Shown: positions 1 to 64,000 of the stretch, one piece after another | Layout of the letters: every line of letters starts with the position of its first letter | Numbering within the stretch: position 1 is the first letter of the stretch | From: a virus | Reading direction: 5' to 3' (one strand) | Length of the DNA stretch: 64,000 nucleotides | IMG/VR virus record: IMGVR_UViG_3300024999_000075 | Coordinates: 17,255-81,254 of that record | Notes under the pieces: model-generated | Told to the model about the DNA's origin: nothing | The model's input: the letters and a program-made list of their open reading frames with translations, nothing else | Database searches by the model: none | Program-made: the position numbers and the translations under genes

Positions 1-2
1 CT

Positions 3-452
3 GGCCTGTTCCTCGGGATACAAAGTAATCACGTATATGCTGATGCCTTTGCTGAGGTTGGTTCCGTGGGCGTAATTATGAAACTTTATGATAGATCTAA
101 GTATCTCAAGGACTTAGGTATCAAACCAGAACGTTTCCGCTCTGGCGATCTCAAAGCCTCCGGCGATCCTGACTTTGCCCTGACCGACAAAGAGCGGGAA
201 CACATCAAGGAGCAGGTTATGACTTACGCTAGTAAGTTCTATGGCATAGTCTCAGATGCTCGTGGGATTCCGCTGCCAGTCATGGAAAAATCTGGAATAA
301 CTTCAGGGAGAACCTTCATTGGGGAGCAGGCTTTGAAGGTCAATCTAGTTGATGGGATGAAATCATTTGATCAGGTAGTCCTAAAAGCTTATGGCTTGGC
401 TAAAAATTACCTTGACAAGAATAGGCAGAGCAGTCTAAGCTATGTGAAATAA
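3..452 (+). CDS. S49 (SppA-type) prohead protease, C-terminal part
   Basis: The reading frame is open from the left edge, so the start and the catalytic Ser region lie outside the window. What remains matches the second half of S49/SppA peptidases: a hydrophobic stretch ending AEVGSVGVIM, then RSGDLKASGDP, where the Lys fits the catalytic Lys of the Ser-Lys dyad, then a helix-rich segment with YASKFYGIVSDARG. In tailed phages this family matures the prohead, cleaving scaffold and capsid proteins. Its place directly before a scaffold-like gene and the capsid genes supports that role. A GTG at 66 is in frame but internal to the conserved domain. Confidence 0.85.
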   Translation, partial: GLFLGIQSNHVYADAFAEVGSVGVIMKLYDRSKYLKDLGIKPERFRSGDLKASGDPDFALTDKEREHIKEQVMTYASKFYGIVSDARGIPLPVMEKSGITSGRTFIGEQALKVNLVDGMKSFDQVVLKAYGLAKNYLDKNRQSSLSYVK

Positions 453-475
453 TTTTAACTTTGGAGTGTTATACT

Positions 476-1021
476 ATGAAAAAGAAGATCCTGTCTGAAG
501 CTGCTTTGCAGGCTATGATGGCTACTGGTGATGAGCCCGTAGTACAGCCTACAGCTGAAGAGTTGGCTGAATTGGAAGCAAAGAAGGCTGAAGCAGATAA
601 ACTGGAAGCTGAAGCTGCTGCCAAGAAAGCCGAAAAGAAAGATGATTGCGACTGTGATTGTGAGGAAGAGACTGCCAAAGCCATCCTTGAGCTTGAAGCT
701 TCTCAGGCTGTCAACGCTGATCTCACCGCCAAACTCGCTGAAGCTGAAGCCAAGGCCACCCAGATTGAAGTTGGGGCTGAGGCTCTGAAGACCATTGTTG
801 CCGGTCAGGTTTCTAAGATGCGGATTGGTCTGCGCTTTGCTGCGGTCGATATGAGTAAGTTCAGTATTGATGCTCTGGTTACTGAGTATGAGAATACTGC
901 TGAAGCCTTCATGAAGGCGCTACCTGTGGGTTCTGTTGTGCCGGAGCCTAAAGTGGAGAAGCAGTCAGCTATTCAATCAAGCCACGATGCCGGAAGTTTT
1001 AAGGCACTGGGTTTCAAATAA
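476..1021 (+). CDS. Capsid scaffold-like coiled-coil protein
   Basis: Protein of 181 aa, very rich in Ala, Glu and Lys; residues about 25-105 are predicted helical/coiled coil. It contains an odd acidic Cys cluster (DDCDCDCEEE near residue 60). The ATG at 476 is preceded by GGAG at 463-466; an in-frame TTG five codons upstream lacks such a site. Low-complexity helical composition and position between the protease and the decoration/capsid genes suggest a scaffolding or prohead core protein. This is inferred from context; no family signature is seen. Confidence 0.6.
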   Translation: MKKKILSEAALQAMMATGDEPVVQPTAEELAELEAKKAEADKLEAEAAAKKAEKKDDCDCDCEEETAKAILELEASQAVNADLTAKLAEAEAKATQIEVGAEALKTIVAGQVSKMRIGLRFAAVDMSKFSIDALVTEYENTAEAFMKALPVGSVVPEPKVEKQSAIQSSHDAGSFKALGFK

Positions 1022-1074
1022 AATCAAAGGGCCAAAGGAACCCATTCCAGTAACTCTGGATAAACCTTAATACT

Positions 1075-1500
1075 ATGGCAAAATTTACTTGCTCTGTGAA
1101 CGTAGGCGAGAACGTCTACAGAACTTACAAGATGGCTGCTGGAATTTTAGATGGGGATATCGGAAAGCCGGTAACATACCCTGCGGCCACTGATGTTGTT
1201 GCCCTTGCTGCTGACGGGGAACAGATTTACGGTTTTATTGCAGCCGTGGAATCAGCCACAGCTGATGGCCTTAAGCTTGTTTCTATTCTTGTTTCTGGTC
1301 GTGCGTGGGTTATTTTGAGTGGTGCATCTGCTGTTGGAACTTTGGTAGAAGCTGCTGCTAATACGGCTGCTGGCACTGCTAAGGCTGGAGCCTTCGGTCT
1401 TGTATCTACTCACACCCTCATTGCTGGAACCATGAAGCAATGGATGGTTATCTCTGGAACTGGTGCGGATACTGCCACGGTTCTCATTGAAAGTTTATAA
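1075..1500 (+). CDS. Capsid decoration (cement) protein, DUF2190-like
   Basis: Protein of 141 aa made mostly of beta-strand and Gly/Ala turns, with a DGxxIYGF core and regular 'VSGRAWV...SGASAVGTLVEA' type strands typical of small capsid cement proteins found directly upstream of HK97-type capsid genes. The ribosome binding site is weak (CTGGAT about 15 nt upstream). A trimeric decoration role on the capsid surface is inferred from composition, length and position, not from a catalytic or diagnostic motif. Confidence 0.6.
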   Translation: MAKFTCSVNVGENVYRTYKMAAGILDGDIGKPVTYPAATDVVALAADGEQIYGFIAAVESATADGLKLVSILVSGRAWVILSGASAVGTLVEAAANTAAGTAKAGAFGLVSTHTLIAGTMKQWMVISGTGADTATVLIESL

Positions 1501-1519
1501 TTAAGGAGAACTAAATAAA

Positions 1520-2710
1520 ATGGCTAAGTTTATAGATGCTAACGGAAATCCTCAGGACGTCCCGTTGAATGGTATGGCTCTCTACAAAGAAGCCATGGCC
1601 AAGAAGATTACTGTTCGACAGCTGATCAACAGCAAATGCCCTACCGCCGCTGGTGGACCTGATGCGTTCCAGCAGATGTGTATAGAAGCAGGTCTGCGGT
1701 TTAAAGCAGACGATGCTAATGGCGTACCGGCTACTAGTCTTCTGGAAATGTTTGAAGGTCCAAATGCTAGTTCCTTTACCCAGTCTGACGCCATCCCGAC
1801 GAGCCGCTTGCTTTTTCCCGCAGCTTTGATGGAAGTGATCGAAGATGCTCTCCAGTCAAAAGAAGATGTGGCTACCGGAGCCTTTGAGTCATTAGTTGGC
1901 TATAAAGCTACTGTTGCGAGTAATCGTATCGAGCAGCCGGTCATTTCTTACGGCGCTACTAAAGGTCCAGAGGATTCTCAGTTCCAGCATGTTAGTCAGA
2001 ATACTCGCCCTCCGATTCTTCTTTCATTGCAAAGCTCCGATATTTCACGTAAAATTCCCACTACCGCAATTGGTATGGAAATCAGCCGTGAAGCATTGCA
2101 GGCAAATAACCTGGACTTCGTGGCATTAACATTAAGCCGTTTCCTCCGAATCGCTAATTACAACGAGTGGGTTACGCAGATTACTGCGTTACTCTCTGGG
2201 GATGCAGATGCGGCTACCACTACTATGTCTGATGGTACTGCGGCATTGGCTCAGGTAAAAGCCTCTGCTTATGATGCTACCATCGTTGCTAATGGAGTTC
2301 TGAGTCAGAAGGCATGGCTCAAATTCCTGTATGCCAATTCTATGAAGATGACTAAGACACATCTCGTATGCGACTTCGACGCTGCTCTTGCCATTGACAA
2401 TAGACTTGACCGTCCCACCAATATGCATAACAATTCCATGGATCGCTTGGATGTGCCTTTTTCTGTTTCTTATCCGGCGTTTAACTCTAATATCTCAATG
2501 ATAGTGATGCCCACAGGTACCTTCGCGGCAAACACAATTATGGCTCTTGAGCAGCCTACGGCTATTTCCAAGATTACCTCATCTACTGCCAGTTATTCAG
2601 CAATTGAGGAGATTATAATGAAGAAATCGACGGAAATTCGCCTGGATAGGGGCTTCATTACCTATCGGAACTACTCAGACTCATTCGGTGTACTCTCACT
2701 TATTGCCTAA
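1520..2710 (+). CDS. Major capsid protein, HK97-fold type
   Basis: Protein of 396 aa, the usual length for an HK97-type capsid subunit. The start has a strong AAGGAG at 1503-1508. An N-terminal helical segment (about 1-90) could act as a delta/scaffold-like domain, followed by a mixed alpha/beta body with IGMEISREAL and C-terminal EIRLDRGFITYRNYSDSFGVL, patterns recurrent in phage capsid proteins (E-loop/P-domain/A-domain order). It follows the decoration gene and is followed at once by a very strong terminator, as expected for a highly expressed major structural gene. Confidence 0.8.
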   Translation: MAKFIDANGNPQDVPLNGMALYKEAMAKKITVRQLINSKCPTAAGGPDAFQQMCIEAGLRFKADDANGVPATSLLEMFEGPNASSFTQSDAIPTSRLLFPAALMEVIEDALQSKEDVATGAFESLVGYKATVASNRIEQPVISYGATKGPEDSQFQHVSQNTRPPILLSLQSSDISRKIPTTAIGMEISREALQANNLDFVALTLSRFLRIANYNEWVTQITALLSGDADAATTTMSDGTAALAQVKASAYDATIVANGVLSQKAWLKFLYANSMKMTKTHLVCDFDAALAIDNRLDRPTNMHNNSMDRLDVPFSVSYPAFNSNISMIVMPTGTFAANTIMALEQPTAISKITSSTASYSAIEEIIMKKSTEIRLDRGFITYRNYSDSFGVLSLIA

Positions 2711-2712
2711 TC

Positions 2713-2758
2713 AATAAGAAAAGCCCTACCAGATTGCTCTGGTGGGGCTTTTCTTATT
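2713..2758. terminator. Bidirectional rho-independent terminator after the capsid gene
   Basis: A 21-bp inverted repeat (2713-2733 and 2738-2758) with one G-U-type mismatch and a 4-nt loop (TTGC). Its outer ends are A-rich on the left and T-rich on the right, so it can stop transcription from both directions. It lies between the rightward capsid gene and the leftward nuclease gene, whose last codons overlap the repeat end. Confidence 0.9.
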
Positions 2759-3313
2759 TCAACACAACTCTAGAAACTTATCATATCTGATTAAAGGGTG
2801 TACCTTAGTTTCTCCAATCCTTTCAGCGTGTCGATCAAGTGTAGTCATTATATCATCTTTGTAAGGCCAGAACTTCCTGTATATTTCCAGAGAAAATCTT
2901 AATAAACCAGTCTGACAGAAACTTGCTGGGAATACACAAGTGTCTAATATAAACCCTTGAGGATAGTCGCTCATCTCCAAGCCTTCCGAGCGTATGGCAC
3001 CAGCGGGCTCAAATACTGCGCTGAACAAACAATCATCTATTTGTAGAAAATAAGGTACAGTTATGAATTCATAACCATTATTAGAACATACGTCAGCTAT
3101 GTCTAGGTCTCTATAAGTGGTGCTAACATTGGTGTAGTGTCCAGGACCATCATATTCTACAACTACCATGTAATGATCATTTCTATAATCTGGACGAAGC
3201 TTGCTCCCTGAACTAGGAATGATTTTGTTATACACCCACTCACCTTTAGGAAATACCAGCTTGAGGAAATCTCCCAGCTTCTCTTCTGTTAAGTACCCAT
3301 CGTATATTTTCAT
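2759..3313 (-). CDS. Vsr/DUF559-like (EDxHD-type) nuclease, probable free-standing homing endonuclease
   Basis: Protein of 184 aa. The core R40-P-D ... VVVEYDGPGHY (E53, D55, H59), then YRDLDIADVCSNNGYEFITVPYF, follows the pattern of Vsr/DUF559-like members of the PD-(D/E)XK clan (vE-x-DG-x-xH ... RD ... G-x-x-x-i-x-vPy), which includes EDxHD homing nucleases. It would cut DNA and may copy itself into related phages. The gene is reversed within the head operon and starts with a 4-bp ATGA overlap with an upstream RHH gene, so the two are co-translated. AAAGGAGAG precedes the start. A repair role is possible but less likely in this context. Confidence 0.7.
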   Translation of the reverse strand: MKIYDGYLTEEKLGDFLKLVFPKGEWVYNKIIPSSGSKLRPDYRNDHYMVVVEYDGPGHYTNVSTTYRDLDIADVCSNNGYEFITVPYFLQIDDCLFSAVFEPAGAIRSEGLEMSDYPQGFILDTCVFPASFCQTGLLRFSLEIYRKFWPYKDDIMTTLDRHAERIGETKVHPLIRYDKFLELC

Positions 3314-3483
3314 TTGTTCTCTCCTTTAGTAGATCCCATCCTCTCCAACATCTCTGTCAATGCTCTTCGAACCAAATCCGAAGTAGTATAACCCTTCTCC
3401 AAAGCCAATTTCTCTATTCTCTCCCAAACAGCATCCGACAACCATACAGTGTGTTTTCTTAAATCACTTTTTCTTCTTGGCAT
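3310..3483 (-). CDS. Small ribbon-helix-helix DNA-binding protein (nuclease partner)
   Basis: Protein of 57 aa with a basic N-terminus (MPRRKSDLRK), a short strand (HTVWLS), then two helices around VWERIEKLALEKGYTTSDLVRRALTEML: the classical RHH pattern strand-helix-turn-helix with the G-x-T-x-S-D-L-V-R turn. RHH proteins bind DNA as dimers through the strand, often as autorepressors. AAAGGAGG lies ideally before the ATG. Its stop codon overlaps the start of the nuclease at 3313 (ATGA). It is likely the regulator, or a DNA-targeting partner, of that nuclease. Confidence 0.8.
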   Translation of the reverse strand: MPRRKSDLRKHTVWLSDAVWERIEKLALEKGYTTSDLVRRALTEMLERMGSTKGENK

Positions 3484-3503
3484 ATATAACCTCCTTTAGG
3501 TAT

Positions 3504-3519
3504 TTACACTACCTTACAC
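3504..3519. promoter_or_regulatory. Candidate RHH operator (direct TTACAC repeat)
   Basis: Two copies of TTACAC start exactly 10 bp (one helical turn) apart (3504-3509, 3514-3519), 21-36 nt upstream of the RHH start codon at 3483 on the opposite strand. RHH dimers commonly bind such closely phased repeats. The operator role is an inference from spacing and position only. Confidence 0.35.
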
Positions 3520-3547
3520 CTCACAGCCACACTCTGCAACTATAAAC

Positions 3548-3576
3548 TTGCACTACGCAGCAAAAAATACTATCAT
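3548..3576 (+). promoter_or_regulatory. Candidate sigma70-type promoter for the connector operon
   Basis: TTGCAC, a 17-nt spacer and TATCAT, 36 nt before the start of the next rightward gene. The -10 box matches the consensus at five of six bases; the -35 is weak. It would restart transcription after the capsid terminator and the reversed nuclease cassette. Confidence 0.4.
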
Positions 3577-3611
3577 GTCAGCAACACTTTAATATAAAAG
3601 GAGACTACATA

Positions 3612-3872
3612 ATGGCAAGGCCAAAAAAACTCAACCACCCTCCGACTACCAACGCTGAAGCTCTGAAGGAAGTCACCATACCCGAAATTGTAGAGGAACC
3701 AATTGTTGAAGAAATTATAAAGCCTGATAAGAAGCTCTACCGCTCAATAAGATTTAATATGTATCATCCGTTTCAATTTCGCCACCTTACCACTGACGCC
3801 GCAACTGAACTCTTCATGGATGGTTGGCTTGAATCACAGATCAACGCAGGTCTGGTAGAAGAATGGCAATAA
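3612..3872 (+). CDS. Small head-region protein of unknown function
   Basis: Protein of 86 aa: a Pro/Glu/Ile-rich N-terminal half (PEIVEEPIVEEIIKP) and a compact C-terminal half ending FMDGWLESQINAGLVEEWQ. AAAGGAGAC precedes the ATG. I do not recognise the family. Its last 69 nt are repeated 587 bp downstream (4389-4457), where the repeat runs into the start of the head-tail connector gene. This suggests that the stop of this gene originally overlapped that start (both read GAATGGCAAT). Confidence 0.7.
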   Translation: MARPKKLNHPPTTNAEALKEVTIPEIVEEPIVEEIIKPDKKLYRSIRFNMYHPFQFRHLTTDAATELFMDGWLESQINAGLVEEWQ

Positions 3873-3909
3873 CCAAAGTAATAAAACATTTCAAACGAGG
3901 TAAACAACG

Positions 3910-4347
3910 ATGAGATTTAATTGGCCTGGAGCATTAAAAGCAGCACTCGAAGCATGTACCATGATAGCGTCCTCTATCACCAGCGCAACTACCGTCAGAT
4001 CAATAGGAGCCATCGGCTACGAGACTGGCGCTGGAGGGGCAGTAACCCAAGGAACTGATAAGACCACAGCCGTTACCCTTAATAAGTTGTGTGGAACCAT
4101 TACCATGCACGCTGAGTCTTTAGCTGCCGGGGCTGAGACTGGTTTCACGCTCACCAACTCAACCATAGCGGCTACAGATGTAGTCGTGGTTTGTATCAAG
4201 GGTGTAGGTACAGTAAGCTCTTATCAGATTTCCGTGGACGGGGTAGCCACGGGATCTTGCCATATTACCTTGGCGAATCTGTCAGCGGGTGCTTTAGCGG
4301 AGGCTATTACTGTGAACTTTGTGGTTATCAAAGGTGTTGCTGCTTAA
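3910..4347 (+). CDS. Phage structural (decoration/fibre-like) beta protein
   Basis: Protein of 145 aa with GYETGAGGAVTQGTDKTTAVTLNKLCG near residue 36, then GTITMHAESLAAG, FTLTNSTIAATDVVVV and a C-terminal NFVVIKGVAA. These strands recur in a small all-beta protein found in phage and prophage head or tail-fibre regions, usually of unassigned role. A GAGG about 10 nt upstream serves the ATG. It is bracketed by a 69-bp direct repeat, implying insertion between two formerly adjacent genes. It is probably a virion surface protein; the exact position is unknown. Confidence 0.6.
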   Translation: MRFNWPGALKAALEACTMIASSITSATTVRSIGAIGYETGAGGAVTQGTDKTTAVTLNKLCGTITMHAESLAAGAETGFTLTNSTIAATDVVVVCIKGVGTVSSYQISVDGVATGSCHITLANLSAGALAEAITVNFVVIKGVAA

Positions 4348-4388
4348 ACCAAATGAAGGAGACTCTGATGATAATTTTACCAACTCGC

Positions 4389-4462
4389 CAACTGAACTCT
4401 TCATGGACGGCTGGCTTGAATCACAAATTAACGCTGGTCTGGTAAAAGAATGGCAATCGTAG
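4389..4462 (+). pseudogene. Duplicated 3' fragment of the 3612-3872 gene
   Basis: These bases match 3802-3870 at 63 of 69 positions and still encode TELFMDGWLESQINAGLVKEWQS before a TAG. The reading frame has no proper start of its own. It is either a relic of the duplication that accompanied insertion of the 3910-4347 gene, or a retained leader supplying the context for the connector start at 4450, which lies inside it. Confidence 0.75.
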
Positions 4463-4953
4463 ATTATACTAGCTATGATGAGGTGAGAACCACCTGTGGC
4501 GTTTCCGAAAAGGAACTTCCAGATGCTGAACTTGCTCTGGAGATCTACGATAACGTCCTCGGTCTCGCTCTGGCTGAAGTAACCCTTCCGACCGAGGAGC
4601 CTGGACCTGGACCTCTTGACACCCGGTACATAGCTATCAAAGCTATTCCTGTTGGAACCAGGACCGCGATACAACAGAAGCTTTACAATTTAACAAGGAT
4701 GTTCGCTACTTACACTGTCGCTTTCGAAGTAGCAACCAGCCTCTCACTCAAGGCACCCAAAAGCATTGGAGATGGCAAAGCAACCTTAGTACGCTTCTCC
4801 CCGGAAGCAACTTTCCAGGATGTCATTGAAGCGATAACCAAGAAGCTGGACGAAGTACGCTACCGCATAGAGAACATCAATGCCTCAGCTGTAGTGTCCT
4901 TGCCTTTGATGGCAGCAGTGAAACCTGCTATTGATCCTGTGACTGGCGTATGA
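4450..4953 (+). CDS. Head-tail connector/adaptor protein
   Basis: Protein of 167 aa, mainly helical after the first 25 residues, with a beta-hairpin-like insert (about 46-62) and a C-terminal helix FQDVIEAITKKLDEVRYRIENI. Length, helical content and position (first gene of the neck set, before closure, tail-completion and terminator genes) match the gp6/gp15-type adaptor that docks under the portal. No catalytic motif is seen. It overlaps the next gene by 4 bp (ATGA). Confidence 0.6.
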   Translation: MAIVDYTSYDEVRTTCGVSEKELPDAELALEIYDNVLGLALAEVTLPTEEPGPGPLDTRYIAIKAIPVGTRTAIQQKLYNLTRMFATYTVAFEVATSLSLKAPKSIGDGKATLVRFSPEATFQDVIEAITKKLDEVRYRIENINASAVVSLPLMAAVKPAIDPVTGV

Positions 4954-5789
4954 TGACCCTTACTCAAGCCTCCCGCTTTTTCGATGAGTCACTCTTCACC
5001 GATTCATATGGGAGTGCTACGTTCTATGGCCAGATCTTACCCTTTGCTGACAACACCAGATCAGCGTCTTCCGCTACCCGTAGGGTTTTGGATGTAGCTC
5101 CCTCGGTCTCCATTCCATCTAAGCGAACAGTAACGGAGAGTGCCTCCAGTAATAAGTACATCATCTCCTACAAGGCTTCCGACTTCTTCCAAGGCGATGA
5201 GATCAGGGCTAAATACCCCGTCCTGCCGGTATCGACCCAGTATAATATCAGGAGTATTGATCAGAGCCTGGCAAGTTCTGGTGGCGTTACTGATGCCTAT
5301 ATGAGCCCTTCGTACATCAGAAGGAATATCCTGGAAGACAATTCTGATTATCTTGGTAGTTATGAGATTCACTTCAGCTCTTATTACACCATCACCCAAG
5401 GCCAAATAATCCATGGTGGCGGAAAGTATTATAGAGCAAGGGAAAATTCCAGGATTGACGATATCGGTTTTGGTGCGGTCGAAGCAGCCGAATTACAAGA
5501 CCCAATACAAACCTACATCTTTCAAGGTCAAGGGGATACTTATGATCCTGCAACTGACTCTTATAATACTCCTGCTGCTATTACTGGAGTTGTCTGCTTA
5601 GTTGAGCACGTCACTATGGACTTTCAGCATGAGGCCATGGGGTATGTTGAGATGGAGCATGGAGATAAGTCTATTTCCTTCTTAAAATCGGTCGTTACTG
5701 CGGTGAAAGTAGGAGATAAGATTGGGAAATATCGTATTGAGTCGGTGATGGATCACTCCACTTTCTGGACTGTTCAGGGTAGGGTATGA
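4950..5789 (+). CDS. Head closure/neck protein (predicted)
   Basis: Protein of 279 aa, mostly beta, in the slot between the adaptor and the HK97-gp10-like gene where head-closure proteins lie. A central segment has repeated Tyr/Ser strands (SYEIHFSSYYTITQGQIIHGG), and the C-terminus has a small domain VGDKIGKYRIESVMDHSTFWTVQGRV. It is longer than typical closure proteins (about 100-130 aa), so it may carry an extra domain. It starts within the previous stop (ATGATG). Confidence 0.5.
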   Translation: MMTLTQASRFFDESLFTDSYGSATFYGQILPFADNTRSASSATRRVLDVAPSVSIPSKRTVTESASSNKYIISYKASDFFQGDEIRAKYPVLPVSTQYNIRSIDQSLASSGGVTDAYMSPSYIRRNILEDNSDYLGSYEIHFSSYYTITQGQIIHGGGKYYRARENSRIDDIGFGAVEAAELQDPIQTYIFQGQGDTYDPATDSYNTPAAITGVVCLVEHVTMDFQHEAMGYVEMEHGDKSISFLKSVVTAVKVGDKIGKYRIESVMDHSTFWTVQGRV

Positions 5790-6352
5790 AGTTTTCTATA
5801 AAGATTGGCGGTGTAGATGTCTCAGCTAAGGGCAGCTCCAAGGCTGCTTTCAAGGAAGCTGAAAACGTCAGAAAGGAAACTGCTGAGTGTATTGCTGGAA
5901 TGGTGGCTGAGACCTTTGAGCAGATCCTTTTTAACGCACCTCAGTATACTGGCAACTTTGTCGCTAATATGGCTGTTCGGTCAGGACTCTCAGCTGGAGC
6001 TAAGGGTGGGGAAGAATATTTCTCTCATGTTTGGCCTATAGTTCCTCCTCAGGAGGTTTTTGAACGAGGCAAGATGCCAGCTATTGAAGCAGCTTTATCT
6101 GCTAATAAAAACATCGTCAAGAACCTTACTTCCCATATCGTCAAGCAGAGCGGCTGGATATCTGGTGTGACCATCTACAATCGCCTCAGTGACGCTGAGA
6201 TTGTCGAGAACCTTAATGCTATGCGCCTAAGAGATCCTAACGTTCCCGGTGCCCACCCAATGGCTAGGGGGGCTGCTTGGTTGGAGGCCATTGCCGGAAA
6301 GAAGATTGTTTACGGCTCACCTGAATTCCATGCTTATAGGATGAAAAGATGA
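5786..6352 (+). CDS. HK97 gp10-like neck/tail completion protein
   Basis: Protein of 188 aa with an N-terminal helix and the pattern 'FEQILFNAPQYTGNFVANM' (about residues 45-65), typical of gp10-like proteins (helix, then P-x-x-TG-x-L/F). A C-terminal 'MARGAAWLEAIAGKKIV' helix follows. These proteins join the completed head to the tail. It overlaps both neighbours by 4 bp, so it is translationally coupled within the neck operon. Confidence 0.65.
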   Translation: MKFSIKIGGVDVSAKGSSKAAFKEAENVRKETAECIAGMVAETFEQILFNAPQYTGNFVANMAVRSGLSAGAKGGEEYFSHVWPIVPPQEVFERGKMPAIEAALSANKNIVKNLTSHIVKQSGWISGVTIYNRLSDAEIVENLNAMRLRDPNVPGAHPMARGAAWLEAIAGKKIVYGSPEFHAYRMKR

Positions 6353-6762
6353 ACCCCTACGAAACCACCAGGGCTAAGCTTGCTGCTTTAGTCAAGACCT
6401 TCCACGATACTTACTATCCAACGATGGAAGTCAACTATCCAAAGAACTGGCGCACCGACATTGAGGCTTCAGTGAATCCCTTCGTTGGGGTGGAGATTAC
6501 TTGGAGTTCTCGGACGATGGGCTTGAATCCCAGGAAAGATCTGGAAGTCTCAGGAGCTTTGGTGTTAAATCATTACGCTCGGGCGGGGAAAGGTGAGAAG
6601 ATTTTCACCGACTATACGGATGCACTGTATAGTTTCATAGGTTACAAGAATTTAAGTGGCATTAACTTTTACAGTGTGATACCATATAGCAACACAGGAA
6701 AGCCTGGATTTGACGGAGTTATGAATTATGTCAAGTTTGATACGGATTACTTTAATATTTAA
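6349..6762 (+). CDS. Tail terminator protein (gpU/gp17-like)
   Basis: Protein of 137 aa, alpha/beta, beginning with a helix (TRAKLAALVKTFHDTY), then strands ending in YVKFDTDYFNI. Size, fold type and position immediately before the major tail tube gene are those of tail terminator proteins, which cap the tail tube and fix its end for joining to the head. The assignment rests on synteny and general fold. Confidence 0.65.
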   Translation: MNPYETTRAKLAALVKTFHDTYYPTMEVNYPKNWRTDIEASVNPFVGVEITWSSRTMGLNPRKDLEVSGALVLNHYARAGKGEKIFTDYTDALYSFIGYKNLSGINFYSVIPYSNTGKPGFDGVMNYVKFDTDYFNI

Positions 6763-6773
6763 GGAGTTTAGCT

Positions 6774-7976
6774 ATGCCTTCAAGTTCATCGAGTACAGTT
6801 TGGCGGTTTTTGGAGCAGGATACTGCTGGGGAAATCGAAGTAGGTAATCCCCAAACCTGGAGGGTTACGGGCGGAGCAATTACCCAGACGACAACTAACT
6901 CCCCTGATAATGAACTGCGATCTGATCGCGGTCGTGGTGACTCCACTTTAGTCTCTGGGTCAGTGGCTGGTACTATCAACATTAACTGGTCGCATGGCAC
7001 CCATGAGGAATTCCTATCAGCTTTGTTAGCAGATGCACCTACTCCTGTGGCTGCTGGGGGGGTGAAAACTGTCAGCGACATGACATTTTCTACTGTTACT
7101 CATATTATTGGCTCTGCTTCAGCTGCCTTACCAGTTTTGGCTAAAGGGCAGTGGTTCCGTATCACAGGTGCTGTGTCTGCTCTGAATAATGGTATTTACC
7201 GCGCCAGCCTAACTACTGCTCCAACAACTACCGAGATCGTAGTTGAAACCGTTGTTAAAGATTGTGGACTTACTGCTACTGCTGATGAATGTGTAATTTC
7301 GAGCACAAGATACCTGCAAGGCAATGATACTCCACGGTTTTTTACAATAGAACGTGAGTTGGCTGACGTAGGCAAGTACCATACCTTCGCTGATGCTTAT
7401 GTGACGGGTATGAACCTTTCTTACTCCCCCTCTGAACGTGTATCTGGCAGTTTTAGCTTTATGTGTAAAGAGCCTGAGGTTCATGGCGATGCTTCCCTGT
7501 TTCCTGGAATAGCCACGGCTGTTGCTGCCACAACCTCGACCACGTATAACACTGTGGTTGGTACACATGTTCTAGTAGACGGCACAGATCTGGGGGAGGG
7601 ATGTATAGCTTCCCTTAACCTTGACCTATCAGCCGGAGCTAGAGAGAGACGATGTTTGGGTAGTGGGCTTGCACCTTCAGGAATTGCATTTGATTCCCAT
7701 TCAGTTACAGCCAGTGGTAGTGTATTCTTTGGGACTGCTGCTACTTCTGCTCTTTATAATAAACAATTGACTGATCTGCCGATTAACATTGCAATGTGCG
7801 TTACCGACGCAGCAGGAAACGCCCTCGCTTTTAGTATTCCTAGAGCTAAGCTTACAGCGGCAAGCATCGACGGAGGTTCGGCTGGAAGTGACGTGTTGAT
7901 GTCCTTCAATATTGAAGCTAGCACCGACAGTACGTTAGGCAGTATGATTGCCTTTGATGTTATGGGCGCTCTGTAA
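6774..7976 (+). CDS. Major tail tube protein
   Basis: Protein of 400 aa with a strong TAAGGAG site. Repeated beta domains include GTININWSHGTHEEFLSALL, LQGNDTPRFFTIERELADVGKYHTF and YVTGMNLSYSPSERVSGSFSFM, a combination characteristic of the large phage tail tube protein family found in long-tailed siphoviruses. It polymerises around the tape measure. Length exceeds minimal tube proteins (about 200-250 aa), consistent with an added C-terminal beta domain. A strong terminator follows at once, as for the capsid gene. Confidence 0.85.
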   Translation: MPSSSSSTVWRFLEQDTAGEIEVGNPQTWRVTGGAITQTTTNSPDNELRSDRGRGDSTLVSGSVAGTININWSHGTHEEFLSALLADAPTPVAAGGVKTVSDMTFSTVTHIIGSASAALPVLAKGQWFRITGAVSALNNGIYRASLTTAPTTTEIVVETVVKDCGLTATADECVISSTRYLQGNDTPRFFTIERELADVGKYHTFADAYVTGMNLSYSPSERVSGSFSFMCKEPEVHGDASLFPGIATAVAATTSTTYNTVVGTHVLVDGTDLGEGCIASLNLDLSAGARERRCLGSGLAPSGIAFDSHSVTASGSVFFGTAATSALYNKQLTDLPINIAMCVTDAAGNALAFSIPRAKLTAASIDGGSAGSDVLMSFNIEASTDSTLGSMIAFDVMGAL

Positions 7977-8003
7977 CAACTAGATTCCTTTACACTTGCA
8001 GCT

Positions 8004-8048
8004 AAATGGCCTTCTTCCTGTAAAGGGAGAAGGCCATTTTTGTTTGTT
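8004..8048 (+). terminator. Rho-independent terminator after the tail tube gene
   Basis: A 14-bp stem (AATGGCCTTCTTCC pairing with GGGAGAAGGCCATT, one G-U) with a 6-nt loop, followed by TTTTGTTTG. It ends transcription after the abundant tail tube gene and before the HNH endonuclease insert. Confidence 0.9.
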
Positions 8049-8094
8049 CACTAGCGGGAAACATAAAATTCAGTATAGTGGTCCAAGTTTTTTG

Positions 8095-8123
8095 TTGGAA
8101 TCAATGTATAACTGCTTTATAGT
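8095..8123 (+). promoter_or_regulatory. Candidate promoter for the HNH endonuclease gene
   Basis: TTGGAA, a 17-nt spacer and TATAGT, 48 nt upstream of the HNH start codon and downstream of the tail-tube terminator. Apparently the endonuclease carries its own promoter. Confidence 0.5.
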
Positions 8124-8171
8124 AGTAATTATGGATTAGTAAATACCAACATTAAACTGTGAGGATATCTA

Positions 8172-9392
8172 ATGAAGATATGTAACAAATGCAAAGGAGA
8201 AAAAAGTGAGCTTGAATTTGGAACCTCAAAGAAAACTAAGGACGGACTCAGGAATCAGTGTAAGGAGTGTAGGAAGGGGGAGTACACTAACAATAAGGAG
8301 GCCGTATTAGCTAAGAGAAAGAAACATTATCAAGAGAATAAAGACGAGGTAATTGCCAGAGCCTCCAGTTATTATTATAACAATAAACCAAAAGTAGCAG
8401 TAAAAAGTAAAGTATATAGGGATAATAACAAGGAGTATTTGTCTGCTAAGTCAGCGGAATACCGCGCCAAGAACAAGTACATTCTCTCGATGAGGAAGCA
8501 GAAGTATTATTATGCCAATAGAGAGAAGATGCTAAGCAGAAGTAAAGAGTACCGGACACTCAACAAAGCTAGGCTAGCAGAGGCAGCTAAAGCATACAAC
8601 TTGCGTAATAGAGAGAAGGTAGCAGCTAGTCACGCTACCTATTATCAAAAGCATCGGGAAACTTTTGCATTAAAGGCTAAGGAGCATAGAGCCAAGAATA
8701 GAGATCATCTGTCTGCTAAATCAGCAGAATATTATTTGAGAAATAAGGATGAAATAAAAGGTAGAACAGCTAAGTGGAGGGAGGAGAATGCAGCAATTGC
8801 TAAAGCTAAACACAAGGTTTTTGCTCAATCTTTTTCAAAATCAGTGAGGCTGCTCAAACAATTATTGCCATTGGATAACCCCATGATGATTGAAGGTTTC
8901 GTAACAGTGACCTGTAAACATTGTGGGACGAGATTCAAGCCTACTAATCAAGACATAAGACATAGAATATCATCAAACAAAGGAAATTCTCCAGGGGAAA
9001 ATAACTTCTATTGTAGTGATGAATGTAAATCGCTTTGTTTATTATTCAAATTCTCTACTCACAATCAAATTGACCCCCGCTCCTCCCAATACGTGCCAGA
9101 CTCCGACACCAAAGAAGCCAGGAAATGCCAACAACAATCCAGAAAAGCTTTCCTAGCCCTACAACTTGACGAATACGGCTACACTTTTTGCGAAAAATGC
9201 TCAACTCCGCTCCCTGCCAAAGACCTTCAACTGCACCACACAAAGCCAGTTTCGATCTTTGGAAAGGAGGCAATAGATGCGTCAACTCAGCTACTTATGT
9301 GTAAGACTTGCCATCCTACTCATGCTTCTTGTCTTCTTGAGTTTCAAACAAGCTATACCCATCCAACAACCGACGAACAACCTCACTCTTAG
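8172..9392 (+). CDS. HNH endonuclease with zinc finger and helical repeats (homing type)
   Basis: Protein of 406 aa. The N-terminus is a zinc motif (C-x2-C at 4-7, then CKECRK near 32). Residues about 40-215 are charged helical repeats of the type YYxxNKxxxxxxKxxxYRxxNK, a likely extended DNA-contacting region. A second Cys cluster lies near 250-285. The C-terminus has CEKCSTPLPAKDLQLHHTKP ... CKTCHPTH, an HNH nuclease with zinc-binding CxxC pairs. Such proteins are free-standing homing endonucleases in phages. It lies between the tail tube and chaperone genes, a normally continuous pair, and its 3' end overlaps a reversed RHH gene by 77 bp. Confidence 0.8.
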   Translation: MKICNKCKGEKSELEFGTSKKTKDGLRNQCKECRKGEYTNNKEAVLAKRKKHYQENKDEVIARASSYYYNNKPKVAVKSKVYRDNNKEYLSAKSAEYRAKNKYILSMRKQKYYYANREKMLSRSKEYRTLNKARLAEAAKAYNLRNREKVAASHATYYQKHRETFALKAKEHRAKNRDHLSAKSAEYYLRNKDEIKGRTAKWREENAAIAKAKHKVFAQSFSKSVRLLKQLLPLDNPMMIEGFVTVTCKHCGTRFKPTNQDIRHRISSNKGNSPGENNFYCSDECKSLCLLFKFSTHNQIDPRSSQYVPDSDTKEARKCQQQSRKAFLALQLDEYGYTFCEKCSTPLPAKDLQLHHTKPVSIFGKEAIDASTQLLMCKTCHPTHASCLLEFQTSYTHPTTDEQPHS

Positions 9393-9486
9393 TGATACCC
9401 ATCTTTATTGATAGGATTTCCAACTTACGAAAATAATAGGGCGAAAGATTGACAGGCACAATTTTATTAAGTCTCTTTATGGTCAT
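9316..9486 (-). CDS. Small ribbon-helix-helix DNA-binding protein (convergent with HNH gene)
   Basis: Protein of 56 aa: basic N-terminus (MTIKRLNK), strand IVPVNLS, helix YYFRKLEILSIKMG, turn ITKSE and helix VVRRLLDGYSLF, a standard RHH fold. AGAGGAGAG precedes the ATG by a good distance. The gene runs opposite to the HNH gene and overlaps its last 77 bp; both frames are intact. Its start lies just left of the promoter at 9503-9531, so the protein could repress its own expression and perhaps that promoter. Confidence 0.75.
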   Translation of the reverse strand: MTIKRLNKIVPVNLSPYYFRKLEILSIKMGITKSEVVRRLLDGYSLFETQEDKKHE

Positions 9487-9502
9487 TTGAGCAACTCTCC
9501 TC

Positions 9503-9531
9503 TTGATATTTTATCTTAAATACTTTACAAT
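9503..9531 (+). promoter_or_regulatory. Promoter of the tail chaperone/tape measure operon
   Basis: TTGATA, a 17-nt spacer and TACAAT (five of six bases in each box), 60 nt before the tail chaperone start. It restarts rightward transcription after the terminator and HNH/RHH insert. The same TTGATA-17-TACA(A/T)T form recurs at 18753. Confidence 0.65.
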
Positions 9532-9590
9532 CACTACAGTACCAGAAGGTAACACATTTTACAAACACTTTTTAAAGGAGACTCCAAACA

Positions 9591-10019
9591 ATGTTTGATC
9601 TACACAAGTCCTACTCTTTTTCTAAAGAAAAAGCCAATGATGGTGTTAACATGGTCGTCGGCCCAGATCCCAAGACCGATTACGTCACCCTCCGGCGAAT
9701 CCCCAACGATCTCTACAAGACCAAACTCTCAGCTGTAATGCTGGCCAATCGCCGTACCCTTGAGATCTTGAAGGCCCAGGATGAAGCAGCCCACGCTATC
9801 CGTGATACCGAGATATTTTCGGAAGTGATCGCTGAGACGGTACTTATCGGTTGGGGCAAAGGCTTCGCCGATGAGGGTAAAGTAATTCCCTACTCAGTGG
9901 AAGCAGCCAAAAACTTTTTGATTAAGTATCCCGACTTCAGGTCAGATATCATCGACTTCGCCTCTGATCGCAAGAATTATGCTCCGGAGGTAGATGCCTC
10001 AGAGTTAAAAAAGAGCTGA
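9591..10019 (+). CDS. Tail assembly chaperone (gpG-like)
   Basis: Protein of 142 aa, helical, immediately before a second small ORF and the tape measure gene, exactly the gpG position. AAAGGAGAC precedes the ATG. In lambda-type phages gpG and a frameshifted gpGT coat the tape measure protein and recruit tail tube subunits, and are absent from the finished tail. The gene ends with TTA AAA AAG AGC TGA, which contains a canonical slippery heptamer (10007-10013) permitting read-through into the 10028 frame. Confidence 0.85.
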   Translation: MFDLHKSYSFSKEKANDGVNMVVGPDPKTDYVTLRRIPNDLYKTKLSAVMLANRRTLEILKAQDEAAHAIRDTEIFSEVIAETVLIGWGKGFADEGKVIPYSVEAAKNFLIKYPDFRSDIIDFASDRKNYAPEVDASELKKS

Positions 10020-10069
10020 TAGCCTATATGGAGTGGGAGCAAGAGTGGGGCCATCAATTGCCCACTCTT
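10007..10069 (+). promoter_or_regulatory. Programmed -1 frameshift signal of the tail chaperone
   Basis: Slippery heptamer A AAA AAG at 10007-10013, in register with the gpG-like frame (TTA AAA AAG). Slipping back one base gives GAG CTG ATA GCC TAT, which joins the downstream frame without a stop. A perfect 9-bp stem (AAGAGTGGG 10041-10049, CCCACTCTT 10061-10069) lies 27 nt downstream. This is farther than usual for a stimulator, though GAGTGGG at 10031-10037 can pair with the same strand. Confidence 0.85.
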
Positions 10070-10375
10070 CTCCAGTACCAGAAAAACACAGGTAAAACTC
10101 CAAGTGGGCTACAAAACATGCCAGTCCTCCCCTTCTACCTAGAAGAGATCCTCAATCACTTCTACACCCTCTCCCGCTCCCGCCAATATTACGCTGAGAT
10201 AGTCCCAACTAAGACTGGACAGGTCTATACAGTCAGACGCCCGAATCCAATTGATGTTTCAGTTATACTAAGCTATAATGCCAATATTGCTAAGGTGCTT
10301 AAAGACTGTGACTTCCTGGATATCATCCAGACCTTAGACCACATGTACATGCAGAACGCCTTCAAGAAGGGATAG
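10013..10375 (+). CDS. gpT-like extension of the tail assembly chaperone (made by -1 frameshift)
   Basis: This frame is -1 relative to the gpG-like gene, and the join predicts a fusion of about 261 aa (141 residues plus 120). The extension has a helical domain with MEWEQEWGHQLPTLLQ and a C-terminal DIIQTLDHMYMQNAFKKG. An internal ATG at 10028 has no clear ribosome binding site, favouring expression by frameshifting. The extension of such fusions is thought to contact the tail tube protein while the common part holds the tape measure. Confidence 0.75.
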   Translation, partial: ELIAYMEWEQEWGHQLPTLLQYQKNTGKTPSGLQNMPVLPFYLEEILNHFYTLSRSRQYYAEIVPTKTGQVYTVRRPNPIDVSVILSYNANIAKVLKDCDFLDIIQTLDHMYMQNAFKKG

Positions 10376-10378
10376 CCG

Positions 10379-13300
10379 ATGACGATAGAGATTGGTGCAA
10401 ATACAACTCAGGCTCAACAGCAGATAGGTCAGCTGGAGAAGGCTATGGCTTTGATGGAGAGGAGAGTTGTAACCCTCTCTCAAGCCAACGTGGAATTGGA
10501 GAAATACACCAAGACACTCGAAGCAACTCAATCCAAACAGAGGGCAGCTACACTCTCCGCAGCTGACGCTCAGGCTAAATATGCAGCTGAGGCAATGAAG
10601 GGAGCTACTGCTGCTGAAAAATTAATTGGGATTGAGACTGCTGGATCAAGGCTTAACACACTTATTGCGAAGCAACTAGAAGAAAGGAATTCCTCACTAG
10701 CTGCACATAACGCATCTGTGTTGAAGGGTATTGATGCTGCTCAGAGGTTGATCGGGGTAGAGACCTCCGGAAGCCTGCTCAATAAACAGATCTACGAGCA
10801 GATGAAACTCCGACTTGGGACTCAGGAGGCGTATAATGCTTCTGCCCTCAAAGGGGCCGCAGCCGCAGAGAGGCTGATCGGGATTGAGACTTCAGGAAGC
10901 CTGCTCAATAAACAGATCTACGAGCAGATGAAACTCCGACTCGGGACTCAGGAGGCGTATAATGCTTCTGCCCTCAAAGGGGCCGCAGCCGCAGAGAGGC
11001 TGATCGGGGTAGAGACTTCAGGAAGCCTGCTCAATAAACAGATCTACGAGCAGATGAAACTCCGACTTGGGACTCAGGAGGCGTATAATGCTTCTGCCCT
11101 CAAAGGGGCCGCAGCCGCAGAGAGGCTGATCGGGATTGAGACTTCAGGGTTGAGGATGAATACGCTGATTGCTCAACAAATGAGAGATAGGTATGCTGAA
11201 CAAGACAAGTTAGAGAAAGGTAAAACAAAACTATCTGCTACTACCTCAAAGTTGGATAATGTAACTAATAGATATTCAGCTACAAGTAAAAATCTCCACG
11301 GAGCACTCAGAGGCACAGCAGGAGCCTTAGACCTCCTGTTCCTATCTTACGGTGCAGTCATACCGTTGGCAACAGCATTTGCAGCAGTGTCAACCTCAAT
11401 ACAGATTCAAAAGCTTGGGTCTTCTTTTGAATACCTTACTCAGTATGCTTACTCCATCTCTGACATGACTGTCAGTGTTCAGGACATGCGGAAAGAATTG
11501 CTAGCTATGAGAGAGCTTGCACAATCACCTGTTGAATTAGCAGAGGGACTGAAAGAATTAACCAAAGCTGGTATGGATGTGACTACTGCTCTCACAGAAT
11601 TGCCAACAGTAGCAAAGTTTGCAGCAATAGCAGAACAAGATCTGGCAGCTTCCACAGAGCAACTCATAACCTTACATTCAGCATTTAAAGAAACCACCAC
11701 TAACGCAACTGGAGGGATGATAACCCTGGCGGATACTGCCGATATAGTTGCTTCCGCTACTCAAGGGTCTGTAGCATCTTTCACTGACTTCCAAACTGCC
11801 TTAAAATACACTACAGCTCTAGCGAGTGTAGCAGACCTCTCATTGCAGGAGGTTTCAGCAGCTGCTATGTTGTTTGCTGACAAAGCTTTGAAGGGTTCCA
11901 TAGGTACAACAGCTATGAGGACTGCCATCACCAAGATGCTAGCCCCGACTGATGCTGTTAAACAACTCATGAAAGATGCAGGCATAGAATTTAACAAGTT
12001 CATATCTGGTGATAAGATCATGAGCTTGGAGAAGATGTTTGAGGAGTTGAATAGAATCAGAGAAACAATGTCCAGAGAGGAGTGGGCGAAGTTCTCGTTT
12101 AAGGCATTTGGTTTGAGGGGTGAGTTGGCTGAGGCAGCATTCACTAATCTCCCTAAGTTCCGAGAAAACCTAGATTTACTTTCAAAGTCTGCTGGGTTTA
12201 CGGCCAAAGCTTTCTCTGATCTGTCAGAGACAACTAAGATGCAGCTGAAATTTTTAGGGGATGAGATCAAGAACGCTTTGATTAAAGCCTTCGATGGAGA
12301 GAAAGCCACAGAAATACTCAAGGGGCTTAGAGTAATTGTATCTTCTCCAGAATTTATTAATGGTGTTGATGGGTTGGCTGTAGCTTTCTATAAGTTGGCT
12401 CAGACTCTTGTAGTGGTAGCTGACGCTGCTACAGAGTCTATAGGTACTATAGTAGATTATACCAAAGGTTTAGCCATAGCCTTTGCCTCAGAGGACAAGA
12501 CTTTCACTCAGTGGCTGACATCTAAGAGAGAGGGGATGAAGACTTGGATAGCTGAGTCTGAGTCTGGGTTGTCACAATATAAAGACCAATTGAAGATAGT
12601 TTCTGATGAAATAGCTCAGATCTCTAAGATCAGAGACCTAGAGATGGGGGATGGGGGTTGGACTGAATCCGCTGAAAAACAATTTCAAGCGCTGTTGAAA
12701 CAAAAACAAGGTATTGAAGGTAGTATAGAGGCGCTCAAGAACAAATCACAAGTTACCGTAAACGATACCGCTAAAACAGGAGAACTGACTACTGCCACTG
12801 CCATTGCTACTAAGGCCACTAATGATCATGCTGCCTCTGTGGATAAGTTGAGCGAGAAAGAAGAGAAGAAAATTAAAGTAGCTGAAGCCAGCCACCAAAA
12901 GCTCATCAGTTTGACCGAAGAGATGAATACTTTCATTGACAACTCAGGAGTCAAGACAACTGCCAATCAGCTGGAGAGAATAGAGAAAGAGCACAATGCC
13001 AGAGAAGCATCCATAAAAGCAGCAGTAGGGTCAGAGACAGAGAAGGCTGAAGCCCGTTTAGCTAATGATAAATCCTATGAGATAAAGCGACAAGGTGTTA
13101 TTGAAGAATCAGAAAAGACTATTCTCGCTAAGGAAGAGTCTTTCTTAGATCAGTTGGTTGAGTCGGGAAATTCAGCCTATGACAGAAAGCTAGCTAAATT
13201 AGAAAGTGCCTACGCTAAAGAGGAGGCGTGGATAGATAAGAATGTTGATGACTCTTTAAAGGCTGAGGAGTTGAAGTGGTTGAATTTTGAAGCATACGCA

Positions 13301-15628
13301 AAGAAAAAAATTGACCTCCAGACGGAGAGTAACGCCAAAGCCGTTTCCCTTGAGTCAGAGCTTCAAACTTATTTAGCTGTAGCTAACAATGATGTTCTCG
13401 CTAATAAACTCGCTGATCTGGATAAAGAATACAACAAACATAAGGCAGTAGTAGAAGCCATCATCGTTACTGAAGAGTTTTCTGCTGAGAGGAAGAAGCA
13501 GTTATCATCTGATGTTGCTGATTGGTACGCCAAAGAGCAGGAGCGAATCCAGAGGGACGCCTGGAAAACAGAGAAAGAGCAACTCTTGGCTCAAGAGACT
13601 ATGGCTGCTGGTTTTAAGGCTAGCCTGCTAGAGATGAAGAATGATGTTACTTCACTGGGTGATTTATCCTATAGCACTATGATAGGTGTAAGGGATACAT
13701 TCAGATCTGAAGTCGGAGATTTTCTCATCTCACAGTTTGGTGGAATTGAGGGAGCATGGGGATCTCTGTGGGATAACATGCTTGCTAAGTTTGGAGCAGT
13801 GCTGGCTGACATGGTAGCTCAGTGGGCGGCTAACGCTGTGTTCAACATGGTGTTCACCAGCAGTGGAGCAGCTGCCGGACAATCAAGTACAGGTGTTGCA
13901 GCTGGTACAGCTACTTCAGCTATTATAGATGCCTATGCTGAAAGTGATGCCACTTGGTTTAGTGATGCTTGGGACGCTGTTGAAACTTGGTGGGGTAGTG
14001 CCGATGGTGGGTATATAGCTGCTAATCCTAGAGGTGGTAGAATAAATGCTGGTACTGGGTTAAGCGATGATGTATTTCTGGGCTTCACAAATGGTGGGAA
14101 GACAGCTAATTACGGAATGGGTGGTGAATATATTATTAACAAAAAAGCCACTGCCAAGAATCTCCCTCTGCTGGAGGCTATCAACTCTGAGGGGTATGCC
14201 ACTGGTGGATTATATGACTCAGGTGTAACCGGTACTATGATTGGCCCAAAACCAGGAGGAGGGGGAGCGAAAAGTAGAGTATTTGAGAAGTTCAACGAGC
14301 TTGCTATCGCTATGCAGGGTGCTGGAATGTCTGCTGAAGATGTCAAGGATAAATTTAAAGATATGGCAGAGGCAACTAAAGATGCTGATTCTGTTATAGA
14401 AAAGAATAACAATGGCCTGAGAGACAACAGTACAACAACGCAGGCTGCTACTACTGCCACGAGTGAGCTGTCTAAAGCGCAAGATGTTGCTACCACAGCC
14501 TCTGTTGCTCAAAAGGAATCATCAATTTCTCTTGGTAGTGTTTTGTCAGGTGTAGCAACTCATGCCACTATGACTGCTGTAAAAATGGGGTCTGTTGCTT
14601 TAGCTTCAACTGTGTTAGGTCCGGTATTAGGTTCTTTAGCAGTTAAGTTGGGGACAACTACAACAGCCTATGAAGAATTTCAAGCAGTTGTTGAGGGATT
14701 TTTTGATAATACTTTTGGCGTAGATGCCGGGGTTGTATCGTCAGCTATAAGTACTGCCGCCGAAGATGCCTTCGGAGATATAGCCTCTATGTTTGGAGAT
14801 GCGACAGCAGGATTTGGTGAAGCAGCTGAAGGTTTAAGTGATTCTGCGTCAGCATTAAGTAATGCTGCCGAAGGTGCTCTTAGTAGTGCCTTAGATTCTT
14901 CTTCAGCACTAAGTAACGCAGCTGCTGGGGCTTTTGGAGAGACTAGCTTTGGGGCGCAGATGACTCAAGCGTCAGCAGAATCTCTAATGAGTTCAGCGTC
15001 AGCGTTGTCTTCATCTGCTTCATCCTTAGGGGGGGCGGCTGCGAGTATAGGTAGCTGGTCTCCTGGTATGAATCCCACCAATAACGCAGGTGGTGCTTTA
15101 GGCGATCCCGATATAGATAGTAGAGATAGAACTGATGACACTACTCCTGGAGGTCTTTTAGGCGGGGGCGGTGGGGGCGGGTCTAGTTCATCGTCTTCCG
15201 GAGGGGACAGTTTTAGTGCTCCTGACCCAGATAAAGGTAATGATCAATGGGCAAGCGGCGGCTGGCTTGCTTATGCTACTGGTGGCTGGCTTGGTAAACA
15301 CCCCAATGGAGGTTGGATTAACGGAGGATCTGGGAGAAGAGATGATGTCTTCCTTGGTTATACCAATGGTGGCTCCACAGCTAACTTCGGTATGGGTGGA
15401 GAGTTTGTCGTCAACCAGAGATCCTCAGCCAAATATGCTAAAGAGTTGGAGGGTATAAATAATAACACCATGAACACAGTAAATCAGCAAAAACAACCAC
15501 CAAATTTGACTATACCAGTGTATATTGGTAGTGAGTTGCTTACAACGCTGATCGTTGGAGTTGTTGATGATCAGTTCTCTGTACGGCAGCGCAACCCACA
15601 GGTAAAAGGAAGGTTGTACGCAAAATGA
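10379..15628 (+). CDS. Tape measure protein
   Basis: Protein of 1749 aa, the longest gene here. Residues about 1-290 are coiled coil with three near-identical 42-aa repeats (128-253). A hydrophobic segment (about 315-345) follows, then a TP901-type tape measure core (SVQDMRKELLAMRELAQSP, about 365-560) and long coiled coils (about 780-1060). The C-terminal third is Gly/Ser/Ala-rich with two copies of a GGWI/GGxINxGxG...DDVFLG(F/Y)TNGG...GMGGE(Y/F) module (about 1208-1272 and 1624-1693) and a poly-Gly/Ser linker between. It sets tail length and is ejected with DNA. Position after the chaperone pair confirms the call. Confidence 0.95.
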   Translation: MTIEIGANTTQAQQQIGQLEKAMALMERRVVTLSQANVELEKYTKTLEATQSKQRAATLSAADAQAKYAAEAMKGATAAEKLIGIETAGSRLNTLIAKQLEERNSSLAAHNASVLKGIDAAQRLIGVETSGSLLNKQIYEQMKLRLGTQEAYNASALKGAAAAERLIGIETSGSLLNKQIYEQMKLRLGTQEAYNASALKGAAAAERLIGVETSGSLLNKQIYEQMKLRLGTQEAYNASALKGAAAAERLIGIETSGLRMNTLIAQQMRDRYAEQDKLEKGKTKLSATTSKLDNVTNRYSATSKNLHGALRGTAGALDLLFLSYGAVIPLATAFAAVSTSIQIQKLGSSFEYLTQYAYSISDMTVSVQDMRKELLAMRELAQSPVELAEGLKELTKAGMDVTTALTELPTVAKFAAIAEQDLAASTEQLITLHSAFKETTTNATGGMITLADTADIVASATQGSVASFTDFQTALKYTTALASVADLSLQEVSAAAMLFADKALKGSIGTTAMRTAITKMLAPTDAVKQLMKDAGIEFNKFISGDKIMSLEKMFEELNRIRETMSREEWAKFSFKAFGLRGELAEAAFTNLPKFRENLDLLSKSAGFTAKAFSDLSETTKMQLKFLGDEIKNALIKAFDGEKATEILKGLRVIVSSPEFINGVDGLAVAFYKLAQTLVVVADAATESIGTIVDYTKGLAIAFASEDKTFTQWLTSKREGMKTWIAESESGLSQYKDQLKIVSDEIAQISKIRDLEMGDGGWTESAEKQFQALLKQKQGIEGSIEALKNKSQVTVNDTAKTGELTTATAIATKATNDHAASVDKLSEKEEKKIKVAEASHQKLISLTEEMNTFIDNSGVKTTANQLERIEKEHNAREASIKAAVGSETEKAEARLANDKSYEIKRQGVIEESEKTILAKEESFLDQLVESGNSAYDRKLAKLESAYAKEEAWIDKNVDDSLKAEELKWLNFEAYAKKKIDLQTESNAKAVSLESELQTYLAVANNDVLANKLADLDKEYNKHKAVVEAIIVTEEFSAERKKQLSSDVADWYAKEQERIQRDAWKTEKEQLLAQETMAAGFKASLLEMKNDVTSLGDLSYSTMIGVRDTFRSEVGDFLISQFGGIEGAWGSLWDNMLAKFGAVLADMVAQWAANAVFNMVFTSSGAAAGQSSTGVAAGTATSAIIDAYAESDATWFSDAWDAVETWWGSADGGYIAANPRGGRINAGTGLSDDVFLGFTNGGKTANYGMGGEYIINKKATAKNLPLLEAINSEGYATGGLYDSGVTGTMIGPKPGGGGAKSRVFEKFNELAIAMQGAGMSAEDVKDKFKDMAEATKDADSVIEKNNNGLRDNSTTTQAATTATSELSKAQDVATTASVAQKESSISLGSVLSGVATHATMTAVKMGSVALASTVLGPVLGSLAVKLGTTTTAYEEFQAVVEGFFDNTFGVDAGVVSSAISTAAEDAFGDIASMFGDATAGFGEAAEGLSDSASALSNAAEGALSSALDSSSALSNAAAGAFGETSFGAQMTQASAESLMSSASALSSSASSLGGAAASIGSWSPGMNPTNNAGGALGDPDIDSRDRTDDTTPGGLLGGGGGGGSSSSSSGGDSFSAPDPDKGNDQWASGGWLAYATGGWLGKHPNGGWINGGSGRRDDVFLGYTNGGSTANFGMGGEFVVNQRSSAKYAKELEGINNNTMNTVNQQKQPPNLTIPVYIGSELLTTLIVGVVDDQFSVRQRNPQVKGRLYAK
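10760..11137 (+). repeat. Three tandem 126-bp repeats in the tape measure gene
   Basis: Units begin at 10760, 10886 and 11012 (126 bp, 42 codons: ETSGSLLNKQIYEQMKLRLG...AAAAERLIG) and are almost identical in DNA, with changes mainly at GTA/ATT and CTT/CTC codons. Degenerate copies flank both sides (about 10620-10759 and 11138-11200). Near-identity at synonymous sites indicates recent duplication or homogenisation. Confidence 0.95.
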
Positions 15629-16593
15629 TACTTGTAGAGTTCACACCTAACGGAGGGACCCTTCAGAGGATTAGTAATGAAGACATCGCGCTGGAATACC
15701 AATGGTTTGGATACATCACCAGTATGAGTACGATGAAGTTGTCATTGCCTACTCGTCATGGAGGGTTTGCCCGCCCTGAGTTTGCTAGTATTGCTATATC
15801 TCCAGAACTCATGCAGGAATTAGGAGCATATTCAGAAACAGCTGATGTGTGCTTAATAGAAACCGATACTGATGAGAATGGAGGGATTGTACTTTTTACT
15901 GGTACAGCTAGACTTGATACTTATAATAGGTATAGTTTTGTTTACAATCTCAAGCAGTCTGAGATGCCAGAAACTATAGCAGCATCAACTGCTTATAATA
16001 ACACATTGGTTAATGTTGTATCTTCATTATGCACTACTTTAGGTTTGACACTTGATTCAACAGCAGCCAGGTCCCTATCCCCAGCAGTACTACACACTAC
16101 TACATCTAATCAGTTAGCAATTGATTTATTGTCCGATATGTGTTCTTTCTTCTCTCATGGAGTTAAGATAATAGGAACCACCTTATATCTTTATGATATG
16201 TTGGGAACACAGACAGCCACAAACCTTGATGAATTTGATGTTCAACCTTGTGAATATCTCAAGGATACTCCTTACTCCTTGTTTAAAGCAACGGATACAC
16301 AGACTCTAGTGGGGACCGTTGGAAATGGCGGGGAGTACAGCGTTACTCCATATCATACAACAGGGACCAATATTCAAACAGCTCTCGCTGATATAAAATC
16401 CATCATGGAGAAGGATATAGCTAATATTCGCTTCAAGTCAAATCAAAATAAACCTAGTATCCTTGATCAAATTACTCTTCTTGATGAATCATTAGTTTTA
16501 CCAGTTATCACTACAGGAATAATTACTTCAATAATATATGACTATGATACCTTGTCTGTTGACGCTGAAGTATCAGGGAGTGTAACAGTATGA
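15625..16593 (+). CDS. Distal tail/baseplate protein
   Basis: Protein of 322 aa starting inside the tape measure stop (ATGA). Mixed alpha/beta, with an early LEYQWFGYITSMSTMKLSLPTRHGG strand set and VLFTGTARLDTYNRYSFVY. The position immediately after the tape measure is that of the distal tail protein or baseplate hub ring. The SVVVG-like hub motifs are not evident, so I assign only a distal tail role from synteny. Confidence 0.55.
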   Translation: MILVEFTPNGGTLQRISNEDIALEYQWFGYITSMSTMKLSLPTRHGGFARPEFASIAISPELMQELGAYSETADVCLIETDTDENGGIVLFTGTARLDTYNRYSFVYNLKQSEMPETIAASTAYNNTLVNVVSSLCTTLGLTLDSTAARSLSPAVLHTTTSNQLAIDLLSDMCSFFSHGVKIIGTTLYLYDMLGTQTATNLDEFDVQPCEYLKDTPYSLFKATDTQTLVGTVGNGGEYSVTPYHTTGTNIQTALADIKSIMEKDIANIRFKSNQNKPSILDQITLLDESLVLPVITTGIITSIIYDYDTLSVDAEVSGSVTV

Positions 16594-17360
16594 GACATAT
16601 TTCCCAAAACAAAATCACCGTTATAGCTGCCGACTCAGTTGATGTAAATTTTCCAGCCTCTCGTATGCTTGATGAACACCCAAAGCGTAAGTATAAGGCA
16701 GCTACCGGAGTCAGCGCAGCCATTCTCACAGCTGAAGTCGTTGGCGGGTGTTCCGATATCATAGTTGCTGGGACAAACGCTGGTAACGCAACTATAAGTG
16801 TAGCTGACCCAAATGCAGTGGAGTGGGGGTATGGGTCGGAATGGGGGTATGGATCAGAATGGGCAAACATCGAAATAAATGTTACAGCGTCTGTTATACA
16901 GAGGAGTAAATCACAATCCCTCTGGTTACAGCTATCAAGTACTGTTTTAGTCCCCTGCATTATAAGAATGGAGATATTTGGGCCTGGAGGTGTAGCGGTG
17001 GAGGCTGGTGTAGTTAGTGCTAACATCGTTAATACTTATGGAGACAAAAATCCAAACTATGGTATGGGGGAAAGTCGCTTAGATTATTCAGTAAAAGCTG
17101 AAAATTCAAATGGTTCAATGTACTACAAAAAACGCGATATTGTCAGATCCTATGATATATTGGTGCAAACAACGAGGGAAGAAGCAATTAATTTGGAAAA
17201 TTCATTTGATAACTTAGGGGAAATACCCAGTGGCTGGAAACTTACAGATCTACAAGGTAATGATTTTGTGGTCTATGGTAAATTTGATGGCCCTCCACAG
17301 ATATCACATAGTTACCCACAACATTCAGACGTAAACTTTAGAATAATTGAGGTGCTTTAA
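16590..17360 (+). CDS. Tail tip/baseplate protein of unknown role
   Basis: Protein of 256 aa, mostly beta. Two tandem seven-residue units EWGYGSE followed by EWA occur at about 77-92, encoded by near-identical 21-nt repeats (about 16819-16860). The C-terminal half has SMYYKKRDIVRSYDILVQTTREEAINL, a pattern like distal tail domains that contact the tube. It overlaps both neighbours by 1-4 bp. Function is inferred from position only. Confidence 0.5.
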   Translation: MRHISQNKITVIAADSVDVNFPASRMLDEHPKRKYKAATGVSAAILTAEVVGGCSDIIVAGTNAGNATISVADPNAVEWGYGSEWGYGSEWANIEINVTASVIQRSKSQSLWLQLSSTVLVPCIIRMEIFGPGGVAVEAGVVSANIVNTYGDKNPNYGMGESRLDYSVKAENSNGSMYYKKRDIVRSYDILVQTTREEAINLENSFDNLGEIPSGWKLTDLQGNDFVVYGKFDGPPQISHSYPQHSDVNFRIIEVL

Positions 17361-18280
17361 TGGCAGTGCGGAAAATATTTACTACTACAAAGAGGACCGG
17401 GGCGGGAACAGACAGTGGGGCGGCAGACTCTGTTTCTGCTATGACCGCTATCAGCAAGGACGTTGCGACCGATGGTGCTATGTGTCTGATCATGGAGGAT
17501 GATGGAAGTGGGTTTTATGGATATCTTTACGATGCAGCTGGGACAGACGCAACTAGCGCCCCTGACACTTATAGGCCAAATGATTACACGGTCGCTGGTA
17601 ACTGGAAGCTGCAGCAGTCACCATTTGGTGAGTTTTTCCCGATAGTCACATCAACTGTGCCAATAAAAGGAGATATCCGGGGTGGAGATGTAACTGTGTC
17701 TGGACAGACACTAACTATTGCACCATGTTCATGCAAAGATTCTACTGGAGCAACTCGTCTTTATACTGGGACGAATAAAACCGTAGTGTTGGCAGGGACA
17801 GCAAATCAGATATTCCATGTTTTTATGGTGCGACTTGTGGCAGATGGATCGGTAGAATTTAGGGCTTATACCACCGAGGGGGCAGTCGAGAGTGATGCTG
17901 AGGTGGATGCCTGGCGTTGGAGAACATTTGCTATTAACAATGGCAGTGGGGTGACGTTTGCGCATGTAGTAAAAGGTATGCTTCTAACATTCACAGGAAC
18001 CTGTCCAACAGTAACATCTACAATGAATACAGCTACATCTGTTGCGGCTTCAATGCCACCTACAAGGGTAGAATCAGCGTTTTTCTATTTTTCGTCTGCT
18101 TCAGCTACAGCGGTTGGTATTAGAAAATATGATGCGTCAGCAGTTCAATTTTCTAATTTATGTGGTGCATCTTACAATCCATCAATAGGTGAGGTATTGG
18201 TACCAGATTCGGGGTTGTTGGTGTTTTATGCTAATAACACAGCAACTGTTTTGTGTTATGCTATAAGGCTCAGGGGGTAG
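17360..18280 (+). CDS. Tail fibre/baseplate structural protein
   Basis: Protein of 306 aa, Ser/Thr/Ala/Gly-rich beta protein. The N-terminus (AVRKIFTTTKRTGAGTDSGA) resembles linkers that attach to the baseplate. The middle has FPIVTSTVPIKGDIRGGDVTVSGQTLTIAPC. It ends in a compact beta domain. Composition and position fit a receptor-proximal fibre or upper baseplate protein; no enzymatic motif is visible. Confidence 0.5.
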   Translation: MAVRKIFTTTKRTGAGTDSGAADSVSAMTAISKDVATDGAMCLIMEDDGSGFYGYLYDAAGTDATSAPDTYRPNDYTVAGNWKLQQSPFGEFFPIVTSTVPIKGDIRGGDVTVSGQTLTIAPCSCKDSTGATRLYTGTNKTVVLAGTANQIFHVFMVRLVADGSVEFRAYTTEGAVESDAEVDAWRWRTFAINNGSGVTFAHVVKGMLLTFTGTCPTVTSTMNTATSVAASMPPTRVESAFFYFSSASATAVGIRKYDASAVQFSNLCGASYNPSIGEVLVPDSGLLVFYANNTATVLCYAIRLRG

Positions 18281-18282
18281 AC

Positions 18283-18732
18283 ATGGATAAATGGTTGTGT
18301 ATTTTTGATGCCGCAACAAACAGAGGTAAGCGGTGCAATGCTTTGAATGGGTTACAAGATGGCGAGTTTTCTTTTAATATCCATCCGTCTCAATGCAGTT
18401 GGTTTAATGTCTATCCTAATCGGTATATGTGGGATGGATCAAAAATAGTCGAGTGGCCTGGGTGGGAAGCAGAGGAAGCTACGTCCAGAGTTACAGAGAG
18501 GAGGTTAACAATATCATGTGGCCCCCTGCAAATTCGTAAAGCCTTACGAGCTGCTGGGCTACATCAACAGGTTGTTGATTATATTTCAGCTTCTGATGAT
18601 GAAGTCAAGGAGGGGTGGGAGTACGCCAGTGAATTTAAGAGATTAGATCCTTGGGTACTAGCAGTTCAAGTGGCTTTAGGGAAAACTGACGAAGAAGTTG
18701 ATGCTATTTTTGAGCTTGCCCTAACGTTTTGA
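18283..18732 (+). CDS. Conserved phage protein following the tail fibre gene
   Basis: Protein of 149 aa from the ATG at 18283, which has AGGGGGTAG just upstream; a longer in-frame start at 18253 lacks a site. The N-terminal half is aromatic-rich (SWFNVYPNRYMWDGSKIVEWPGWE). The C-terminal half (LQIRKALRAAGLHQQVVDYI ... DPWVLAVQVALGKTDEEVDAIFELA) matches a helical module common at the end of phage proteins near tail fibre genes. It may be a fibre-associated or assembly protein. Confidence 0.6.
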   Translation: MDKWLCIFDAATNRGKRCNALNGLQDGEFSFNIHPSQCSWFNVYPNRYMWDGSKIVEWPGWEAEEATSRVTERRLTISCGPLQIRKALRAAGLHQQVVDYISASDDEVKEGWEYASEFKRLDPWVLAVQVALGKTDEEVDAIFELALTF

Positions 18733-18752
18733 GGTAAGTACGAATAATAATG

Positions 18753-18781
18753 TTGATATTGTTTCATAACTAAGCTACATT
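18753..18781 (+). promoter_or_regulatory. Candidate promoter of the lysis/host-interaction region
   Basis: TTGATA, a 17-nt spacer and TACATT, about 100 nt before the lipoprotein gene. It has the same architecture as the promoter at 9503-9531. Confidence 0.5.
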
Positions 18782-18830
18782 TTACTATTGTATGACTTAC
18801 AGGGATTAGTTCATGTTTGACATAACTGTA

Positions 18831-18845
18831 GGCTGGAGTCCAGCC
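18831..18845. promoter_or_regulatory. 15-bp palindrome between promoter and lipoprotein gene
   Basis: GGCTGGAGTCCAGCC: two perfect 7-bp arms around one base, roughly 45 nt downstream of the predicted transcription start and 36 nt before the ATG. There is no T-tract, so it is not a terminator. It could be an operator or a small hairpin in the leader. Confidence 0.35.
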
Positions 18846-18881
18846 TCGGTAATTTAACAAAATTAAATGATGGAGATCTAA

Positions 18882-19433
18882 ATGAAACACTTACTGGTTA
18901 TTTTATCTTTACTGCTGCTATCAAGTTGCGCTACCCACACCGCAACTAACGAACTTATTGCTAAGGCAAACACAAATAGGTTGAAGGAGTTTGCGTCAGG
19001 TGTAGCAGCCTGTAACGATAACGCTGCCTGCCAAGTTGCAGTCTCTATGGCCTTTGCTGGAAACATGGGGCAGCAGCCATACTTCCGAGAGGACTCCCCA
19101 CTTGACTATGTGAAAGCATCTGGTTTCATTCTTGGGCCTGCGGTTGATATTTTAAGATTGTATAAAACTACGACAAGTGGGGATGCTGCCGGTGTTGTCA
19201 TTGCTGGTGACAATAACCAAATTGTGGGTATGAATAAGCTGACTGCCGACAACCAGAGTACTCTTACTGGAACATTTGACACTACTTCTAGTATTGAACA
19301 CCTTGTATATACTCAAGACTCTACACAGTCTTCCTCAAACGGTAATGGATTAGTAGAAAATGTTGAGAACCAACAGGATACATACTCAGGCGATTCAGCC
19401 TTAGCAGGAAATAAGGAGGTGCCAGTTGAATAA
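18882..19433 (+). CDS. Phage lipoprotein
   Basis: Protein of 183 aa with a lipoprotein signal: MKHLLVILSLLLLSSC, lipobox L-S-S-C with Cys16. The mature part is hydrophilic with ACNDNAACQVAVSMA (two Cys) and a Ser/Gln/Asn-rich tail. It should be anchored in the outer or inner membrane. As the first gene after the tail operon it could serve superinfection exclusion or lysis. It is too long for Rz1, and no family is recognised. Confidence 0.7.
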   Translation: MKHLLVILSLLLLSSCATHTATNELIAKANTNRLKEFASGVAACNDNAACQVAVSMAFAGNMGQQPYFREDSPLDYVKASGFILGPAVDILRLYKTTTSGDAAGVVIAGDNNQIVGMNKLTADNQSTLTGTFDTTSSIEHLVYTQDSTQSSSNGNGLVENVENQQDTYSGDSALAGNKEVPVE

Positions 19434-19737
19434 TACAATCATAAGTTGGGTGATAAAGTTCCTAGCCAAAATGCTTAATGGGAAGAAGGCTTACATAGGT
19501 GCTGGTGGTGAGATGCTCACTGGTGTAAGTTCCATTATAGTTGGGATCACTGGTATTATTGGTTATGCTTATCCTGACCTCAAACTGCCAGCTATTGAGA
19601 TTGAGTATTCCTTGGCAGCTATAACAGCTGGAGCAGGTATGATAACTGATGGATTCAAGGGTATAGGGTTACGCCATGGAATTGAAAAAATCACTGCTGA
19701 AAACAGGGCTGAAGATAACCTTCCGCCTGCCAATTAA
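19426..19737 (+). CDS. Holin-like membrane protein
   Basis: Protein of 103 aa using a TTG start (19426) placed 5 nt after AAGGAGGT. Two hydrophobic segments (about 26-48, Gly/Ile/Ala-rich; about 58-80) and a charged C-terminus (KITAENRAEDN) fit a small holin or a related phage membrane protein. It overlaps the lipoprotein gene by 8 bp. Several candidate holins follow, so which one forms the lesion is unclear. Confidence 0.5.
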   Translation: MNNTIISWVIKFLAKMLNGKKAYIGAGGEMLTGVSSIIVGITGIIGYAYPDLKLPAIEIEYSLAAITAGAGMITDGFKGIGLRHGIEKITAENRAEDNLPPAN

Positions 19738-19801
19738 CTGGGAAGAGGGGCTATGGGCTAGGATCAAGTCACTCTTTGAAGTCAAAACTTTTAAGAAGTA
19801 A
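19676..19801 (+). CDS. Small overlapping ORF (41 aa)
   Basis: An ATG in another frame inside the end of the holin-like gene opens a 41-aa basic protein (MELKKSLLKTGLKI ... FEVKTFKK) that extends 64 nt beyond it. No strong ribosome site, only GGG-rich sequence upstream. It could be an accessory lysis protein or chance. Confidence 0.25.
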   Translation: MELKKSLLKTGLKITFRLPINWEEGLWARIKSLFEVKTFKK

Positions 19802-19815
19802 TGACAGTCCAGCCA

Positions 19816-19824
19816 TGTTATACT
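19816..19824 (+). promoter_or_regulatory. Possible extended -10 promoter
   Basis: TGTTATACT (TG-N-TATACT) 35 nt before the second membrane protein start. No convincing -35 box. This gap (19738-19858) holds nothing else except the end of the small ORF. Confidence 0.25.
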
Positions 19825-19858
19825 CTAGGCTATCAATTAACTTATGAGGCCAGAATAC

Positions 19859-20191
19859 ATGTTTGACAAAATACCTGGACTTGAAAATGTTGAAGCTGTC
19901 TTCGGACTTCTCGCTGCCAGTGGTGGAATAGCTAGGATCGTTACTGGAACAAGTAACGATCCTAGAGTTTCTTGGTGGGGAGAGTTAGGTAGGGTTGTCT
20001 TTGTTGCCATGCCCATTGGTGTGATAGCTGGCCACTGGGTTACTTCCATCTCAGAGTCTGAGATCCTTCCCTACGCCGCCAGCTTCACTGCTGGCGTTAT
20101 TAGCCTGAATATCGTTCGTTTCCTGTTATCCGCCGAAGGCTTCAGCATGATTAGAACCTTTATTGGGGGCGGTAAGAATGGAAAATCGTAA
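19859..20191 (+). CDS. Holin-like membrane protein, three predicted segments
   Basis: Protein of 110 aa from the ATG at 19859, which has GAGG 9 nt upstream (the ATG at 19844 has none). Layout: LENVEAVFGLLAASGGIARIV, a WWGELGRVVFVAMPIGVIAGHWV segment and a third hydrophobic helix YAASFTAGVISLNIVRFLL, followed by a basic tail. Three segments with a small loop after the first resemble class I/LydA-type holins. It makes membrane lesions that let the endolysin out. Confidence 0.6.
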   Translation: MFDKIPGLENVEAVFGLLAASGGIARIVTGTSNDPRVSWWGELGRVVFVAMPIGVIAGHWVTSISESEILPYAASFTAGVISLNIVRFLLSAEGFSMIRTFIGGGKNGKS

Positions 20192-20408
20192 TCTAATCAC
20201 TCAACTCTTTATAACCTGGTTATTTTACAACTGCGCTCTAATTGCTGTGCTGTGGCTTACTTGCTGGAGTTTTGGTCGGGAAGAGTACGAGACAGTGGTA
20301 GCTATGATGATTTTCTCGTTTGGGGTTAGTGTTATAGAATATGATTGGTGGGCGTTAAAGAATAACAGATATGAGAGACGAAAGACAAGGAGGCAGAGAG
20401 TTGGCTGA
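20178..20408 (+). CDS. Small membrane protein, possible antiholin or second holin
   Basis: Protein of 76 aa from the ATG at 20178, which follows GGGGGCGGTAAGA. Two hydrophobic segments (about 6-29, 36-57) and a strongly basic C-terminus (NNRYERRKTRRQRVG). It overlaps the previous holin-like gene by 14 bp. Two adjacent small membrane genes before an endolysin often form a holin/antiholin pair; this is an inference. Confidence 0.5.
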   Translation: MENRNLITQLFITWLFYNCALIAVLWLTCWSFGREEYETVVAMMIFSFGVSVIEYDWWALKNNRYERRKTRRQRVG

Positions 20409-20676
20409 ATATTGTACGTTGTTTTGGGACAAACCATTAGGAGTAGATATTAGTGATCTTTGTTATGATCATGACGCTGCTTATGGAACTGGTAAGTTTA
20501 CGTTAAAATTAATTGGTGATTTAGACTTGGCCAGAGGGATCTGGAACAGATCTAGTAGAGCTGATTCACTGTTAAAAAATATAGGTTTGAAATCAATAGC
20601 TGTTGGAGCATATGCAGTAACCTCCACAGTTGGAATATTTTTCTGGGTAAAGGGGATTAGCAATGGCAATAACTAA
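20401..20676 (+). CDS. Phospholipase A2-like protein
   Basis: Protein of 91 aa from the TTG at 20401, 7 nt after AAGGAGG (an in-frame ATG at 20371 lacks a site). It carries VDISDLCYDHDAAYG followed by GDLDLARGIW: the C-x2-HD-x2-Y catalytic helix with a downstream Asp, as in PLA2-like domains of parvovirus capsids and some phages. A C-terminal hydrophobic helix (about 66-86) suggests membrane association. It sits among holin-like genes, so membrane lipid attack during lysis or entry is plausible. No second catalytic helix is certain. Confidence 0.55.
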   Translation: MAEYCTLFWDKPLGVDISDLCYDHDAAYGTGKFTLKLIGDLDLARGIWNRSSRADSLLKNIGLKSIAVGAYAVTSTVGIFFWVKGISNGNN

Positions 20677-20953
20677 TGTGATTAATGGTGTTCAAGCCGC
20701 TGTAGATGTAGCTGCCGCTACTGCTTTTCCAGTTACTGGTCCTACTACCATTACTGCTGATGGCTTCGCTATTGGGGAGTTCGCTCAAGTGTTTAGGCTT
20801 GGTCCTAATGCTGCCTACTCAGCCGCTACTAACAAAGACGGCTACATCATCTTATCTGTCTTCCCTAACATGGCGCTGATTGACACACCAGGGTCTTATA
20901 AGATCATTAAGACAGCTACTGTTGCTGCTGCCTATGTAGGATATGAGGCTTAA
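20663..20953 (+). CDS. Small beta-rich structural-type protein
   Basis: Protein of 96 aa, Ala/Thr/Val-rich with AFPVTGPTTITADGFAIGEFAQVFRLGPNA and GYIILSVFPNMALIDTPGSYKI. No signal peptide or enzyme motif. Its style resembles small carbohydrate-binding or collar proteins coded near fibre genes. Role unknown. It overlaps the PLA2-like gene by 14 bp. Confidence 0.5.
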   Translation: MAITNVINGVQAAVDVAAATAFPVTGPTTITADGFAIGEFAQVFRLGPNAAYSAATNKDGYIILSVFPNMALIDTPGSYKIIKTATVAAAYVGYEA

Positions 20954-20955
20954 GG

Positions 20956-21462
20956 ATGTTTGGGGCGACTTACAGAGCCTTTAGAAGGAGCGTCGATGCT
21001 GTGTCAGGCAGTAAGGGTGGCGGTTTATATTTGCCTGTAACTGGTCTTGTTGGTGCCTGGTTGGTAGAAAATGATTTGACCGATTCTATCGGCATATCAA
21101 GCATCACGCTGACTACTGGTACAGTCGATGATCTTGCCAATGCATCGTGGGCTATGCCCTCTGATGCCGTAACGATTCAGGCAGACTCTGATATGGGCGG
21201 AGACGTGTTTTTCGATTCGGCAAATGCAATGGCCCCGATAGTGAGGTTTGGTTATGAGTGGTACGCCCTGCTCAACAATGATTTTGTCTGGATTGGTTTC
21301 CACCAATCACGTGGTGGGATTGTAATTTACAGCGCGGATAAATCAGCGCAGGCGAACAGAATACAAGACTACCTTGGCAGGTATGCACCTGATGCTACGT
21401 TCGTTGTTGATGGTGGCGATTTTGTCGTTGATGGCTCAGACTTTATAACTGATGGAGTTTAA
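20956..21462 (+). CDS. Putative tail-fibre-associated protein
   Basis: Protein of 168 aa. After a basic N-terminus (MFGATYRAFRRSVDAVSGSKGGG) comes LYLPVTGLVGAWLVENDLTDSIG, resembling the start of a laminin-G-like strand, then a mixed domain. It closes with three short repeats of the form VVDGGDF/VVDGSDF/ITDGV. It is probably part of the virion's host-contact apparatus; unrecognised family. Confidence 0.45.
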   Translation: MFGATYRAFRRSVDAVSGSKGGGLYLPVTGLVGAWLVENDLTDSIGISSITLTTGTVDDLANASWAMPSDAVTIQADSDMGGDVFFDSANAMAPIVRFGYEWYALLNNDFVWIGFHQSRGGIVIYSADKSAQANRIQDYLGRYAPDATFVVDGGDFVVDGSDFITDGV

Positions 21463-21465
21463 AAT

Positions 21466-22857
21466 ATGAAAAAGATATTTCCCTTAATATTTACCCTGCT
21501 TCTTGCTGGGTCATGTCTAGCCGCAAACGATGACATATCAGACCGACCAGAACTCGGAACTGCTACCAGTTCTGATTCGCTGCTTGGGGTTGACGCCTCT
21601 GCCGCAGCTGGGGATAGACTCCGCAGAATACTTTTCCAGGGCACAAATGGGTATGTCCTGGCGGGTAACGGTACATGGTTTGACCTCACAACTGCTCTAG
21701 TCGGAAAACAGGATGTTTCCGCCCTAGTCGGAATCGAAGCCCGCACCGGCTTAACCTACACCCCAGCAGCGGGCGAAAATCCGGCATATCTCGACCTTGA
21801 CGACACCGCAGTAACCCCAGCAGCTTACACCAATGCAAATATCACGGTTGATCAGCAAGGTCGGGTTACGGCTGCTGAGAGCGGCACTGGTGGGACGGGC
21901 ATTACGGAGGTCGCAACATTACCCAATCCTCTTGTTGATGGTACTTTTTATGCGGCAATTGATACAGGTGATTTCACCTATAAGTCTTCAACGGGCTCCT
22001 ACACGATCACTGGCGCATACACCCCAGATGCAGCGACGTATTCGATGACGCTAACCATAGCCGACCTTGATGCAACAGGTGATACTTTCACCGTCGCTAG
22101 TGTCCCATACGATGTCGCGGATTCGCCGGCTGTAATCTCTGGTTTAAATTCCGCAACTGAAGCAATCACATATACCGGGAGCAATACCGCCGATTGTACC
22201 GGAACTGCAGTAACGGGCGCGGGACCATGGGCCGTTGATATGTCCGACAGTAATGAGTCGGTGAGTTGTTCGATTTCCGTTACTCCTGGCATTTCCGATG
22301 ATTTCACCGCCGATCAGCTCGCTACTAAGTGGGTTGCTGATCAGGGAACCTATACAGTATCAGGCGGCGTGCTCAACGCCCCGGCAAGTGCTGCCCAACT
22401 GCGTTATGCAACGGCCACAGGAACCATAGATCAGTATGCGAAAATTAAATACACCGATTCGAACTCCGGCGATGGCGGTGTCCTGCTCCGTGAGACGGGG
22501 GCCAGTGGGTATAAGTATAAAGTGTACTACAAAGCCTCGTCAAGCTATCTCCAATGGCAGGTATATAATGGTACAGCATGGTCGGCAAACGTAGGCAATA
22601 CAACGACATTTACGCTCAATGCGGGCGATACTATCGGGTGTACCGTAACTGGTACAGGTGATGACACTATAGTTCGCGCCTGGATAAATCCCGTAGCCAA
22701 TGCACCCACGGATATCAGTAGTTGGGATGGTGAGAGCGATGACGCCGATTATACACTGATCAATAATCCCGTTAACCCCGCAAACACAGGGCTGTACATA
22801 GGTATATCCACTACGACCTCCAGGACATTTGATGATTTTTACGGAGGTTCGAAATGA
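21466..22857 (+). CDS. Sec-signal adhesin/fibre-like protein with a LamG-type C-terminal domain
   Basis: Protein of 463 aa with a clear signal peptide (MKKIFPLIFTLLLAGSCLA, cleavage before AND; a weak lipobox is also possible). Residues about 25-150 look like a fibre head-binding region, ending in TNANITVDQQGRVTAAESGTGG, a motif common in tail fibres. Residues about 295-463 resemble a concanavalin-like lectin domain (DDFTADQLATKWVADQGTYT, FDDFYGG end). A signal peptide on a fibre-like protein is unusual because virion proteins assemble in the cytoplasm. It is coupled to the next gene, with a 4-bp overlap. Confidence 0.6.
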   Translation: MKKIFPLIFTLLLAGSCLAANDDISDRPELGTATSSDSLLGVDASAAAGDRLRRILFQGTNGYVLAGNGTWFDLTTALVGKQDVSALVGIEARTGLTYTPAAGENPAYLDLDDTAVTPAAYTNANITVDQQGRVTAAESGTGGTGITEVATLPNPLVDGTFYAAIDTGDFTYKSSTGSYTITGAYTPDAATYSMTLTIADLDATGDTFTVASVPYDVADSPAVISGLNSATEAITYTGSNTADCTGTAVTGAGPWAVDMSDSNESVSCSISVTPGISDDFTADQLATKWVADQGTYTVSGGVLNAPASAAQLRYATATGTIDQYAKIKYTDSNSGDGGVLLRETGASGYKYKVYYKASSSYLQWQVYNGTAWSANVGNTTTFTLNAGDTIGCTVTGTGDDTIVRAWINPVANAPTDISSWDGESDDADYTLINNPVNPANTGLYIGISTTTSRTFDDFYGGSK

Positions 22858-25790
22858 TTAAGTGGATTGTTACAATACTGATCACTCTTATTCAGTCATC
22901 GGCATTTGCCGTTACGGTGCCACTAACAGTCCAGGAGCGATATAGCACAAACAGGACGGATGCACATATCACCTATGGTGTTCCATTCGCCAAGGGCGAC
23001 AATATCCTGTCAACCGCGAATCTTGGAATAGCCGGGGAAGATGCACAGTTCAGGGTTTTATCTCGGTATGATGGCCCTCCGACCGACACAGACAAGCCAA
23101 TCAGGATGGTGCTGGTTGACTTTCAAGATTCGATTGTTGCGGATGCGGCCAATAGCTATACTCTGAGCGATTCAGGCCAGGGAGCGGTAGCGGGGAATGA
23201 TCTTGCTATTGATCGCTCAACATACGTGGAGATTGATACCGGAGCTGTCAATGCCAGGATCAGTAAAACTTCTGGTAATATTTTTGAAAATATTTGGATA
23301 GGTGGTGTTGCCGCCATATCATCCCCGACAGCGGATAAGTGGGTAATCGTTTATAACAGCACTACATATTTCTCTTCTCCGACAGCGATAACCATCGAGG
23401 AAAACGGCCCCCTTCGCTGCGTCGTGAAGGTCGATGGGGTGTTTAAGGATGCCACTAACAATAGCTTAATTCCACCAGTGACCAGGATCGGCGAGACTCC
23501 TGACACACCGATCAAATATACCATTAGATATACCGCCTATAAAAACAAAGGGTACATCAAACTCCAGGCTACATTGCGCAACGAGAATCTTGGCTGGGCC
23601 TATAATTCAGCCCAAGCGACTCACAACATAAGCATCACCGAATCATACCTCAAAACAACCATGGATGGGCTTGCAAGCTCAAAAACTGTGGCCTTCAGCG
23701 GGTACAGTGATTCGACGACATCCGATACATACGAGCTATTGCAACAGGAAACATCTGACGGCACAGCACAATCCTATACGTGGGCGTATGCAATTAATAA
23801 AAACGCCTCTCCGGTCGCAACCGGAACCAAATATGATAGCTATGCGGACCTGCGAGATGCCCAAATAGGTTTAATGGTTGCAGACAGATGGTTCTGGCAG
23901 AATCATCCCATTGGAATCACGATATCAGGGAACCAAATAAAATTTAACCTTTGGCCCGATACCGGGACCGCTCATCGCATTATCGGCGGTATCTGGAAAA
24001 CGCACGAACTCTTGTATTATTTTCACGGAACCGACGCCTCTTTTGATGACGAGTTGGCGCATATTAAGAAAAGACTCATCGCCAGGGCATCGGACGAGTA
24101 TTACGCTAATACAAATTTTGTCTGGGGGATGTTACCAGAAACAATAACATCAAACTATACGTTTCCCGCCGGGGAGCATTTTCAGTATGTGATTGACGCC
24201 CAGGCTCAATATCATAGAGCACTGTTTGACGCGGATTATATTGATCCTGGCAACACCTACACGCCGAACACATTCGATATGTTGCGAGATGGGCGTATGG
24301 TCAAACTGACAGCGGCACCGATATATTCGACATGGTACGGATGGCTGGAGTTCGGTGCGATGCCGTTGACGGCTGGGTATGGGTATCATAATCAGCATTA
24401 TGATTACACCTTCCTTGCGCTGTCTGGTTTTTTGAGATTCGACGACTACAACATGCTTGATATCGCGGAAGAATTACTGCAACACAAGGCTGATATTATA
24501 ACCATACATGATCCTGACGCGCCAAGTACAGACGCAGGATACGGCTATCACGGAGGGCAGAGATACGAGACCGATTCGCTGTTTTCGTACTATGCGGATT
24601 ACAGCATTAGCGGAAAATCCGATCCGAGAAAATCAGGCCATGCGTGGTCAAAGGGGATGCAGCTACAGTACTTATTGACCGGCAACCAACTGTACCTCGA
24701 TGTCGTCGAGCAAATGGGGTTGCATATCCGCAGGCAGCACCAGACTCCAATGTTTAAAACTGCTGAGACTCGTAATCAGTTTCGGGGTATTGACATACTC
24801 GTCAACGAATATCAACTCACCGGGAACCCGTCCGATATTGATGCAGCATGGGATTTACTGGAAAATTCCCTACTGATTGCCGAGGGCGGGGATTGCACGA
24901 ACAGAGACGTATTTACAACCTGCACACCTGATGACACGGCTGGATGGATACCTAACGGGTATGTCAACCAGTATGATTTTGGGGTTGGCGGTGATGCCTG
25001 GATGGTCGAGCCTTTGCTGAAATTTTATTATCTATTGCTGAGCGAAGGAGAGACAACAAAGGCCAGTACTCTCAAGGATTTTTTCCTGCGCTGGGCACCG
25101 ATCATCGAGACGATGATCAACATCGAGGGCGACCAGGGGACATACAGATACGATAACGCTGAGTACATGCCGTATGTCGGCAGAATCGGCTACTATGTCG
25201 GTGTTGGCTATTCGACCTACGGGACCAATTACACCAATATCAACTACGCATATTTGCAACCATATTCGGAACTGTTCACCTTCCTGTACTTGAACGCGCC
25301 GAGCAACAACCAGCATTATCTAGATGTTGCGATGAACATCGAAAAGGACTGCCGAATTTACACATCAACAGCCGATGTTTTTTATCCTGTATCTGACGAT
25401 ACTATTGCAAAGATCGGAGGGTTTCAAACCGCTCAGTCCATTACTTCAGGATCGTTTAAAATACCAAAATTCCTGACGAAATCAACATTACTGTTGCGGA
25501 CCATATCAGGGCTGAGTGCGGTGCCGGATGATCCAGTGTGTGATTCGAGCCACCTGTCGCTGTGCGCATCGGAAAACTGTGCCGGGGCTGGGGGAAATTG
25601 GTGTACCGATGTTTGCCAAGTGGCAGCCTGCGAGGCAGAACCGACCTGCGCTGACCTAACTCAAAACGGCGATGAAACGGGGATCGACTGTGGCGGTTCA
25701 TGCCCTAATGACTGTTCCGCGCCCGCAGGGTGGCGATCAGTGTTTATGATTAATGGCGATGCTGTCCAACTTATTGAGGAAACACCATAA
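22854..25790 (+). CDS. Secreted PcRGLX/YetA-like polysaccharide lyase (depolymerase)
   Basis: Protein of 978 aa. A signal peptide (MIKWIVTILITLIQSSAFA) precedes VPLTVQERYSTNRTDAHITYGVPFAKGD, the opening pattern of the PcRGLX/YetA-like RIFT-barrel domain of exo-rhamnogalacturonan-lyase-type proteins. A large aromatic alpha-toroid-like region (about 380-860: WFWQNHP, GGIWKTHELLYYFHG, YGYHNQHYDY) follows. About 905-955 is Cys-rich and contains TQNGDETGIDCGGSCPNDC. It probably degrades host surface or capsular polysaccharide. Because it has a Sec signal it may be exported by the infected cell rather than built into virions. Codon use looks more GC-rich than neighbours, hinting at transfer. Confidence 0.6.
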   Translation: MIKWIVTILITLIQSSAFAVTVPLTVQERYSTNRTDAHITYGVPFAKGDNILSTANLGIAGEDAQFRVLSRYDGPPTDTDKPIRMVLVDFQDSIVADAANSYTLSDSGQGAVAGNDLAIDRSTYVEIDTGAVNARISKTSGNIFENIWIGGVAAISSPTADKWVIVYNSTTYFSSPTAITIEENGPLRCVVKVDGVFKDATNNSLIPPVTRIGETPDTPIKYTIRYTAYKNKGYIKLQATLRNENLGWAYNSAQATHNISITESYLKTTMDGLASSKTVAFSGYSDSTTSDTYELLQQETSDGTAQSYTWAYAINKNASPVATGTKYDSYADLRDAQIGLMVADRWFWQNHPIGITISGNQIKFNLWPDTGTAHRIIGGIWKTHELLYYFHGTDASFDDELAHIKKRLIARASDEYYANTNFVWGMLPETITSNYTFPAGEHFQYVIDAQAQYHRALFDADYIDPGNTYTPNTFDMLRDGRMVKLTAAPIYSTWYGWLEFGAMPLTAGYGYHNQHYDYTFLALSGFLRFDDYNMLDIAEELLQHKADIITIHDPDAPSTDAGYGYHGGQRYETDSLFSYYADYSISGKSDPRKSGHAWSKGMQLQYLLTGNQLYLDVVEQMGLHIRRQHQTPMFKTAETRNQFRGIDILVNEYQLTGNPSDIDAAWDLLENSLLIAEGGDCTNRDVFTTCTPDDTAGWIPNGYVNQYDFGVGGDAWMVEPLLKFYYLLLSEGETTKASTLKDFFLRWAPIIETMINIEGDQGTYRYDNAEYMPYVGRIGYYVGVGYSTYGTNYTNINYAYLQPYSELFTFLYLNAPSNNQHYLDVAMNIEKDCRIYTSTADVFYPVSDDTIAKIGGFQTAQSITSGSFKIPKFLTKSTLLLRTISGLSAVPDDPVCDSSHLSLCASENCAGAGGNWCTDVCQVAACEAEPTCADLTQNGDETGIDCGGSCPNDCSAPAGWRSVFMINGDAVQLIEETP

Positions 25791-25989
25791 AAAGTCGGTA
25801 CAGCCGGTGACTGATAAGAAACTACTATCGAGCAAAATGAAAATAACATTAATAATAGTGACATTGTTTATCATTATCTCTGCGTGTTTACACCAGTGGC
25901 ACCAAGCTGTAGTAGCGCAAGATCTACATGATACCCTACAACTGAAAGCCTACTATGAGCGGATGGCCAGGGAGTATCCCGCCCAATGA
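25753..25989 (+). CDS. Small membrane protein, possible spanin
   Basis: Protein of 78 aa (ATG 25753, inside the lyase gene) or 50 aa (ATG 25837). One hydrophobic segment, ITLIIVTLFIIISACL, then a hydrophilic helix QDLHDTLQLKAYYERMAREY. With the later start, ISAC could be a lipobox; with the earlier start the segment is a signal anchor as in inner-membrane spanins. No good ribosome site exists for either. It overlaps the endolysin start by ATGA, which supports a role in lysis. Confidence 0.45.
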   Translation: MAMLSNLLRKHHKKSVQPVTDKKLLSSKMKITLIIVTLFIIISACLHQWHQAVVAQDLHDTLQLKAYYERMAREYPAQ

Positions 25990-26492
25990 CAGAACAAGAT
26001 AAAAAACTCCTGGCCTTCACCTTCATGTATGATCACGAAGGTGGGACCAGTTATGATGTCAATGATCGTGGTGGTCTTACGAGATTCGGTATCTGCAAGA
26101 AACAGTACCCGGATGTGGACATAGCCAATCTTACCAAAGAACTAGCTGATCAGATCTATACCAGAGACTACTGGCTAAAGAACAAATGTCACCTGATGCC
26201 TGCTCCCATAGCCATAGTTGTATTTGATTCCTCTGTTAACTGTGGTGTTGGCTCCGGCGCGACCTGGCTCCAAAAAGCTATTAACTCTCAGGGTGACAAT
26301 ATTAAAGTGGATGGTGTAATAGGACCAATGACTCTAGCCAAATTAGACAGTTGTAACCCTCACAATATAGCTGGTAAGATAATAGCTTATCGTCTTAGAA
26401 GATACTCCAAACTCATCTCCAGAGATCCCAGTCAGAGGGGGTTTATAACTAGCTGGATAAACAGAGCTGCTGACCTTCTTGAATATATTTAG
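25986..26492 (+). CDS. Endolysin, GH108-type muramidase
   Basis: Protein of 168 aa with DHEGGTSYDVNDRGGLTRFGIC at the N-terminus; the Glu of HEGG (E18) is the catalytic acid of glycoside hydrolase family 108 (the ZliS/secretion-activator type). The C-terminal part (DGVIGPMTLAKLDSCNP, then YRLRRYSKLISRDPSQRGFITSWINRA) matches the peptidoglycan-binding segment of this family. No signal peptide, so release depends on a holin. Length is normal for the family. Confidence 0.88.
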   Translation: MTEQDKKLLAFTFMYDHEGGTSYDVNDRGGLTRFGICKKQYPDVDIANLTKELADQIYTRDYWLKNKCHLMPAPIAIVVFDSSVNCGVGSGATWLQKAINSQGDNIKVDGVIGPMTLAKLDSCNPHNIAGKIIAYRLRRYSKLISRDPSQRGFITSWINRAADLLEYI

Positions 26493-26521
26493 TTGTATTG
26501 TGGGCAAGTCTCTGGTAGTAT
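26493..26521 (+). promoter_or_regulatory. Possible promoter before the metallophosphoesterase gene
   Basis: TTGTAT, a 17-nt spacer and TAGTAT in the short gap between endolysin and phosphoesterase. Moderate consensus match only. Confidence 0.3.
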
Positions 26522-26538
26522 TAAATAAAACTTGAGAC

Positions 26539-27399
26539 ATGATGAGAAAACATTTAGTCATCCCTGACACTCAGATCACGCCCACCTCCCCTAAAGACCA
26601 CCTCTCCTGGATCGGTCAGTACATCCTTGAAAAGAAGCCTGATGTCATAGTCAACCTTGGAGACTTTGCTGATATGGAAAGTCTCTCCAGCTACGACAAA
26701 GGTAAGCTTAAGGCTGAGGGCAAAAGATACAAGAAAGATATTGAAGCTGCCAAGGAAGGCATGGAGCTTCTGCTTGGCCCTATGCGTAGGTATAATGCCA
26801 GGAGGAAGACGTGCAAGAAGAAAGGGTATAACCCTGAAATGCACCTAACTATTGGTAATCATGAACAAAGAATCACAAGGGCTGTTGAGTCTGATGCTGC
26901 TATGGAAGGCTTCATGTCTATTGATGATCTTGAGTATGAGAAATTTGGCTGGCAAGTACACCCTTTCTTGGAAATTGTTGAATTAGATGGAATTAGTTAT
27001 TCTCACTACTTTTATAACCCCTTATCCGGTCGCCCTTATGGAGGATATTCAATTGACACTATGCTCAAAAATCTCGGCTTCAGTTTCGTACAGGGGCATA
27101 GACAACAGTATCTAGTAGGTAATAGATCACTCAATAACGGACGAATAATTCGCGGTTTAATCAATGGTTCCGCGTACTTACACAATGAGGATTATCGTGG
27201 GCCTCAAGCTAACGGGGAAATGAGAGCAGTTTTTCTCCTGCATGAAGTAGACGAAGGTAATTACATGCTCACCGAAATCTCCCTCGATTTTCTGTGTAGG
27301 AAGTATGAGGGAGTCCATCTGTGGCAGTTCATGAAAAATAAATATCCAGAGATATACAAGCAGTCACCTTGGATGGTAAGGCAGGAGACTAGAAGTTGA
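26539..27399 (+). CDS. Calcineurin-like metallophosphoesterase
   Basis: Protein of 286 aa with the ordered metal-binding motifs of the family: D-x-Q (DTQ near 10), GD (NLGDFAD, about 40), GNHE (about 107) and a late GH (FVQGHRQ, about 193). The substrate cannot be told; phage members have been linked to phosphodiester or phosphoprotein hydrolysis. It is the last rightward gene; its stop lies in the terminator stem. Two ATGs in tandem start it; TTGAGAC precedes. Confidence 0.8.
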   Translation: MMRKHLVIPDTQITPTSPKDHLSWIGQYILEKKPDVIVNLGDFADMESLSSYDKGKLKAEGKRYKKDIEAAKEGMELLLGPMRRYNARRKTCKKKGYNPEMHLTIGNHEQRITRAVESDAAMEGFMSIDDLEYEKFGWQVHPFLEIVELDGISYSHYFYNPLSGRPYGGYSIDTMLKNLGFSFVQGHRQQYLVGNRSLNNGRIIRGLINGSAYLHNEDYRGPQANGEMRAVFLLHEVDEGNYMLTEISLDFLCRKYEGVHLWQFMKNKYPEIYKQSPWMVRQETRS

Positions 27400-27426
27400 G
27401 GGGAGTATTCCCTCCCCTCAAATTTT
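27396..27426. terminator. Bidirectional terminator separating the two gene blocks
   Basis: A perfect 10-bp stem (TTGAGGGGAG / CTCCCCTCAA) with a 6-nt loop and flanking A/T-rich ends, positioned between the last rightward gene and the last leftward gene. The remaining bases to 27459 hold nothing recognisable. Confidence 0.85.
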
Positions 27427-27459
27427 AATCAGTCTACTTGGATGAAACGGAGGGAGGCT

Positions 27460-27996
27460 TTAGCGAAGTAACCCCTCCTTAATCAGCTGTCTCTTCATGT
27501 ATTCTAATCCACCTGTATTATCTATCACAATGTCTCCAGGCATCACCTTGACTCCTCTCTCAGACTTGTGGTTGAGAAACCTCTCCCACCACTTTTTCTT
27601 GTAAACTTTACCACCTTTTCTTCCTGTGATGTGTACTACAACCCCTCCCATATCCCTTGCTAACTGTGCTTCAGTAGGGAAGCGGCAGTCATCAATAGCA
27701 TGATTGCCAGAGAATCTCTCAATATCAACCTTCATCAGGTGCTCCCACAATCCTGGTACAGTCTTCCTCACAAATTCAGTTCCGAACTGCTGCATGACGC
27801 TCCTTGGAGATACTCCATAGCGGGGGTCGATTGCCTCCTTCCCCTCCCATGTTTTCAGTTGATGATCAGAGAAATCAAAGAGATCCTTCAAACATTTCTT
27901 GAGGGGTGTAGCAAATGAAACCACCCTATAATTTCCAAGCATCCTGGCAGCTGTGGTCTTGCCACACCCTTTTGGTCCTGTAAAAGCTACTATCAT
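27460..27996 (-). CDS. Deoxynucleoside monophosphate kinase
   Basis: Protein of 178 aa with a Walker A loop GPKGCGKTT (7-15), a DLFDFSDHQLKTWEGKE segment and HAIDDCRFPTEA, the pattern of phage T4 gp1/T5-type dNMP kinases that phosphorylate dNMPs (including modified ones) to feed phage DNA synthesis. It is the last gene of the leftward operon, coupled by ATGA to a 51-aa gene. A link to the TS-like enzyme at 47.4-48.1 kb is plausible, since such kinases supply modified nucleotides. Confidence 0.8.
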   Translation of the reverse strand: MIVAFTGPKGCGKTTAARMLGNYRVVSFATPLKKCLKDLFDFSDHQLKTWEGKEAIDPRYGVSPRSVMQQFGTEFVRKTVPGLWEHLMKVDIERFSGNHAIDDCRFPTEAQLARDMGGVVVHITGRKGGKVYKKKWWERFLNHKSERGVKVMPGDIVIDNTGGLEYMKRQLIKEGLLR

Positions 27997-28148
27997 TTCT
28001 TTTCTTTCTCCTCTACTAACTCTATTATCTTCTGAGCAACTTCTTCAAGATTGACGAGGTCATGGCAAGGCCCGCTCCAATTATGGCCTTCATCTATTTC
28101 TATCCACTTATAAATACACCTTGCTATCTCATCTACTGTTACTTTCAT
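27993..28148 (-). CDS. Small acidic protein (51 aa), unknown
   Basis: MKVTVDEIARCIYKW start, then DEGHNWSGPCHDLVNLEEVAQK and a charged end. Strong GGGGGAGAA ribosome site; the stop overlaps the dNMP kinase start by ATGA. Two Cys and two His might bind metal. No family recognised. Confidence 0.65.
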   Translation of the reverse strand: MKVTVDEIARCIYKWIEIDEGHNWSGPCHDLVNLEEVAQKIIELVEEKEKK

Positions 28149-28294
28149 TTCTCCCCCTTCGGATACATCTCATCAACTGTTGTCAAGAAAGATGAGTAGT
28201 CATCTTTATCTAGCCAGAACTCACCATGTTCGCCAATGAACAGAATTGCCTTCAGGGTTTCAATTTCTTCTAAGTCTAAGTCAGTTACCATCAT
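28145..28294 (-). CDS. Small acidic protein (49 aa), unknown
   Basis: Starts at tandem ATGs after GGTGGGGA. Leu/Glu-rich helix (LDLEEIETLKAILF) followed by GEHGEFWLDKDDYSSFL. Coupled to its downstream neighbour by a 4-bp overlap. Unrecognised. Confidence 0.6.
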   Translation of the reverse strand: MMVTDLDLEEIETLKAILFIGEHGEFWLDKDDYSSFLTTVDEMYPKGEK

Positions 28295-28454
28295 TCCCCA
28301 CCTCCACCAGTTTCATCAATCTCTTCTCAGCCAGCACCAAACACCCATAGACTTCAAGAATCTTCTCATGTTCTTTAGGTGGTATCTTAGCTGTCCTTCC
28401 GATGTCGGAAGCCATCATCTTCGCCGAAGTTATTTTAATGAGTAAGTCTTTCAT
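28281..28454 (-). CDS. Small basic protein (57 aa), unknown
   Basis: MKDLLIKITSAKMMASDIGR start; helical, with Lys-rich PPKEHEKILEVYG and LAEKRLMKLVEVG. A weak GGGG lies before the ATG. It overlaps the next gene by 14 bp. Unrecognised. Confidence 0.6.
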   Translation of the reverse strand: MKDLLIKITSAKMMASDIGRTAKIPPKEHEKILEVYGCLVLAEKRLMKLVEVGNDGN

Positions 28455-28633
28455 ATAAACCCCTTTTCAATAGCTACCCATTCAGGGATAGAGATCTCAA
28501 CGCCAAAGACTTCATCGTCTTCTATCTCTTCTTCAATGAGACTTCTTGGTATCCAATCTTGGACATCGCCATCGTCTACATAAACAGCTCCCTTACTTCT
28601 CCGGATGATATCTACAGTGATTTCAACTCTCAT
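28451..28633 (-). CDS. Small phage protein (60 aa), unknown
   Basis: Strand-rich protein with RSKGAVYVDDGDVQDWIPRSLIEEEIEDDE, resembling a short phage family in which a 'W(L/I)P(K/R)S' motif follows a charged turn. The function of that family is not known to me. Coupled on both sides. Confidence 0.65.
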   Translation of the reverse strand: MRVEITVDIIRRSKGAVYVDDGDVQDWIPRSLIEEEIEDDEVFGVEISIPEWVAIEKGFI

Positions 28634-28787
28634 CTTCAGTCTCCTTGATTACACCCCAATAAATAAAGCCACAATTCTCTTCCCTACACAGGCTAGTTTC
28701 ATTCTCCCAGCTAGGATGGACAACTAGGCATCTTCCTGACCTTCTCCAAGGACAATCCACTGATTTTTCTTCAAAGTTTTTAAGCAT
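28623..28787 (-). CDS. Small Cys-rich protein (54 aa), putative zinc ribbon
   Basis: Four cysteines (C12, C20, C34, C39: DCPW ... GRC ... LCREENC) in a spacing that could bind zinc. GAGGT lies upstream. It overlaps the following gene by 11 bp. Confidence 0.55.
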   Translation of the reverse strand: MLKNFEEKSVDCPWRRSGRCLVVHPSWENETSLCREENCGFIYWGVIKETEDES

Positions 28788-28800
28788 TTTCTATAACCTC

Positions 28801-29706
28801 TCAATATTTAGTTATATCGTTAATATCGCGCATCCCCTTAGCAATTGGCTGGCGGGGAGCATTGATGCTTCCGTATTTCTGATACTTATAAGTCCACAGA
28901 CTGCCCATGAACTTATTCTGATTGTCCCAGATATATTTACGGACATTATCCGTCAAGCCTATGCCTGTACCAATGGCAAATGGCTCATCCCATAGAGCTG
29001 ACTTGACCACCAAGGCACCAAGAGTTCCTTTACCGACCTTGTTCTCCTTATGGGCTGATCTGACATTCAATCCTAATTCGTTAGTATAAACTTCATTGCC
29101 ATTGAGCATCTGCTCCTCAAAGCCTATCACCACACACTCGTCATCTTCTACAGGTTTTCTCTTGAATATATTCATCTCTTTGAATGTACACCTGCCTTGT
29201 TTGTATCGCCCCTCTCTGGTCCTGATCATGCCACCTTCGTAATCGTTGTCCACACACCACTGAGTAAAATCTATGACAGCTTGAGGATCTCCCAACAGCT
29301 TTTGTTCAAGCACTTGTACTCCAGGAGGGAGGATACTTTCATTCAGCAGATCTAATCTCACCCCATATGGCAAACTCAAGTCACAAGCTATATTGTCAAA
29401 TACATAGAAAGTAAAGTCAGGTTCTCCAACCTTACGCCTTACTGGTCCGGTAGTATTGTTGAAAACATCTGGATCATTGGGAGCACCTACAATTAACTCC
29501 CCATCCAGACCACTGTATTCTGGTTGGGATAAGATGCCTTGAATGTAGTCATTTGTTATCTTCTTCATTGAAGAGGTAAAAGCACCATTCATAGTTGTGC
29601 ATCGGTAACCATCAAGCTTGACACTCCCGTAAACTGGATATGGTAGCATGTCTAACTGCTCATCAGTGATACTGGTACTCGGTGCCTTCATGGGTTTCTT
29701 GATCAT
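28801..29706 (-). CDS. ATP-dependent DNA ligase
   Basis: Protein of 301 aa from the ATG at 29706, which follows GGAGGAGAA. Nucleotidyltransferase motifs appear in order: motif I KLDGYR with the adenylated Lys at residue 30, DGELI (motif III), FYVFDNI (IIIa), EGGMIRT (IV) and FKRKPVEDDECVV (V), then an OB-fold-like end. It seals nicks during replication and recombination. A longer frame reading back to 29931 runs through a terminator hairpin and is not credible. Confidence 0.9.
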   Translation of the reverse strand: MIKKPMKAPSTSITDEQLDMLPYPVYGSVKLDGYRCTTMNGAFTSSMKKITNDYIQGILSQPEYSGLDGELIVGAPNDPDVFNNTTGPVRRKVGEPDFTFYVFDNIACDLSLPYGVRLDLLNESILPPGVQVLEQKLLGDPQAVIDFTQWCVDNDYEGGMIRTREGRYKQGRCTFKEMNIFKRKPVEDDECVVIGFEEQMLNGNEVYTNELGLNVRSAHKENKVGKGTLGALVVKSALWDEPFAIGTGIGLTDNVRKYIWDNQNKFMGSLWTYKYQKYGSINAPRQPIAKGMRDINDITKY

Positions 29707-29726
29707 TTCTATTCTCCTCCACGGTT

Positions 29727-29767
29727 TAAAAAGAAAAAGCCTGAAACGGACTACCCGTTTCAGGCTT
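29727..29767 (-). terminator. Rho-independent terminator upstream of the ligase gene
   Basis: A perfect 13-bp stem (29767-29755 and 29749-29737) with a 5-nt loop and a T-rich tail on the minus strand. It ends the short RNA and any read-through from the genes to the right. Confidence 0.85.
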
Positions 29768-29817
29768 GCAGGATTTTTATCACCGCAGCCCGATGAGAGT
29801 CTGTTACCACAGTGATA
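29728..29817 (-). ncRNA. Short structured RNA, or attenuated leader of the ligase gene
   Basis: Between the promoter at 29824-29852 and the ligase ribosome site lies an RNA of about 90 nt with two hairpins. The first has arms TTTATCAC/GTGATAAA (29819-29812, 29783-29776) enclosing 28 nt. The second is a 13-bp stem AAGCCTGAAACGG/CCGTTTCAGGCTT. A run TTTTTCTTTTT follows. No ORF lies within it. Transcripts would either stop here as a small RNA or read on into the ligase. No known RNA family is recognised. Confidence 0.6.
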
Positions 29818-29823
29818 AATATT

Positions 29824-29852
29824 TATATAGCCTAAGGCCAAACTAATGTCAA
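29824..29852 (-). promoter_or_regulatory. Strong sigma70-type promoter
   Basis: On the minus strand: TTGACA (29852-29847), a 17-nt spacer and TATATA (29829-29824). This is the best consensus match in the window. The -35 box overlaps the TGA stop of the OrfA-like gene. Predicted start of transcription is near 29817. Confidence 0.75.
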
Positions 29853-30238
29853 GCTTTTTTAACTTGCTCCATCTCAATCGTAAGCTGGCCAATCTTCTTA
29901 TATAGTGCGCCAAGCTGCTCATCACAATCACATCCTGGAGCTGGGTCTTCAGCTTTGGCGAAGATCTCGTGTAGCCTGTCTATAGCCTCCTTCTTCCAGG
30001 TACTTACTGTCACCGGGTGGATGTCATGTTCAGTTGCGATTTCAGCTATAGTGGTTGCTCCTATCAGTGCTTGGATGGCCACATCCGCCTTGAACTTCGC
30101 TGGGTATCTGGCTCGTTTTCTAGTTGTTGTCTCCATGGTTGTCTCCTCCATCTGGGGTTGTTTACTCGGCCTATAACATTCACAATGGTAAGACTTGTGA
30201 ACATTACAGTACCCACTACTATCAACTATATCAGTCAT
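29849..30238 (-). CDS. IS3-family OrfA-like helix-turn-helix protein
   Basis: Protein of 129 aa. Residues about 40-129 match the transposase OrfA of IS3-type elements: RYPAKFKADVAIQALIGATT, IAEIATEHDIHPVTVSTWKK, and the closing LGALYKKIGQLTIEMEQ. There is no OrfB, no inverted repeat, and the gene sits inside the phage operon with ATGA coupling, so it looks domesticated as a DNA-binding protein. The N-terminal 30 residues (YCNVHKSYHCECYR) have Cys/His that may bind zinc. Known OrfA proteins bind element ends. Confidence 0.7.
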   Translation of the reverse strand: MTDIVDSSGYCNVHKSYHCECYRPSKQPQMEETTMETTTRKRARYPAKFKADVAIQALIGATTIAEIATEHDIHPVTVSTWKKEAIDRLHEIFAKAEDPAPGCDCDEQLGALYKKIGQLTIEMEQVKKA

Positions 30239-30504
30239 TCATTCTCCTCCTTCAGTCCCTCTCTAATAGTCCATGCTAAACCAAGGACGTATCTGTCACT
30301 GACAGGCTTCTTGTTTATCAGCCGGTTAAGTGTTCCTGAACACACCTCAGCCAGCCTGTTACTTTCAATAGCACAGCTGGCGAAGGCACCGTGCCATTTC
30401 ATTAGCTCTTCAAGCGGGAGGCTCCTTACAAAGTCTAATGCCTCTAGTGCTGCTGGATGTGGCTCACCTGTAAGGAGTGTGGATTTGTCTTCAGTCATGT
30501 TCAT
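30235..30504 (-). CDS. Hypothetical protein (89 aa)
   Basis: Helical protein with ALEALDFVRSLPLEELMKWHG and SDRYVLGLAWTIREGLKEE. The ATG at 30504 overlaps the previous stop (ATGA); a second ATG two codons later is equally possible. No family recognised. Confidence 0.65.
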   Translation of the reverse strand: MNMTEDKSTLLTGEPHPAALEALDFVRSLPLEELMKWHGAFASCAIESNRLAEVCSGTLNRLINKKPVSDRYVLGLAWTIREGLKEENE

Positions 30505-30755
30505 TTTCCTTCTGGTTGGCTAGGAGATGTTCCGTTTACCACATCATCTAAGATTATAGGCATGACAGCATCAGCAAATCTCTCTGCCTCCCACACTGAC
30601 TTACATCTATTCACCAGATGTGGATATGTAATACTATTAAACTCAGCTGTTTCAAAGTTTGGGTTTCTTTCTCCGTGAATTACTCCTCCGCGAAAGCCAC
30701 AAATCAAACCAAATACAATGCCCGTTAATAGTAGTGCATACTCTCTTCCAGTCAT
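30501..30755 (-). CDS. Small protein with an N-terminal membrane anchor (84 aa)
   Basis: One hydrophobic segment at about 6-22 (YALLLTGIVFGLICGFRGG), then a soluble part rich in Glu/Asn. Likely inner-membrane anchored with the C-terminus in the cytoplasm or periplasm. Unknown role. Confidence 0.6.
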   Translation of the reverse strand: MTGREYALLLTGIVFGLICGFRGGVIHGERNPNFETAEFNSITYPHLVNRCKSVWEAERFADAVMPIILDDVVNGTSPSQPEGK

Positions 30756-30766
30756 ATTTCAATCAC

Positions 30767-30958
30767 CTAATAATATGTCAACTTTTTAACAGCTTTACTA
30801 AAAGTATCAAAATCTATGGAACAGCCCATTGCACCCCAGTCAAAATCCAAATACGAGTAATCTTCATATAGGGTTTTGATCTCCAGTTGAGACATGCCAG
30901 GATGTAAACGTTTACCATACAGTCTGCGGATTTCTCTTATTGCTTGTTCAATATTCAT
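30767..30958 (-). CDS. Hypothetical protein (63 aa)
   Basis: Basic helical start (MNIEQAIREIRRLYGKRLHPG), then an acidic aromatic patch (YEDYSYLDFDWGAMG). It overlaps the Rad50-like gene by ATGA, so it is co-translated with the recombination nuclease genes. Confidence 0.6.
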   Translation of the reverse strand: MNIEQAIREIRRLYGKRLHPGMSQLEIKTLYEDYSYLDFDWGAMGCSIDFDTFSKAVKKLTYY

Positions 30959-33072
30959 ATCTCCACCACCTGGTCTGCTGCCATCTCCGACTGACTCTCA
31001 TGAGTCACAATAAACTTCTGACCTCTTATAGTTTGAATTGCTGCCAGTGCTGCCGCTGTTCTCTCCTCGTCCATGTCCCCGAACGGTTCGTCAAAAATCA
31101 TAAATCCAGCAGTTGGAGCAAAAATATCTCTGACTGCTGCCCTCAGGGAGATCCCAAGGATAGATTTGGCCGAGCCTGAAAGCCGAGAAGTGGGACGGGC
31201 ATCTACAGTAAAACCTTTCTCTGACTTCTCCACTACAGAATCTTCTCCTCTCATCTCGGAGAAGGACTGTTGAGTGTAATCTAGGACTTTGTTCCAGACT
31301 TGATTTAGAACAAGTGGTTTAGCATCCCTGACAGATTTTATGATTTTACTATTCCTGTCCTCAGTCTTCAAGGACTCACCTATATTGAGAATGGTCTTCG
31401 CCACTCTGGTCAGGTTGTTTTTATTGGTCTCTATCTTAGCCTTGGCTAACACTATCTCCTTCTCCTTATTAGTCAGCTGAGTATTAAGCTCAGTTTGAGT
31501 CTGGACTAACTTAGTTAGCTCACACTCATTGTCAAAGATCTCCTTCCGCTTGACTGAGGTATCTACTTCCTGACCAGCATCGGTCAGTTCTAATTCCTTC
31601 TCAGTCAGCTCGACCCTCAGCCGCTCTAGGGCTGATGTCTTCTCCTTTATAGTAGCATCACATGAAGCCAGTTTCAAGAGCGACTGTTGATAATTATTTA
31701 TAATTTCTTTAGCCGAGGTAAGTTCTTGTTGACTGGGTTCTTGTGTTGGTTCTCCTGAGAGGCTGTAATGATGAGGAATATTATCACAGTCTGCTAAGAT
31801 GAAATCTCCGTGTTGTTTTACTTCTCCCTCTAGTTTTTGGTGGGTTGTCAAGATCTGATCCAAGGTGATCTTCTCTTCCTCATCTTGTTGTAAGGTAATC
31901 TTGTAGCTCCTGATCTTACTCTCCAGAATATCTACATCTTCAGCGATCTTCTTGTTGATTGCCTCAACCTTGTCCTTCACATCTGTACCACACTTGGTAC
32001 ATACTGTATCCACCTGGATACCTTTCTTTAGGGATTTTATCTCACCCTCAGCACTGGCAACCTCAGCCCTGACTCTCGTTATGTTCTTGTTTAAATCAGC
32101 AATAGTCTTAACCAGCGCCTCCTCAGACTCATCCCAGAAGTTTTCTGAAGGCTTGATACTGCTGACCCATTGGTGTGCTTTGAAAGCTTTTTCTCTTTCA
32201 GGGAAACCTTCTACCAGTGCCTGGGCTTCTTCTATGGTTGCTGTGTTGAAGACTGGAATCTTCTCCAACTCTTGCTGTGCTGAGGTTAATGCAGATTCTG
32301 CATATTGAATCTCTGACTTCTTGGTTGTCACAGCCTTGGCAATGTTGGTGATGCTTTGATTCACCAACTCAATTGTTTTTAGTTTTTCTTCGAGAATTTT
32401 GATGGCGTTGCGCTTTCCGGCAACTACTATTTCTTGAGCTGTGATGAGATTGATGTCCTCAAGCTTTTCTTCTTCAAGCTTCTTAACATCTGGTAATTCT
32501 TCTTGCTGGTATTGGAGCTGTTCAGCTTCAGCAGTTTCCAGCTGACCTTTGAGAGCCTTCTCATTGCCAGTTGGGTAGACTTCTTTGATCTTGTCGAGAA
32601 GTTGATCTATTTGGTTAAAACCAGCAATATCTTCAATGAATTTAGTTACTTCCGCACTACCTTTACTGATCACGCCAGCGGTGTCACCTTGAGTTGAAAC
32701 AAGTACCAGCTTTTCAGTATTTTTGTAAACTCCAAAAAGCTTATAGAAAAAATCACTGACCTCAGCTTGCCCAGAGATAGGCTTCATACCACCACCTGAT
32801 ACAGAAGCAGATGTCTTACTCCTCGTTACTGTGTAAGGTCCATATTTCACAATAACTTTCAGTGAGTTTACTGGCTCACCATCAGTAACAACGTGAGTTA
32901 TTGGGCAGTCTAACGTACTGGAGCCAAAGAAGCAGTACAAAGGACATTGAATGAGGGCGGTAGATTTACCGGCTTCGTTCAAACCCCTCGTGACTATGAG
33001 TCCGTCCACGAAGTCAAGCTTCTTATATTTGATCTTACCAAAGTTGAAAATTTCTAACGATTCTATATACAC
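30955..33072 (-). CDS. Rad50/SbcC-like recombination ATPase (gp46-like)
   Basis: Protein of 705 aa: Walker A GLNEAGKST (30-38), long coiled coils on both sides of a zinc hook CTKCG (near 360), an ABC signature SRLSGSAKSILG (near 625) and Walker B FMIFDEPFGD (near 655) with the D-loop Asp. With the Mre11-like partner it forms a complex that resects DNA ends in phage recombination-dependent replication and host DNA breakdown. Length is within the phage gp46 range. The genes overlap by 10 bp. Confidence 0.92.
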   Translation of the reverse strand: MYIESLEIFNFGKIKYKKLDFVDGLIVTRGLNEAGKSTALIQCPLYCFFGSSTLDCPITHVVTDGEPVNSLKVIVKYGPYTVTRSKTSASVSGGGMKPISGQAEVSDFFYKLFGVYKNTEKLVLVSTQGDTAGVISKGSAEVTKFIEDIAGFNQIDQLLDKIKEVYPTGNEKALKGQLETAEAEQLQYQQEELPDVKKLEEEKLEDINLITAQEIVVAGKRNAIKILEEKLKTIELVNQSITNIAKAVTTKKSEIQYAESALTSAQQELEKIPVFNTATIEEAQALVEGFPEREKAFKAHQWVSSIKPSENFWDESEEALVKTIADLNKNITRVRAEVASAEGEIKSLKKGIQVDTVCTKCGTDVKDKVEAINKKIAEDVDILESKIRSYKITLQQDEEEKITLDQILTTHQKLEGEVKQHGDFILADCDNIPHHYSLSGEPTQEPSQQELTSAKEIINNYQQSLLKLASCDATIKEKTSALERLRVELTEKELELTDAGQEVDTSVKRKEIFDNECELTKLVQTQTELNTQLTNKEKEIVLAKAKIETNKNNLTRVAKTILNIGESLKTEDRNSKIIKSVRDAKPLVLNQVWNKVLDYTQQSFSEMRGEDSVVEKSEKGFTVDARPTSRLSGSAKSILGISLRAAVRDIFAPTAGFMIFDEPFGDMDEERTAAALAAIQTIRGQKFIVTHESQSEMAADQVVEI

Positions 33073-34043
33073 AATTTTACCTCCTCACGAAATTCTTCCA
33101 GTACATTTTCTAGGAGTAACCCCAGAATATTGAAGCCAGTAACCTCTTCCTTGTCTATCACCTCTCTTTCTTTTACTGTGACTTTGACAGCATTTGTGAT
33201 AACAAAAGCACTACTGGTCTTCCGTAGTTGCGCAATAGAGCGAACAACCGCAGGATATTCAACAACTTCGCAGTCTCCCACGACCCTAATAAAATGGTGG
33301 TCTATACTCTTAATCTCCGACCAGTGCATTTCAACGTAATCTCTTTCCACATTCCAAGTTTCTATGGACTCGAAAGTTTTGGCTTCTGAATCGTAGACCA
33401 AGCATTGCTTGGAACCAGATAAGCAGTCAGCAACTGAGGTTGGCCAATGACAACCAACTATGTGTAGCTGTTCCAAATCTCTCTTTCCGTGCTCGTGGCC
33501 CAGCACTAGCTCAATTCCTCTGGCCTTCAGCTTCTGATACTGGTCTGTACTAAGATTCAATGAATGGTCAGCATGTTCAGCAAATGAGTTTGCAAAATTG
33601 CAATGCATGAAGCAAACTACGTTGTCTGGAATCTCTTCTACGTACTTATTGAATTGCTCCTGATCAAATACATGTGGGAGGAAATACATCCCTTGAATTA
33701 ACTCTGGAACATGGAAAACCAAATATGTATGTGGTAGCAAAGCACCAACCAATTCTAGACTTGAGATCTCACCTGGCTTGTGGCTTAGACTATCATGATT
33801 ACCTCTTAAGATTATAGCGTTCTCTTGCCGTAGTGCCAGATAAGAATTGAGGATTGCCTTGTCACCAGCTGAGTATCTGGCGAAGAAGTCTCCTACAATT
33901 ATCAAGCAGTCATGAGGAACTGTCTCTATCGTGTGTCTAAGTCTATCGAAAAGGTGGTCGTCTAAAGCAATACGGGATTGGTTTGTTGTCCCTCCGACCC
34001 TTTCAGGTGCTATGTGTGTGTCACTAAGTATTAGGTATCTCAT
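33063..34043 (-). CDS. Mre11/SbcD-like nuclease (gp47-like)
   Basis: Protein of 326 aa with the calcineurin-like nuclease motifs: SDTHIAPE (7-14), VGDFFARY, RGNHDSL and the late LGHEHGK and CHWP. It forms the nuclease half of the Mre11-Rad50 pair encoded just downstream. Its start overlaps the stop of a frameshifted HNH endonuclease gene by ATGA. Confidence 0.9.
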   Translation of the reverse strand: MRYLILSDTHIAPERVGGTTNQSRIALDDHLFDRLRHTIETVPHDCLIIVGDFFARYSAGDKAILNSYLALRQENAIILRGNHDSLSHKPGEISSLELVGALLPHTYLVFHVPELIQGMYFLPHVFDQEQFNKYVEEIPDNVVCFMHCNFANSFAEHADHSLNLSTDQYQKLKARGIELVLGHEHGKRDLEQLHIVGCHWPTSVADCLSGSKQCLVYDSEAKTFESIETWNVERDYVEMHWSEIKSIDHHFIRVVGDCEVVEYPAVVRSIAQLRKTSSAFVITNAVKVTVKEREVIDKEEVTGFNILGLLLENVLEEFREEVKLCI

Positions 34044-34905
34044 TCATTCCTCCACTCCTGAATTTGATGTGGTAAATTGTTGTCTATTATAAATTGGTTT
34101 CTAGTCTCAAGAGCTAGTTCTTTACTATGAAATCTACCAAGATATATTAACCTCTTCTTTTTTAAGGCAGCATAACCGATATAAGAAACCCACATCCCAT
34201 CTAACTTACTATAGGATACTCCAGTATACCCAGAGGTATTACTCTTCATCCTCCCTCTGTTAATAACATTTAGAGAGTGATTGGTAAACCAACAGTTTTC
34301 AGGACAGTAGTTGCCATCATTATCCTTCCTGTCTATTTCTAGGTGGTCTTCATATCCGTTAGCCTCGGCCCAGTTATCGAATGCCTCGAAAGAAGACCTC
34401 CATTCATCACAGACAGCGATTCCTCTTCCTCCATACCTGTCGAAACGGGTGTTATTACTATCAGTACATCTCTGTATAATATTACGCCACATTGTGTATA
34501 TCCTCTCGTAACACTTATTGTGGGAGAGTTTTAGCATACCAGTGACCTCTTTACGCAAACAGCCACATGACTTAGAATCACCGGATTTTAAGCCTGACAT
34601 GTAAACTTCAACTTCGTTACCGCAGTCACATCTACACAGCCATGTAATGTGCTTTTTAATGGTCTTAGCACGGCGCAATACCACCAATCTGCCAAACCTC
34701 TGCCTGCCCAAATCTACAAACTTATTAGTGCTGGCACACCCACATGATTTTGTATGACCTCTCCGCAAACCTCCAGTTGTAGCCAAGGAAGTTTCCCACA
34801 GTCGCATTTACACAGCCACTGAACTTTCTCTCCTCTATTCTCTACTTTACTTACCACTGTCAACTTACCGAACTTTTGACCCACAAGATCTATTAACTTC
34901 ACCAC
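34040..34905 (-). pseudogene. HNH-AP2 homing endonuclease gene with an apparent single-base frameshift
   Basis: Frame 1 (34905 to about 34800) encodes LVGQKFGKLTVVSKV ... WLCKCDCG; the next frame continues ETSLATTGGLRRGHTKSCGC, then a second copy of the same zinc-type module (QRFGRLVVL ... WLCRCDCG ... KSCGC), an HNH core (IDRKDNDGNYCPENCWF) and an AP2-like DNA-binding end (SGYTGVSYSKLDGMWVSYI). The two modules align residue for residue if one base is restored after CDCG. The part from ATG 34807 might still be made (255 aa). The gene overlaps the upstream RHH gene by 41 bp. Confidence 0.75.
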
Positions 34906-35086
34906 CCACCTCCCGTTCCAATGCCTCTCTTATCACTACATCTAAAATTTCAACCATCCGCTTACCGCTGTAAGCCGACAACAGCCTCAAATTTAGAAGA
35001 GTGCATTTCCAAAGCTTGATTGTAGTCAAGTCTCTGTTGGTTGTAGTGTTACAACTTTTATCAGAAAAGTCCAGTGAATTCTTCAT
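34865..35086 (-). CDS. Ribbon-helix-helix protein preceding the HNH-AP2 gene
   Basis: Protein of 73 aa. LTTIKLWKCTLLNLRLLSAY then SGKRMVEILDVVIREALERE is a typical RHH unit: strand TTIKLW, helix, G-K-R-M turn and second helix. An N-terminal tail of about 17 residues and a basic Cys-containing C-terminus flank it. The 3' end overlaps the HNH gene by 41 bp. It is the third RHH gene adjoining an endonuclease in this window. Confidence 0.7.
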   Translation of the reverse strand: MKNSLDFSDKSCNTTTNRDLTTIKLWKCTLLNLRLLSAYSGKRMVEILDVVIREALEREVGGEVNRSCGSKVR

Positions 35087-35241
35087 TCATCCTCCAGTTC
35101 AAAGATAACATATTTCTTATAACTCTCTCTATCCCAACGCTCTGGCTCACTATACTTCACCATCTGGTAGCCAGTAGCATCCCTCAAATTACCATCTTCA
35201 TCACGCTCTTTAACTTCTAGCCAAATTATTTTCCCTTTCAT
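35083..35241 (-). CDS. Small protein (52 aa), unknown
   Basis: GGAGGAAGGTAA precedes the ATG. Charged, Tyr-rich (YQMVKYSEPERWDRESYKKY). The stop overlaps the RHH start by ATGA. No family recognised. Confidence 0.6.
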   Translation of the reverse strand: MKGKIIWLEVKERDEDGNLRDATGYQMVKYSEPERWDRESYKKYVIFELEDE

Positions 35242-35253
35242 TTACCTTCCTCC

Positions 35254-35532
35254 TCAATAAGCTATTGATACTCTTTCAAAGACATGGAATACCAAACTAC
35301 CACCATGCAATTGTACAGTGTCAATGAATACTAACCTCCCTCCAGGCTCATTGATTTCATGTCCTGTACCAGCAATTACAATGGTCCTCCCTTCACAATC
35401 TCTGGTTGGATCTACTTTTGCCCATATCCTTATCCTACCATGTTGAACCTGTGCTGATAATATTTCAGCGGCAAACGGCATACTTACGGTTTGTACATCA
35501 GTGGCTTCTAACTCATACTTAAATATTTTCAT
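35254..35532 (-). CDS. DUF7352-like phage protein
   Basis: Protein of 92 aa, all-beta: KYELEATDVQTVSMPFAAEILSAQ, WAKVDPTRD, IVIAGTGHEI and a C-terminal GSLVFHVFER. The order matches a small conserved phage family (DUF7352) of unknown function. It overlaps the upstream gene by 14 bp. Confidence 0.7.
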   Translation of the reverse strand: MKIFKYELEATDVQTVSMPFAAEILSAQVQHGRIRIWAKVDPTRDCEGRTIVIAGTGHEINEPGGRLVFIDTVQLHGGSLVFHVFERVSIAY

Positions 35533-35713
35533 TCACCTTCCTCCTCAATTCCTTAACCTCACATAGAAGATCAAAATACATCTCTCTGAACTCCTCCATA
35601 GTTATAATCCCTCTACCTGAACCGCACTCTTCACAGCCCATATGGACAGATCCACCTTGCTGGATTGGTATCGGTGGCTCACCTGTATTACACCAAAGGC
35701 ATGTATCAATCAC
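35519..35713 (-). CDS. Small zinc-ribbon protein (64 aa)
   Basis: GTG start at 35713, preceded by GGAGGG and overlapping the previous stop (GTGA). Cys pairs CLWC and CEEC in a 30-residue unit suggest a zinc ribbon; the C-terminus is a helix (FREMYFDLLCEVKELRRKV). A longer TTG start at 35746 is less likely. Confidence 0.6.
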   Translation of the reverse strand: MIDTCLWCNTGEPPIPIQQGGSVHMGCEECGSGRGIITMEEFREMYFDLLCEVKELRRKVNENI

Positions 35714-35970
35714 TCTTCGCCCTCCCCAACTATATCTTTCCGCCAATCAATTCTACGGTCAGATAAGACACCTGCTTGCTTCTCTAGTGCTGCTAAACGT
35801 TTCTTGGCCGCCGTTGCTAGTTTGTTAACATCTGCTCTACATAATCCCATAATTCCACATATGTTTCCCAATTGTGAAAAATGGCCTTCTTCGTCAGTAA
35901 AGAGACTCAATTCATCACGGAGGAAGTCACGCAGCATTCCGCTGATTATTGTATCATGTACTCTTCCCAT
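35710..35970 (-). CDS. Hypothetical helical protein (86 aa)
   Basis: Helical throughout (ISGMLRDFLRDELSLFTDEE, RADVNKLATAAKKRLAALEK) with two Cys in the middle. Coupled to both neighbours. No family recognised. Confidence 0.6.
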   Translation of the reverse strand: MGRVHDTIISGMLRDFLRDELSLFTDEEGHFSQLGNICGIMGLCRADVNKLATAAKKRLAALEKQAGVLSDRRIDWRKDIVGEGEE

Positions 35971-35971
35971 T

Positions 35972-36388
35972 TTATTTCCACCCTATAATACTCAGTGCTT
36001 CTTTAATACTCCCCGCCTTCTTCCCAACCCCGTCCAACACCCAAGAGGGTTTACTCGGATCTAAGTTGTCCACATCAACCACTATCAACTCCTCACCAAG
36101 TTCCCAAAAATGGACCAGTACATAACCCCTGACACCAGAATCAGACCACCTCTTCATGTCAGGAAGTTGTGAAAACTTCTTTAATCTAAATGTCTTGCCC
36201 TTCTGACTCTTACACTCAAAATGGCTTGGTTCCTCATTTATACACAAGAAAAAATCTGAAGGCTGGGCAGGCATATAGGTGAGAGCAGCTTTACCATCAT
36301 GAAGTCGCCGCCAATGGCGACTTGTCTCAGTATTCTTCTTTAATTCGTCTTCTACGGCTTTTTCTAGGTAGTGCCCTGTATTCCTCAT
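35972..36388 (-). CDS. Holliday-junction-resolvase-like PD-(D/E)XK nuclease
   Basis: Protein of 138 aa with the nuclease core AQPSDFFLCINEEPSHFECKSQ (D45, E58, K60 as the PD...ExK residues), then FRLKKFSQLPDMKRWSDSGVRGYVLVHF as in RecU/Hjc-type resolvases. It likely cuts branched DNA before packaging or in recombination. It is among replication genes, fitting this role better than restriction. Confidence 0.7.
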   Translation of the reverse strand: MRNTGHYLEKAVEDELKKNTETSRHWRRLHDGKAALTYMPAQPSDFFLCINEEPSHFECKSQKGKTFRLKKFSQLPDMKRWSDSGVRGYVLVHFWELGEELIVVDVDNLDPSKPSWVLDGVGKKAGSIKEALSIIGWK

Positions 36389-36397
36389 GATCCCGCC

Positions 36398-36691
36398 TCA
36401 CCGAATATTTTGAGTTCCAATCAGCTTAGCCGGAACACCTGTCAACCGATAGAACTCCGCAGCTTTCTCCCACACGTCAGTCAACCACTTTCCACTCATA
36501 TCACTGACCAGAACATCCTCAACTTTAAAACCAACAATATTGTCTTCTATGTCAGCATCGTAGTACATGAACATTCTATCCAAGCCCATCTCTTCAATCC
36601 ACTCATACAACTCACCACTAAAATCTCTGGGCTTTTCAATCTTACTTCCGAGTTCCCCAACTATCATTCCACCATCGTAATTAATCCCCAT
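36398..36691 (-). CDS. Hypothetical acidic protein (97 aa)
   Basis: ATG at 36691 chosen because GGAGGGCG lies just upstream; the longer frame to 36769 overlaps the next gene by 89 bp. Contains FSGELYEWIEEMGLDRMFMYYDADIEDN. No family recognised. Confidence 0.6.
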   Translation of the reverse strand: MGINYDGGMIVGELGSKIEKPRDFSGELYEWIEEMGLDRMFMYYDADIEDNIVGFKVEDVLVSDMSGKWLTDVWEKAAEFYRLTGVPAKLIGTQNIR

Positions 36692-36953
36692 CTTTCGCCC
36701 TCCATTTCCCTTTAAGATTCTTACTGACTGTGACCACTGTATCTCCAACCAAAACACAAACAAGATCACCTGACTGGAAATATTTTGCCTCCTTCATCCT
36801 GTTATATAACAGTGAGGCAACCTTATTAACTGGCTGTACCTCTCTCCCAAAAGTCAGCATATTCAAAATCTTCTCCTTAACCACCTCCTCAGGTTTATCA
36901 GTCATTCTCCTCTGCTTAAATCTCATTATCGCATGTTTAGTCACCTCAATCAC
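36681..36953 (-). CDS. Hypothetical protein, possible DUF4258-like fold (90 aa)
   Basis: VTKHAIMRFKQRRMTDKPEE followed by EAKYFQSGDLVCVLVGDTVVTV: a 'HA-x-x-R-x-x-R' helix before a beta-sheet, as in small RelE/DUF4258-like phage proteins. A toxin or RNase role would be speculation. It overlaps the hydrolase gene by ATGA. Confidence 0.5.
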   Translation of the reverse strand: MIEVTKHAIMRFKQRRMTDKPEEVVKEKILNMLTFGREVQPVNKVASLLYNRMKEAKYFQSGDLVCVLVGDTVVTVSKNLKGKWRAKDGD

Positions 36954-37894
36954 ACCAAAACCTCCTCATGATAAAAATCATTTATGAATTGTTGAATACA
37001 ACTCTGTCTCGCAAATACTGCTGTATGCCCTGCACCTTCAAATATTGTGAAGTCTCCAGAGGATACCTTATCCAAGATCCCTCTAGCCTGTTCTGGATGG
37101 GTTATCTCGTCATCCCCGCCAGCATACACAGCCACATGACAAGTGATGTTTTCTAGTTTGGGAATGATACCACCACCAAGATCCCAAGTCCCTTCATATA
37201 ACTCGTTCCCTATGAAATGATGTTCCATTCCTTGAAGGAACCAGCAGCCATGAAGATCCACATAAAAATTATACCAATCATCATCCCTATCCAACTTAGC
37301 TAGAGCCTTCTTATCATCCTGAAGAATATACAGGAATCGGTTGTAATGTCTAGTGTGGAAGACTGGGATTGGATTGGCTAGAGCAAAAGCCAGCCACTGC
37401 ATGAACCCTGGTTGAATCCCACCATAGAACCCTACCACCCATTTATGATAAGCAATTGAAGCCACCTTACAGTAATCCTCAATAGCATTATCCATACCAG
37501 TTTTGAGGTCTATTGGGGAGGCAAAGAGAGCCAGTCTGCTGACCGACTCAGGATACAGGGAGGTGTAGATTGCTGACAACCAACCACCCTGACAGATCCC
37601 AACTATATCAATACTCTCCTCCCCAATCATCTCCACACACTTCCTCAGTTTCTGAACCAGCCCCAAGACTGACAAGCCTCCAGTCTTGGTAGTGGCTGGC
37701 AGAAGCTCATACCAGTAGACTCTCAAACCCTCAGCAGCCAGAGAGTCAATCATTCTCTGAGCTACATTGCCATGCCTGCCAGCATGAGGCGGGACTACAA
37801 AGACTGCCTTCCCCGACCCTTGACAGGTGTGTTTGTGAAGCTTGATACAATCATCTTGATACAGTACCACATTGTTCTTGAATTCTTGTTTCAT
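36950..37894 (-). CDS. PhaC/DUF3141-like alpha/beta hydrolase with Cys nucleophile
   Basis: Protein of 314 aa. An alpha/beta hydrolase with the nucleophile elbow VGICQGGW (Cys101), acid GGDDEITHP (D261/D262) and GAGHTAVF (His290). The G-x-C-x-GG box with Cys, followed by YTSLYPESVSRLALFASPID, is typical of polyhydroxyalkanoate synthases and related PHA-active or DUF3141 proteins rather than ordinary lipases (Ser). The N-terminal VVPPHAGRHGNVAQRMIDSL supports this. It could act on host PHA granules or on an acyl-thioester, but the substrate is unknown. It sits in the replication operon beside the polymerase. Confidence 0.65.
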   Translation of the reverse strand: MKQEFKNNVVLYQDDCIKLHKHTCQGSGKAVFVVPPHAGRHGNVAQRMIDSLAAEGLRVYWYELLPATTKTGGLSVLGLVQKLRKCVEMIGEESIDIVGICQGGWLSAIYTSLYPESVSRLALFASPIDLKTGMDNAIEDYCKVASIAYHKWVVGFYGGIQPGFMQWLAFALANPIPVFHTRHYNRFLYILQDDKKALAKLDRDDDWYNFYVDLHGCWFLQGMEHHFIGNELYEGTWDLGGGIIPKLENITCHVAVYAGGDDEITHPEQARGILDKVSSGDFTIFEGAGHTAVFARQSCIQQFINDFYHEEVLV

Positions 37895-37950
37895 TGGCTA
37901 CCCCCTAGTTAAGGTTAAACATAAACCATAATAGTCTAGGAGCAGATAAA

Positions 37951-40900
37951 TTACAACTGTGCTAGCACTTGGTTGATTTTTTCTTCATCTACTGTATTGC
38001 CTATCTCTTTTAACTCACCGAAACTCCTACCAATCTTGATCACCGACTCAAACTCCAGTGGGAAGCCAGCGTAGTTAGCAATCATGATTGGATGAGCCAC
38101 CTTGAGGAACGGGATAACATCACCCCTATGGACACTAAAGTTCATCTCATCGTACACAGGAAAGAGGAAGTAGGCTCTGAATGTTTCCAGGACTCTCTGC
38201 TGCCAGATCTTAGCCATAGCTATCTTGGTCTGGGTAGCGGCTCCACCTTGGATGATGTGGTTAATAGCACCTCTTAACTCATGCTTGTCTTTCCAGGTTC
38301 CGTCCAGCCGGAGATGCCGCCTTCGTCCCATTGGCTCAACAGCATAACCTCTCTCCTCATGGAGAGCTGTCATATCGTCCTGCCACTTCCTGACCCCAGG
38401 AAAGATAAGAGTCTTAGCGTCCAGCAAGGCTTGAGCTTCTTCCTTGGTGATCATCAGATCAACTGCCAAGGTGATAGCCGTACCAAGATATAAATCCAAG
38501 AAGTTTACTGGCTTGGCTTTGGTTCTTGCATCCTTGATCTTCTTCCGTAAAGGATGGTCATCATCCTTCAGAATAGTCATGAAGGTATCATAATCAATCA
38601 ACTGATCACTCTCAGGACCATACTGAGCCTTGATACCATAGTTGTAAACCTCCACCCCTGTCATGGAATGGATGTCCTTTCTGATTTCTCCTCTGAAGCA
38701 GGACAGCATCGCTTCATCCCCGGACTGTACGGCAGTATGAACCAACTCCTGGCCGGTGAAGTCCATCGACACCCATACATGATTTTCTTCCAGCGGGACA
38801 TAAACCTCCCGTACTCTACTAATCTTTGAGACCTGGGAGAAGTTGGGCTTATTCGATGCTGGCCTACCGGATTTGGTTAACGCCTGCCCACCGTTCGGGT
38901 GAACATAACCATCAGAGTAGTGGGGCATGTTCTGATAAGGAGCGTAGAACAAACTGTCCTCTGTACGGCAGCTGGTAGCCTTGACCACATGAAGTAAGAG
39001 ATCCTTCTCAAAATTATCTCTGGCATCATAGGCAATAGCATGTTTGAAGGCATCGTCATTGGCTGATGGATTCCCTTCAGTCTTCCCCTCAGCTCTCATT
39101 TTATCAGAGAGCTTACCTCTGATCCTGATAGGATAACTCAAGGCATCATACAGCAGTTCACACTTCTGTTTCGGGGATTTGAGGTTGATCTCAGCCTTAG
39201 GACTGAAGCTATATTCAGCTAAGGTATTCATGGAGACAAGACCAGACTCTACAGCATCAGCAAACTCAACTTCACCCTCTTCTCTGATCTTCTCTACAAT
39301 CTTTTCAATCTTCCGTACTGAAGTCTTCAGCTCTCTACCGGTATAGATCAGGAAGAGTCGCTTGATCTCAGCTGGTGACAGCTCAGTAGCTGGGACGAAC
39401 TTGGCTCCTGACCAGTAGTGATGGTGAGTGATATATTCAGGGGGGAGTTTAGCCAGATCTTTGATCTGCATTATATTCTCAGGAGTTATCCGGGGAATCT
39501 CCCGTACTATCTCCTCGGTCGTGGTCCACTCCATCCCTTCTAATGCCAGTTCAATGCAGTCAATGGTTTCATCATAGATCTTCTGGTTCTCTTCCTGGAG
39601 CATCTTACATTTCTCCAAGTCAAACTTCACTCCAGTAAGGAAACTCTCAGCGTACAGAAACTGAGAAGCAAGGTCTGCTTTCTCATAAGCATTCCAACTG
39701 CCCTCATATTTGGTTAAGAGTTCAGCGTAGCGGAAAAGAGCCACGCTGCACACGGAATCATCACATCCGTAGTTCAACACCTCTTGGCCGGTCAACTCGT
39801 TCATCTGAACGTTGGCTGATTCCTCTTCAAATTTAATTACTTCGTCATCATTGTCATCACTGAATTCAAAGGCTGGTTTCTCAGTCACTTCACCAAATGT
39901 CACCTGTTTGTAACCCATCAGGATCTCACTCCAATGCTTGAGTGAGGCTGACTCGTATTCGTCACAATACCCCGCCAAGATCCTTGTATCGTAGGTGGTT
40001 GGGGGTAAGTATCCTCGGTCGAACTTAAGGATGAAGTGATTTCGTAACACAGATAATTCGTAGGAAGTATTGTGTACGATGACCGGAACCTCCTCCGGCA
40101 GCAGGTTGAGAATCTCTTCAGCCTGCTGGAGAGTTATGTTGTCCGTGTCCTTGTGAGCTACGGAGAAGTAATAGTTCTTGTGGTTATTACTGCCGGTACA
40201 AAGGGAGAAACCAGCCAGGATTGCTCCCATGATATCAATGGGTGGCTTCTTGGCGGTCTTACTCTTGTTGGCTAAGGCCCAGGCTTTACCTTCTTCGGTA
40301 ATGTAGGTTTCAATATCTAGGCCATTAAGTTTGGCTTGCCTAAATTCTATACTGAGTTTCTTCAGGAAATCTGGAGTGAGTTTGTCTTTGGTGATCAACT
40401 CCTTGGTAGACTCCCATTGTGTTAGGCTGCCATCCCCTGAGGGGTAGAGCATTCTGTATTCCAGATTATGGAATCCAGGATGATAGGGCTTAGCACATTT
40501 GTAGCTGTTGTAGACCTGCTCCTTACTGTCAAGGATCTTCTGAAATGGTTTGAAGTCTTGGGCGTGAGCCTCCAATTCGTCTAAGGTCTCTTCCTCCAGC
40601 ATAGCCTTAAGGTCGTCCAGTGACTCATCGCCATACTTTGATAAAAGATCTATGAAGCCTTGAGGCCCGACCCCGGCTGCACCTGGAATTTTATCCCCCG
40701 AGTCACCTACCAAACTCTTGTAGACAACAATATGTTCTTTCTTAATCCCGCAGAAGTGGTCCTTGTTCAACTCTCCGTCAAAAAACACATCACCATGAGC
40801 CAACATGTCTCCATCACCCGACCAGATAACACAATCAAGTGACTTCGCAAAAAATGCAATAATATCATCAGCTTCCACACCCTCCTTTTGGACACTGATG

Positions 40901-41244
40901 GCTCCATACTTCAGAAGAGTGGTTTCAAACATATCCACCAGAGCTGTGTACTCTTCATAAAACTCTGGGGGACCAGCCGGGCGCTTGCTGTACTCCGGTA
41001 GGAACTGTCTTCGGAATTGCTTACAATTCTTTCCGTCTTTAACTAATATTATCTGCGAGGGGGTCATATTCAAAGTAGTGAGAGTCCTCTCCAGGCTAGA
41101 TAACGCAATCTGATACGCTTCTTTATGACACCCTACTTTCACTTGTTTCTCGTTGAAGGTTACTAATTTTACTGAATCTTTGCTGGCTGCGGCGTGCAAC
41201 ATCATCTTTAAGATGTGTGAGCAATCTACTAAAAGTCTCTTCAT
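37951..41244 (-). CDS. DNA polymerase I (family A) with fused 5'-nuclease and 3'-5' exonuclease
   Basis: Protein of 1097 aa. About 1-280 is a FEN-type 5' nuclease: VEADDIIAFF, SGDGDMLAH and GDSGDKIPGAAGVGP. About 305-520 is a DEDD proofreading exonuclease starting LDIETYI (D310, E312), with VIVHNTSYEL and YGCDDSVC. The rest is a family A polymerase: motif A VSMDFTGQEL (near 828), motif B TKAKPVNFLDLYLG (near 911), motif C FPVYDEMNF (near 1030). Motif C has Tyr where VHDE is usual, and motif A reads DFTGQE instead of DYSQIE. This is the phage replicase and likely also removes primers. Confidence 0.95.
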   Translation of the reverse strand: MKRLLVDCSHILKMMLHAAASKDSVKLVTFNEKQVKVGCHKEAYQIALSSLERTLTTLNMTPSQIILVKDGKNCKQFRRQFLPEYSKRPAGPPEFYEEYTALVDMFETTLLKYGAISVQKEGVEADDIIAFFAKSLDCVIWSGDGDMLAHGDVFFDGELNKDHFCGIKKEHIVVYKSLVGDSGDKIPGAAGVGPQGFIDLLSKYGDESLDDLKAMLEEETLDELEAHAQDFKPFQKILDSKEQVYNSYKCAKPYHPGFHNLEYRMLYPSGDGSLTQWESTKELITKDKLTPDFLKKLSIEFRQAKLNGLDIETYITEEGKAWALANKSKTAKKPPIDIMGAILAGFSLCTGSNNHKNYYFSVAHKDTDNITLQQAEEILNLLPEEVPVIVHNTSYELSVLRNHFILKFDRGYLPPTTYDTRILAGYCDEYESASLKHWSEILMGYKQVTFGEVTEKPAFEFSDDNDDEVIKFEEESANVQMNELTGQEVLNYGCDDSVCSVALFRYAELLTKYEGSWNAYEKADLASQFLYAESFLTGVKFDLEKCKMLQEENQKIYDETIDCIELALEGMEWTTTEEIVREIPRITPENIMQIKDLAKLPPEYITHHHYWSGAKFVPATELSPAEIKRLFLIYTGRELKTSVRKIEKIVEKIREEGEVEFADAVESGLVSMNTLAEYSFSPKAEINLKSPKQKCELLYDALSYPIRIRGKLSDKMRAEGKTEGNPSANDDAFKHAIAYDARDNFEKDLLLHVVKATSCRTEDSLFYAPYQNMPHYSDGYVHPNGGQALTKSGRPASNKPNFSQVSKISRVREVYVPLEENHVWVSMDFTGQELVHTAVQSGDEAMLSCFRGEIRKDIHSMTGVEVYNYGIKAQYGPESDQLIDYDTFMTILKDDDHPLRKKIKDARTKAKPVNFLDLYLGTAITLAVDLMITKEEAQALLDAKTLIFPGVRKWQDDMTALHEERGYAVEPMGRRRHLRLDGTWKDKHELRGAINHIIQGGAATQTKIAMAKIWQQRVLETFRAYFLFPVYDEMNFSVHRGDVIPFLKVAHPIMIANYAGFPLEFESVIKIGRSFGELKEIGNTVDEEKINQVLAQL

Positions 41245-41414
41245 ATCTTCTCCCCATGTATATCAAGTAAAAAACTCAAAATCTCTTCCTTCTCATCCTC
41301 ATGTAGCTCATAGACCCGAGCCACTTGATCCACAGCCATTATGATACCCATACCTCTATCAATTAGTTCCTCAGCGCCCCATCTGGCGTTCTCCATGTTT
41401 ATTATTCTTTTCAT
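41241..41414 (-). CDS. Small helical protein (57 aa), unknown
   Basis: GGGAGGAAAAG site; helical, acidic (ENARWGAEELIDRGMG, YELHEDEKEEILSFLLDI). Its stop overlaps the polymerase start by ATGA, so translation of the polymerase is probably coupled to it. Confidence 0.65.
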   Translation of the reverse strand: MKRIINMENARWGAEELIDRGMGIIMAVDQVARVYELHEDEKEEILSFLLDIHGEKI

Positions 41415-41539
41415 CTTTCTTTTCCTCCCTCAGGTAATGGGCACCAATCCGGTATATTCCTGCTATTACTCCAATTGGACGCAGTTGATTGAAATACCCA
41501 TTTTAATTTAACACTGTGGCAATACGCATAAGCTCCCAT
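41411..41539 (-). CDS. Small Cys/Trp protein (42 aa), unknown
   Basis: Strong GAAGGAGAT site. MGAYAYCHSVKLKW start and DWCPLPEGGK end; two Cys and one His could bind metal. Coupled by ATGA to the next small gene. First gene after a terminator, so it may open a new transcription segment with the polymerase. Confidence 0.55.
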   Translation of the reverse strand: MGAYAYCHSVKLKWVFQSTASNWSNSRNIPDWCPLPEGGKER

Positions 41540-41550
41540 TCTTTATCTCC

Positions 41551-41596
41551 TTCAAATTAAAATAGCTCAGAAAGTTCTGAGAACCTCTGAGCTATC
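41551..41596 (-). terminator. Probable terminator after the exonuclease gene
   Basis: Minus-strand hairpin with 9-bp arms ATAGCTCAG/CTGAGCTAT and a 16-nt loop, followed by TTTTAATTT. It sits between the exonuclease gene and the small genes before the polymerase. Confidence 0.6.
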
Positions 41597-41618
41597 TATA
41601 TTATACTTTCTACTCCAG

Positions 41619-42266
41619 TTAAACGTGACTGAGTGTTAATTCCATATCGGGATCGTGACCGGGCTGTGCCTTAAGCCACCTAAGATACTGATAAGGAACT
41701 TTATCAATCAACAAGCCACGATGCTTACCATATGGCATAGTTTTAAAGCGAAGCGGGCGTTTAAGCCATTCTAACAACTGCCACACATTCATACCACTAC
41801 CTTCACTCATATAACAGAGCAGCCCCCACACATTTCTCACATCACCATAAGTTCTATGCGAAATATACTTTGGCAGGTCACAATACGTAGCTAGCGTATC
41901 CAACTGGTGGTTTGGAGCCATCGGAAGTAATCTTCTGGCTAATCTCAGAGTACATATAGTACCCACTATGTTCATGTAATCCTTAACCAGAGGGTAATCA
42001 TAAGGCACGTTATGACAGCATAAGATAACCTCACCACTTGGCCATGGCAGGTCCTTCAGTTGAGGGGCATCTACTATAGCCTCAGCTGAGATTCCATGTT
42101 TTGCCTCAGCCTCTGGAGCTATAGGAATGTCAGTGTGAACAAGTGAAGAGAACTCAGATATGATATCCAAGTCATCGCTGATCTCACACATACCTACTTC
42201 AACCACACCAATTGGATCTACCAACCCAGTGGATTCGCAATCCAGAATTATGATGTGATCAGGCAT
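41619..42266 (-). CDS. ExoX/DnaQ-like 3'-5' exonuclease with DUF3820 tail
   Basis: Protein of 215 aa from the ATG at 42266 (GGAGAG upstream, inside the previous gene end). DEDD motifs: ILDCESTG (D9, E11), CCHNVPYDYPLV and HRTYGDVRNV. The C-terminus TMPYGKHRGLLIDKVPYQYLRWL is the DUF3820-type module also seen at the end of exodeoxyribonuclease X. It probably trims DNA 3' ends in repair or recombination. Confidence 0.85.
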   Translation of the reverse strand: MPDHIIILDCESTGLVDPIGVVEVGMCEISDDLDIISEFSSLVHTDIPIAPEAEAKHGISAEAIVDAPQLKDLPWPSGEVILCCHNVPYDYPLVKDYMNIVGTICTLRLARRLLPMAPNHQLDTLATYCDLPKYISHRTYGDVRNVWGLLCYMSEGSGMNVWQLLEWLKRPLRFKTMPYGKHRGLLIDKVPYQYLRWLKAQPGHDPDMELTLSHV

Positions 42267-42519
42267 TTGACAGCTCTCCAATAACCTTTTCACAAGCATC
42301 ATGCTTCTGTACAAACTCTTTCATCTTCAACTTACTGCGTGCCTCAGCATACTTCTTCACAGCATCAATCTCATTCTTACTGATACTGGGGTCCATCCGC
42401 CCAACCACCTCCTCGATCCTGATCTTGAACTCTTCCAAAGCTTCTTCCTTGTCAGTACCAATAAGAAACAACTCTTCTTCAGCTTCCTTAATCGTCAGTA
42501 TCTTGATATCGTCTTCCAT
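42259..42519 (-). CDS. Hypothetical helical acidic protein (86 aa)
   Basis: Highly charged helices (LTIKEAEEELFLIG, KEEALEEFKIRIEEVVG, AEARSKLKMKEFVQKHDACEK). Overlaps the exonuclease gene by 8 bp. No family recognised. Confidence 0.6.
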   Translation of the reverse strand: MEDDIKILTIKEAEEELFLIGTDKEEALEEFKIRIEEVVGRMDPSISKNEIDAVKKYAEARSKLKMKEFVQKHDACEKVIGELSNA

Positions 42520-42536
42520 GTTATTTCTCCCTCAAG

Positions 42537-42713
42537 TTAAATTCTATCCATGTAATTTAATGGAAACCTACGTTTACCTGATTGTCTCTCTTCTTCCTTT
42601 CTTACACATTCAGGACACGCTGGTTCATCATAAGGTAAGTGCCTATACTTAATGATACCGAACGTCTCCCCTCTTTTCTGTTCTCTGCCGCACCTACATG
42701 TTGTTGGTCTCAT
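42537..42713 (-). CDS. Small zinc-ribbon protein (58 aa)
   Basis: Cys motifs CRC near residue 6 and CPEC near 33, then a strongly basic end (KEEERQSGKRRFPLNY). TTGAGG lies before the ATG. A nucleic-acid-binding role is plausible. Confidence 0.6.
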   Translation of the reverse strand: MRPTTCRCGREQKRGETFGIIKYRHLPYDEPACPECVRKEEERQSGKRRFPLNYMDRI

Positions 42714-42732
42714 GTTAGCCTCAATTCTTGGA

Positions 42733-42827
42733 TGGCGTGCGCTGGAATCGAACCTTCGCCTCCAGATATCCGTTCAAGGTAGCGCTACACCCTGTGTTAC
42801 CAAACACCCAGATCCACCAGGTACGCC
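42733..42827 (-). tRNA. tRNA-like sequence, anticodon not assignable (possibly degenerate)
   Basis: A 95-nt stretch has a 7-bp acceptor-like pairing with one mismatch (GGCGTAC with GCACGCC) and a perfect T-loop consensus GGTTCGATTCC, but only three of five T-stem pairs form. The D and anticodon arms do not fold cleanly; TTGAAC and TTGGTAA loops are candidates. No CCA follows. It could be a decayed class II tRNA or another structured RNA. No protein gene covers it, and the phage carries a CCA-adding enzyme. Confidence 0.35.
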
Positions 42828-42887
42828 AAATAAAAGTGGGCCAACACATTGTCCAGAGCTGTTAGCTTAAGAGTATGTTGGCCCACT
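42827..42887 (-). terminator. Terminator of the 42896-43708 gene
   Basis: A perfect 12-bp stem AGTGGGCCAACA/TGTTGGCCCACT (42835-42846, 42876-42887) with a 29-nt loop, followed on the minus strand by TTTTATTT. It directly precedes the tRNA-like sequence. Confidence 0.8.
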
Positions 42888-42895
42888 GGTTCAAA

Positions 42896-43708
42896 CTACA
42901 TTGATACCGGAGTATACCCAGCGATCACATCCATTGGTACAGTCTCGAATATGAAGATAGTATAGTTGCCGCTATCTCCTGACTTTGGATCTGCCTTAAG
43001 TCGTATACAGTCCTGATGGGTAGCAGCCATTTGGCCTCGCATGATGAACAGTGGGGCTTGCATTGCGAATGCCTTGAGCTGCTTCATGGCGGTGGGGCTG
43101 ATAGAGATCTGAACAATACCTAATCCTTGGGCCTTGTCCGAGTTAGCAGCAGCATTGAAAATCACTCCAAATATATCACGATACTTTGATGGGGGGTTGA
43201 ATTCATAAACTGCTGAGGTCTTAGGGTTCATGAAGAGAGGTTTACCTTTGGTGTCAACAGCCTTCTGAATGGACTCAACATACGCCTCAATCGTGATGGA
43301 GTTTCCTTCACGGTCGATGATATTCTTGCCATCATAAGAGGCACGGCAGAGTTTCTTAGCTCCCTTATCGCTCTGGTCAGCAATAGGTGTAACCATCCAG
43401 CGATCAGAGAGAGACAAGCACTGCACATCAACGAAGTTCCCAAAGGTAGCTCCACCAGCACCAGAGACACAAGCCATACCGTTGGAGCCGACGATACGAG
43501 GAAACAAGTTCCCGAACTCTTCCGGGTTGAGTTTGTTTTCGAGGGACATGAGGGAGGGGGCGATACGTTCTCCAGCTACGACGACATCAGCGGGAGGCTT
43601 TACAGCTACTTCTTTAGTTTCGGTCATAGTTTCTTCCTTCTTGGTTTCAGTTTCAGGTTCTTGGGTTTCGGTTTCCGGCATCTGTACTTTGTTAGTCCTT
43701 AATCCCAT
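42896..43708 (-). CDS. Unknown protein in its own transcription unit (270 aa; ssDNA-binding candidate)
   Basis: A Glu/Thr-rich N-terminal tail (ETETQEPETETKKEETMTETKE) precedes a folded body starting near residue 50, including NPPSKYRDIFGVIFNAAANSD and FIMRGQMAATHQDCIRLKADP. It has its own sigma70-type promoter and a strong terminator, unusual in this operon, implying high or timed expression as for a single-strand binding protein. That role is only a guess; no OB-fold signature or acidic C-terminal tip is seen. Confidence 0.5.
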   Translation of the reverse strand: MGLRTNKVQMPETETQEPETETKKEETMTETKEVAVKPPADVVVAGERIAPSLMSLENKLNPEEFGNLFPRIVGSNGMACVSGAGGATFGNFVDVQCLSLSDRWMVTPIADQSDKGAKKLCRASYDGKNIIDREGNSITIEAYVESIQKAVDTKGKPLFMNPKTSAVYEFNPPSKYRDIFGVIFNAAANSDKAQGLGIVQISISPTAMKQLKAFAMQAPLFIMRGQMAATHQDCIRLKADPKSGDSGNYTIFIFETVPMDVIAGYTPVSM

Positions 43709-43764
43709 GGTGTTAGTTTCCTTTCTTGGCTTTAGGTTGTTGGTTAGGTACTACTGTATAAATC

Positions 43765-43793
43765 TTTATAGTTCAGTTTGGGTTGGAAGTCAA
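43765..43793 (-). promoter_or_regulatory. Promoter of the 42896-43708 gene
   Basis: Minus strand TTGACT, a 17-nt spacer and TATAAA, lying between the 47-aa gene and the 270-aa gene. Five of six consensus bases in each box. Confidence 0.7.
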
Positions 43794-43796
43794 CTG

Positions 43797-43940
43797 TTAT
43801 TCTTCTTCCTGAAACATTTTTATGGCTTCATCATAACCATCCCAGTTGTCTACTCCAGCCGCCCTCAGACAGTGGAGAAATTCCTGGTCTTCTATGAGTT
43901 CTTCATATTCTTCCATTGTTATTGTGATGTGTTCACTCAT
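43797..43940 (-). CDS. Small acidic protein (47 aa), unknown
   Basis: GAGGTG site. MSEHITITMEEYEELIEDQE: strand then acidic helix, and DNWDGYDEAIKMFQEEE at the end; this resembles small phage helical proteins. Start overlaps the helicase stop (ATGA). Confidence 0.6.
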   Translation of the reverse strand: MSEHITITMEEYEELIEDQEFLHCLRAAGVDNWDGYDEAIKMFQEEE

Positions 43941-45412
43941 ATTTCACCTCTTAATTCTTTGAATACTTGTTCCCTTGTCTTGGGCTTATCTCTAATAACA
44001 TTAGGTACAAGCCCACCCTTCATTGTCCCATCAGTATCAATCACTCTGGTTATCAAATCCTCCTTTTCAAGTACCCTCTTTAATAAAGTCTGCTGAATTG
44101 TCTTCCTCGCTATCAGAACAACAGCCACTACAGTCTTCAAGTTACCTTGCCTATGTGCTCTACCTACAAGTTGCTCATAATCTCTAGCAGTTACCGGAAG
44201 TTCAGAGCAAATCACCAAGTTACAGTTGGGGAAGTCCAACCCAACCCCGCCAGATTTTGGGTTGCAGGCTAGTCCCTTTAAAGTTCCAGCTTTGAATGCT
44301 GCTATATATGTATTTCTTTCCTTGGCATTTACCTCACCGTAACAAGCCCCAATACTATATCTCTCCTTCACCGCTGCATTGGTAGCCACATAGTTGTTGA
44401 AGATCAGATACTGTGAATCTGTCTTCACAAGGTTGTCAAGGATCTCGAAGCCCACAGAATCCTTACTGTATCCTATAGGGGATGGCAGCATAATAACTCT
44501 CTGCGCCCAGTGATAAATAGAGGTAGCATTCAACCCGTTTACCAATTCCTCGTCAGGCATTTGGATATACCTCTCATCCAGCATCCTGTTATAAGCCTCC
44601 AGATGTTTTGGATCAAGATCATATTCGATTACCTTTTGAATAAGGGGTGGTAGATCCAGGTAATCTGAAGACAATCTCCTTGATGCTCTATGCATGAGGT
44701 TGTCTCGGAGTAGATCTACGTTCTTGTACTCAACTGGTTGGTTGAAGTGGTTCTCCTTGGCTACGTGCAACCTATAGAATTGACTGTAGTTATCATAGAT
44801 TTCAGGCGTAAGTACTTTCACCAGCCCATATGCCTGTTCGGTTAATGCTAAGGGTGTAGCTGTCAACAGGCAGCAACCCTCATTAATCTTTTCATACTGA
44901 ATCTTTTCTATTACCGGCATCAATTTACCTGGAATTTTCTTTGTCTTTTCTATTACACCTCCTTGCAGTTGCTTGAATAAAAGGTTCTGAGGATTACAGA
45001 GGATTGTTGCTTCATCAACGATAAAATAGATTCCCTTCTGCTTGAGTAGATCTCTATCCTTCTGGAAGATTTGAAAACTCATAACTAAAAAGTCTGAGTC
45101 AGTATCTATCTTCTTCCTTTGAGCAGGAGTACCAACATACGCAGCAACCTTCACTCCCATTTTGGTTAACACCGAAACCCACTGTGTTATGATCGAAGCT
45201 GGACAAAGAACATAGCAAGAGTCAAAGCCTGTCAGCAATTTATACACTGCTATAAGCGCAGATATAGTCGTTTTGCCTAGGCCAACCCCGTGAAAACATG
45301 CAAAATTTGGTTCCAGTGCTCCCCTATTTATATCAATTACTTGATAATCATGGAGTTTACCTCCCTTAAACGGTAGCTTCGCATGTTCAAGTACCATTTC
45401 AACGGGGTTCAT
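43937..45412 (-). CDS. SNF2-type superfamily 2 helicase
   Basis: Protein of 491 aa from ATG 45412. Motif I GVGLGKTT (about 45), Ia LCPASIITQW, II VDEAT, III LLTATPL, V SGGVGLDF and VI QLVGRAHRQGN. These define a SNF2-like DNA translocase; phage members act in replication fork restart or recombination. The longer start to 45433 would run further into the upstream gene without a better ribosome site. Confidence 0.9.
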   Translation of the reverse strand: MNPVEMVLEHAKLPFKGGKLHDYQVIDINRGALEPNFACFHGVGLGKTTISALIAVYKLLTGFDSCYVLCPASIITQWVSVLTKMGVKVAAYVGTPAQRKKIDTDSDFLVMSFQIFQKDRDLLKQKGIYFIVDEATILCNPQNLLFKQLQGGVIEKTKKIPGKLMPVIEKIQYEKINEGCCLLTATPLALTEQAYGLVKVLTPEIYDNYSQFYRLHVAKENHFNQPVEYKNVDLLRDNLMHRASRRLSSDYLDLPPLIQKVIEYDLDPKHLEAYNRMLDERYIQMPDEELVNGLNATSIYHWAQRVIMLPSPIGYSKDSVGFEILDNLVKTDSQYLIFNNYVATNAAVKERYSIGACYGEVNAKERNTYIAAFKAGTLKGLACNPKSGGVGLDFPNCNLVICSELPVTARDYEQLVGRAHRQGNLKTVVAVVLIARKTIQQTLLKRVLEKEDLITRVIDTDGTMKGGLVPNVIRDKPKTREQVFKELRGEI

Positions 45413-45695
45413 CTTCTTCCATCCTATCCCCAATCTCCCACAGCTCCAAGACTGTCTTGTCCGTCAGCTTACTCAGCAGCTGGAGATTGGTGTCATTGGA
45501 TCTGTCCAGCAGTTCCGACTGCTGCTCGAACGCTTCTCGAAGGTGGGTGTAATGTTGTTTTTGAAAATGAAAACCTACAGCAGCGGCACAAACCGCTATC
45601 CCGACTATGCACCCAACAAGCCTATCGTTGTACTCATAGATCATATATGTCATCAAGGCACAGCCGAATATGAGTCCTCCTATTAAACCCATCAT
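45399..45695 (-). CDS. Small membrane protein (98 aa)
   Basis: Two adjacent hydrophobic segments (about 3-19, 26-42; GLIGGLIFGCALMTYMIY, LVGCIVGIAVCAAAVGF), then a soluble helical tail (YTHLREAFEQQSELLDRSND). Coupled to the upstream gene by ATGA. Function unknown. Confidence 0.6.
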   Translation of the reverse strand: MMGLIGGLIFGCALMTYMIYEYNDRLVGCIVGIAVCAAAVGFHFQKQHYTHLREAFEQQSELLDRSNDTNLQLLSKLTDKTVLELWEIGDRMEEDEPR

Positions 45696-45877
45696 TTTAA
45701 ATCCTCACAGAAAATTTCGCTGTTCTCTCTGTCTAAGCGGCAAAACCATCTGGAGAAATCATCCTGCATCAGTCTCCAATCATTGAAGCTGAGGTTTGGG
45801 AATAACTTCTGGAACTGATCGAAGTCGAGGTTGTACGCCTTAACGCACGCTTTCCTCACGATATCTGCTTTAGTCAT
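45692..45877 (-). CDS. Hypothetical protein (61 aa)
   Basis: Helical; contains YNLDFDQFQKLFPNLSFNDW and RWFCRLDRENSEIF. Coupled on both sides by ATGA overlaps. No family recognised. Confidence 0.6.
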   Translation of the reverse strand: MTKADIVRKACVKAYNLDFDQFQKLFPNLSFNDWRLMQDDFSRWFCRLDRENSEIFCEDLK

Positions 45878-46356
45878 AATTCAATCCTCCTGATCATCTC
45901 AATCACCACCTTACCATTGACAGGTATTGGCCTCCCATTGGCCACCGCCCACGTATAACTACGAGCAGCAATGATCTGGCGAAGACCATTTTCATCACCA
46001 CCAAAGTATTTACAAAGCTTCAAATGCTTCAGGCTATTCTTCTTAGCCACTTCGAGGAACTCCAGGGGACTCAGGTTCCTCACCAAGCTCCCTACAAGTG
46101 TGTCCCCAATGTAGTTGGTCAGATCACTCCTTGCCTCTTCTATTGTTGAAAATTGAGCTGGTCTGTCGCCTTTTTTGACCCTCTGGTCCTCCCATAGATA
46201 AGGAAGCTTAGACGTAATAACAAGTAGGTTCCAAAGCTGAGGGTCGTTGACATGCTTCCGATCCCCCAGCCCTAAGATTAGCTCCTTCATCATCTTATTC
46301 TTGAATGGCAGGTTGATGCAATAATACTCTTGTGGATGGGGCGCATAGTTGATCAT
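45874..46356 (-). CDS. Hypothetical protein (160 aa)
   Basis: Starts MINYAPHPQEYYCINLPFKN; mixed alpha/beta with basic helices (LEVAKKNSLKHLKLCKYFGG) and a C-terminal PVNGKVVIEMIRRIEL. No catalytic motif is evident. Part of the coupled chain. Confidence 0.55.
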   Translation of the reverse strand: MINYAPHPQEYYCINLPFKNKMMKELILGLGDRKHVNDPQLWNLLVITSKLPYLWEDQRVKKGDRPAQFSTIEEARSDLTNYIGDTLVGSLVRNLSPLEFLEVAKKNSLKHLKLCKYFGGDENGLRQIIAARSYTWAVANGRPIPVNGKVVIEMIRRIEL

Positions 46357-46559
46357 CCCTTATCCTCCAGCCAACATAATAAGATCTTCTTATCCTCGAT
46401 ATCTGCGTGCCTTTTCCAAGTAGTAAATCTAATGCTGCTACACCATTTAGGAAAGAGATCTTGGTCACACTGTTCAAAGCCTAAAAATTTTACATCCTTA
46501 TCCAACCCATATTTAGCTATTTGTTTGTTTATAACTGCCCTTAACTCACTGAGCTTCAT
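46353..46559 (-). CDS. Hypothetical protein (68 aa)
   Basis: ATG at 46559 after GGGGGGATTGAGG; an upstream in-frame TTG is less likely. MKLSELRAVINKQIAKYG start, and SSIRFTTWKRHADIEDKKILLCW. Unrecognised. Confidence 0.55.
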   Translation of the reverse strand: MKLSELRAVINKQIAKYGLDKDVKFLGFEQCDQDLFPKWCSSIRFTTWKRHADIEDKKILLCWLEDKG

Positions 46560-46812
46560 CCTCAATCCCCCCGGTATAAAACCACTCCTTAATTCTCTCC
46601 AAAACCTTCGCCTCGTTCCTATTGTACGCCATCCAGAACTTCATCCGAGGCATATACCTACCGTCAGGTCCAGTCAGATAACCGTCTGTCACCTCAAAGT
46701 ATTCCGGCAGGTACTCATGATCAAATGTCAGTTTCTGTTCTGGTGAGTGTAGGAACTCAGTGATTATTAAGGTCATCCCACACTCAACTGGGATTGCTAG
46801 ATCACATCTCAT
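46546..46812 (-). CDS. Hypothetical protein (88 aa)
   Basis: Beta then helical: IPVECGMTLIITEFLHSPEQ, DGYLTGPDGRYMPRMKFWMAYN, VLERIKEWFYTGGI. It overlaps its downstream neighbour by 14 bp. Confidence 0.55.
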   Translation of the reverse strand: MRCDLAIPVECGMTLIITEFLHSPEQKLTFDHEYLPEYFEVTDGYLTGPDGRYMPRMKFWMAYNRNEAKVLERIKEWFYTGGIEDEAQ

Positions 46813-47231
46813 ACCTCCTCCTCACATTTCGCCCGAGCCAAAGCTCTAGTAGCAGTGTATCCAATAGAATACAGAGCCACCGCCAATTCATCTGTGTCAA
46901 CATCCTCCACCTGATGTTTCAATAATTCACCTACCCCCTCACCACCAAAGTCCCACCAGATAATGTGAAGAATCTTTTGGTGGAATCTTTCCGGCAGTTT
47001 CATCACCATCGTCAACCAAAATTCCGCCGATCTACGTGATAGGTGGAGTACTTGAAACAATTCCTCCTCCATTACACCCCTACTAAACGCTGACACCCTA
47101 GCCATCTTCACATCTGAATCTTTATTCTCCTTGTTGGTTACGCTTACTCCTCTCTTCTCCCGTCTGGCTCTCTCCACCATGATGGCTTCCATTTCCATTC
47201 TCTCAAGTGTGCCTTGGATGTCAGTCAGCAT
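46809..47231 (-). CDS. Hypothetical helical protein (140 aa)
   Basis: N-terminal charged helix (MEMEAIMVERARREKRGVSV), middle LFQVLHLSRRSAEFWLTMVM and an acidic C-terminus. No known motif. Coupled by ATGA to the next gene. Confidence 0.55.
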   Translation of the reverse strand: MLTDIQGTLERMEMEAIMVERARREKRGVSVTNKENKDSDVKMARVSAFSRGVMEEELFQVLHLSRRSAEFWLTMVMKLPERFHQKILHIIWWDFGGEGVGELLKHQVEDVDTDELAVALYSIGYTATRALARAKCEEEV

Positions 47232-47418
47232 GGATATTCTCCCATTCTATCCAATGAACAATGTTATCTACATCTTTAACCAAAGCCCTTGACTTGGCTA
47301 TTGCTACTATAGATCCTTTTCTCTTTCTCTTTCTCTTCGTGTCGGCTAAGAACTTTACCTCCCTACCTAATAGATCTCCCACCCAATCGTGAATTATCTC
47401 ATCTGGTTTCATACTCAC
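47221..47418 (-). CDS. Small basic protein, possibly nucleic-acid binding (65 aa)
   Basis: GTG start overlapping the TS-like gene stop (GTGA). Contains a poly-basic run DTKRKRKRKGS followed by a beta segment IVAIAKSRALVKDVDNIVHW, resembling a small SH3-like or KOW-type layout. Function unknown. Confidence 0.5.
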   Translation of the reverse strand: MSMKPDEIIHDWVGDLLGREVKFLADTKRKRKRKGSIVAIAKSRALVKDVDNIVHWIEWENIHAD

Positions 47419-48140
47419 ACCCCATGAACTCCAATAAATTCATCTTTATCAGCCATAGCCTCTTCGCTGACTTGAATCTTATCCACATTCAGACAGTCAA
47501 CGATACTGAAGTACTGCTCGTACAAATGGAGACCATCACTGAAGGCTATAATGGGACCGTCATCAACCTGAAACTCCATATGTGACCACACATATTCCTT
47601 CAACATCTGAAGCCCCCCAAGGTTCTCTGGTAGGCCAGCGTAAAGATCCCACGACCTGAAGTAGACACACATTTGGAACTTACCGTTGACAACCTTAAAC
47701 GAAATGGATCTGAGGCAGGGAGGATCGGACAGGAAGGTGGTTGACACATCCCCAATACAGATGGTTGCTTGATTGGTGTTACCTTTGGAGTCGTTTAACA
47801 AAACAATTATCTGGTCAATCTGCTGAAGTATAAATTCTCCGTAGGTATAAATTTCGTTAGGCTCCTTCTCTCTCCCCACAATGTACCTCTGAAAATACTT
47901 CTCAATCTTCTCTTCAGAGGTTGGTGGTGGGATTCCTGGAGGAGTTATCGGAGCAAATGGTGTACTCCAGGGTGCCGTTACAACCCCTGTAAAATATGGT
48001 AATTGTTTTCTGATCTGTCCTACATAACTCCCACCTTTCACCAGGAAGTCTTCCCCCTTCTGGATACAAAGAGACATTGCTTCCCGCCATAGACAGTCTA
48101 TAGTTGGGACTATTACACAGTTGGTTTCTAAATTTATCAC
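47415..48140 (-). CDS. Thymidylate-synthase-like enzyme (dUMP methylase or hydroxymethylase)
   Basis: Protein of 241 aa, GTG start with GGGAGGG upstream. Residues 139-200 carry the TS core: DPPCLRS with the nucleophile Cys142, then VYFRSWDLYAGLPENLGGL (RS-x-D 162-165, N173 in the pyrimidine-selecting position) and FSDGLHLYEQ in place of the usual HIY. The PPCLRS form and short length resemble archaeal-type ThyA more than bacterial ThyA. Asn173 suggests a dUMP substrate. It may make dTMP or a 5-substituted dUMP for modified DNA. Confidence 0.7.
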   Translation of the reverse strand: MINLETNCVIVPTIDCLWREAMSLCIQKGEDFLVKGGSYVGQIRKQLPYFTGVVTAPWSTPFAPITPPGIPPPTSEEKIEKYFQRYIVGREKEPNEIYTYGEFILQQIDQIIVLLNDSKGNTNQATICIGDVSTTFLSDPPCLRSISFKVVNGKFQMCVYFRSWDLYAGLPENLGGLQMLKEYVWSHMEFQVDDGPIIAFSDGLHLYEQYFSIVDCLNVDKIQVSEEAMADKDEFIGVHGV

Positions 48141-48154
48141 GACACCCTCCCTAA

Positions 48155-48189
48155 AGAGGCTCCCATCTCTAGGAGCCCCTCCATTAAAT
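48155..48189 (-). terminator. Weak hairpin before the TS-like gene
   Basis: Minus strand GGGGCTCC/GGAGCCTC (8 bp, one G-U) with an 8-nt loop, followed by only TTT. It may be a leaky terminator or may modulate translation of the GTG-started enzyme just downstream. Confidence 0.35.
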
Positions 48190-48279
48190 TTATTTCCAAG
48201 ATGGAAACTTATTACGCCATTTCCTAGCTGTCCACCCTATAAATATTCCGACTGCCAAAGCAATTAAATCTCCAATCAT
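48190..48279 (-). CDS. 29-aa single-span membrane peptide
   Basis: MIGDLIALAVGIFIGWTARKW then a basic end: one hydrophobic helix and positive residues. Its ATG overlaps the stop of the solute-binding protein gene (ATGA), which argues that it is translated. Confidence 0.45.
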   Translation of the reverse strand: MIGDLIALAVGIFIGWTARKWRNKFPSWK

Positions 48280-49097
48280 TTCAACAGAGTCTCCCTATAG
48301 TTCAAGACCAAGTTGGAAAGCTTCTCCAGCAGCTTAGGGTCAGCTTCTGACCGTGCTACTACCACAGCGTCAACATAAATCGTCTTTACTTTGTCGGCAA
48401 AGAATCCCTTCTCCACCTGTAAGTTATCAAAACGATACACAGGTTTCCCAGTTGGCTTGTAGACATCGTTGAGATCACTATCACTGATACTAATCATCTT
48501 CAAACTTTTGTTTTTCATAACAGTCTGAAGCAAGTCATTATTGGCATCCGGTCGGGCTACCCACATAACAGCGTCAAGGCCAGAGTCAGGAGATGAAGCA
48601 AGTTTACCAAGCGCTCTGTTCCCGCTGGTGAAAGACACCGCAGCTTCCTTATAACCAGGCTCCAACTGCCGCATGTAATCCCAAGTCACTACTGATCCTG
48701 TACCTTGTTCACCAATGGCAATAGTGGCTCCCTTCTTCTGAAGATCGTTCTCACTCTTAACTTTCCCGTTCTTGTTCACTGCTGCGTAGACACACTCCTC
48801 ATAGAGTGGGCCTATAACTTCCACTGTCTGAACAGCACTAGGATTCTGAGACATGTAGAAAGCCAAGGCATCCATCTGAACCAAAGCTATATCCGCCTCA
48901 CCCTTGACCAGACGATCCAAGTTTTCTACTGAGCCTTTTGATTCCATTACCTTATCCTTACTCATCCCAAGGCCGGAGGCAATGTTATGGCCTACCTTGA
49001 AATACGTTCCTGTTGACTTTCCTGTGGAAATCCCCTCAGCGTTAGCCAACGAACACATCAACATCCCAACTGCTACCAGACCAATAATTCTTTTCAT
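48276..49097 (-). CDS. TAXI-family periplasmic solute-binding protein
   Basis: Protein of 273 aa with a Sec signal peptide (MKRIIGLVAVGMLMCSLANA). The mature protein opens ISTGKSTGTYFKVGHNIA, then ESKGSVENLDRLVKGEADIALVQ and IGPLYEECVYAAV ... ATIAIGEQGTGS, all hallmarks of TAXI-type TRAP solute receptors. In bacteria these deliver substrates to DctM/DctQ permeases; no permease is present here. A phage copy may redirect uptake by a host transporter or bind a periplasmic signal. Length is slightly short of the usual 310-330 aa. Good candidate for host-derived gene. Confidence 0.85.
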   Translation of the reverse strand: MKRIIGLVAVGMLMCSLANAEGISTGKSTGTYFKVGHNIASGLGMSKDKVMESKGSVENLDRLVKGEADIALVQMDALAFYMSQNPSAVQTVEVIGPLYEECVYAAVNKNGKVKSENDLQKKGATIAIGEQGTGSVVTWDYMRQLEPGYKEAAVSFTSGNRALGKLASSPDSGLDAVMWVARPDANNDLLQTVMKNKSLKMISISDSDLNDVYKPTGKPVYRFDNLQVEKGFFADKVKTIYVDAVVVARSEADPKLLEKLSNLVLNYRETLLK

Positions 49098-49115
49098 TCT
49101 CCAGCTCTCCCTAAA

Positions 49116-49367
49116 TTAATGTTTAACTACACCTGGAAGACAATCTTCCACTACCTCATTTAACAACGTCACTTCCAATGCTGTCATTGTCAGAGCGAAG
49201 GTAGACACTATTCGCCCACCCTCAATCAAATTATAATTGATACATGCTCTCTCAAGATCCTGCTGACACATCCTCACTGCTTGCTGAACTACATCTGGCA
49301 TAGTTAGCAGGGTAGACTTCATTTTTGTTAAGGACTTCAAAGCTTCAATCTTCTGTTCTTGGGTCAT
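49116..49367 (-). CDS. Hypothetical helical protein (83 aa)
   Basis: MTQEQKIEALKSLTKMKSTL start, then CQQDLERACINYNLIEGGR. Located immediately before the solute-binding protein gene in the same operon. No family recognised. Confidence 0.55.
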   Translation of the reverse strand: MTQEQKIEALKSLTKMKSTLLTMPDVVQQAVRMCQQDLERACINYNLIEGGRIVSTFALTMTALEVTLLNEVVEDCLPGVVKH

Positions 49368-49494
49368 CTTCGTGCTCCTTTAGTCCACATTCGTAAGCAA
49401 ATTCTATCTTCTCATCCTCTCCTAAGTCAGGCCACTGGTTCCACTCATCAGCTCTTCCGTTCCACAGGTCTACAATGTCTTGATAGATGGTCAT
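49345..49494 (-). CDS. Small acidic protein (49 aa)
   Basis: Contains VDLWNGRADEWNQWPDLGED and ECGLKEHEDD; GGAGAAACC precedes the ATG. It overlaps the 83-aa gene by 23 bp and the upstream gene by ATGA. Confidence 0.55.
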   Translation of the reverse strand: MTIYQDIVDLWNGRADEWNQWPDLGEDEKIEFAYECGLKEHEDDPRTED

Positions 49495-50144
49495 GGTTTC
49501 TCCTCAATATCTGGGGCTTCCAGCAGCCCCTGCTCTAAAGCATTGACTAAAGCATTTGAGCCTAGGGCATGGATTTTATGAGAGAAGAAAGCTTCAATCT
49601 CTCCTTTGGCTTCTATGATAGACTTCTCGGTCTGCTTATTAAATGAATCCAAAACAAACTTCAAGTTGGAAGTGATCTCCTGGTTGACTCGGTACAACTC
49701 TGCGGCTATTTCATTCCTCTCTGCCTTACTTATTGTCCCCGGTGCTCTCAACCTAGTCTTGGCTTGTTTAGCTGCTTTAGCAGCTGAGTCTAATAACACA
49801 TTGAGTCTGTCCTGAAACTCTGTACTGAGTTTGTCCCTCACATCGTCAAAAGGACATGACTCCATTGCCTTGCCACCTACAGCGTGGATAGTTACTGGAA
49901 CACCATCTGTGTTCATGTTAGTTATAGCCTCAACAAACTGAGTATAAGACATATAGACTTCCACGATCTGGTTTCTGGAGTGGTACCAATTCCTACTAAG
50001 ATCCCTCCGGAGTGAGGCTGTATTCACTCTCAAGGCTACGAAATTGTTGTGGGTTATAGATGAGCCAAATAGGTTCACCCTACCGGATACTCTACTGAGG
50101 GAAAGCATCCCATAGCTCTCATGTTCTTGATCCTTGTCTTCCAC
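49491..50144 (-). CDS. Conserved phage protein with C-terminal coiled coil (217 aa)
   Basis: GTG start with AAGGAGACACAA. The N-terminal half is beta (GMLSLSRVSGRVNLFGSSIT, FVALRVNTASLRRDL, EVYMSYTQFVEAITN), and the C-terminal half is helical (LLDSAAKAAKQAKTRLRAPG, FVLDSFNKQTEKSIIEAKGE). It looks like a phage protein seen in several large phages; function not known. Confidence 0.55.
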   Translation of the reverse strand: MEDKDQEHESYGMLSLSRVSGRVNLFGSSITHNNFVALRVNTASLRRDLSRNWYHSRNQIVEVYMSYTQFVEAITNMNTDGVPVTIHAVGGKAMESCPFDDVRDKLSTEFQDRLNVLLDSAAKAAKQAKTRLRAPGTISKAERNEIAAELYRVNQEITSNLKFVLDSFNKQTEKSIIEAKGEIEAFFSHKIHALGSNALVNALEQGLLEAPDIEEKP

Positions 50145-50321
50145 TTGTGTCTCCTTATAAAGGTTTATAGTCCAACCTTACACAAAATTATTAAGCTAGG
50201 CAATAGCCAAAAGTTTTTTGTTGTTAAATTTTTCCAGTGTGTTAAGCTGTGTATGTCTCCTTCATGGGTCCTCCTCCCCGCCTGCCGCCATGGTCCTCCT
50301 CCCATGGCGGCAGTGTTGTTT
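50145..50321. other. 177-bp intergenic region with a GC-rich hairpin
   Basis: No convincing gene. It holds a perfect 12-bp inverted repeat CTGCCGCCATGG/CCATGGCGGCAG (50282-50293, 50302-50313) whose 8-nt loop reads GAGGAGGA on the minus strand; a second GGGGAGGAGGACC follows. No T-tract on the minus strand, so not a simple terminator for the leftward operon. A promoter for the 217-aa gene may lie at about 50165-50215 but no good match is seen. Confidence 0.6.
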
Positions 50322-50528
50322 TCATCTCATTAAAGCTCCAGTACATGTGTTCTCAAACTCCTCCCTGAGTCTACGGTAAGCTTTAGCTTTATCAAGAGCA
50401 TCCGAAATTATTTCATCCATCCTGTCTGGATCATGTCCAGGATATCTCTGCTCTTGTGCAGCTGTCCTTAATTCTTTGTAAACAAGATTTGATAATCCTT
50501 TCAACACCCGTCTCTCATCATTTTCCAC
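50322..50528 (-). CDS. Hypothetical helical protein (68 aa)
   Basis: MENDERRVLKGLSNLVYKEL, DRMDEIISDALDKAKAYRRL; fully helical and charged. It overlaps the upstream gene by 11 bp and is the last gene before the hairpin-containing gap. Confidence 0.55.
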   Translation of the reverse strand: MENDERRVLKGLSNLVYKELRTAAQEQRYPGHDPDRMDEIISDALDKAKAYRRLREEFENTCTGALMR

Positions 50529-50745
50529 AGCTTAACACCTCCTTCTGCCTGTGAGTCCCGTACTTCATCACATAATCCACTACCTCAGCCTCATCAATCC
50601 CCAGCGAATTGTGAGTATTAGGTAAGTTACCGTTGGTTTGGATGGAGAAGCCTCTTGATCTTGGTACTGAGATTACAACTATCCTGTTGCCGTTTACATC
50701 CCACTTCTTTTTCATTGTGATTGGTAAGCCCTTGTAATGTAACAT
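50518..50745 (-). CDS. Hypothetical protein (75 aa)
   Basis: ATG at 50745 preceded by GAGGTGAG; a longer TTG start is less likely. Basic beta segment (ITMKKKWDVNGNRIVVISV), then helix EAEVVDYVMKYGTHRQKEV. Confidence 0.55.
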   Translation of the reverse strand: MLHYKGLPITMKKKWDVNGNRIVVISVPRSRGFSIQTNGNLPNTHNSLGIDEAEVVDYVMKYGTHRQKEVLSCGK

Positions 50746-50750
50746 GTTTC

Positions 50751-51176
50751 TCACCTCACCAACCAAGTTTCGCCGTCAAACTCAACGGCAGTATAGTCCA
50801 TTTGGACATCACTAGCTGTAGCCTTCCAGTCCACCACAATCCAACTAGGAATATTCCCAACTACATCATCAGCCATTTCCTTAACGTACTCCTGAAAATC
50901 ATCTTCCAAAATGAGAGTACAATCATCCTCAATACAAGTGAACAATTGTTTCAAATCATCAAACCGCTCTTGATTGTCTCCCTTCCAATCGTCAATCTCC
51001 TCAGCTTTTTCTTTGACTCTGAGTTCCATCTCCTCAACATCTTCATCAGAAGAATCAACTCTCATCTCAGCTAACTCATCAACAAGATCCTCCCATTCAC
51101 TAGTCAAAGTGGTGAGATCGTCTTCAAGCTCATCAAGTTCTTTCTGTAAGTCACGACTGTCAAGTGTTCTGATCAT
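50751..51176 (-). CDS. Acidic coiled-coil protein (141 aa)
   Basis: Residues 1-65 are an acidic coiled coil (LQKELDELEDDLTTLTSEWE, SSDEDVEEMELRVKEKAEEI), followed by an acidic domain ending MDYTAVEFDGETWLVR. Strong net negative charge. It might mimic DNA or act as a chaperone, but nothing specific supports either. Confidence 0.55.
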   Translation of the reverse strand: MIRTLDSRDLQKELDELEDDLTTLTSEWEDLVDELAEMRVDSSDEDVEEMELRVKEKAEEIDDWKGDNQERFDDLKQLFTCIEDDCTLILEDDFQEYVKEMADDVVGNIPSWIVVDWKATASDVQMDYTAVEFDGETWLVR

Positions 51177-51529
51177 TTGTTGTCCCCTTCAGCTAATTTC
51201 CTAATGAAATTCTTCACCATATCATAGGATTCCTTACTAATTTTATATGTTATTCTGTCCCATGTTATTAGCCTAATATTGTCTTCTTCCCAAACGACTG
51301 CAATCCTTTCTGGCTTTGAGCACAAATCTGTTGGTTCTACCGTCCAGACTTTACTAATTCTTTGATCATTATCAGGTAAATCCTCCAAATTACCCTCAAT
51401 AGCTGGCATACCAAAAAACTCAATTGAATTTACCTTCTTATACAAATTGCCATGAGTAGTATTTAACATAATCCACCACTTACAGCCGTCCTTCAACTGG
51501 ACCATCATACCTGTTCTCAAATCGGACAT
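51173..51529 (-). CDS. Hypothetical protein (118 aa)
   Basis: ATG at 51529 chosen because the AAAGGAG site lies in the end of the upstream gene. Beta-rich (RTGMMVQLKDGCKWWIMLNT, ERIAVVWEEDNIRLITWDR). Unknown. Confidence 0.5.
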   Translation of the reverse strand: MSDLRTGMMVQLKDGCKWWIMLNTTHGNLYKKVNSIEFFGMPAIEGNLEDLPDNDQRISKVWTVEPTDLCSKPERIAVVWEEDNIRLITWDRITYKISKESYDMVKNFIRKLAEGDNK

Positions 51530-51530
51530 T

Positions 51531-51890
51531 TCATTTGTTTTCTCCTTTACTAAGTATCCATTCGCCATCTTTGTCTAATTCAAATACCACCTTACCATTT
51601 ACCCATACTGTTACAGCTGACTTAAATTCAAGTGCTGCCAATATATTGTCATGCCCAGTTGAATAACCATTGTCACTAACTGTCCATATATTTACCGGAT
51701 CTTCTCTACTCATATCCTCATCTCGACTGTAAACATTGGCCACATCACTGAAGCTACGCTCTGCCTCATCAATATCTAATCCCTCAGCAGACTTCAGGTA
51801 TTCATTCACTAAAGCACTAAAATCAATATAGAATTCGTTCCTTAACACCCACAAAGCTATAGATTTCAGCTCCTCGTCAAGAGTTTTCAT
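51531..51890 (-). CDS. Hypothetical protein (119 aa)
   Basis: Helical N-terminal half (LDEELKSIALWVLRNEFYID, VNEYLKSAEGLDIDEAERSF) and beta C-terminus (SAVTVWVNGKVVFELDKDG). No recognised family. Confidence 0.5.
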   Translation of the reverse strand: MKTLDEELKSIALWVLRNEFYIDFSALVNEYLKSAEGLDIDEAERSFSDVANVYSRDEDMSREDPVNIWTVSDNGYSTGHDNILAALEFKSAVTVWVNGKVVFELDKDGEWILSKGENK

Positions 51891-51894
51891 TTCA

Positions 51895-52506
51895 TCATCT
51901 CCTTGTGCTTTTAAACGAATTCCTCAGCTCCTCTTGAGCATACCCTAGCCCATAGAAACCCCAACACTCATCCCTACCATCTTCATCCAGCTCCCACTCA
52001 CCGTCAACCTTAGAGTAAGTCCAGATACATACGCCCCAAACATCACCTTCACACCAAGCTGAATACTCATTCATCACACCCTTGGCGTACTTAGCTGGAT
52101 CAGTAACATCTTCAGGAGCTATGTAGTAGCCAGCAGCATCTTCAATCTCGGTGATCTTGTCGGTCTTGGTATCCTTAACTGTCAAGGCTGTGTCATCAGC
52201 TGAATAGCCTTGGTATCTAGAATATATAAGTACTACCCTTCCTGGATTAGCTCTGACAATCCTCTTAAACTCATCAACATCTGGTCTGCTCTGAGAGTGG
52301 ATGTAATCACTGTCAAACTGGTAGAACTCACCCACATCAAACTCCACCAGTGGGTCACTTGGACACTCATCCCTGTCAAGACAACCCAGAATGGCTTTGT
52401 CTCCTTTAACATGAAGGAGAACTGAATCTTCATCCATAGCGAATGGGATGGGGAAAGACTCTTCACCATCTTCGTAGTAGTGGTAAGTATGTGATTTAAT
52501 TCCCAT
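51895..52506 (-). CDS. Hypothetical acidic phage protein (203 aa)
   Basis: Begins MGIKSHTYHYYEDGEES. Rich in Asp/Glu/Tyr, with LGCLDRDECPSD, YSRYQGYSADDTALTVKDTK and an end DEDGRDECWGFYGLGYAQEE. Resembles unassigned proteins of large phages. It overlaps the Cys-rich gene upstream by 11 bp. Confidence 0.5.
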   Translation of the reverse strand: MGIKSHTYHYYEDGEESFPIPFAMDEDSVLLHVKGDKAILGCLDRDECPSDPLVEFDVGEFYQFDSDYIHSQSRPDVDEFKRIVRANPGRVVLIYSRYQGYSADDTALTVKDTKTDKITEIEDAAGYYIAPEDVTDPAKYAKGVMNEYSAWCEGDVWGVCIWTYSKVDGEWELDEDGRDECWGFYGLGYAQEELRNSFKSTRR

Positions 52507-52690
52507 AACTTGTCCTCTCGTAGTAAATTTTTCTGGCTGGATGAGGTGGAGCTGTTGGTTTCGACCGAGGAATCCTTAACCTACACTCACATGGTAAGTC
52601 ATCGTGGAGGATACACTTTTTGAGACTGAGGAAACCTTTACGCTGGGTACATTTATTATTTTTGGTGTGGTAGATGCAGTCAATCCTCAT
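52496..52690 (-). CDS. Small Cys-rich protein (64 aa), putative zinc binding
   Basis: ATG at 52690 with AGGAGACC upstream. Cys at CIYH, KCTQ, KKCILHDDLPCEC give five to six potential metal ligands; the C-terminus is basic and Pro-rich. A longer in-frame start would overlap the upstream gene by 77 bp. Confidence 0.55.
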   Translation of the reverse strand: MRIDCIYHTKNNKCTQRKGFLSLKKCILHDDLPCECRLRIPRSKPTAPPHPARKIYYERTSYGN

Positions 52691-52700
52691 TGTTGGTCTC

Positions 52701-53810
52701 CTATATTTCCCTGGCCAATTCTTCAACTTCACTATCCCACAAGCCAACATAAACCAGCTTCTGGTAAGTATCAACACAAGCTTTAGCTACTCTTCTGACT
52801 TCCTTGAGGTCCTCATAGCCAAGCTCATCAATCAAGTAGTCTTGAGCCAGTTCATACCCATCTTTTCCCACATAAGCATCACGTAAAACACAACCTAAAG
52901 CATCCTCAGCGGTAGCACCAGAAGGGCCGCAGAAGTAAGGGAAAGAATACTTACCGATCTTAAGCTTGTAATGACTTCTACCAGACACTTCTTTGTCTGG
53001 TCTAACATATTCAAGCTTGGCTCCGCACTTCTCGACCAGCTGCTGGATAATAGTCTTCTCCGTGAATGGAACTTCAACCCAACTCTGAATCTCCTCAATA
53101 ACTTCTGGTGGCAACTCTTCCTTCGGCCATTTTGATCCATACTTATAAGCTACACCGTCAACCAAGTAATCGGGATCTCTCAGTCTCCCTAGCTTCTCCA
53201 ATTCACTACACACAAAATCATAATGGCTTGGAGTATCGTGAGTCTTCATCCTAACTGTATTGAGGAGCTTGTTACTGATAGTGAGCTTATTATCTGAGTA
53301 GTCCACACCTGTTGCTAATCTATCCACTTTCCAATAGGGAACCAATACAAACCAAGTGAGCTTGTTATCCTTTAGGTTCATACCTTTTACCAGAGATAAG
53401 ATTTTCTTGTAGTTGTAATCAATCTTCTCTCTGTCATCAGTCTTACACTTATCAGCTATGATCCTTTTGAGCTGTCGCTCAGCGTCATAAATTGTAGAGT
53501 TATGTTCTCTAACCTCTCCTTTTCTCTTTTCATAGGCTGGACCTATCAAGTTATCAATCAACTCCTCTTGCTTAGGCGAGCCAGCCTTCATGTCATTGAG
53601 GTGATACTTCTTCCAGACCCGGTGGATCATAAACATCTGCTCGTGTTCGGGAAAATACTCAAGCAATTCATCTAACATCTGGCCACCCTGTTCATGGTCA
53701 GTCCCAGCTCTGTTCATACAAAATCCACTGGCTGAAAATTTTCCCTTGTCAAGCTTCCATTCTATAAAACAGTTGAGACCCTCACTATTTTTACCAAGAT
53801 ATGATTTCAT
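52701..53810 (-). CDS. Conserved unknown phage protein (369 aa)
   Basis: Contains RAGTDHEQGGQMLDELLEYF and MIHRVWKKYHLNDMKAGSPKQEELID, motifs shared by an unassigned phage/plasmid family that accompanies small metabolic genes. The C-terminal part (KYSFPYFCGPSGATAEDALGC) is a separate domain. No enzyme motif is clear. Confidence 0.55.
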   Translation of the reverse strand: MKSYLGKNSEGLNCFIEWKLDKGKFSASGFCMNRAGTDHEQGGQMLDELLEYFPEHEQMFMIHRVWKKYHLNDMKAGSPKQEELIDNLIGPAYEKRKGEVREHNSTIYDAERQLKRIIADKCKTDDREKIDYNYKKILSLVKGMNLKDNKLTWFVLVPYWKVDRLATGVDYSDNKLTISNKLLNTVRMKTHDTPSHYDFVCSELEKLGRLRDPDYLVDGVAYKYGSKWPKEELPPEVIEEIQSWVEVPFTEKTIIQQLVEKCGAKLEYVRPDKEVSGRSHYKLKIGKYSFPYFCGPSGATAEDALGCVLRDAYVGKDGYELAQDYLIDELGYEDLKEVRRVAKACVDTYQKLVYVGLWDSEVEELAREI

Positions 53811-54064
53811 ATATTTCTCCTCAAGAATTCCTCTGGATTATCTTCTCCTGTCTCATCATCATACCAGTCACACCACTCACCCTCTTCATCAAGCATTAAA
53901 AGACCACCATTGTTACAGTAGTCCGGCTTGATCTTGTTATTGAATTGAAACATATCATACCTAGCCAACACATTCATAATCTTCACACCTTCTTCCACAG
54001 ACTCTACATCCACTAAAAAAGGTTTCATTGGTACCTGCGGTATCCACCAAACTCTAAGTCTCAT
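53807..54064 (-). CDS. Widespread small phage protein (85 aa; sometimes labelled superinfection exclusion)
   Basis: RLRVWWIPQVPMKPFLVDVES and NNKIKPDYCNNGGLLMLDEE match a small protein found in many phages and annotated in some as superinfection exclusion, for which I know no firm evidence. No signal peptide or membrane segment, which argues against a membrane exclusion role. Confidence 0.6.
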   Translation of the reverse strand: MRLRVWWIPQVPMKPFLVDVESVEEGVKIMNVLARYDMFQFNNKIKPDYCNNGGLLMLDEEGEWCDWYDDETGEDNPEEFLRRNI

Positions 54065-54291
54065 TATTTGTCTCCTTCATTTATGACTTCACACAAGCCA
54101 GAATACCACCAACCTCCACCAATCAAAACCATATCACCCCGAACCTTCTTCACAACCCCAGTCCAGATCCCACCGTGACCGGTGTGTCTCACATACTTAC
54201 CATCTACCAACTGATCCGGAGTATAGGCACACTCCCCATTCATATTACGCCGTAGATCTCCCCGGATAGCAACCACATCTCCTGGTTTCAT
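54064..54291 (-). CDS. Small beta-barrel-like protein (75 aa)
   Basis: MKPGDVVAIRGDLRR start and WTGVVKKVRGDMVLIGGGWW: the GD-V-V ... VxxVxGDxVLI pattern of SH3/KOW-like small barrels. Perhaps a nucleic-acid or protein binder. Stop and start are both embedded in overlaps. Confidence 0.5.
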   Translation of the reverse strand: MKPGDVVAIRGDLRRNMNGECAYTPDQLVDGKYVRHTGHGGIWTGVVKKVRGDMVLIGGGWWYSGLCEVINEGDK

Positions 54292-54550
54292 ATGTTTCTC
54301 CCCATTACCCTCTTTATTGTTTGTAACTCAGTGTGGCCTCCAAATCCTTCCTTAAGACTAAGTTGAAGGCGTGAAATCTCAACCTTTGCTCTACTTTTAA
54401 TCTCATCCAGTAATTCTCCATCTCGTATAAGCTTCAACTGATCGGGAGAACAACATGGCTCAACCACCCAGCAGGTTCATTACTGCCTGGGCTGATCAAT
54501 CGGTGTTCAGCTTCCATTGGTTGTCCACAGATTCTGCATATGATGTTCAT
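54288..54550 (-). pseudogene. Zinc-finger protein gene with an apparent single-base frameshift
   Basis: The ATG at 54550 opens CRICGQPMEAEHRL...GSNEPAGW, which then runs to a stop at 54434 in that frame. Shifting by one base within GCTGGGTGGTTGAG gives EPCCSPDQLKLIRDGELLDE and reads to 54288. Both ends keep ATGA overlaps with their neighbours, so an intact 87-aa gene with CxxC...CC zinc ligands seems to have lost one base. Sequencing error in a GGG run is possible. Confidence 0.65.
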
Positions 54551-54786
54551 AGCTTACCGATCTCCTTTAGTATAGCTTGGAAGTCAGCGAGAGCCAGCTT
54601 CAACTTAAGAGTGTCAACGATAACAGCATTGTCCGTCACTGTTGAGGGGTATGAGCCACGACCCTTAACTCCATGTTGACAATCATCTCTGGTGGCTTGC
54701 CTACCATCAAGCACAGATTTCAGTTGGTAGTATCTTTCTGCCATAGCAGTCATGTATTCTTGTTGTTTCTTTTTCATTATCATCAT
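54547..54786 (-). CDS. Hypothetical protein (79 aa)
   Basis: Basic N-terminus with four clustered Met/Lys (MMIMKKKQQEYM), then helix AERYYQLKSVLDGRQATRDD and a C-terminal helix LADFQAILKEIG. ATGA coupled on both sides. Confidence 0.5.
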   Translation of the reverse strand: MMIMKKKQQEYMTAMAERYYQLKSVLDGRQATRDDCQHGVKGRGSYPSTVTDNAVIVDTLKLKLALADFQAILKEIGKL

Positions 54787-55031
54787 AGCTCAACCCCATA
54801 CCAAGCGTAAATTATAGCATTAATCCAACTGTCAGCCTCATCAGTCTCAATCTCCTCCAGCCGGCGCAGGAGGATCTGGATCTCATCTTCATGTATTTCC
54901 ATATAGAGTCGATCTTGACTCTTGTTGAATGTTGACTTGGTGAAGGCTTCAAGGTGTGAGTCGATACCGAGCATGATGATTTTGGTGAAGAGTTCTGTGT
55001 CTTTGGAGTGGATGTAAGTTGAAATTTTCAT
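54783..55031 (-). CDS. Hypothetical protein (82 aa)
   Basis: YIHSKDTELFTKIIMLGIDS and EDEIQILLRRLEEIETDEAD; alpha/beta. Its leader carries the motif TAGATCTAATCAAAAGGAGA, shared with two other genes (59432-59465, 62936-62962). Confidence 0.5.
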   Translation of the reverse strand: MKISTYIHSKDTELFTKIIMLGIDSHLEAFTKSTFNKSQDRLYMEIHEDEIQILLRRLEEIETDEADSWINAIIYAWYGVEL

Positions 55032-55053
55032 TGAAGTCTCCTTTTGATTAGAT

Positions 55054-55236
55054 CTATTTGAATATAACTGAAGGAAAGTCTTTCTTAACCTCCCTCTTAC
55101 CTTCTGCTACAGTCCTGCTGTCATAATGGCCGAGCACCCTCCCGTAAAAACCATCCATAGGCTGATTTACAGTCCAGAAGTAATAACCATTTAGTAGCTT
55201 TTCCTTCCTCGCTATAACGACCTCTTGACTTATCAT
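55054..55236 (-). CDS. Hypothetical protein (60 aa)
   Basis: ATG at 55236 preceded by GGAGGAACTAAGA. Basic and aromatic (GYYFWTVNQPMDGFYGRVLG). It begins just inside the gap left by the upstream gene. Confidence 0.5.
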   Translation of the reverse strand: MISQEVVIARKEKLLNGYYFWTVNQPMDGFYGRVLGHYDSRTVAEGKREVKKDFPSVIFK

Positions 55237-55238
55237 TC

Positions 55239-55835
55239 TTAGTTCCTCCGAACGTAAGCTGACCAGTGACAATCAAACTGTCCCACATCATCAATACAAA
55301 ACACAATCTCAACCAGGCCGAGAGCCTCATGTATCATCTTAGCCACCTCGTTTGGATCATCGTTCTGGCCAGCGTGGAAGCCAGTCTCATACACATCTTT
55401 ACACATGGAGTCAACACTCTGAAACTCCACGAAGCCTGCCTCAGCCAGGGCTGGCTTCTGGAACCACTTGATTGCTCTATGTTGATAGGCTTTTGGGTCA
55501 GACCAGAAGACAAACTCCTCCAGGTAACTTTCCTGATTCCCTTCCACACATTTTCGGCAGACATAGCCATACTCAGTCGAGATGTACTGACCAACATCAC
55601 CGTAGTAGCCAGGGGTGAGGTCAATCCAGGCATTACATTCAGCACAGCCTGTCGAAGTATCAGACCATGCTAAGTTGTAGAAATTCTCTAGGTAATCGTA
55701 GAGCTGTTTGGGGACTGGATTCCAGTCCGAGGCTAAAGTTACTTTCTCTGTGTCTTCACCTGGCTTGTAGATGTAGAGTTCCCAATTGTGTTTCTCGAAG
55801 TGATTGATGATTGTTTGTAAGGTGATCTCTTTCAT
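55239..55835 (-). CDS. Hypothetical zinc-binding-type protein (198 aa)
   Basis: CAECNAWIDLTPGYYG and YVCRKCVEG supply two CxxC pairs about 30 residues apart, a likely zinc site. The rest is acidic with EEFVFWSDPKAYQHRAIKWF. Unassigned family. Confidence 0.55.
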   Translation of the reverse strand: MKEITLQTIINHFEKHNWELYIYKPGEDTEKVTLASDWNPVPKQLYDYLENFYNLAWSDTSTGCAECNAWIDLTPGYYGDVGQYISTEYGYVCRKCVEGNQESYLEEFVFWSDPKAYQHRAIKWFQKPALAEAGFVEFQSVDSMCKDVYETGFHAGQNDDPNEVAKMIHEALGLVEIVFCIDDVGQFDCHWSAYVRRN

Positions 55836-56110
55836 CCTCGTCTCATCCTCTGGTAGTTTTCTTTATCCTCTGGACAATAAGTATAATAGCAACCATACCT
55901 GTCGATCCATACAACTTTTGGGAACCCATCTTTAATAGGTTGTTCAAAACCATCAGGTAAAGGTATGTTGTAGTGTTTGATAAGCTCATAAAGGAAATCC
56001 TCATCATGATAACTTTCAAGAGAATCCTCTATCAACACCCTGTGAAGCTCCTCCACTGATTTGATGTCAAAGTGGAGATCAAAATCATAAGGTAATTTTG
56101 TGTAGGTCAT
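55832..56110 (-). CDS. Hypothetical acidic protein (92 aa)
   Basis: Helical acidic middle (SVEELHRVLIEDSLESYHDE) and an aromatic C-terminus (VVWIDRYGCYYTYCPED). Coupled chain member. Confidence 0.5.
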   Translation of the reverse strand: MTYTKLPYDFDLHFDIKSVEELHRVLIEDSLESYHDEDFLYELIKHYNIPLPDGFEQPIKDGFPKVVWIDRYGCYYTYCPEDKENYQRMRRG

Positions 56111-56511
56111 TTCTTCACCTCCTTCAATATTAACTCCACAAACTCCAACAAATCATAAAAGGTATTCTCAACCTCCTCATAACCCCAAGCGTGGGATTGT
56201 TCATATGCCTGTGCGTAAACTATTTCGCAGATTCCCTTGGGATGATTTACAGAAGCAAACAGTTCCCGCGCATACTCCACCGCTAGCCTAGCAGCGTCCT
56301 CCCTATACAACTCCCCTGCTTTATTATAACCCTCCCTATCGACCACCTTGTCATAGTTACATTTAGGGTTAGCCTTTTGGTGTTTGAGAAACTCTTGATA
56401 GCCAACACCATCAAGGATAACCTTCCCTTCCTTATACACAAACCACTTGGTGAAATCATTTATAGTTGGGTAAGGAACCTCTGTCTCATGCCTATCTTTA
56501 CTATATATCAT
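56107..56511 (-). CDS. Hypothetical protein (134 aa)
   Basis: ATG at 56511 follows GGGGAGAAAAC; the frame extends further but without a site. Contains FVYKEGKVILDGVGYQEFLK, EDAARLAVEYARELFASVNH and a helical C-terminus. No family recognised. Confidence 0.5.
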   Translation of the reverse strand: MIYSKDRHETEVPYPTINDFTKWFVYKEGKVILDGVGYQEFLKHQKANPKCNYDKVVDREGYNKAGELYREDAARLAVEYARELFASVNHPKGICEIVYAQAYEQSHAWGYEEVENTFYDLLEFVELILKEVKK

Positions 56512-56521
56512 GTTTTCTCCC

Positions 56522-56788
56522 CTAAAACGCTGGACCATATTCAATGGCAAAGAGTGGCATACCACTCCGAGCATCGACCAACACTACATTGTACTGATCA
56601 TCTTCAATCGCCACTCGCTTCTTACTAGCTGTCACTACATAACCCTCCCGCTTGAACCACAGGCGGAAATCTCTTTCCGTCTTGAGTTTCTCGAAATCTT
56701 CTTTGGAGATGTCGCCAACTTTGTACCATTGGTTCCAGGTCCATCCGCCTTCCGGCTCGGCCCAAGCATCTATTGATAAGACTTTCAT
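56522..56788 (-). CDS. Conserved small phage protein (88 aa)
   Basis: MKVLSIDAWAEPEGGWTWNQW and VTASKKRVAIEDDQYNVVLV; it resembles a small family present in several phages. AAATAACC precedes; GAGGAGAAA lies at the proper distance. Confidence 0.55.
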   Translation of the reverse strand: MKVLSIDAWAEPEGGWTWNQWYKVGDISKEDFEKLKTERDFRLWFKREGYVVTASKKRVAIEDDQYNVVLVDARSGMPLFAIEYGPAF

Positions 56789-56800
56789 GGTTATTTCTCC

Positions 56801-56962
56801 TCACTTCAAAATGACTGTAAATCCATTAATATAATCCCTACCAAAATATAGAGTTGGCGGGCATAAATACTTTTTACACACTACCACTATATGCTGCCTG
56901 TGTGTTCTCGCTGTCTCCAGAGACGCATACATTCTAGCGTCTACTGCTTTATCAAAGAACAT
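56801..56962 (-). CDS. Small basic protein (53 aa)
   Basis: GAGGAGGAG precedes the ATG. Contains ARMYASLETARTHRQHIVVV and CKKYLCPPTLYF. Overlaps a 24-aa ORF. No family recognised. Confidence 0.5.
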   Translation of the reverse strand: MFFDKAVDARMYASLETARTHRQHIVVVCKKYLCPPTLYFGRDYINGFTVILK

Positions 56963-57026
56963 TAGACTCCTCCTCTGGCAGTTTCCACCCGTTAAGCAAC
57001 CATAGACCTATTGAAAGTATTTTCAT
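56952..57026 (-). CDS. 24-aa micro-ORF, possible leader
   Basis: GGAGGGGCGAGGA precedes the ATG, which overlaps the previous stop (ATGA). The product MKILSIGLWLLNGWKLPEEE is short and hydrophobic; its end covers the ribosome site of the next gene, so it may serve translational coupling. Confidence 0.35.
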   Translation of the reverse strand: MKILSIGLWLLNGWKLPEEESNVL

Positions 57027-57217
57027 TCCTCGCCCCTCCATCCTGACTTCTTTGGATTTCTCCTAGCCCACGTGTCCAGGATATCATTATTAAACTCATC
57101 AGCTAGAGCAGTATAAACATCACCAATACTCAAGAGATCGTCAGTTGTCATGTCATTGACATATTCTTTGAGGATCTCGTAGAACTCATCGTCAGTCATC
57201 TTGGAATAATCAATCAT
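57023..57217 (-). CDS. Hypothetical acidic helical protein (64 aa)
   Basis: ATG at 57217 with GAGGAGGGAC upstream. MIDYSKMTDDEFYEILKEYV and DLLSIGDVYTALADEF: short helical repeats. It overlaps the upstream gene by 8 bp. Confidence 0.55.
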   Translation of the reverse strand: MIDYSKMTDDEFYEILKEYVNDMTTDDLLSIGDVYTALADEFNNDILDTWARRNPKKSGWRGEE

Positions 57218-57611
57218 TATTTTGTCCCTCCTCTGGAAGTTTCCATTGCTCAACTGCAATGATTTCTTGACTCTCCCCAGCTGACCATGAAGTCCTCCCA
57301 TAAGTAAATACAAACATCACATCGCCGTCGAAGCAAGCATAATGATAATTACACCACTTCCCGTCCCTCCAAGCTTGCACTCTATCATCCACCCTTAACT
57401 CAGGCAAGGGCATGATCACGTTCCCATTGACAACCTGCCGAAGGGATTGTTTGTAGTCGTCTCCCAGATCCAGATCGTCAAACATTTCAGTGTAGACTGT
57501 GATGTAATTTTCTGTATACCAGTTAGTAGAAATAGGCGGTCCAGGTCTTTTGGTATGGAACTTGATTGCCCCGTCACAATCTTGAGTTAGAAATCCGTTT
57601 TTGATTTTCAT
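57210..57611 (-). CDS. Hypothetical protein (133 aa)
   Basis: Beta-rich: LTQDCDGAIKFHTKRPGPPI, DRVQAWRDGKWCNYHYACFD, VMFVFTYGRTSWSAG. GGAGACACTAA precedes the start. Unknown. Confidence 0.5.
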   Translation of the reverse strand: MKIKNGFLTQDCDGAIKFHTKRPGPPISTNWYTENYITVYTEMFDDLDLGDDYKQSLRQVVNGNVIMPLPELRVDDRVQAWRDGKWCNYHYACFDGDVMFVFTYGRTSWSAGESQEIIAVEQWKLPEEGQNND

Positions 57612-57669
57612 TTAGTGTCTCCATATTTGAAATTTTTAGGAAAAGATGTCCTGAAGGAAAATATAAATA

Positions 57670-57837
57670 TTAATAGATATCATTTCCACAAACTACTCCC
57701 TCAATTATGAGGTCAGTCATAATAAAAGGATCTATCATTTTGATGGGATGGGCCTCAACCGATCTTCTTACATCCCCACATTTCATACTACATCCTGATA
57801 AGAATACAAGAACTAATACGAGCAGTAGTTTCTTCAT
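57670..57837 (-). CDS. Small lipoprotein (55 aa)
   Basis: MKKLLLVLVLVFLSGC: a textbook lipoprotein signal with lipobox L-S-G-C (Cys16). The mature part is about 40 aa with two more Cys (MKC, VVC) that could form a disulfide. AGGAGACAAAGACC precedes. Tiny phage lipoproteins such as T5 Llp block receptors against superinfection; spanin is another option. Both are inferences. Confidence 0.65.
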   Translation of the reverse strand: MKKLLLVLVLVFLSGCSMKCGDVRRSVEAHPIKMIDPFIMTDLIIEGVVCGNDIY

Positions 57838-57852
57838 GGTCTTTGTCTCCTA

Positions 57853-58056
57853 TTAACTGACGTTTGTGAGAGTTTCTTCGTAATCCACATCAACCCCCAT
57901 CTCATCCTCATAGTCATAAATCGCCTTCTCGATATATTCCCACAATATATCCTGGGCTCCCTCTCTTGAATCAGCTTTCTGCTTAAGTATTTCTGAACTG
58001 ATGAAAGACCCTGATTCTGCTTCAAAATAGGTGATTCTAAATTCAAATATGTTCAT
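57853..58056 (-). CDS. Hypothetical acidic protein (67 aa)
   Basis: MNIFEFRITYFEAESGSFIS start, then SREGAQDILWEYIEKAIYDY; ferredoxin-like alpha/beta order seems possible. ATGA overlap with the upstream gene. Confidence 0.5.
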   Translation of the reverse strand: MNIFEFRITYFEAESGSFISSEILKQKADSREGAQDILWEYIEKAIYDYEDEMGVDVDYEETLTNVS

Positions 58057-58460
58057 TTGTCCGGTACCTCCACTTCAATAGCCTCGGCCATCGTACAGTA
58101 CTTTTTCTGCTCTTGTATTCTAGCCAAGAACAATTTAAGGAAGTCACGAAAGACTTCTTGCCTGTTCTGGGCGTTGTTCTGGGTGTAGTTCATATACACC
58201 TCAACCTCCCCACTACTAGAGACATAGACTCCCAACTCGTCCATATAGATCCGGACATTCACGCAGCTGGCAGCAAATATCGCCAACTCTACATTTCCCA
58301 GATGTTTGGCCTGGAACTCAACATAGCCATCGAGTACAACCTCTACTTTATTGAAATCATTGGTAACTTGTTGGACTCTAATGGATTTTCCTGATTTCAT
58401 CTTGAACCAATCTTTAGCAGTGATGAATTCGCCTTTGTCGTTACGGAAATTTCTCTTCAT
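58053..58460 (-). CDS. Hypothetical protein (135 aa)
   Basis: KRNFRNDKGEFITAKDWFKM, then beta strands (VEVVLDGYVEFQAKHLGNVE, VYVSSSGEVEVYMNYTQN) and a helix RDFLKLFLARIQEQ. AAGAGGAGAC precedes. Unknown. Confidence 0.5.
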   Translation of the reverse strand: MKRNFRNDKGEFITAKDWFKMKSGKSIRVQQVTNDFNKVEVVLDGYVEFQAKHLGNVELAIFAASCVNVRIYMDELGVYVSSSGEVEVYMNYTQNNAQNRQEVFRDFLKLFLARIQEQKKYCTMAEAIEVEVPDK

Positions 58461-58483
58461 TTGGTTGTCTCCTCTTGATTTTA

Positions 58484-58705
58484 TTATTTACTACCTACCC
58501 ATTTATCTCTCCAGCCGCCTTTACTGTAATACGCTACTATTGTAATACATGGCGATGGTGTAGCTAGAAATGCTTTATACAAACCCTCTGTGGTTTTAAA
58601 GTACCTGTGTAGAGATGCTCCACCCCCTGGATCTTCAACCCACTTACCTTTTGACCACCACAGCCCTCGCCGGAACATGTAATGAAGTGATTTTCTTCTT
58701 CTCAC
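58484..58705 (-). CDS. Small basic aromatic protein (73 aa)
   Basis: GTG start overlapping the previous stop (GTGA), with GGAGAATTTTC upstream. RRRKSLHYMFRRGLWWSKGK, then STPSP-like turn and KGGWRDKWVG. Probably a small nucleic-acid-binding protein; uncertain. Confidence 0.45.
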   Translation of the reverse strand: MRRRKSLHYMFRRGLWWSKGKWVEDPGGGASLHRYFKTTEGLYKAFLATPSPCITIVAYYSKGGWRDKWVGSK

Positions 58706-59094
58706 GAAAATTCTCCCATAATATAATCCCAAGTCCCCACTCCGTGACCAATACAGTGCCTTCCATCCACCTTGTGCCTGACAAGGCCGCTCGGCCCAGG
58801 TTCAGCGTAGTTTCTTTCGTAATCAAAGTTACTATTTGTCCTTGGCCACGATCTCACCATGATGATACCAAGAAGTTTGTCAAGAGAAATTGCCTCTCCA
58901 TACTCATCCTTGATAGTATAAGTGTATTGATCCTGACATAGTTCCTTCCAATCCTCAAGACTACTCAGCCCTAACTCAGGGATGACATGAAGAGAGAAGC
59001 ACCAACCGCCTGATGATTTGCCAATGTGGAGAGGCTCTGGTTGATGTTTACAGTGTGGACATTCTTCTTGGTGGAGATAGTAATTTGTTCCCAT
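58702..59094 (-). CDS. Conserved unknown phage protein (130 aa)
   Basis: MGTNYYLHQEECPHCKHQPE followed by LHIGKSSGGWCFSLHV is a pattern seen in a widespread phage protein of unknown role; C-x2-C and nearby His suggest zinc. The C-terminus is variable. Confidence 0.65.
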   Translation of the reverse strand: MGTNYYLHQEECPHCKHQPEPLHIGKSSGGWCFSLHVIPELGLSSLEDWKELCQDQYTYTIKDEYGEAISLDKLLGIIMVRSWPRTNSNFDYERNYAEPGPSGLVRHKVDGRHCIGHGVGTWDYIMGEFS

Positions 59095-59095
59095 T

Positions 59096-59431
59096 TTATT
59101 TCACCTTCTCCAATATTGCATTTAGCGCCCAGTACTCCGGGTTGATAAATCCAGTTATAGTGGTACTGAAACAGATGCCAATTATGATCATAACAAGACC
59201 AAAGCCTAATGCCCCCACACAATAGAGATAAAATCTTGCTTCCTTGTCTTCAACTCTTTTCAACAAGATAAAAGAAACATATCCTACTGCACACCAGAAT
59301 AGGTAGATGAAAACATCCACCGCGCTAGACACAAATGCTTGCCTAACCATTATTTCCCATAGGTGCTCTGTAGCTACTCCTAGTTTTACTGCCATCACAT
59401 TCAACATTTCTACAACCTTTTCTTCTACCAT
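59096..59431 (-). CDS. Membrane protein with about two spans (111 aa)
   Basis: Amphipathic N-terminal helix, then FIYLFWCAVGYVSFILL (about 40-57) and YCVGALGFGLVMIIIGICF (about 70-88). AAAAAGGAGAACACG precedes, within the repeated TAGATCTAATTAAAA leader. Unknown membrane role. Confidence 0.55.
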   Translation of the reverse strand: MVEEKVVEMLNVMAVKLGVATEHLWEIMVRQAFVSSAVDVFIYLFWCAVGYVSFILLKRVEDKEARFYLYCVGALGFGLVMIIIGICFSTTITGFINPEYWALNAILEKVK

Positions 59432-59461
59432 TTTCGTGTTCTCCTTTTTAATTAGATCTAG

Positions 59462-59674
59462 TTAGATTTCATCCAGCCAATTACAGCCAATCTCTGTAAC
59501 CCATGTTACAAGAGGAAATATCTTACCTTCTCCACCCCAACCCTCCAGCTCAAGAAGTAGACAAACACCTTGAGCCTCCTCTTTGGTATTGTGCTTATCT
59601 GTGGTGGTATTTTCTCCGCTATCCCAGCATTTTGCTTCTGGTGGCCATTTAGCGTTGGATGTGTAGACTTTCAT
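59462..59674 (-). CDS. Conserved small phage protein (70 aa)
   Basis: MKVYTSNAKWPPEAKCWDSG and KEEAQGVCLLLELEGWGGEG; the KVYTS...WPPEA...DSGEN pattern is shared by small proteins of many phages with unknown role. Its start overlaps the upstream TGA (ATGA). Confidence 0.65.
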   Translation of the reverse strand: MKVYTSNAKWPPEAKCWDSGENTTTDKHNTKEEAQGVCLLLELEGWGGEGKIFPLVTWVTEIGCNWLDEI

Positions 59675-59904
59675 TCTTCTTCAACCTCCTCAAGTTTAAA
59701 TGCTAGCCTTCTCCAATACTTGTGTCCTTGTAACGTATAACACCATGTAAATACTGTTGTCAGATAATAGCCTGGAATAAAGTTAATACCCTACCCTCCC
59801 CGCCTTGCTAATTCCGGCGCTACATGCAGAAGATAGCTAGCAGCGTCATGATCTATCTCTGCTACCTTGTCAATAAGTTGCTGGTAGTTTTCATAGTCTC
59901 TCAT
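59671..59904 (-). CDS. Small protein gene with an in-frame TAG
   Basis: GGAGGGATTGAAG and ATG 59904 open 37 codons (MRDYENYQQLIDKVAEIDHD ... ARRGG) ending at TAG 59793-59791. The same frame continues GINFIPGYYLTTVFTWCYTL ... EEVEEE for 39 codons and ends in an ATGA overlap with the next gene. Either a nonsense mutation, stop-codon readthrough, or the second part starts at ATT 59787 after GGGAGGG. Confidence 0.5.
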
Positions 59905-59906
59905 CT

Positions 59907-59966
59907 TCAATCCCTCCACTGTGTTATAATTTCTTCAATCTCCCTGTAAGCCTTATGTTTAAGCAT
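59907..59966 (-). CDS. 19-aa micro-ORF
   Basis: AAGGAGTTGTTAT precedes the ATG; it overlaps the end of the CCA-adding enzyme gene and its stop lies 2 nt before the next start. It may be translated or merely couple the flanking genes. Confidence 0.3.
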   Translation of the reverse strand: MLKHKAYREIEEIITQWRD

Positions 59967-61242
59967 ATAACAACTCCTTAGCTTTAGTTAATAAATCCAA
60001 TGTATTATTTACTTCCTCTCCCTCTTCAATCACATATTGCAGTAAATCTTTCTGAAGCCTCCCGACAATTGGTCCAGGCTCCAGAAACAAAAGGTGAATC
60101 AACTCACCACCAGATATTGCCAAACTATGAGTTGACAATGTAACTTTCTCCTCTTGTTGAAACGCTCTAATCATTTCTTTGATTTCAGAAATGGTATAGG
60201 GATCTTTGTTAAGATTAGCTCTGTGATCAGCAATCCTAAGTCGCAAGAAATCCTCCCAGGTCAGATTATAAGTAGCAAGTTTCGCTACCAGCTTCCTAAT
60301 GGATTTTGGTGAAGATCCTTTGATGACAGTATGCATATGTAACTTCGTCAAACCAACTACAGCATTAATCCACTCATTGCTGAATTTAAGGTATGTGAGC
60401 AACTTTTGATTGATCTCAGCCTCAAGGTCATGATGGCAGATAAAGCTCCTATCATCGGGATTGTAGGCTGCTGGCTTGCCAATATCATGCAAATATCCTG
60501 CTAATTTTACCATTGGGTACTTGGGGCTGATGGCATCACCTGTTAGCATTAGGTGTTGGAATACATCTTCTAAATGGAAATTACCTCCGTCATGTTTCCA
60601 ACACCGCTCCAGATCCGGGAACACTGTGCATAAACTATTCATATCTTTCAAAGCCTCAAAGAAGAAAGATGTCCATCTAGCTTCCAAGGATTTAATTAAC
60701 TCTAATTGAATTCTCTCTGGCTTAATTCCATCTAACAGATTAGACAGAAGAGAGGCTGAACTTATAGTCCTTTGAGATAGATATAACCCTCCAGTAGTAA
60801 ACCTAGCAGCCCTCAAAATCCTCACTGGGTCTTCCTTGATCCTGTCATAAGCCCACCCAACAAAATTAATTAATTTATATTTTATGTCCCTCCTTCCTTT
60901 ATGGAGATCAATTAGTATCCCATCAAAAGACATTGCCATAGCGTTTATAGAAAAGTCCCTTCTGGCTAGATCTTCCTCAATGGTGTCTGTGTATCGGCAG
61001 TTGTCCCCTACGTCAGCTCTAAAAGTTGCAAATTCAAATCCATCAACGATGACTACACCGAAATGAGCACCGACAAAGTTCACCTTATGACCTTGAAATA
61101 CTTCAACAATCTGTCCAGGTGTAGCTTTGGTAGCGTAGTCATAGTCTTTTGGAGTCTTACCAAGCAGGATATCGCGTACTGCTCCTCCAACAAGGTAGGT
61201 TGGATAGTGGTTGTTCAGTTTCTGCCACAGCTCTCTGGACAT
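59959..61242 (-). CDS. cca: CCA-adding enzyme (tRNA nucleotidyltransferase) with HD domain
   Basis: Protein of 427 aa. Class II nucleotidyltransferase head: LVGGAVRD (17-24), the catalytic DYD (33-35), RRDFSINAMA (94-103) and EDPVRILRAARF, then a PolyA_pol RNA-binding part and a C-terminal HD phosphohydrolase domain with GYLHDIGKP (near 250), as in gammaproteobacterial Cca. It adds or repairs the 3' CCA of tRNAs. A full-length cca gene is rare in phages; it could repair host tRNA ends during infection or finish phage tRNAs that lack encoded CCA. Confidence 0.9.
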   Translation of the reverse strand: MSRELWQKLNNHYPTYLVGGAVRDILLGKTPKDYDYATKATPGQIVEVFQGHKVNFVGAHFGVVIVDGFEFATFRADVGDNCRYTDTIEEDLARRDFSINAMAMSFDGILIDLHKGRRDIKYKLINFVGWAYDRIKEDPVRILRAARFTTGGLYLSQRTISSASLLSNLLDGIKPERIQLELIKSLEARWTSFFFEALKDMNSLCTVFPDLERCWKHDGGNFHLEDVFQHLMLTGDAISPKYPMVKLAGYLHDIGKPAAYNPDDRSFICHHDLEAEINQKLLTYLKFSNEWINAVVGLTKLHMHTVIKGSSPKSIRKLVAKLATYNLTWEDFLRLRIADHRANLNKDPYTISEIKEMIRAFQQEEKVTLSTHSLAISGGELIHLLFLEPGPIVGRLQKDLLQYVIEEGEEVNNTLDLLTKAKELLYA

Positions 61243-61254
61243 TTGGTGTCTCCT

Positions 61255-61500
61255 TCACTGGTTAAATACGCAACTCTCAGCTGATGGACTTCTAGAGTTT
61301 AGGTCAGGAACATTGAGCAGTTTATCTACATCTCCTGCCTTATCTGGTTGATATCCCATCACAGTCTCAGTCTCAAGCGTATAGCACGACATCCCTATTT
61401 CAGGATCAAACTTTTTGACATAGGCTTGGATGGTATCTCCGTCTTCAAATATAAAAGTAAATTCAGTACCTTCCATGGCTTTGGCTTCTTGAATGTTCAT
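61255..61500 (-). CDS. Hypothetical beta protein (81 aa)
   Basis: EGTEFTFIFEDGDTIQAYVK and MSCYTLETETVMGYQPDKAG: small barrel-like strand pattern. AAGGAGGCAATAA precedes. It lies just upstream of the cca gene. Confidence 0.55.
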   Translation of the reverse strand: MNIQEAKAMEGTEFTFIFEDGDTIQAYVKKFDPEIGMSCYTLETETVMGYQPDKAGDVDKLLNVPDLNSRSPSAESCVFNQ

Positions 61501-61646
61501 TTTATTGCCTCCTTCACCTCATTAAACTCTCTTAGTGTAACCCTCATAGCCCTTGACTTGGTGCCAGGGATCTGAGCCACACCATTGATGAATGTGTATT
61601 TATCCTGACCATCAAATTTAATGATGGGCTTAGTTTTGATTTTCAC
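61497..61646 (-). CDS. Small basic protein (49 aa)
   Basis: GTG start after AGAGGTAGCTAG. MKIKTKPIIKFDGQDKYTFI, then GTKSRAMRVTLREF: small beta with a basic helix. ATGA overlap with the next gene supports translation. Confidence 0.55.
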   Translation of the reverse strand: MKIKTKPIIKFDGQDKYTFINGVAQIPGTKSRAMRVTLREFNEVKEAIK

Positions 61647-61657
61647 CTAGCTACCTC

Positions 61658-61903
61658 TCAGTAAATGGATTTACTCAGTAGTGATACCGTAGCATATAGA
61701 AGATCATTCAACTCTTGGTTTATTACTATTCTTTGTTTATCCTCACCAAAAGCAAGCATTAAACTCCCCAAAGCCCACATCACACCTCTTGCTTTGCCCA
61801 ATTCAGCCTGTGCCTTGAGTGGGTTCTGTTTTGCTCTACCGAGGTAGAATGTAACAGTTTCCCTCATAACCTCTATCGTATTTTCTATGTTTAATTCTTG
61901 CAT
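61658..61903 (-). CDS. Hypothetical helical protein (81 aa)
   Basis: ATG at 61903 follows GGTGAGACTACT. Two helical stretches (VTFYLGRAKQNPLKAQAELG, INQELNDLLYATVSLLSKSI). It overlaps the upstream gene by 13 bp. Confidence 0.5.
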   Translation of the reverse strand: MQELNIENTIEVMRETVTFYLGRAKQNPLKAQAELGKARGVMWALGSLMLAFGEDKQRIVINQELNDLLYATVSLLSKSIY

Positions 61904-62232
61904 AGTAGTCTCACCCATACATCATTGTGTTCTTCACAATCCAAACCCTCTGCTAGCCACCTAAGGACGTAGTAGCTTCCCTCAAACTTCTCACCTGAGA
62001 GTTTCCCATCGTAATACAAAGTGGTAGTATCCTTCACCACTGTTAGCAACCACGGATGGGTGATGGTAACTTTGTCGTTGAGGAAATTCCCAATCATCCG
62101 CAACCTCCGCAATTCAGCCTCAATCTCCTCAGCTTCGTGGATGAGATCATCAGCGTAAGGGTCGAAGCCAATATTGTTGAGTATGGTTTGGAGTTCTTCT
62201 CTGAGTTTGTTTTGAAGCTCTTGTATTTTCAT
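61891..62232 (-). CDS. Hypothetical protein (113 aa)
   Basis: ATG at 62232 with GGAGGGCGTGAA; the start overlaps the previous stop. Helical N-terminus (LQNKLREELQTILNNIGFDP), then beta (HPWLLTVVKDTTTLYYDGKL). Unknown. Confidence 0.55.
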   Translation of the reverse strand: MKIQELQNKLREELQTILNNIGFDPYADDLIHEAEEIEAELRRLRMIGNFLNDKVTITHPWLLTVVKDTTTLYYDGKLSGEKFEGSYYVLRWLAEGLDCEEHNDVWVRLLCKN

Positions 62233-62933
62233 TTCACGCCCTCCAACATTTTTATAGCAAAACCTATCATCTCCACACATCTGTCATAATCTTGGCACAG
62301 ATCCCGGTAGACACCAGCTGAGGTTATACGCTCCCACTCTTCTACTGTGTGAAGCTTACACCCAACCTGTATGAAATTTTGATACATGGTGATATGGAAC
62401 TCACACCCATGTACTATACACATAGGAGAGATGACGATTTTAGCATCGCCAGAGACCCGAGCATCGCCATAGACCTGAGCATCGCTAAAGACCTGAGCAT
62501 AGCCAGAGACCCGAGCATTGCCAAAGACCTGAGCATTGCCATAGACCTGAGCATTGCCATAGACCCGAGCATTGTCAGAGACCCAAGCATTGCCAAAGAC
62601 CCAAGCATCGCCAAAGACCCAAGCATCGCCAAAGACCCAAGCATTGTCAGAGACCCAAGCATCGCCAAAGACCCAAGCATCGCCAAAGACCCAAGCATTG
62701 TCAGAGACCCGAGCATTGTCAGAGACCCGAGCATTGCCAGAGACCCGAGCATTGTCAGAGACCTGAGCATCGCCATAGACCTGAGCATTGTCAGAGACCC
62801 AACAGTTACCATCTTGAGCCAAGTTATTTTCATTTTCAATCAAGCCACCAAGATCGCCTACCTCTACATCACTAAAAGTGATGAGGGCTTTGATTCTAAA
62901 CATGCTGTTTTCTGGTATGAGTTCGTATTTCAT
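62229..62933 (-). CDS. Left-handed beta-helix repeat protein (234 aa)
   Basis: The N-terminal cap (KYELIPENSMFRIKALITFS, DVEVGDLGGLIENENNLAQD) is typical of a phage/prophage hexapeptide-like family. Residues about 45-165 are about twenty 6-aa rungs of type (A)-x-V-(S/F/Y)-(D/G)-(N/D), enough for about six to seven turns of a left-handed beta helix. The C-terminal 70 residues form a separate Cys-containing domain. Known members have no proven function. Its leader shares the TAGATCTAATTAAAAGGAGA-like motif. Confidence 0.75.
   Translation of the reverse strand: MKYELIPENSMFRIKALITFSDVEVGDLGGLIENENNLAQDGNCWVSDNAQVYGDAQVSDNARVSGNARVSDNARVSDNAWVFGDAWVFGDAWVSDNAWVFGDAWVFGDAWVFGNAWVSDNARVYGNAQVYGNAQVFGNARVSGYAQVFSDAQVYGDARVSGDAKIVISPMCIVHGCEFHITMYQNFIQVGCKLHTVEEWERITSAGVYRDLCQDYDRCVEMIGFAIKMLEGVK
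62443..62812. repeat. Array of 18-bp tandem repeats
   Basis: About twenty imperfect 18-bp units (plus strand: AGCATYGCCAAAGACCCR and variants with TGTCAGAGA) within the beta-helix gene. No unit contains a stop in any frame, so several long overlapping open frames appear on both strands; only the minus-strand frame with V-S/F-D/G pattern looks like a protein. Confidence 0.9.
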
Positions 62934-62973
62934 TGTTTTCTCCTTTTAATTAGATGTAGTTAGAAACTCTTAT

Positions 62974-63213
62974 CTAAAGATCCCAGGTACAAATCAAATA
63001 ATCTTTTCTACCCGTAGGGTAATCCTTCCATGCTTGTACCTCTGTATACCAATAATCCAGAGTTCTCATCACAATATATGTTCCTACATAGTATTCTAGA
63101 CTATCCGATTGATACCAAGCTCCAGCAAATTTTACTCTTCCATCTTTTCTTACCAACCTATAACCAAATTCAACTCCTCCGTCAGCGGCACAGGTATCCC
63201 TAGATAGTGGCAT
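62974..63213 (-). CDS. Hypothetical protein (79 aa)
   Basis: GAGGTGGTAA precedes the ATG. Aromatic beta protein: EFGYRLVRKDGRVKFAGAWY, YYVGTYIVMRTLDYWYTEV. It overlaps the upstream gene by 14 bp. Unknown. Confidence 0.5.
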   Translation of the reverse strand: MPLSRDTCAADGGVEFGYRLVRKDGRVKFAGAWYQSDSLEYYVGTYIVMRTLDYWYTEVQAWKDYPTGRKDYLICTWDL

Positions 63214-63382
63214 TTACCACCTCGTCAATCTCCTCATCAGTCATATCCTTAGCCGCAATTTGAATCCTATAGTCGTCAGACTTCCAGCCGTAGTCTTCCA
63301 GGTTTAGCTGGCGGCACCAAGTTTTATCAGGCCAGATGTAGATTATTTGGTGAGGTGTCATGGTCAATACTCTGCAATCCAT
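63200..63382 (-). CDS. Hypothetical protein (53-60 aa)
   Basis: TPHQIIYIWPDKTWCRQLNL, then AAKDMTDEEIDEVVNATI. The start may be the ATG at 63382 or 63361; the latter lies directly after the upstream stop. Unknown. Confidence 0.5.
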   Translation of the reverse strand: MDCRVLTMTPHQIIYIWPDKTWCRQLNLEDYGWKSDDYRIQIAAKDMTDEEIDEVVNATI

Positions 63383-64000
63383 TCTACATCTTCAAGACCA
63401 AAGCTCCCGTTCTTAGCCTTCCAACAATCTGTCTTCCTAGTTTCAAGGAAGTATTCCCGCTCCGTTGAAGGGCAGAAGCAATTTAAGAATAAGAAAGGGG
63501 ATGAATATCCATCAAGTGTAAAGCTGATAATACTCATTTGATAACCTTGATCATCTATGTCTGAGTGGATAGTTTTAAGGTTGGGCAAGTCTTTCATTTT
63601 TAGCTTGTCCATCCTCTCATAAGCCACTCGGCGTTGTTCCATATTGGCTATGGAAAATACTTCTGAAGCTATCAGTTGATCTCTCCTAACTTTATCAAAC
63701 ATCTCCTTAGGGAATTCAACATCATCTATTTTGTAAATGATGTCACCCGTCTTAGATAAGAGATATTCACTACATTTATCTGTCATATACCACCTGCCTT
63801 TTGAAGCAATATCCCATAAATGTTGTTGAGTCTCAAGGTGGAAGTCTGCTTCGACGTAGAGACTCCCACCAGCGCTGGTCAAGGCAGGAGCTTGGAAGTC
63901 TGCTCTGACGGAGAGATACCCACCAGCGCTGGTCAAGGCGGGGGCCTGGAAGTCTGCTTCGACAAAGAGATACCCACCCACACTGGTCAAGGCAGGAGCT
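63364..64000 (-). CDS. Repeat protein with 18-aa units, truncated at the window edge
   Basis: The frame is open to the right edge, so the start is missing. The visible N-terminal part is 18-aa repeats of type APALTSAGGYLSVRADFQ (54-nt DNA units at about 63850-64000), a beta-solenoid or LRR-like pattern common in phage and prophage proteins. The C-terminal 150 residues (SEYLLSKTGDIIYKIDDVEF ... FSIANMEQRRVAYERMDKLK) form a globular domain reminiscent of DUF6745-type sequences that follow such repeats. Function unknown. Confidence 0.65.
   Translation of the reverse strand, partial: APALTSVGGYLFVEADFQAPALTSAGGYLSVRADFQAPALTSAGGSLYVEADFHLETQQHLWDIASKGRWYMTDKCSEYLLSKTGDIIYKIDDVEFPKEMFDKVRRDQLIASEVFSIANMEQRRVAYERMDKLKMKDLPNLKTIHSDIDDQGYQMSIISFTLDGYSSPFLFLNCFCPSTEREYFLETRKTDCWKAKNGSFGLEDVEWIAEY

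Follow-up and report, generated by a model that had tools for sequence, protein, structure and literature searches.

Why a virus should encode a periplasmic solute-binding protein without a permease, and couple to it a membrane peptide of 29 amino acids, is the question raised by a pair of genes in the 64,000-nucleotide stretch of DNA analysed here (the window), which is part of an 81,254-bp IMG/VR virus record. The pair and its immediate neighbours comprise the following features.

47415..48140, minus strand: gene downstream of the pair, thymidylate-synthase-like protein, also conserved in the sister locus L002
48190..48279, minus strand: single-span 29-aa peptide MIGDLIALAVGIFIGWTARKWRNKFPSWK, with an ATGA overlap with the TAXI stop codon
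48276..49097, minus strand: TAXI-type solute-binding protein of 273 aa (PF16868, PHROG 6856), ATG start
48291..48295, minus strand: GGGAG, Shine-Dalgarno-like sequence of the peptide gene, within the coding end of the TAXI gene (by eye from the sequence)
49038..49097, minus strand: signal peptide MKRIIGLVAVGMLMCSLANA, predicted to be of type I (Sec), with cleavage placed before E21 (by eye from the sequence)
49099..49102, minus strand: GGAG, Shine-Dalgarno-like sequence of the TAXI gene (by eye from the sequence)
49116..49367, minus strand: upstream 83-aa ORF, function not assigned, with a 91-aa ORF at the same place in L002

The binding protein and its coupled peptide

The product of the larger gene matches the PF16868 model NMT1_3 (4.8e-18; 66 bits against a curated cut-off of 27) and PHROG 6856 (1.7e-56). 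With TIGR02122, the model of the TRAP_TAXI subfamily, it scores 63 bits, under the curated cut-off of 84, and it is therefore called a TAXI-type protein here rather than a subunit of a TRAP system of the TAXI kind; a phage relative (L114) exceeds that cut-off. The seven top PDB matches of its AlphaFold2 model (pLDDT 88.7) are all TAXI binding proteins, indicating a TAXI-type Venus-flytrap fold; the top matches include 4ddd, 8u79, 1us4, 9ibo, 9ibp and 8s4j, several of them with glutamate bound. The domain match and the modelled fold bear out an earlier, sequence-only reading of this DNA, which had described a phage-borne TAXI solute-binding protein, while its statement that all family hallmarks are present was slightly generous, as PF16868 and the fold agree with it and the TIGR02122 score does not. 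The signal peptide that it had proposed is likewise seen on inspection of the sequence, with MKRIIGLVAVGMLMCSLANA removed before a glutamate; by the same inspection, the signal region contains no lipobox.

The peptide gene starts within the overlap with the TAXI stop codon (...TTGAAATGATT...), and its product carries a net charge of +5 over the last 15 residues. Both genes are kept in the sister locus L002 (contig IMGVR_UViG_3300020045_009164), where the TAXI protein is 87% identical to that of the window and the peptide, of 30 aa, is GTGA-coupled. Comparison of the two loci with our own NG86 code gave a pS of 0.76, at which synonymous sites are saturated, and a pN of 0.076 for the TAXI gene and 0.26 for the peptide gene. 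Both genes look translated and under purifying selection. Conservation in L002 together with the overlap rules out a chance small ORF in the window; the peptide as originally delineated, with its coordinates, strand and ATGA overlap, proved exact and a real gene.

Genomic surroundings

No permease-like ORF was found in the whole 81,254-bp record, which is possibly a fragment and in which short ORFs reach at most four hydrophobic spans; to this extent the claim that no TRAP permease lies alongside is upheld. No GltS gene adjoins the TAXI gene or is fused to it, and there is no polytopic ORF in the record. The pair sits among early or metabolic genes, on the same strand as the DNA polymerase, and far from the GH108 lysozyme gene of the window (25986-26492). 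ARAGORN detected no tRNA gene in the window, and there is no known RNA element near the pair; promoter and terminator scans around it gave nothing above shuffled sequences.

Several other elements of the window were recorded. The best model of the thymidylate-synthase-like protein (47415-48140, minus strand) is TIGR03283 (thy_syn_methano), matched far under the cut-off, and the product could be a divergent or altered enzyme. The N-terminus of the ORF at 59959-61242 (minus strand) resembles a tRNA nucleotidyltransferase or poly(A) polymerase, in a window where ARAGORN found no tRNA gene. Near the end of the record, the ORF at 63364-63990 (minus strand) contains near-identical repeats (TSAGGYLxVxADFQAPAL...). 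At 50282-50313, on the plus strand and inside a run of minus-strand genes, a G+C-rich hairpin of 12 pairs is followed by a T-rich stretch.

Relatives and phylogeny

Protein searches identified TAXI homologues in jumbo phages of Erwinia, Klebsiella and Serratia, in Pseudaeromonas phage KLEP7, EBPR siphovirus 2 and Bradyrhizobium phage BDU-MI-1, and in phages of Ruegeria, Sinorhizobium, Rhizobium and Agrobacterium; the gene occurs in Klebsiella prophages as well. T5-like Vibrio phages match weakly, one of them being confirmed by PF16868 and PHROG 6856. PHROG 6856, to which the window protein and each of the six tested phage homologues belong, is annotated as 'unknown function' and records neither a pocket analysis nor a partner; individual genomes label members of the family 'TRAP transporter solute receptor'. 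A search of open-licence papers brought up phage TAXI proteins in annotation mentions only, and no paper dealing with them or with their small-span partners. Scans of IMG/VR returned 75 and 47 loci on contigs partly shared between the scans, many of them from isolate genomes and hence apparently prophages; the loci form 34 clusters at 85% identity. In jumbo phages the pair is near tRNA clusters, and for Ralstonia phage RP12 a solute receptor has been reported, listed beside ABC transporter subunits (PMC5468394).

In a tree built from 79 sequences, 35 cellular TAXI proteins, a sample chosen by phage-derived patterns and thus not random, are set off by a branch with 100/95 support from the phage proteins, with which a few others group. 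The exceptions on the phage side are two cellular proteins (L141 and L142), one from a Bdellovibrionaceae MAG (L145) and one from a phage-like MAG contig (L164). The phage or cellular label changes at least three times on the tree, so that a single phage origin is not established. The breadth of the family, the tree and the selection acting on the gene rule out a recent host-derived passenger; a recent unconserved passenger was the outcome that the sequence-only reading had named as fatal to its own proposal.

Some of these relatives have unusual arrangements. The TAXI domain of L145 occupies residues 523-756 of an 812-aa ORF (232-2667) with no other Pfam match, an unusual fusion. In L141 (8001-12038), the closest cellular relative, downstream of the TAXI-type gene come a gene that matches BPD_transp_1 twice and an ATPase-like ORF, and the protein thus adjoins a predicted ABC transporter, not a TRAP system. 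The Peregrinibacteria MAG contig L164 (7470-8852) is phage-like and encodes a phage-type TAXI protein and an HNH-like ORF; a 42-aa ORF at 7470-7598, approximately 400 bp upstream of the TAXI gene, comprises an aspartate, a span and a basic end. More than 100 plasmids, mostly of Klebsiella, contain a fragment, apparently a remnant, that corresponds with 91% identity to just the C-terminal 59 or so residues of the TAXI protein found in prophages. Foldseek searches of BFVD additionally matched proteins of uncultured Caudovirales with PBP2_Bug_TTT domains, by this annotation putatively a second class of phage-encoded binding proteins for secondary transporters.

The ligand pocket

In the glutamate site of VcGluP, defined by its structure and by mutants, Y45 and Q93 are critical and E125, S75 and G156 make contacts; among the 59 TAXI proteins considered in that work, Y45 is present in 78% and Q93 in 54% (PMC11574862). 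Alignment with the VcGluP sequence, copied from a HMMER alignment, showed that all 39 phage representatives keep the equivalents of Tyr45, Gln93, Glu125 and Gly156, with serine or threonine in place of Ser75. The corresponding residues of the window protein are Y31, S55, Q73, E100 and G133 (VcGluP Y45, S75, Q93, E125 and G156, respectively). Since the pocket residues are invariant in the 39 phage lineages, the phage TAXI proteins are probably ligand-competent, and the binding protein of the window is intact, exported to judge from its sequence, and probably able to bind a ligand. A degenerate binding protein kept as a scaffold is ruled out by the same invariance. VcGluP positions 157, 200 and 201 vary among the phage representatives, so the exact ligand may differ.

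Small membrane partners

ORFs of 25-70 aa with a 17-residue Kyte-Doolittle mean of at least 1.8 were counted as small-span ORFs. Such an ORF lies beside the TAXI gene in 22 of the 39 phage lineages, compared with 28 of 288 control genes of the same contigs, an approximately six-fold enrichment, and beside 3 of 65 cellular TAXI genes. In the other 17 lineages none was found beside the TAXI gene at the 1.8 threshold; there the partner may not be universal, or may be hidden, distant or unrelated. It is placed downstream with a stop-start overlap in the window, L002 and several rhizobial lineages, downstream without overlap in Klebsiella jumbo phages, and upstream in Erwinia phages, the BDU/EBPR group and the L108 group.

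The partners are mostly dissimilar in sequence and alike in layout: most have a basic C-terminal tail, and in many a single Asp stands at the start of the last span, an edge that the positive-inside rule would place on the periplasmic side. Layout, not sequence, is what they share, as if each were adapted to its host. One sequence family of partners is unsupported, as BLAST joins only sub-groups such as the one ending in -RRWFF, and the GxLMD group is confined to Klebsiella lineages. The arrangement of aspartate, span and basic tail, which was defined after the peptides had been seen, occurs in 14 of 40 loci versus 5 of 232 control genes, or, when only the first start codon is counted, in 12 of 40 versus 12 of 363 control windows; because the lineages lack statistical independence, the Fisher values serve as a guide only. 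The partners in Klebsiella prophages, with two spans and some 48-53 aa, have a G-x-L-hydrophobic-D motif in common and evolve much faster than the binding protein (pN/pS 0.63 versus 0.056).

Possible functions of the pair

Since the pairing recurs, with different tiny peptides, in many unrelated phages, a stray gene seems a poorer account of it than a true phage device not described before. We tentatively propose a widespread two-gene system in which a ligand-gated periplasmic protein acts with a swappable mini membrane protein, its basic tail in the cytoplasm, that would dock the binding protein onto, or gate, a target in the host inner membrane. As to its role, the reading that we provisionally prefer is that an amino-acid-binding protein boosts uptake in the infected cell once the peptide has docked it onto an importer of the host. 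The TAXI protein would bind a glutamate-like amino acid in the periplasm, and the peptide would dock it onto an inner-membrane importer, for which a Na+/glutamate symporter of the GltS type is a better candidate than a TRAP permease. The raised uptake of a nitrogen and carbon donor may then feed nucleotide synthesis during infection, in a manner resembling PstS.

This amino-acid capture reading is suggested by the retention of the pocket, the low TAXI pN/pS in Klebsiella prophages, the enrichment of small-span ORFs, and the precedents of TAXI-GltS coupling and of AcrZ. It also draws on the two host genomes considered below, which have GltS and no TAXI-type TRAP permease, and on the nucleotide-metabolism genes that often adjoin the TAXI gene, such as the thymidylate-synthase-like gene of the window and those for thymidylate synthase in RHph_I1_18 and ribonucleotide reductase in BDU-MI-1; in Vibrio phage D254 a dNMP kinase gene is near. 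Arguing against amino-acid capture are the ABC permease, not GltS, that adjoins the closest cellular relative, the 17 of 39 lineages in which a partner is not seen, and the neighbours of the Erwinia genes considered below, which suggest a defence directed at other phages or at toxins.

The choice of importer bears on an explanation that the sequence-only reading had put forward beside nutrient binding and the blocking of a periplasmic receptor, namely hijack of a host TRAP permease of the TAXI type. The fold and pocket are the same as those of TRAP TAXI proteins, and DctM paralogues could be a source of a host importer. Two whole genomes with phage-type TAXI prophage genes, G003 (Bradyrhizobium, locus L143) and G572 (locus L222), lack a TAXI-type fused TRAP permease over the cut-off, versus its presence in 77 of 101 genomes of the same order, and the phage proteins group largely apart from the sampled cellular ones. 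This weakens the hijack, which we consider very unlikely. GltS is encoded in both genomes, located elsewhere than the TAXI gene; it occurs in 11 of the 101 genomes of the order and in 14 of 28 of the family of G572, so that its presence in the two hosts is weak evidence, and with such a base rate GltS is not accepted as a demonstrated partner. The host comparison, of two genomes and confounded with taxonomy, argues more against TRAP dependence than for GltS.

A somewhat stronger though still unlikely alternative is superinfection exclusion or periplasmic protection, in which the pair would act at the inner membrane to keep out the DNA of other phages, or colicin-like toxins. Phage T4 offers a functional parallel in its small membrane protein Imm and periplasmic protein Sp. 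The partner peptide of Erwinia jumbo phages scores 7e-20 with phrog_1470 ('TciB-like inhibition of cell division or resistance to colicin'), and TerB is encoded by the next gene; standalone phage TerB and other Ter genes have been proposed to exclude superinfecting phages (Iyer et al. 2021; PMC7824862). The C1-like HTH regulator that precedes the TAXI gene in rhizobial temperate phages would suit expression in a lysogen. Yet a steric block needs no ligand pocket, and the pocket is invariant; the phrog_1470 match is a property of Erwinia-type peptides, being weak in one other partner (0.007) and absent for the window peptide. PADLOC gave no match of note, and nothing relevant on TciB was found in open-licence papers. 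Control of lysis or lysogeny is less probable still: the peptide would act on a holin or on the membrane potential, and the binding protein would set the timing by sensing an amino acid or cell-wall fragment, like RI, the periplasmic antiholin of T4. Such a role would fit the prophage-like region of Klebsiella plasmid pKv8917 (L210), where the pair is just upstream of a lambda-type holin and a GH104 lysozyme, and a second Klebsiella locus (L020), with endolysin and Rz-like ORFs downstream; it would also fit the two spans and basic ends of the 49-60-aa partners, features of class II holins. However, the holin adjoining the pair in the Klebsiella element is a separate gene, and lysis genes do not adjoin the pair in the window or in jumbo and rhizobial phages. 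It is also rather unlikely that the small-span ORFs have nothing to do with the TAXI protein and that the latter works by itself as the product of an ordinary auxiliary metabolic gene. Small membrane ORFs abound in phages, and the partners differ between lineages in sequence and in position, upstream or downstream, and are missing at the threshold in many. Against this stand the enrichment over control genes of the same contigs, the stop-start overlap in several separate lineages, and the conservation of the peptide in L002 and in Klebsiella prophages; moreover, in L222, a locus that a later and separate search brought in, a basic ORF with one span again lies upstream of the TAXI gene, at a distance of 31 bp.

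For phage proteins that bind a nutrient and come without a permease, phosphate (PstS) is the main known case. If the amino-acid capture reading is true, the TAXI proteins would be a second such family, predicted to bind an amino acid, repeatedly paired with a tiny membrane protein, and present in virulent jumbo phages as well as in temperate phages whose bacteria differ widely. This would suggest that capture, sensing or gatekeeping of amino acids in the periplasm is a general phage strategy, and would provide a function for PHROG 6856 and for a number of very small membrane proteins of phages.

Comparison with known systems

Cyanophage PstS, like the window protein, is a phage-encoded solute-binding protein without a permease, and phage PstS is thought to raise phosphate uptake during infection. 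It differs in its ligand, phosphate, in its ABC type and in belonging to another protein family, and we know of no membrane peptide partner for it. Among small membrane proteins, the TciB-like family phrog_1470 includes the partner of the Erwinia jumbo phages and does not match the window peptide. The transporter-tuning proteins AcrZ, KdpF and MgtS are similar to the latter in size and in having a single span, which is a matter of resemblance only; AcrZ, acting on AcrB, exemplifies a tiny membrane protein that tunes a transporter (PMC7267776).

The TAXI proteins VcGluP (VC0430) and TtGluBP (TTHA1157), with PDB entries 8s4j, 1us4/1us5 and 8u79, share with the window protein the fold and the glutamate-contact residues at about 20% identity. 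Unlike them, the window protein is phage-encoded, and a small-span peptide takes the place of the adjacent fused TRAP permease. Some TAXI proteins are known to be coupled to GltS and not to TRAP, and a parallel in arrangement is offered by BP0403 of Bordetella pertussis, a TAXI-GltS system that is likewise without TRAP membrane genes and in which the binding protein is translationally coupled to a membrane-protein gene (PMC12344293). The partner of BP0403 is a full GltS symporter, whereas that of the window protein is a peptide of 29 amino acids.
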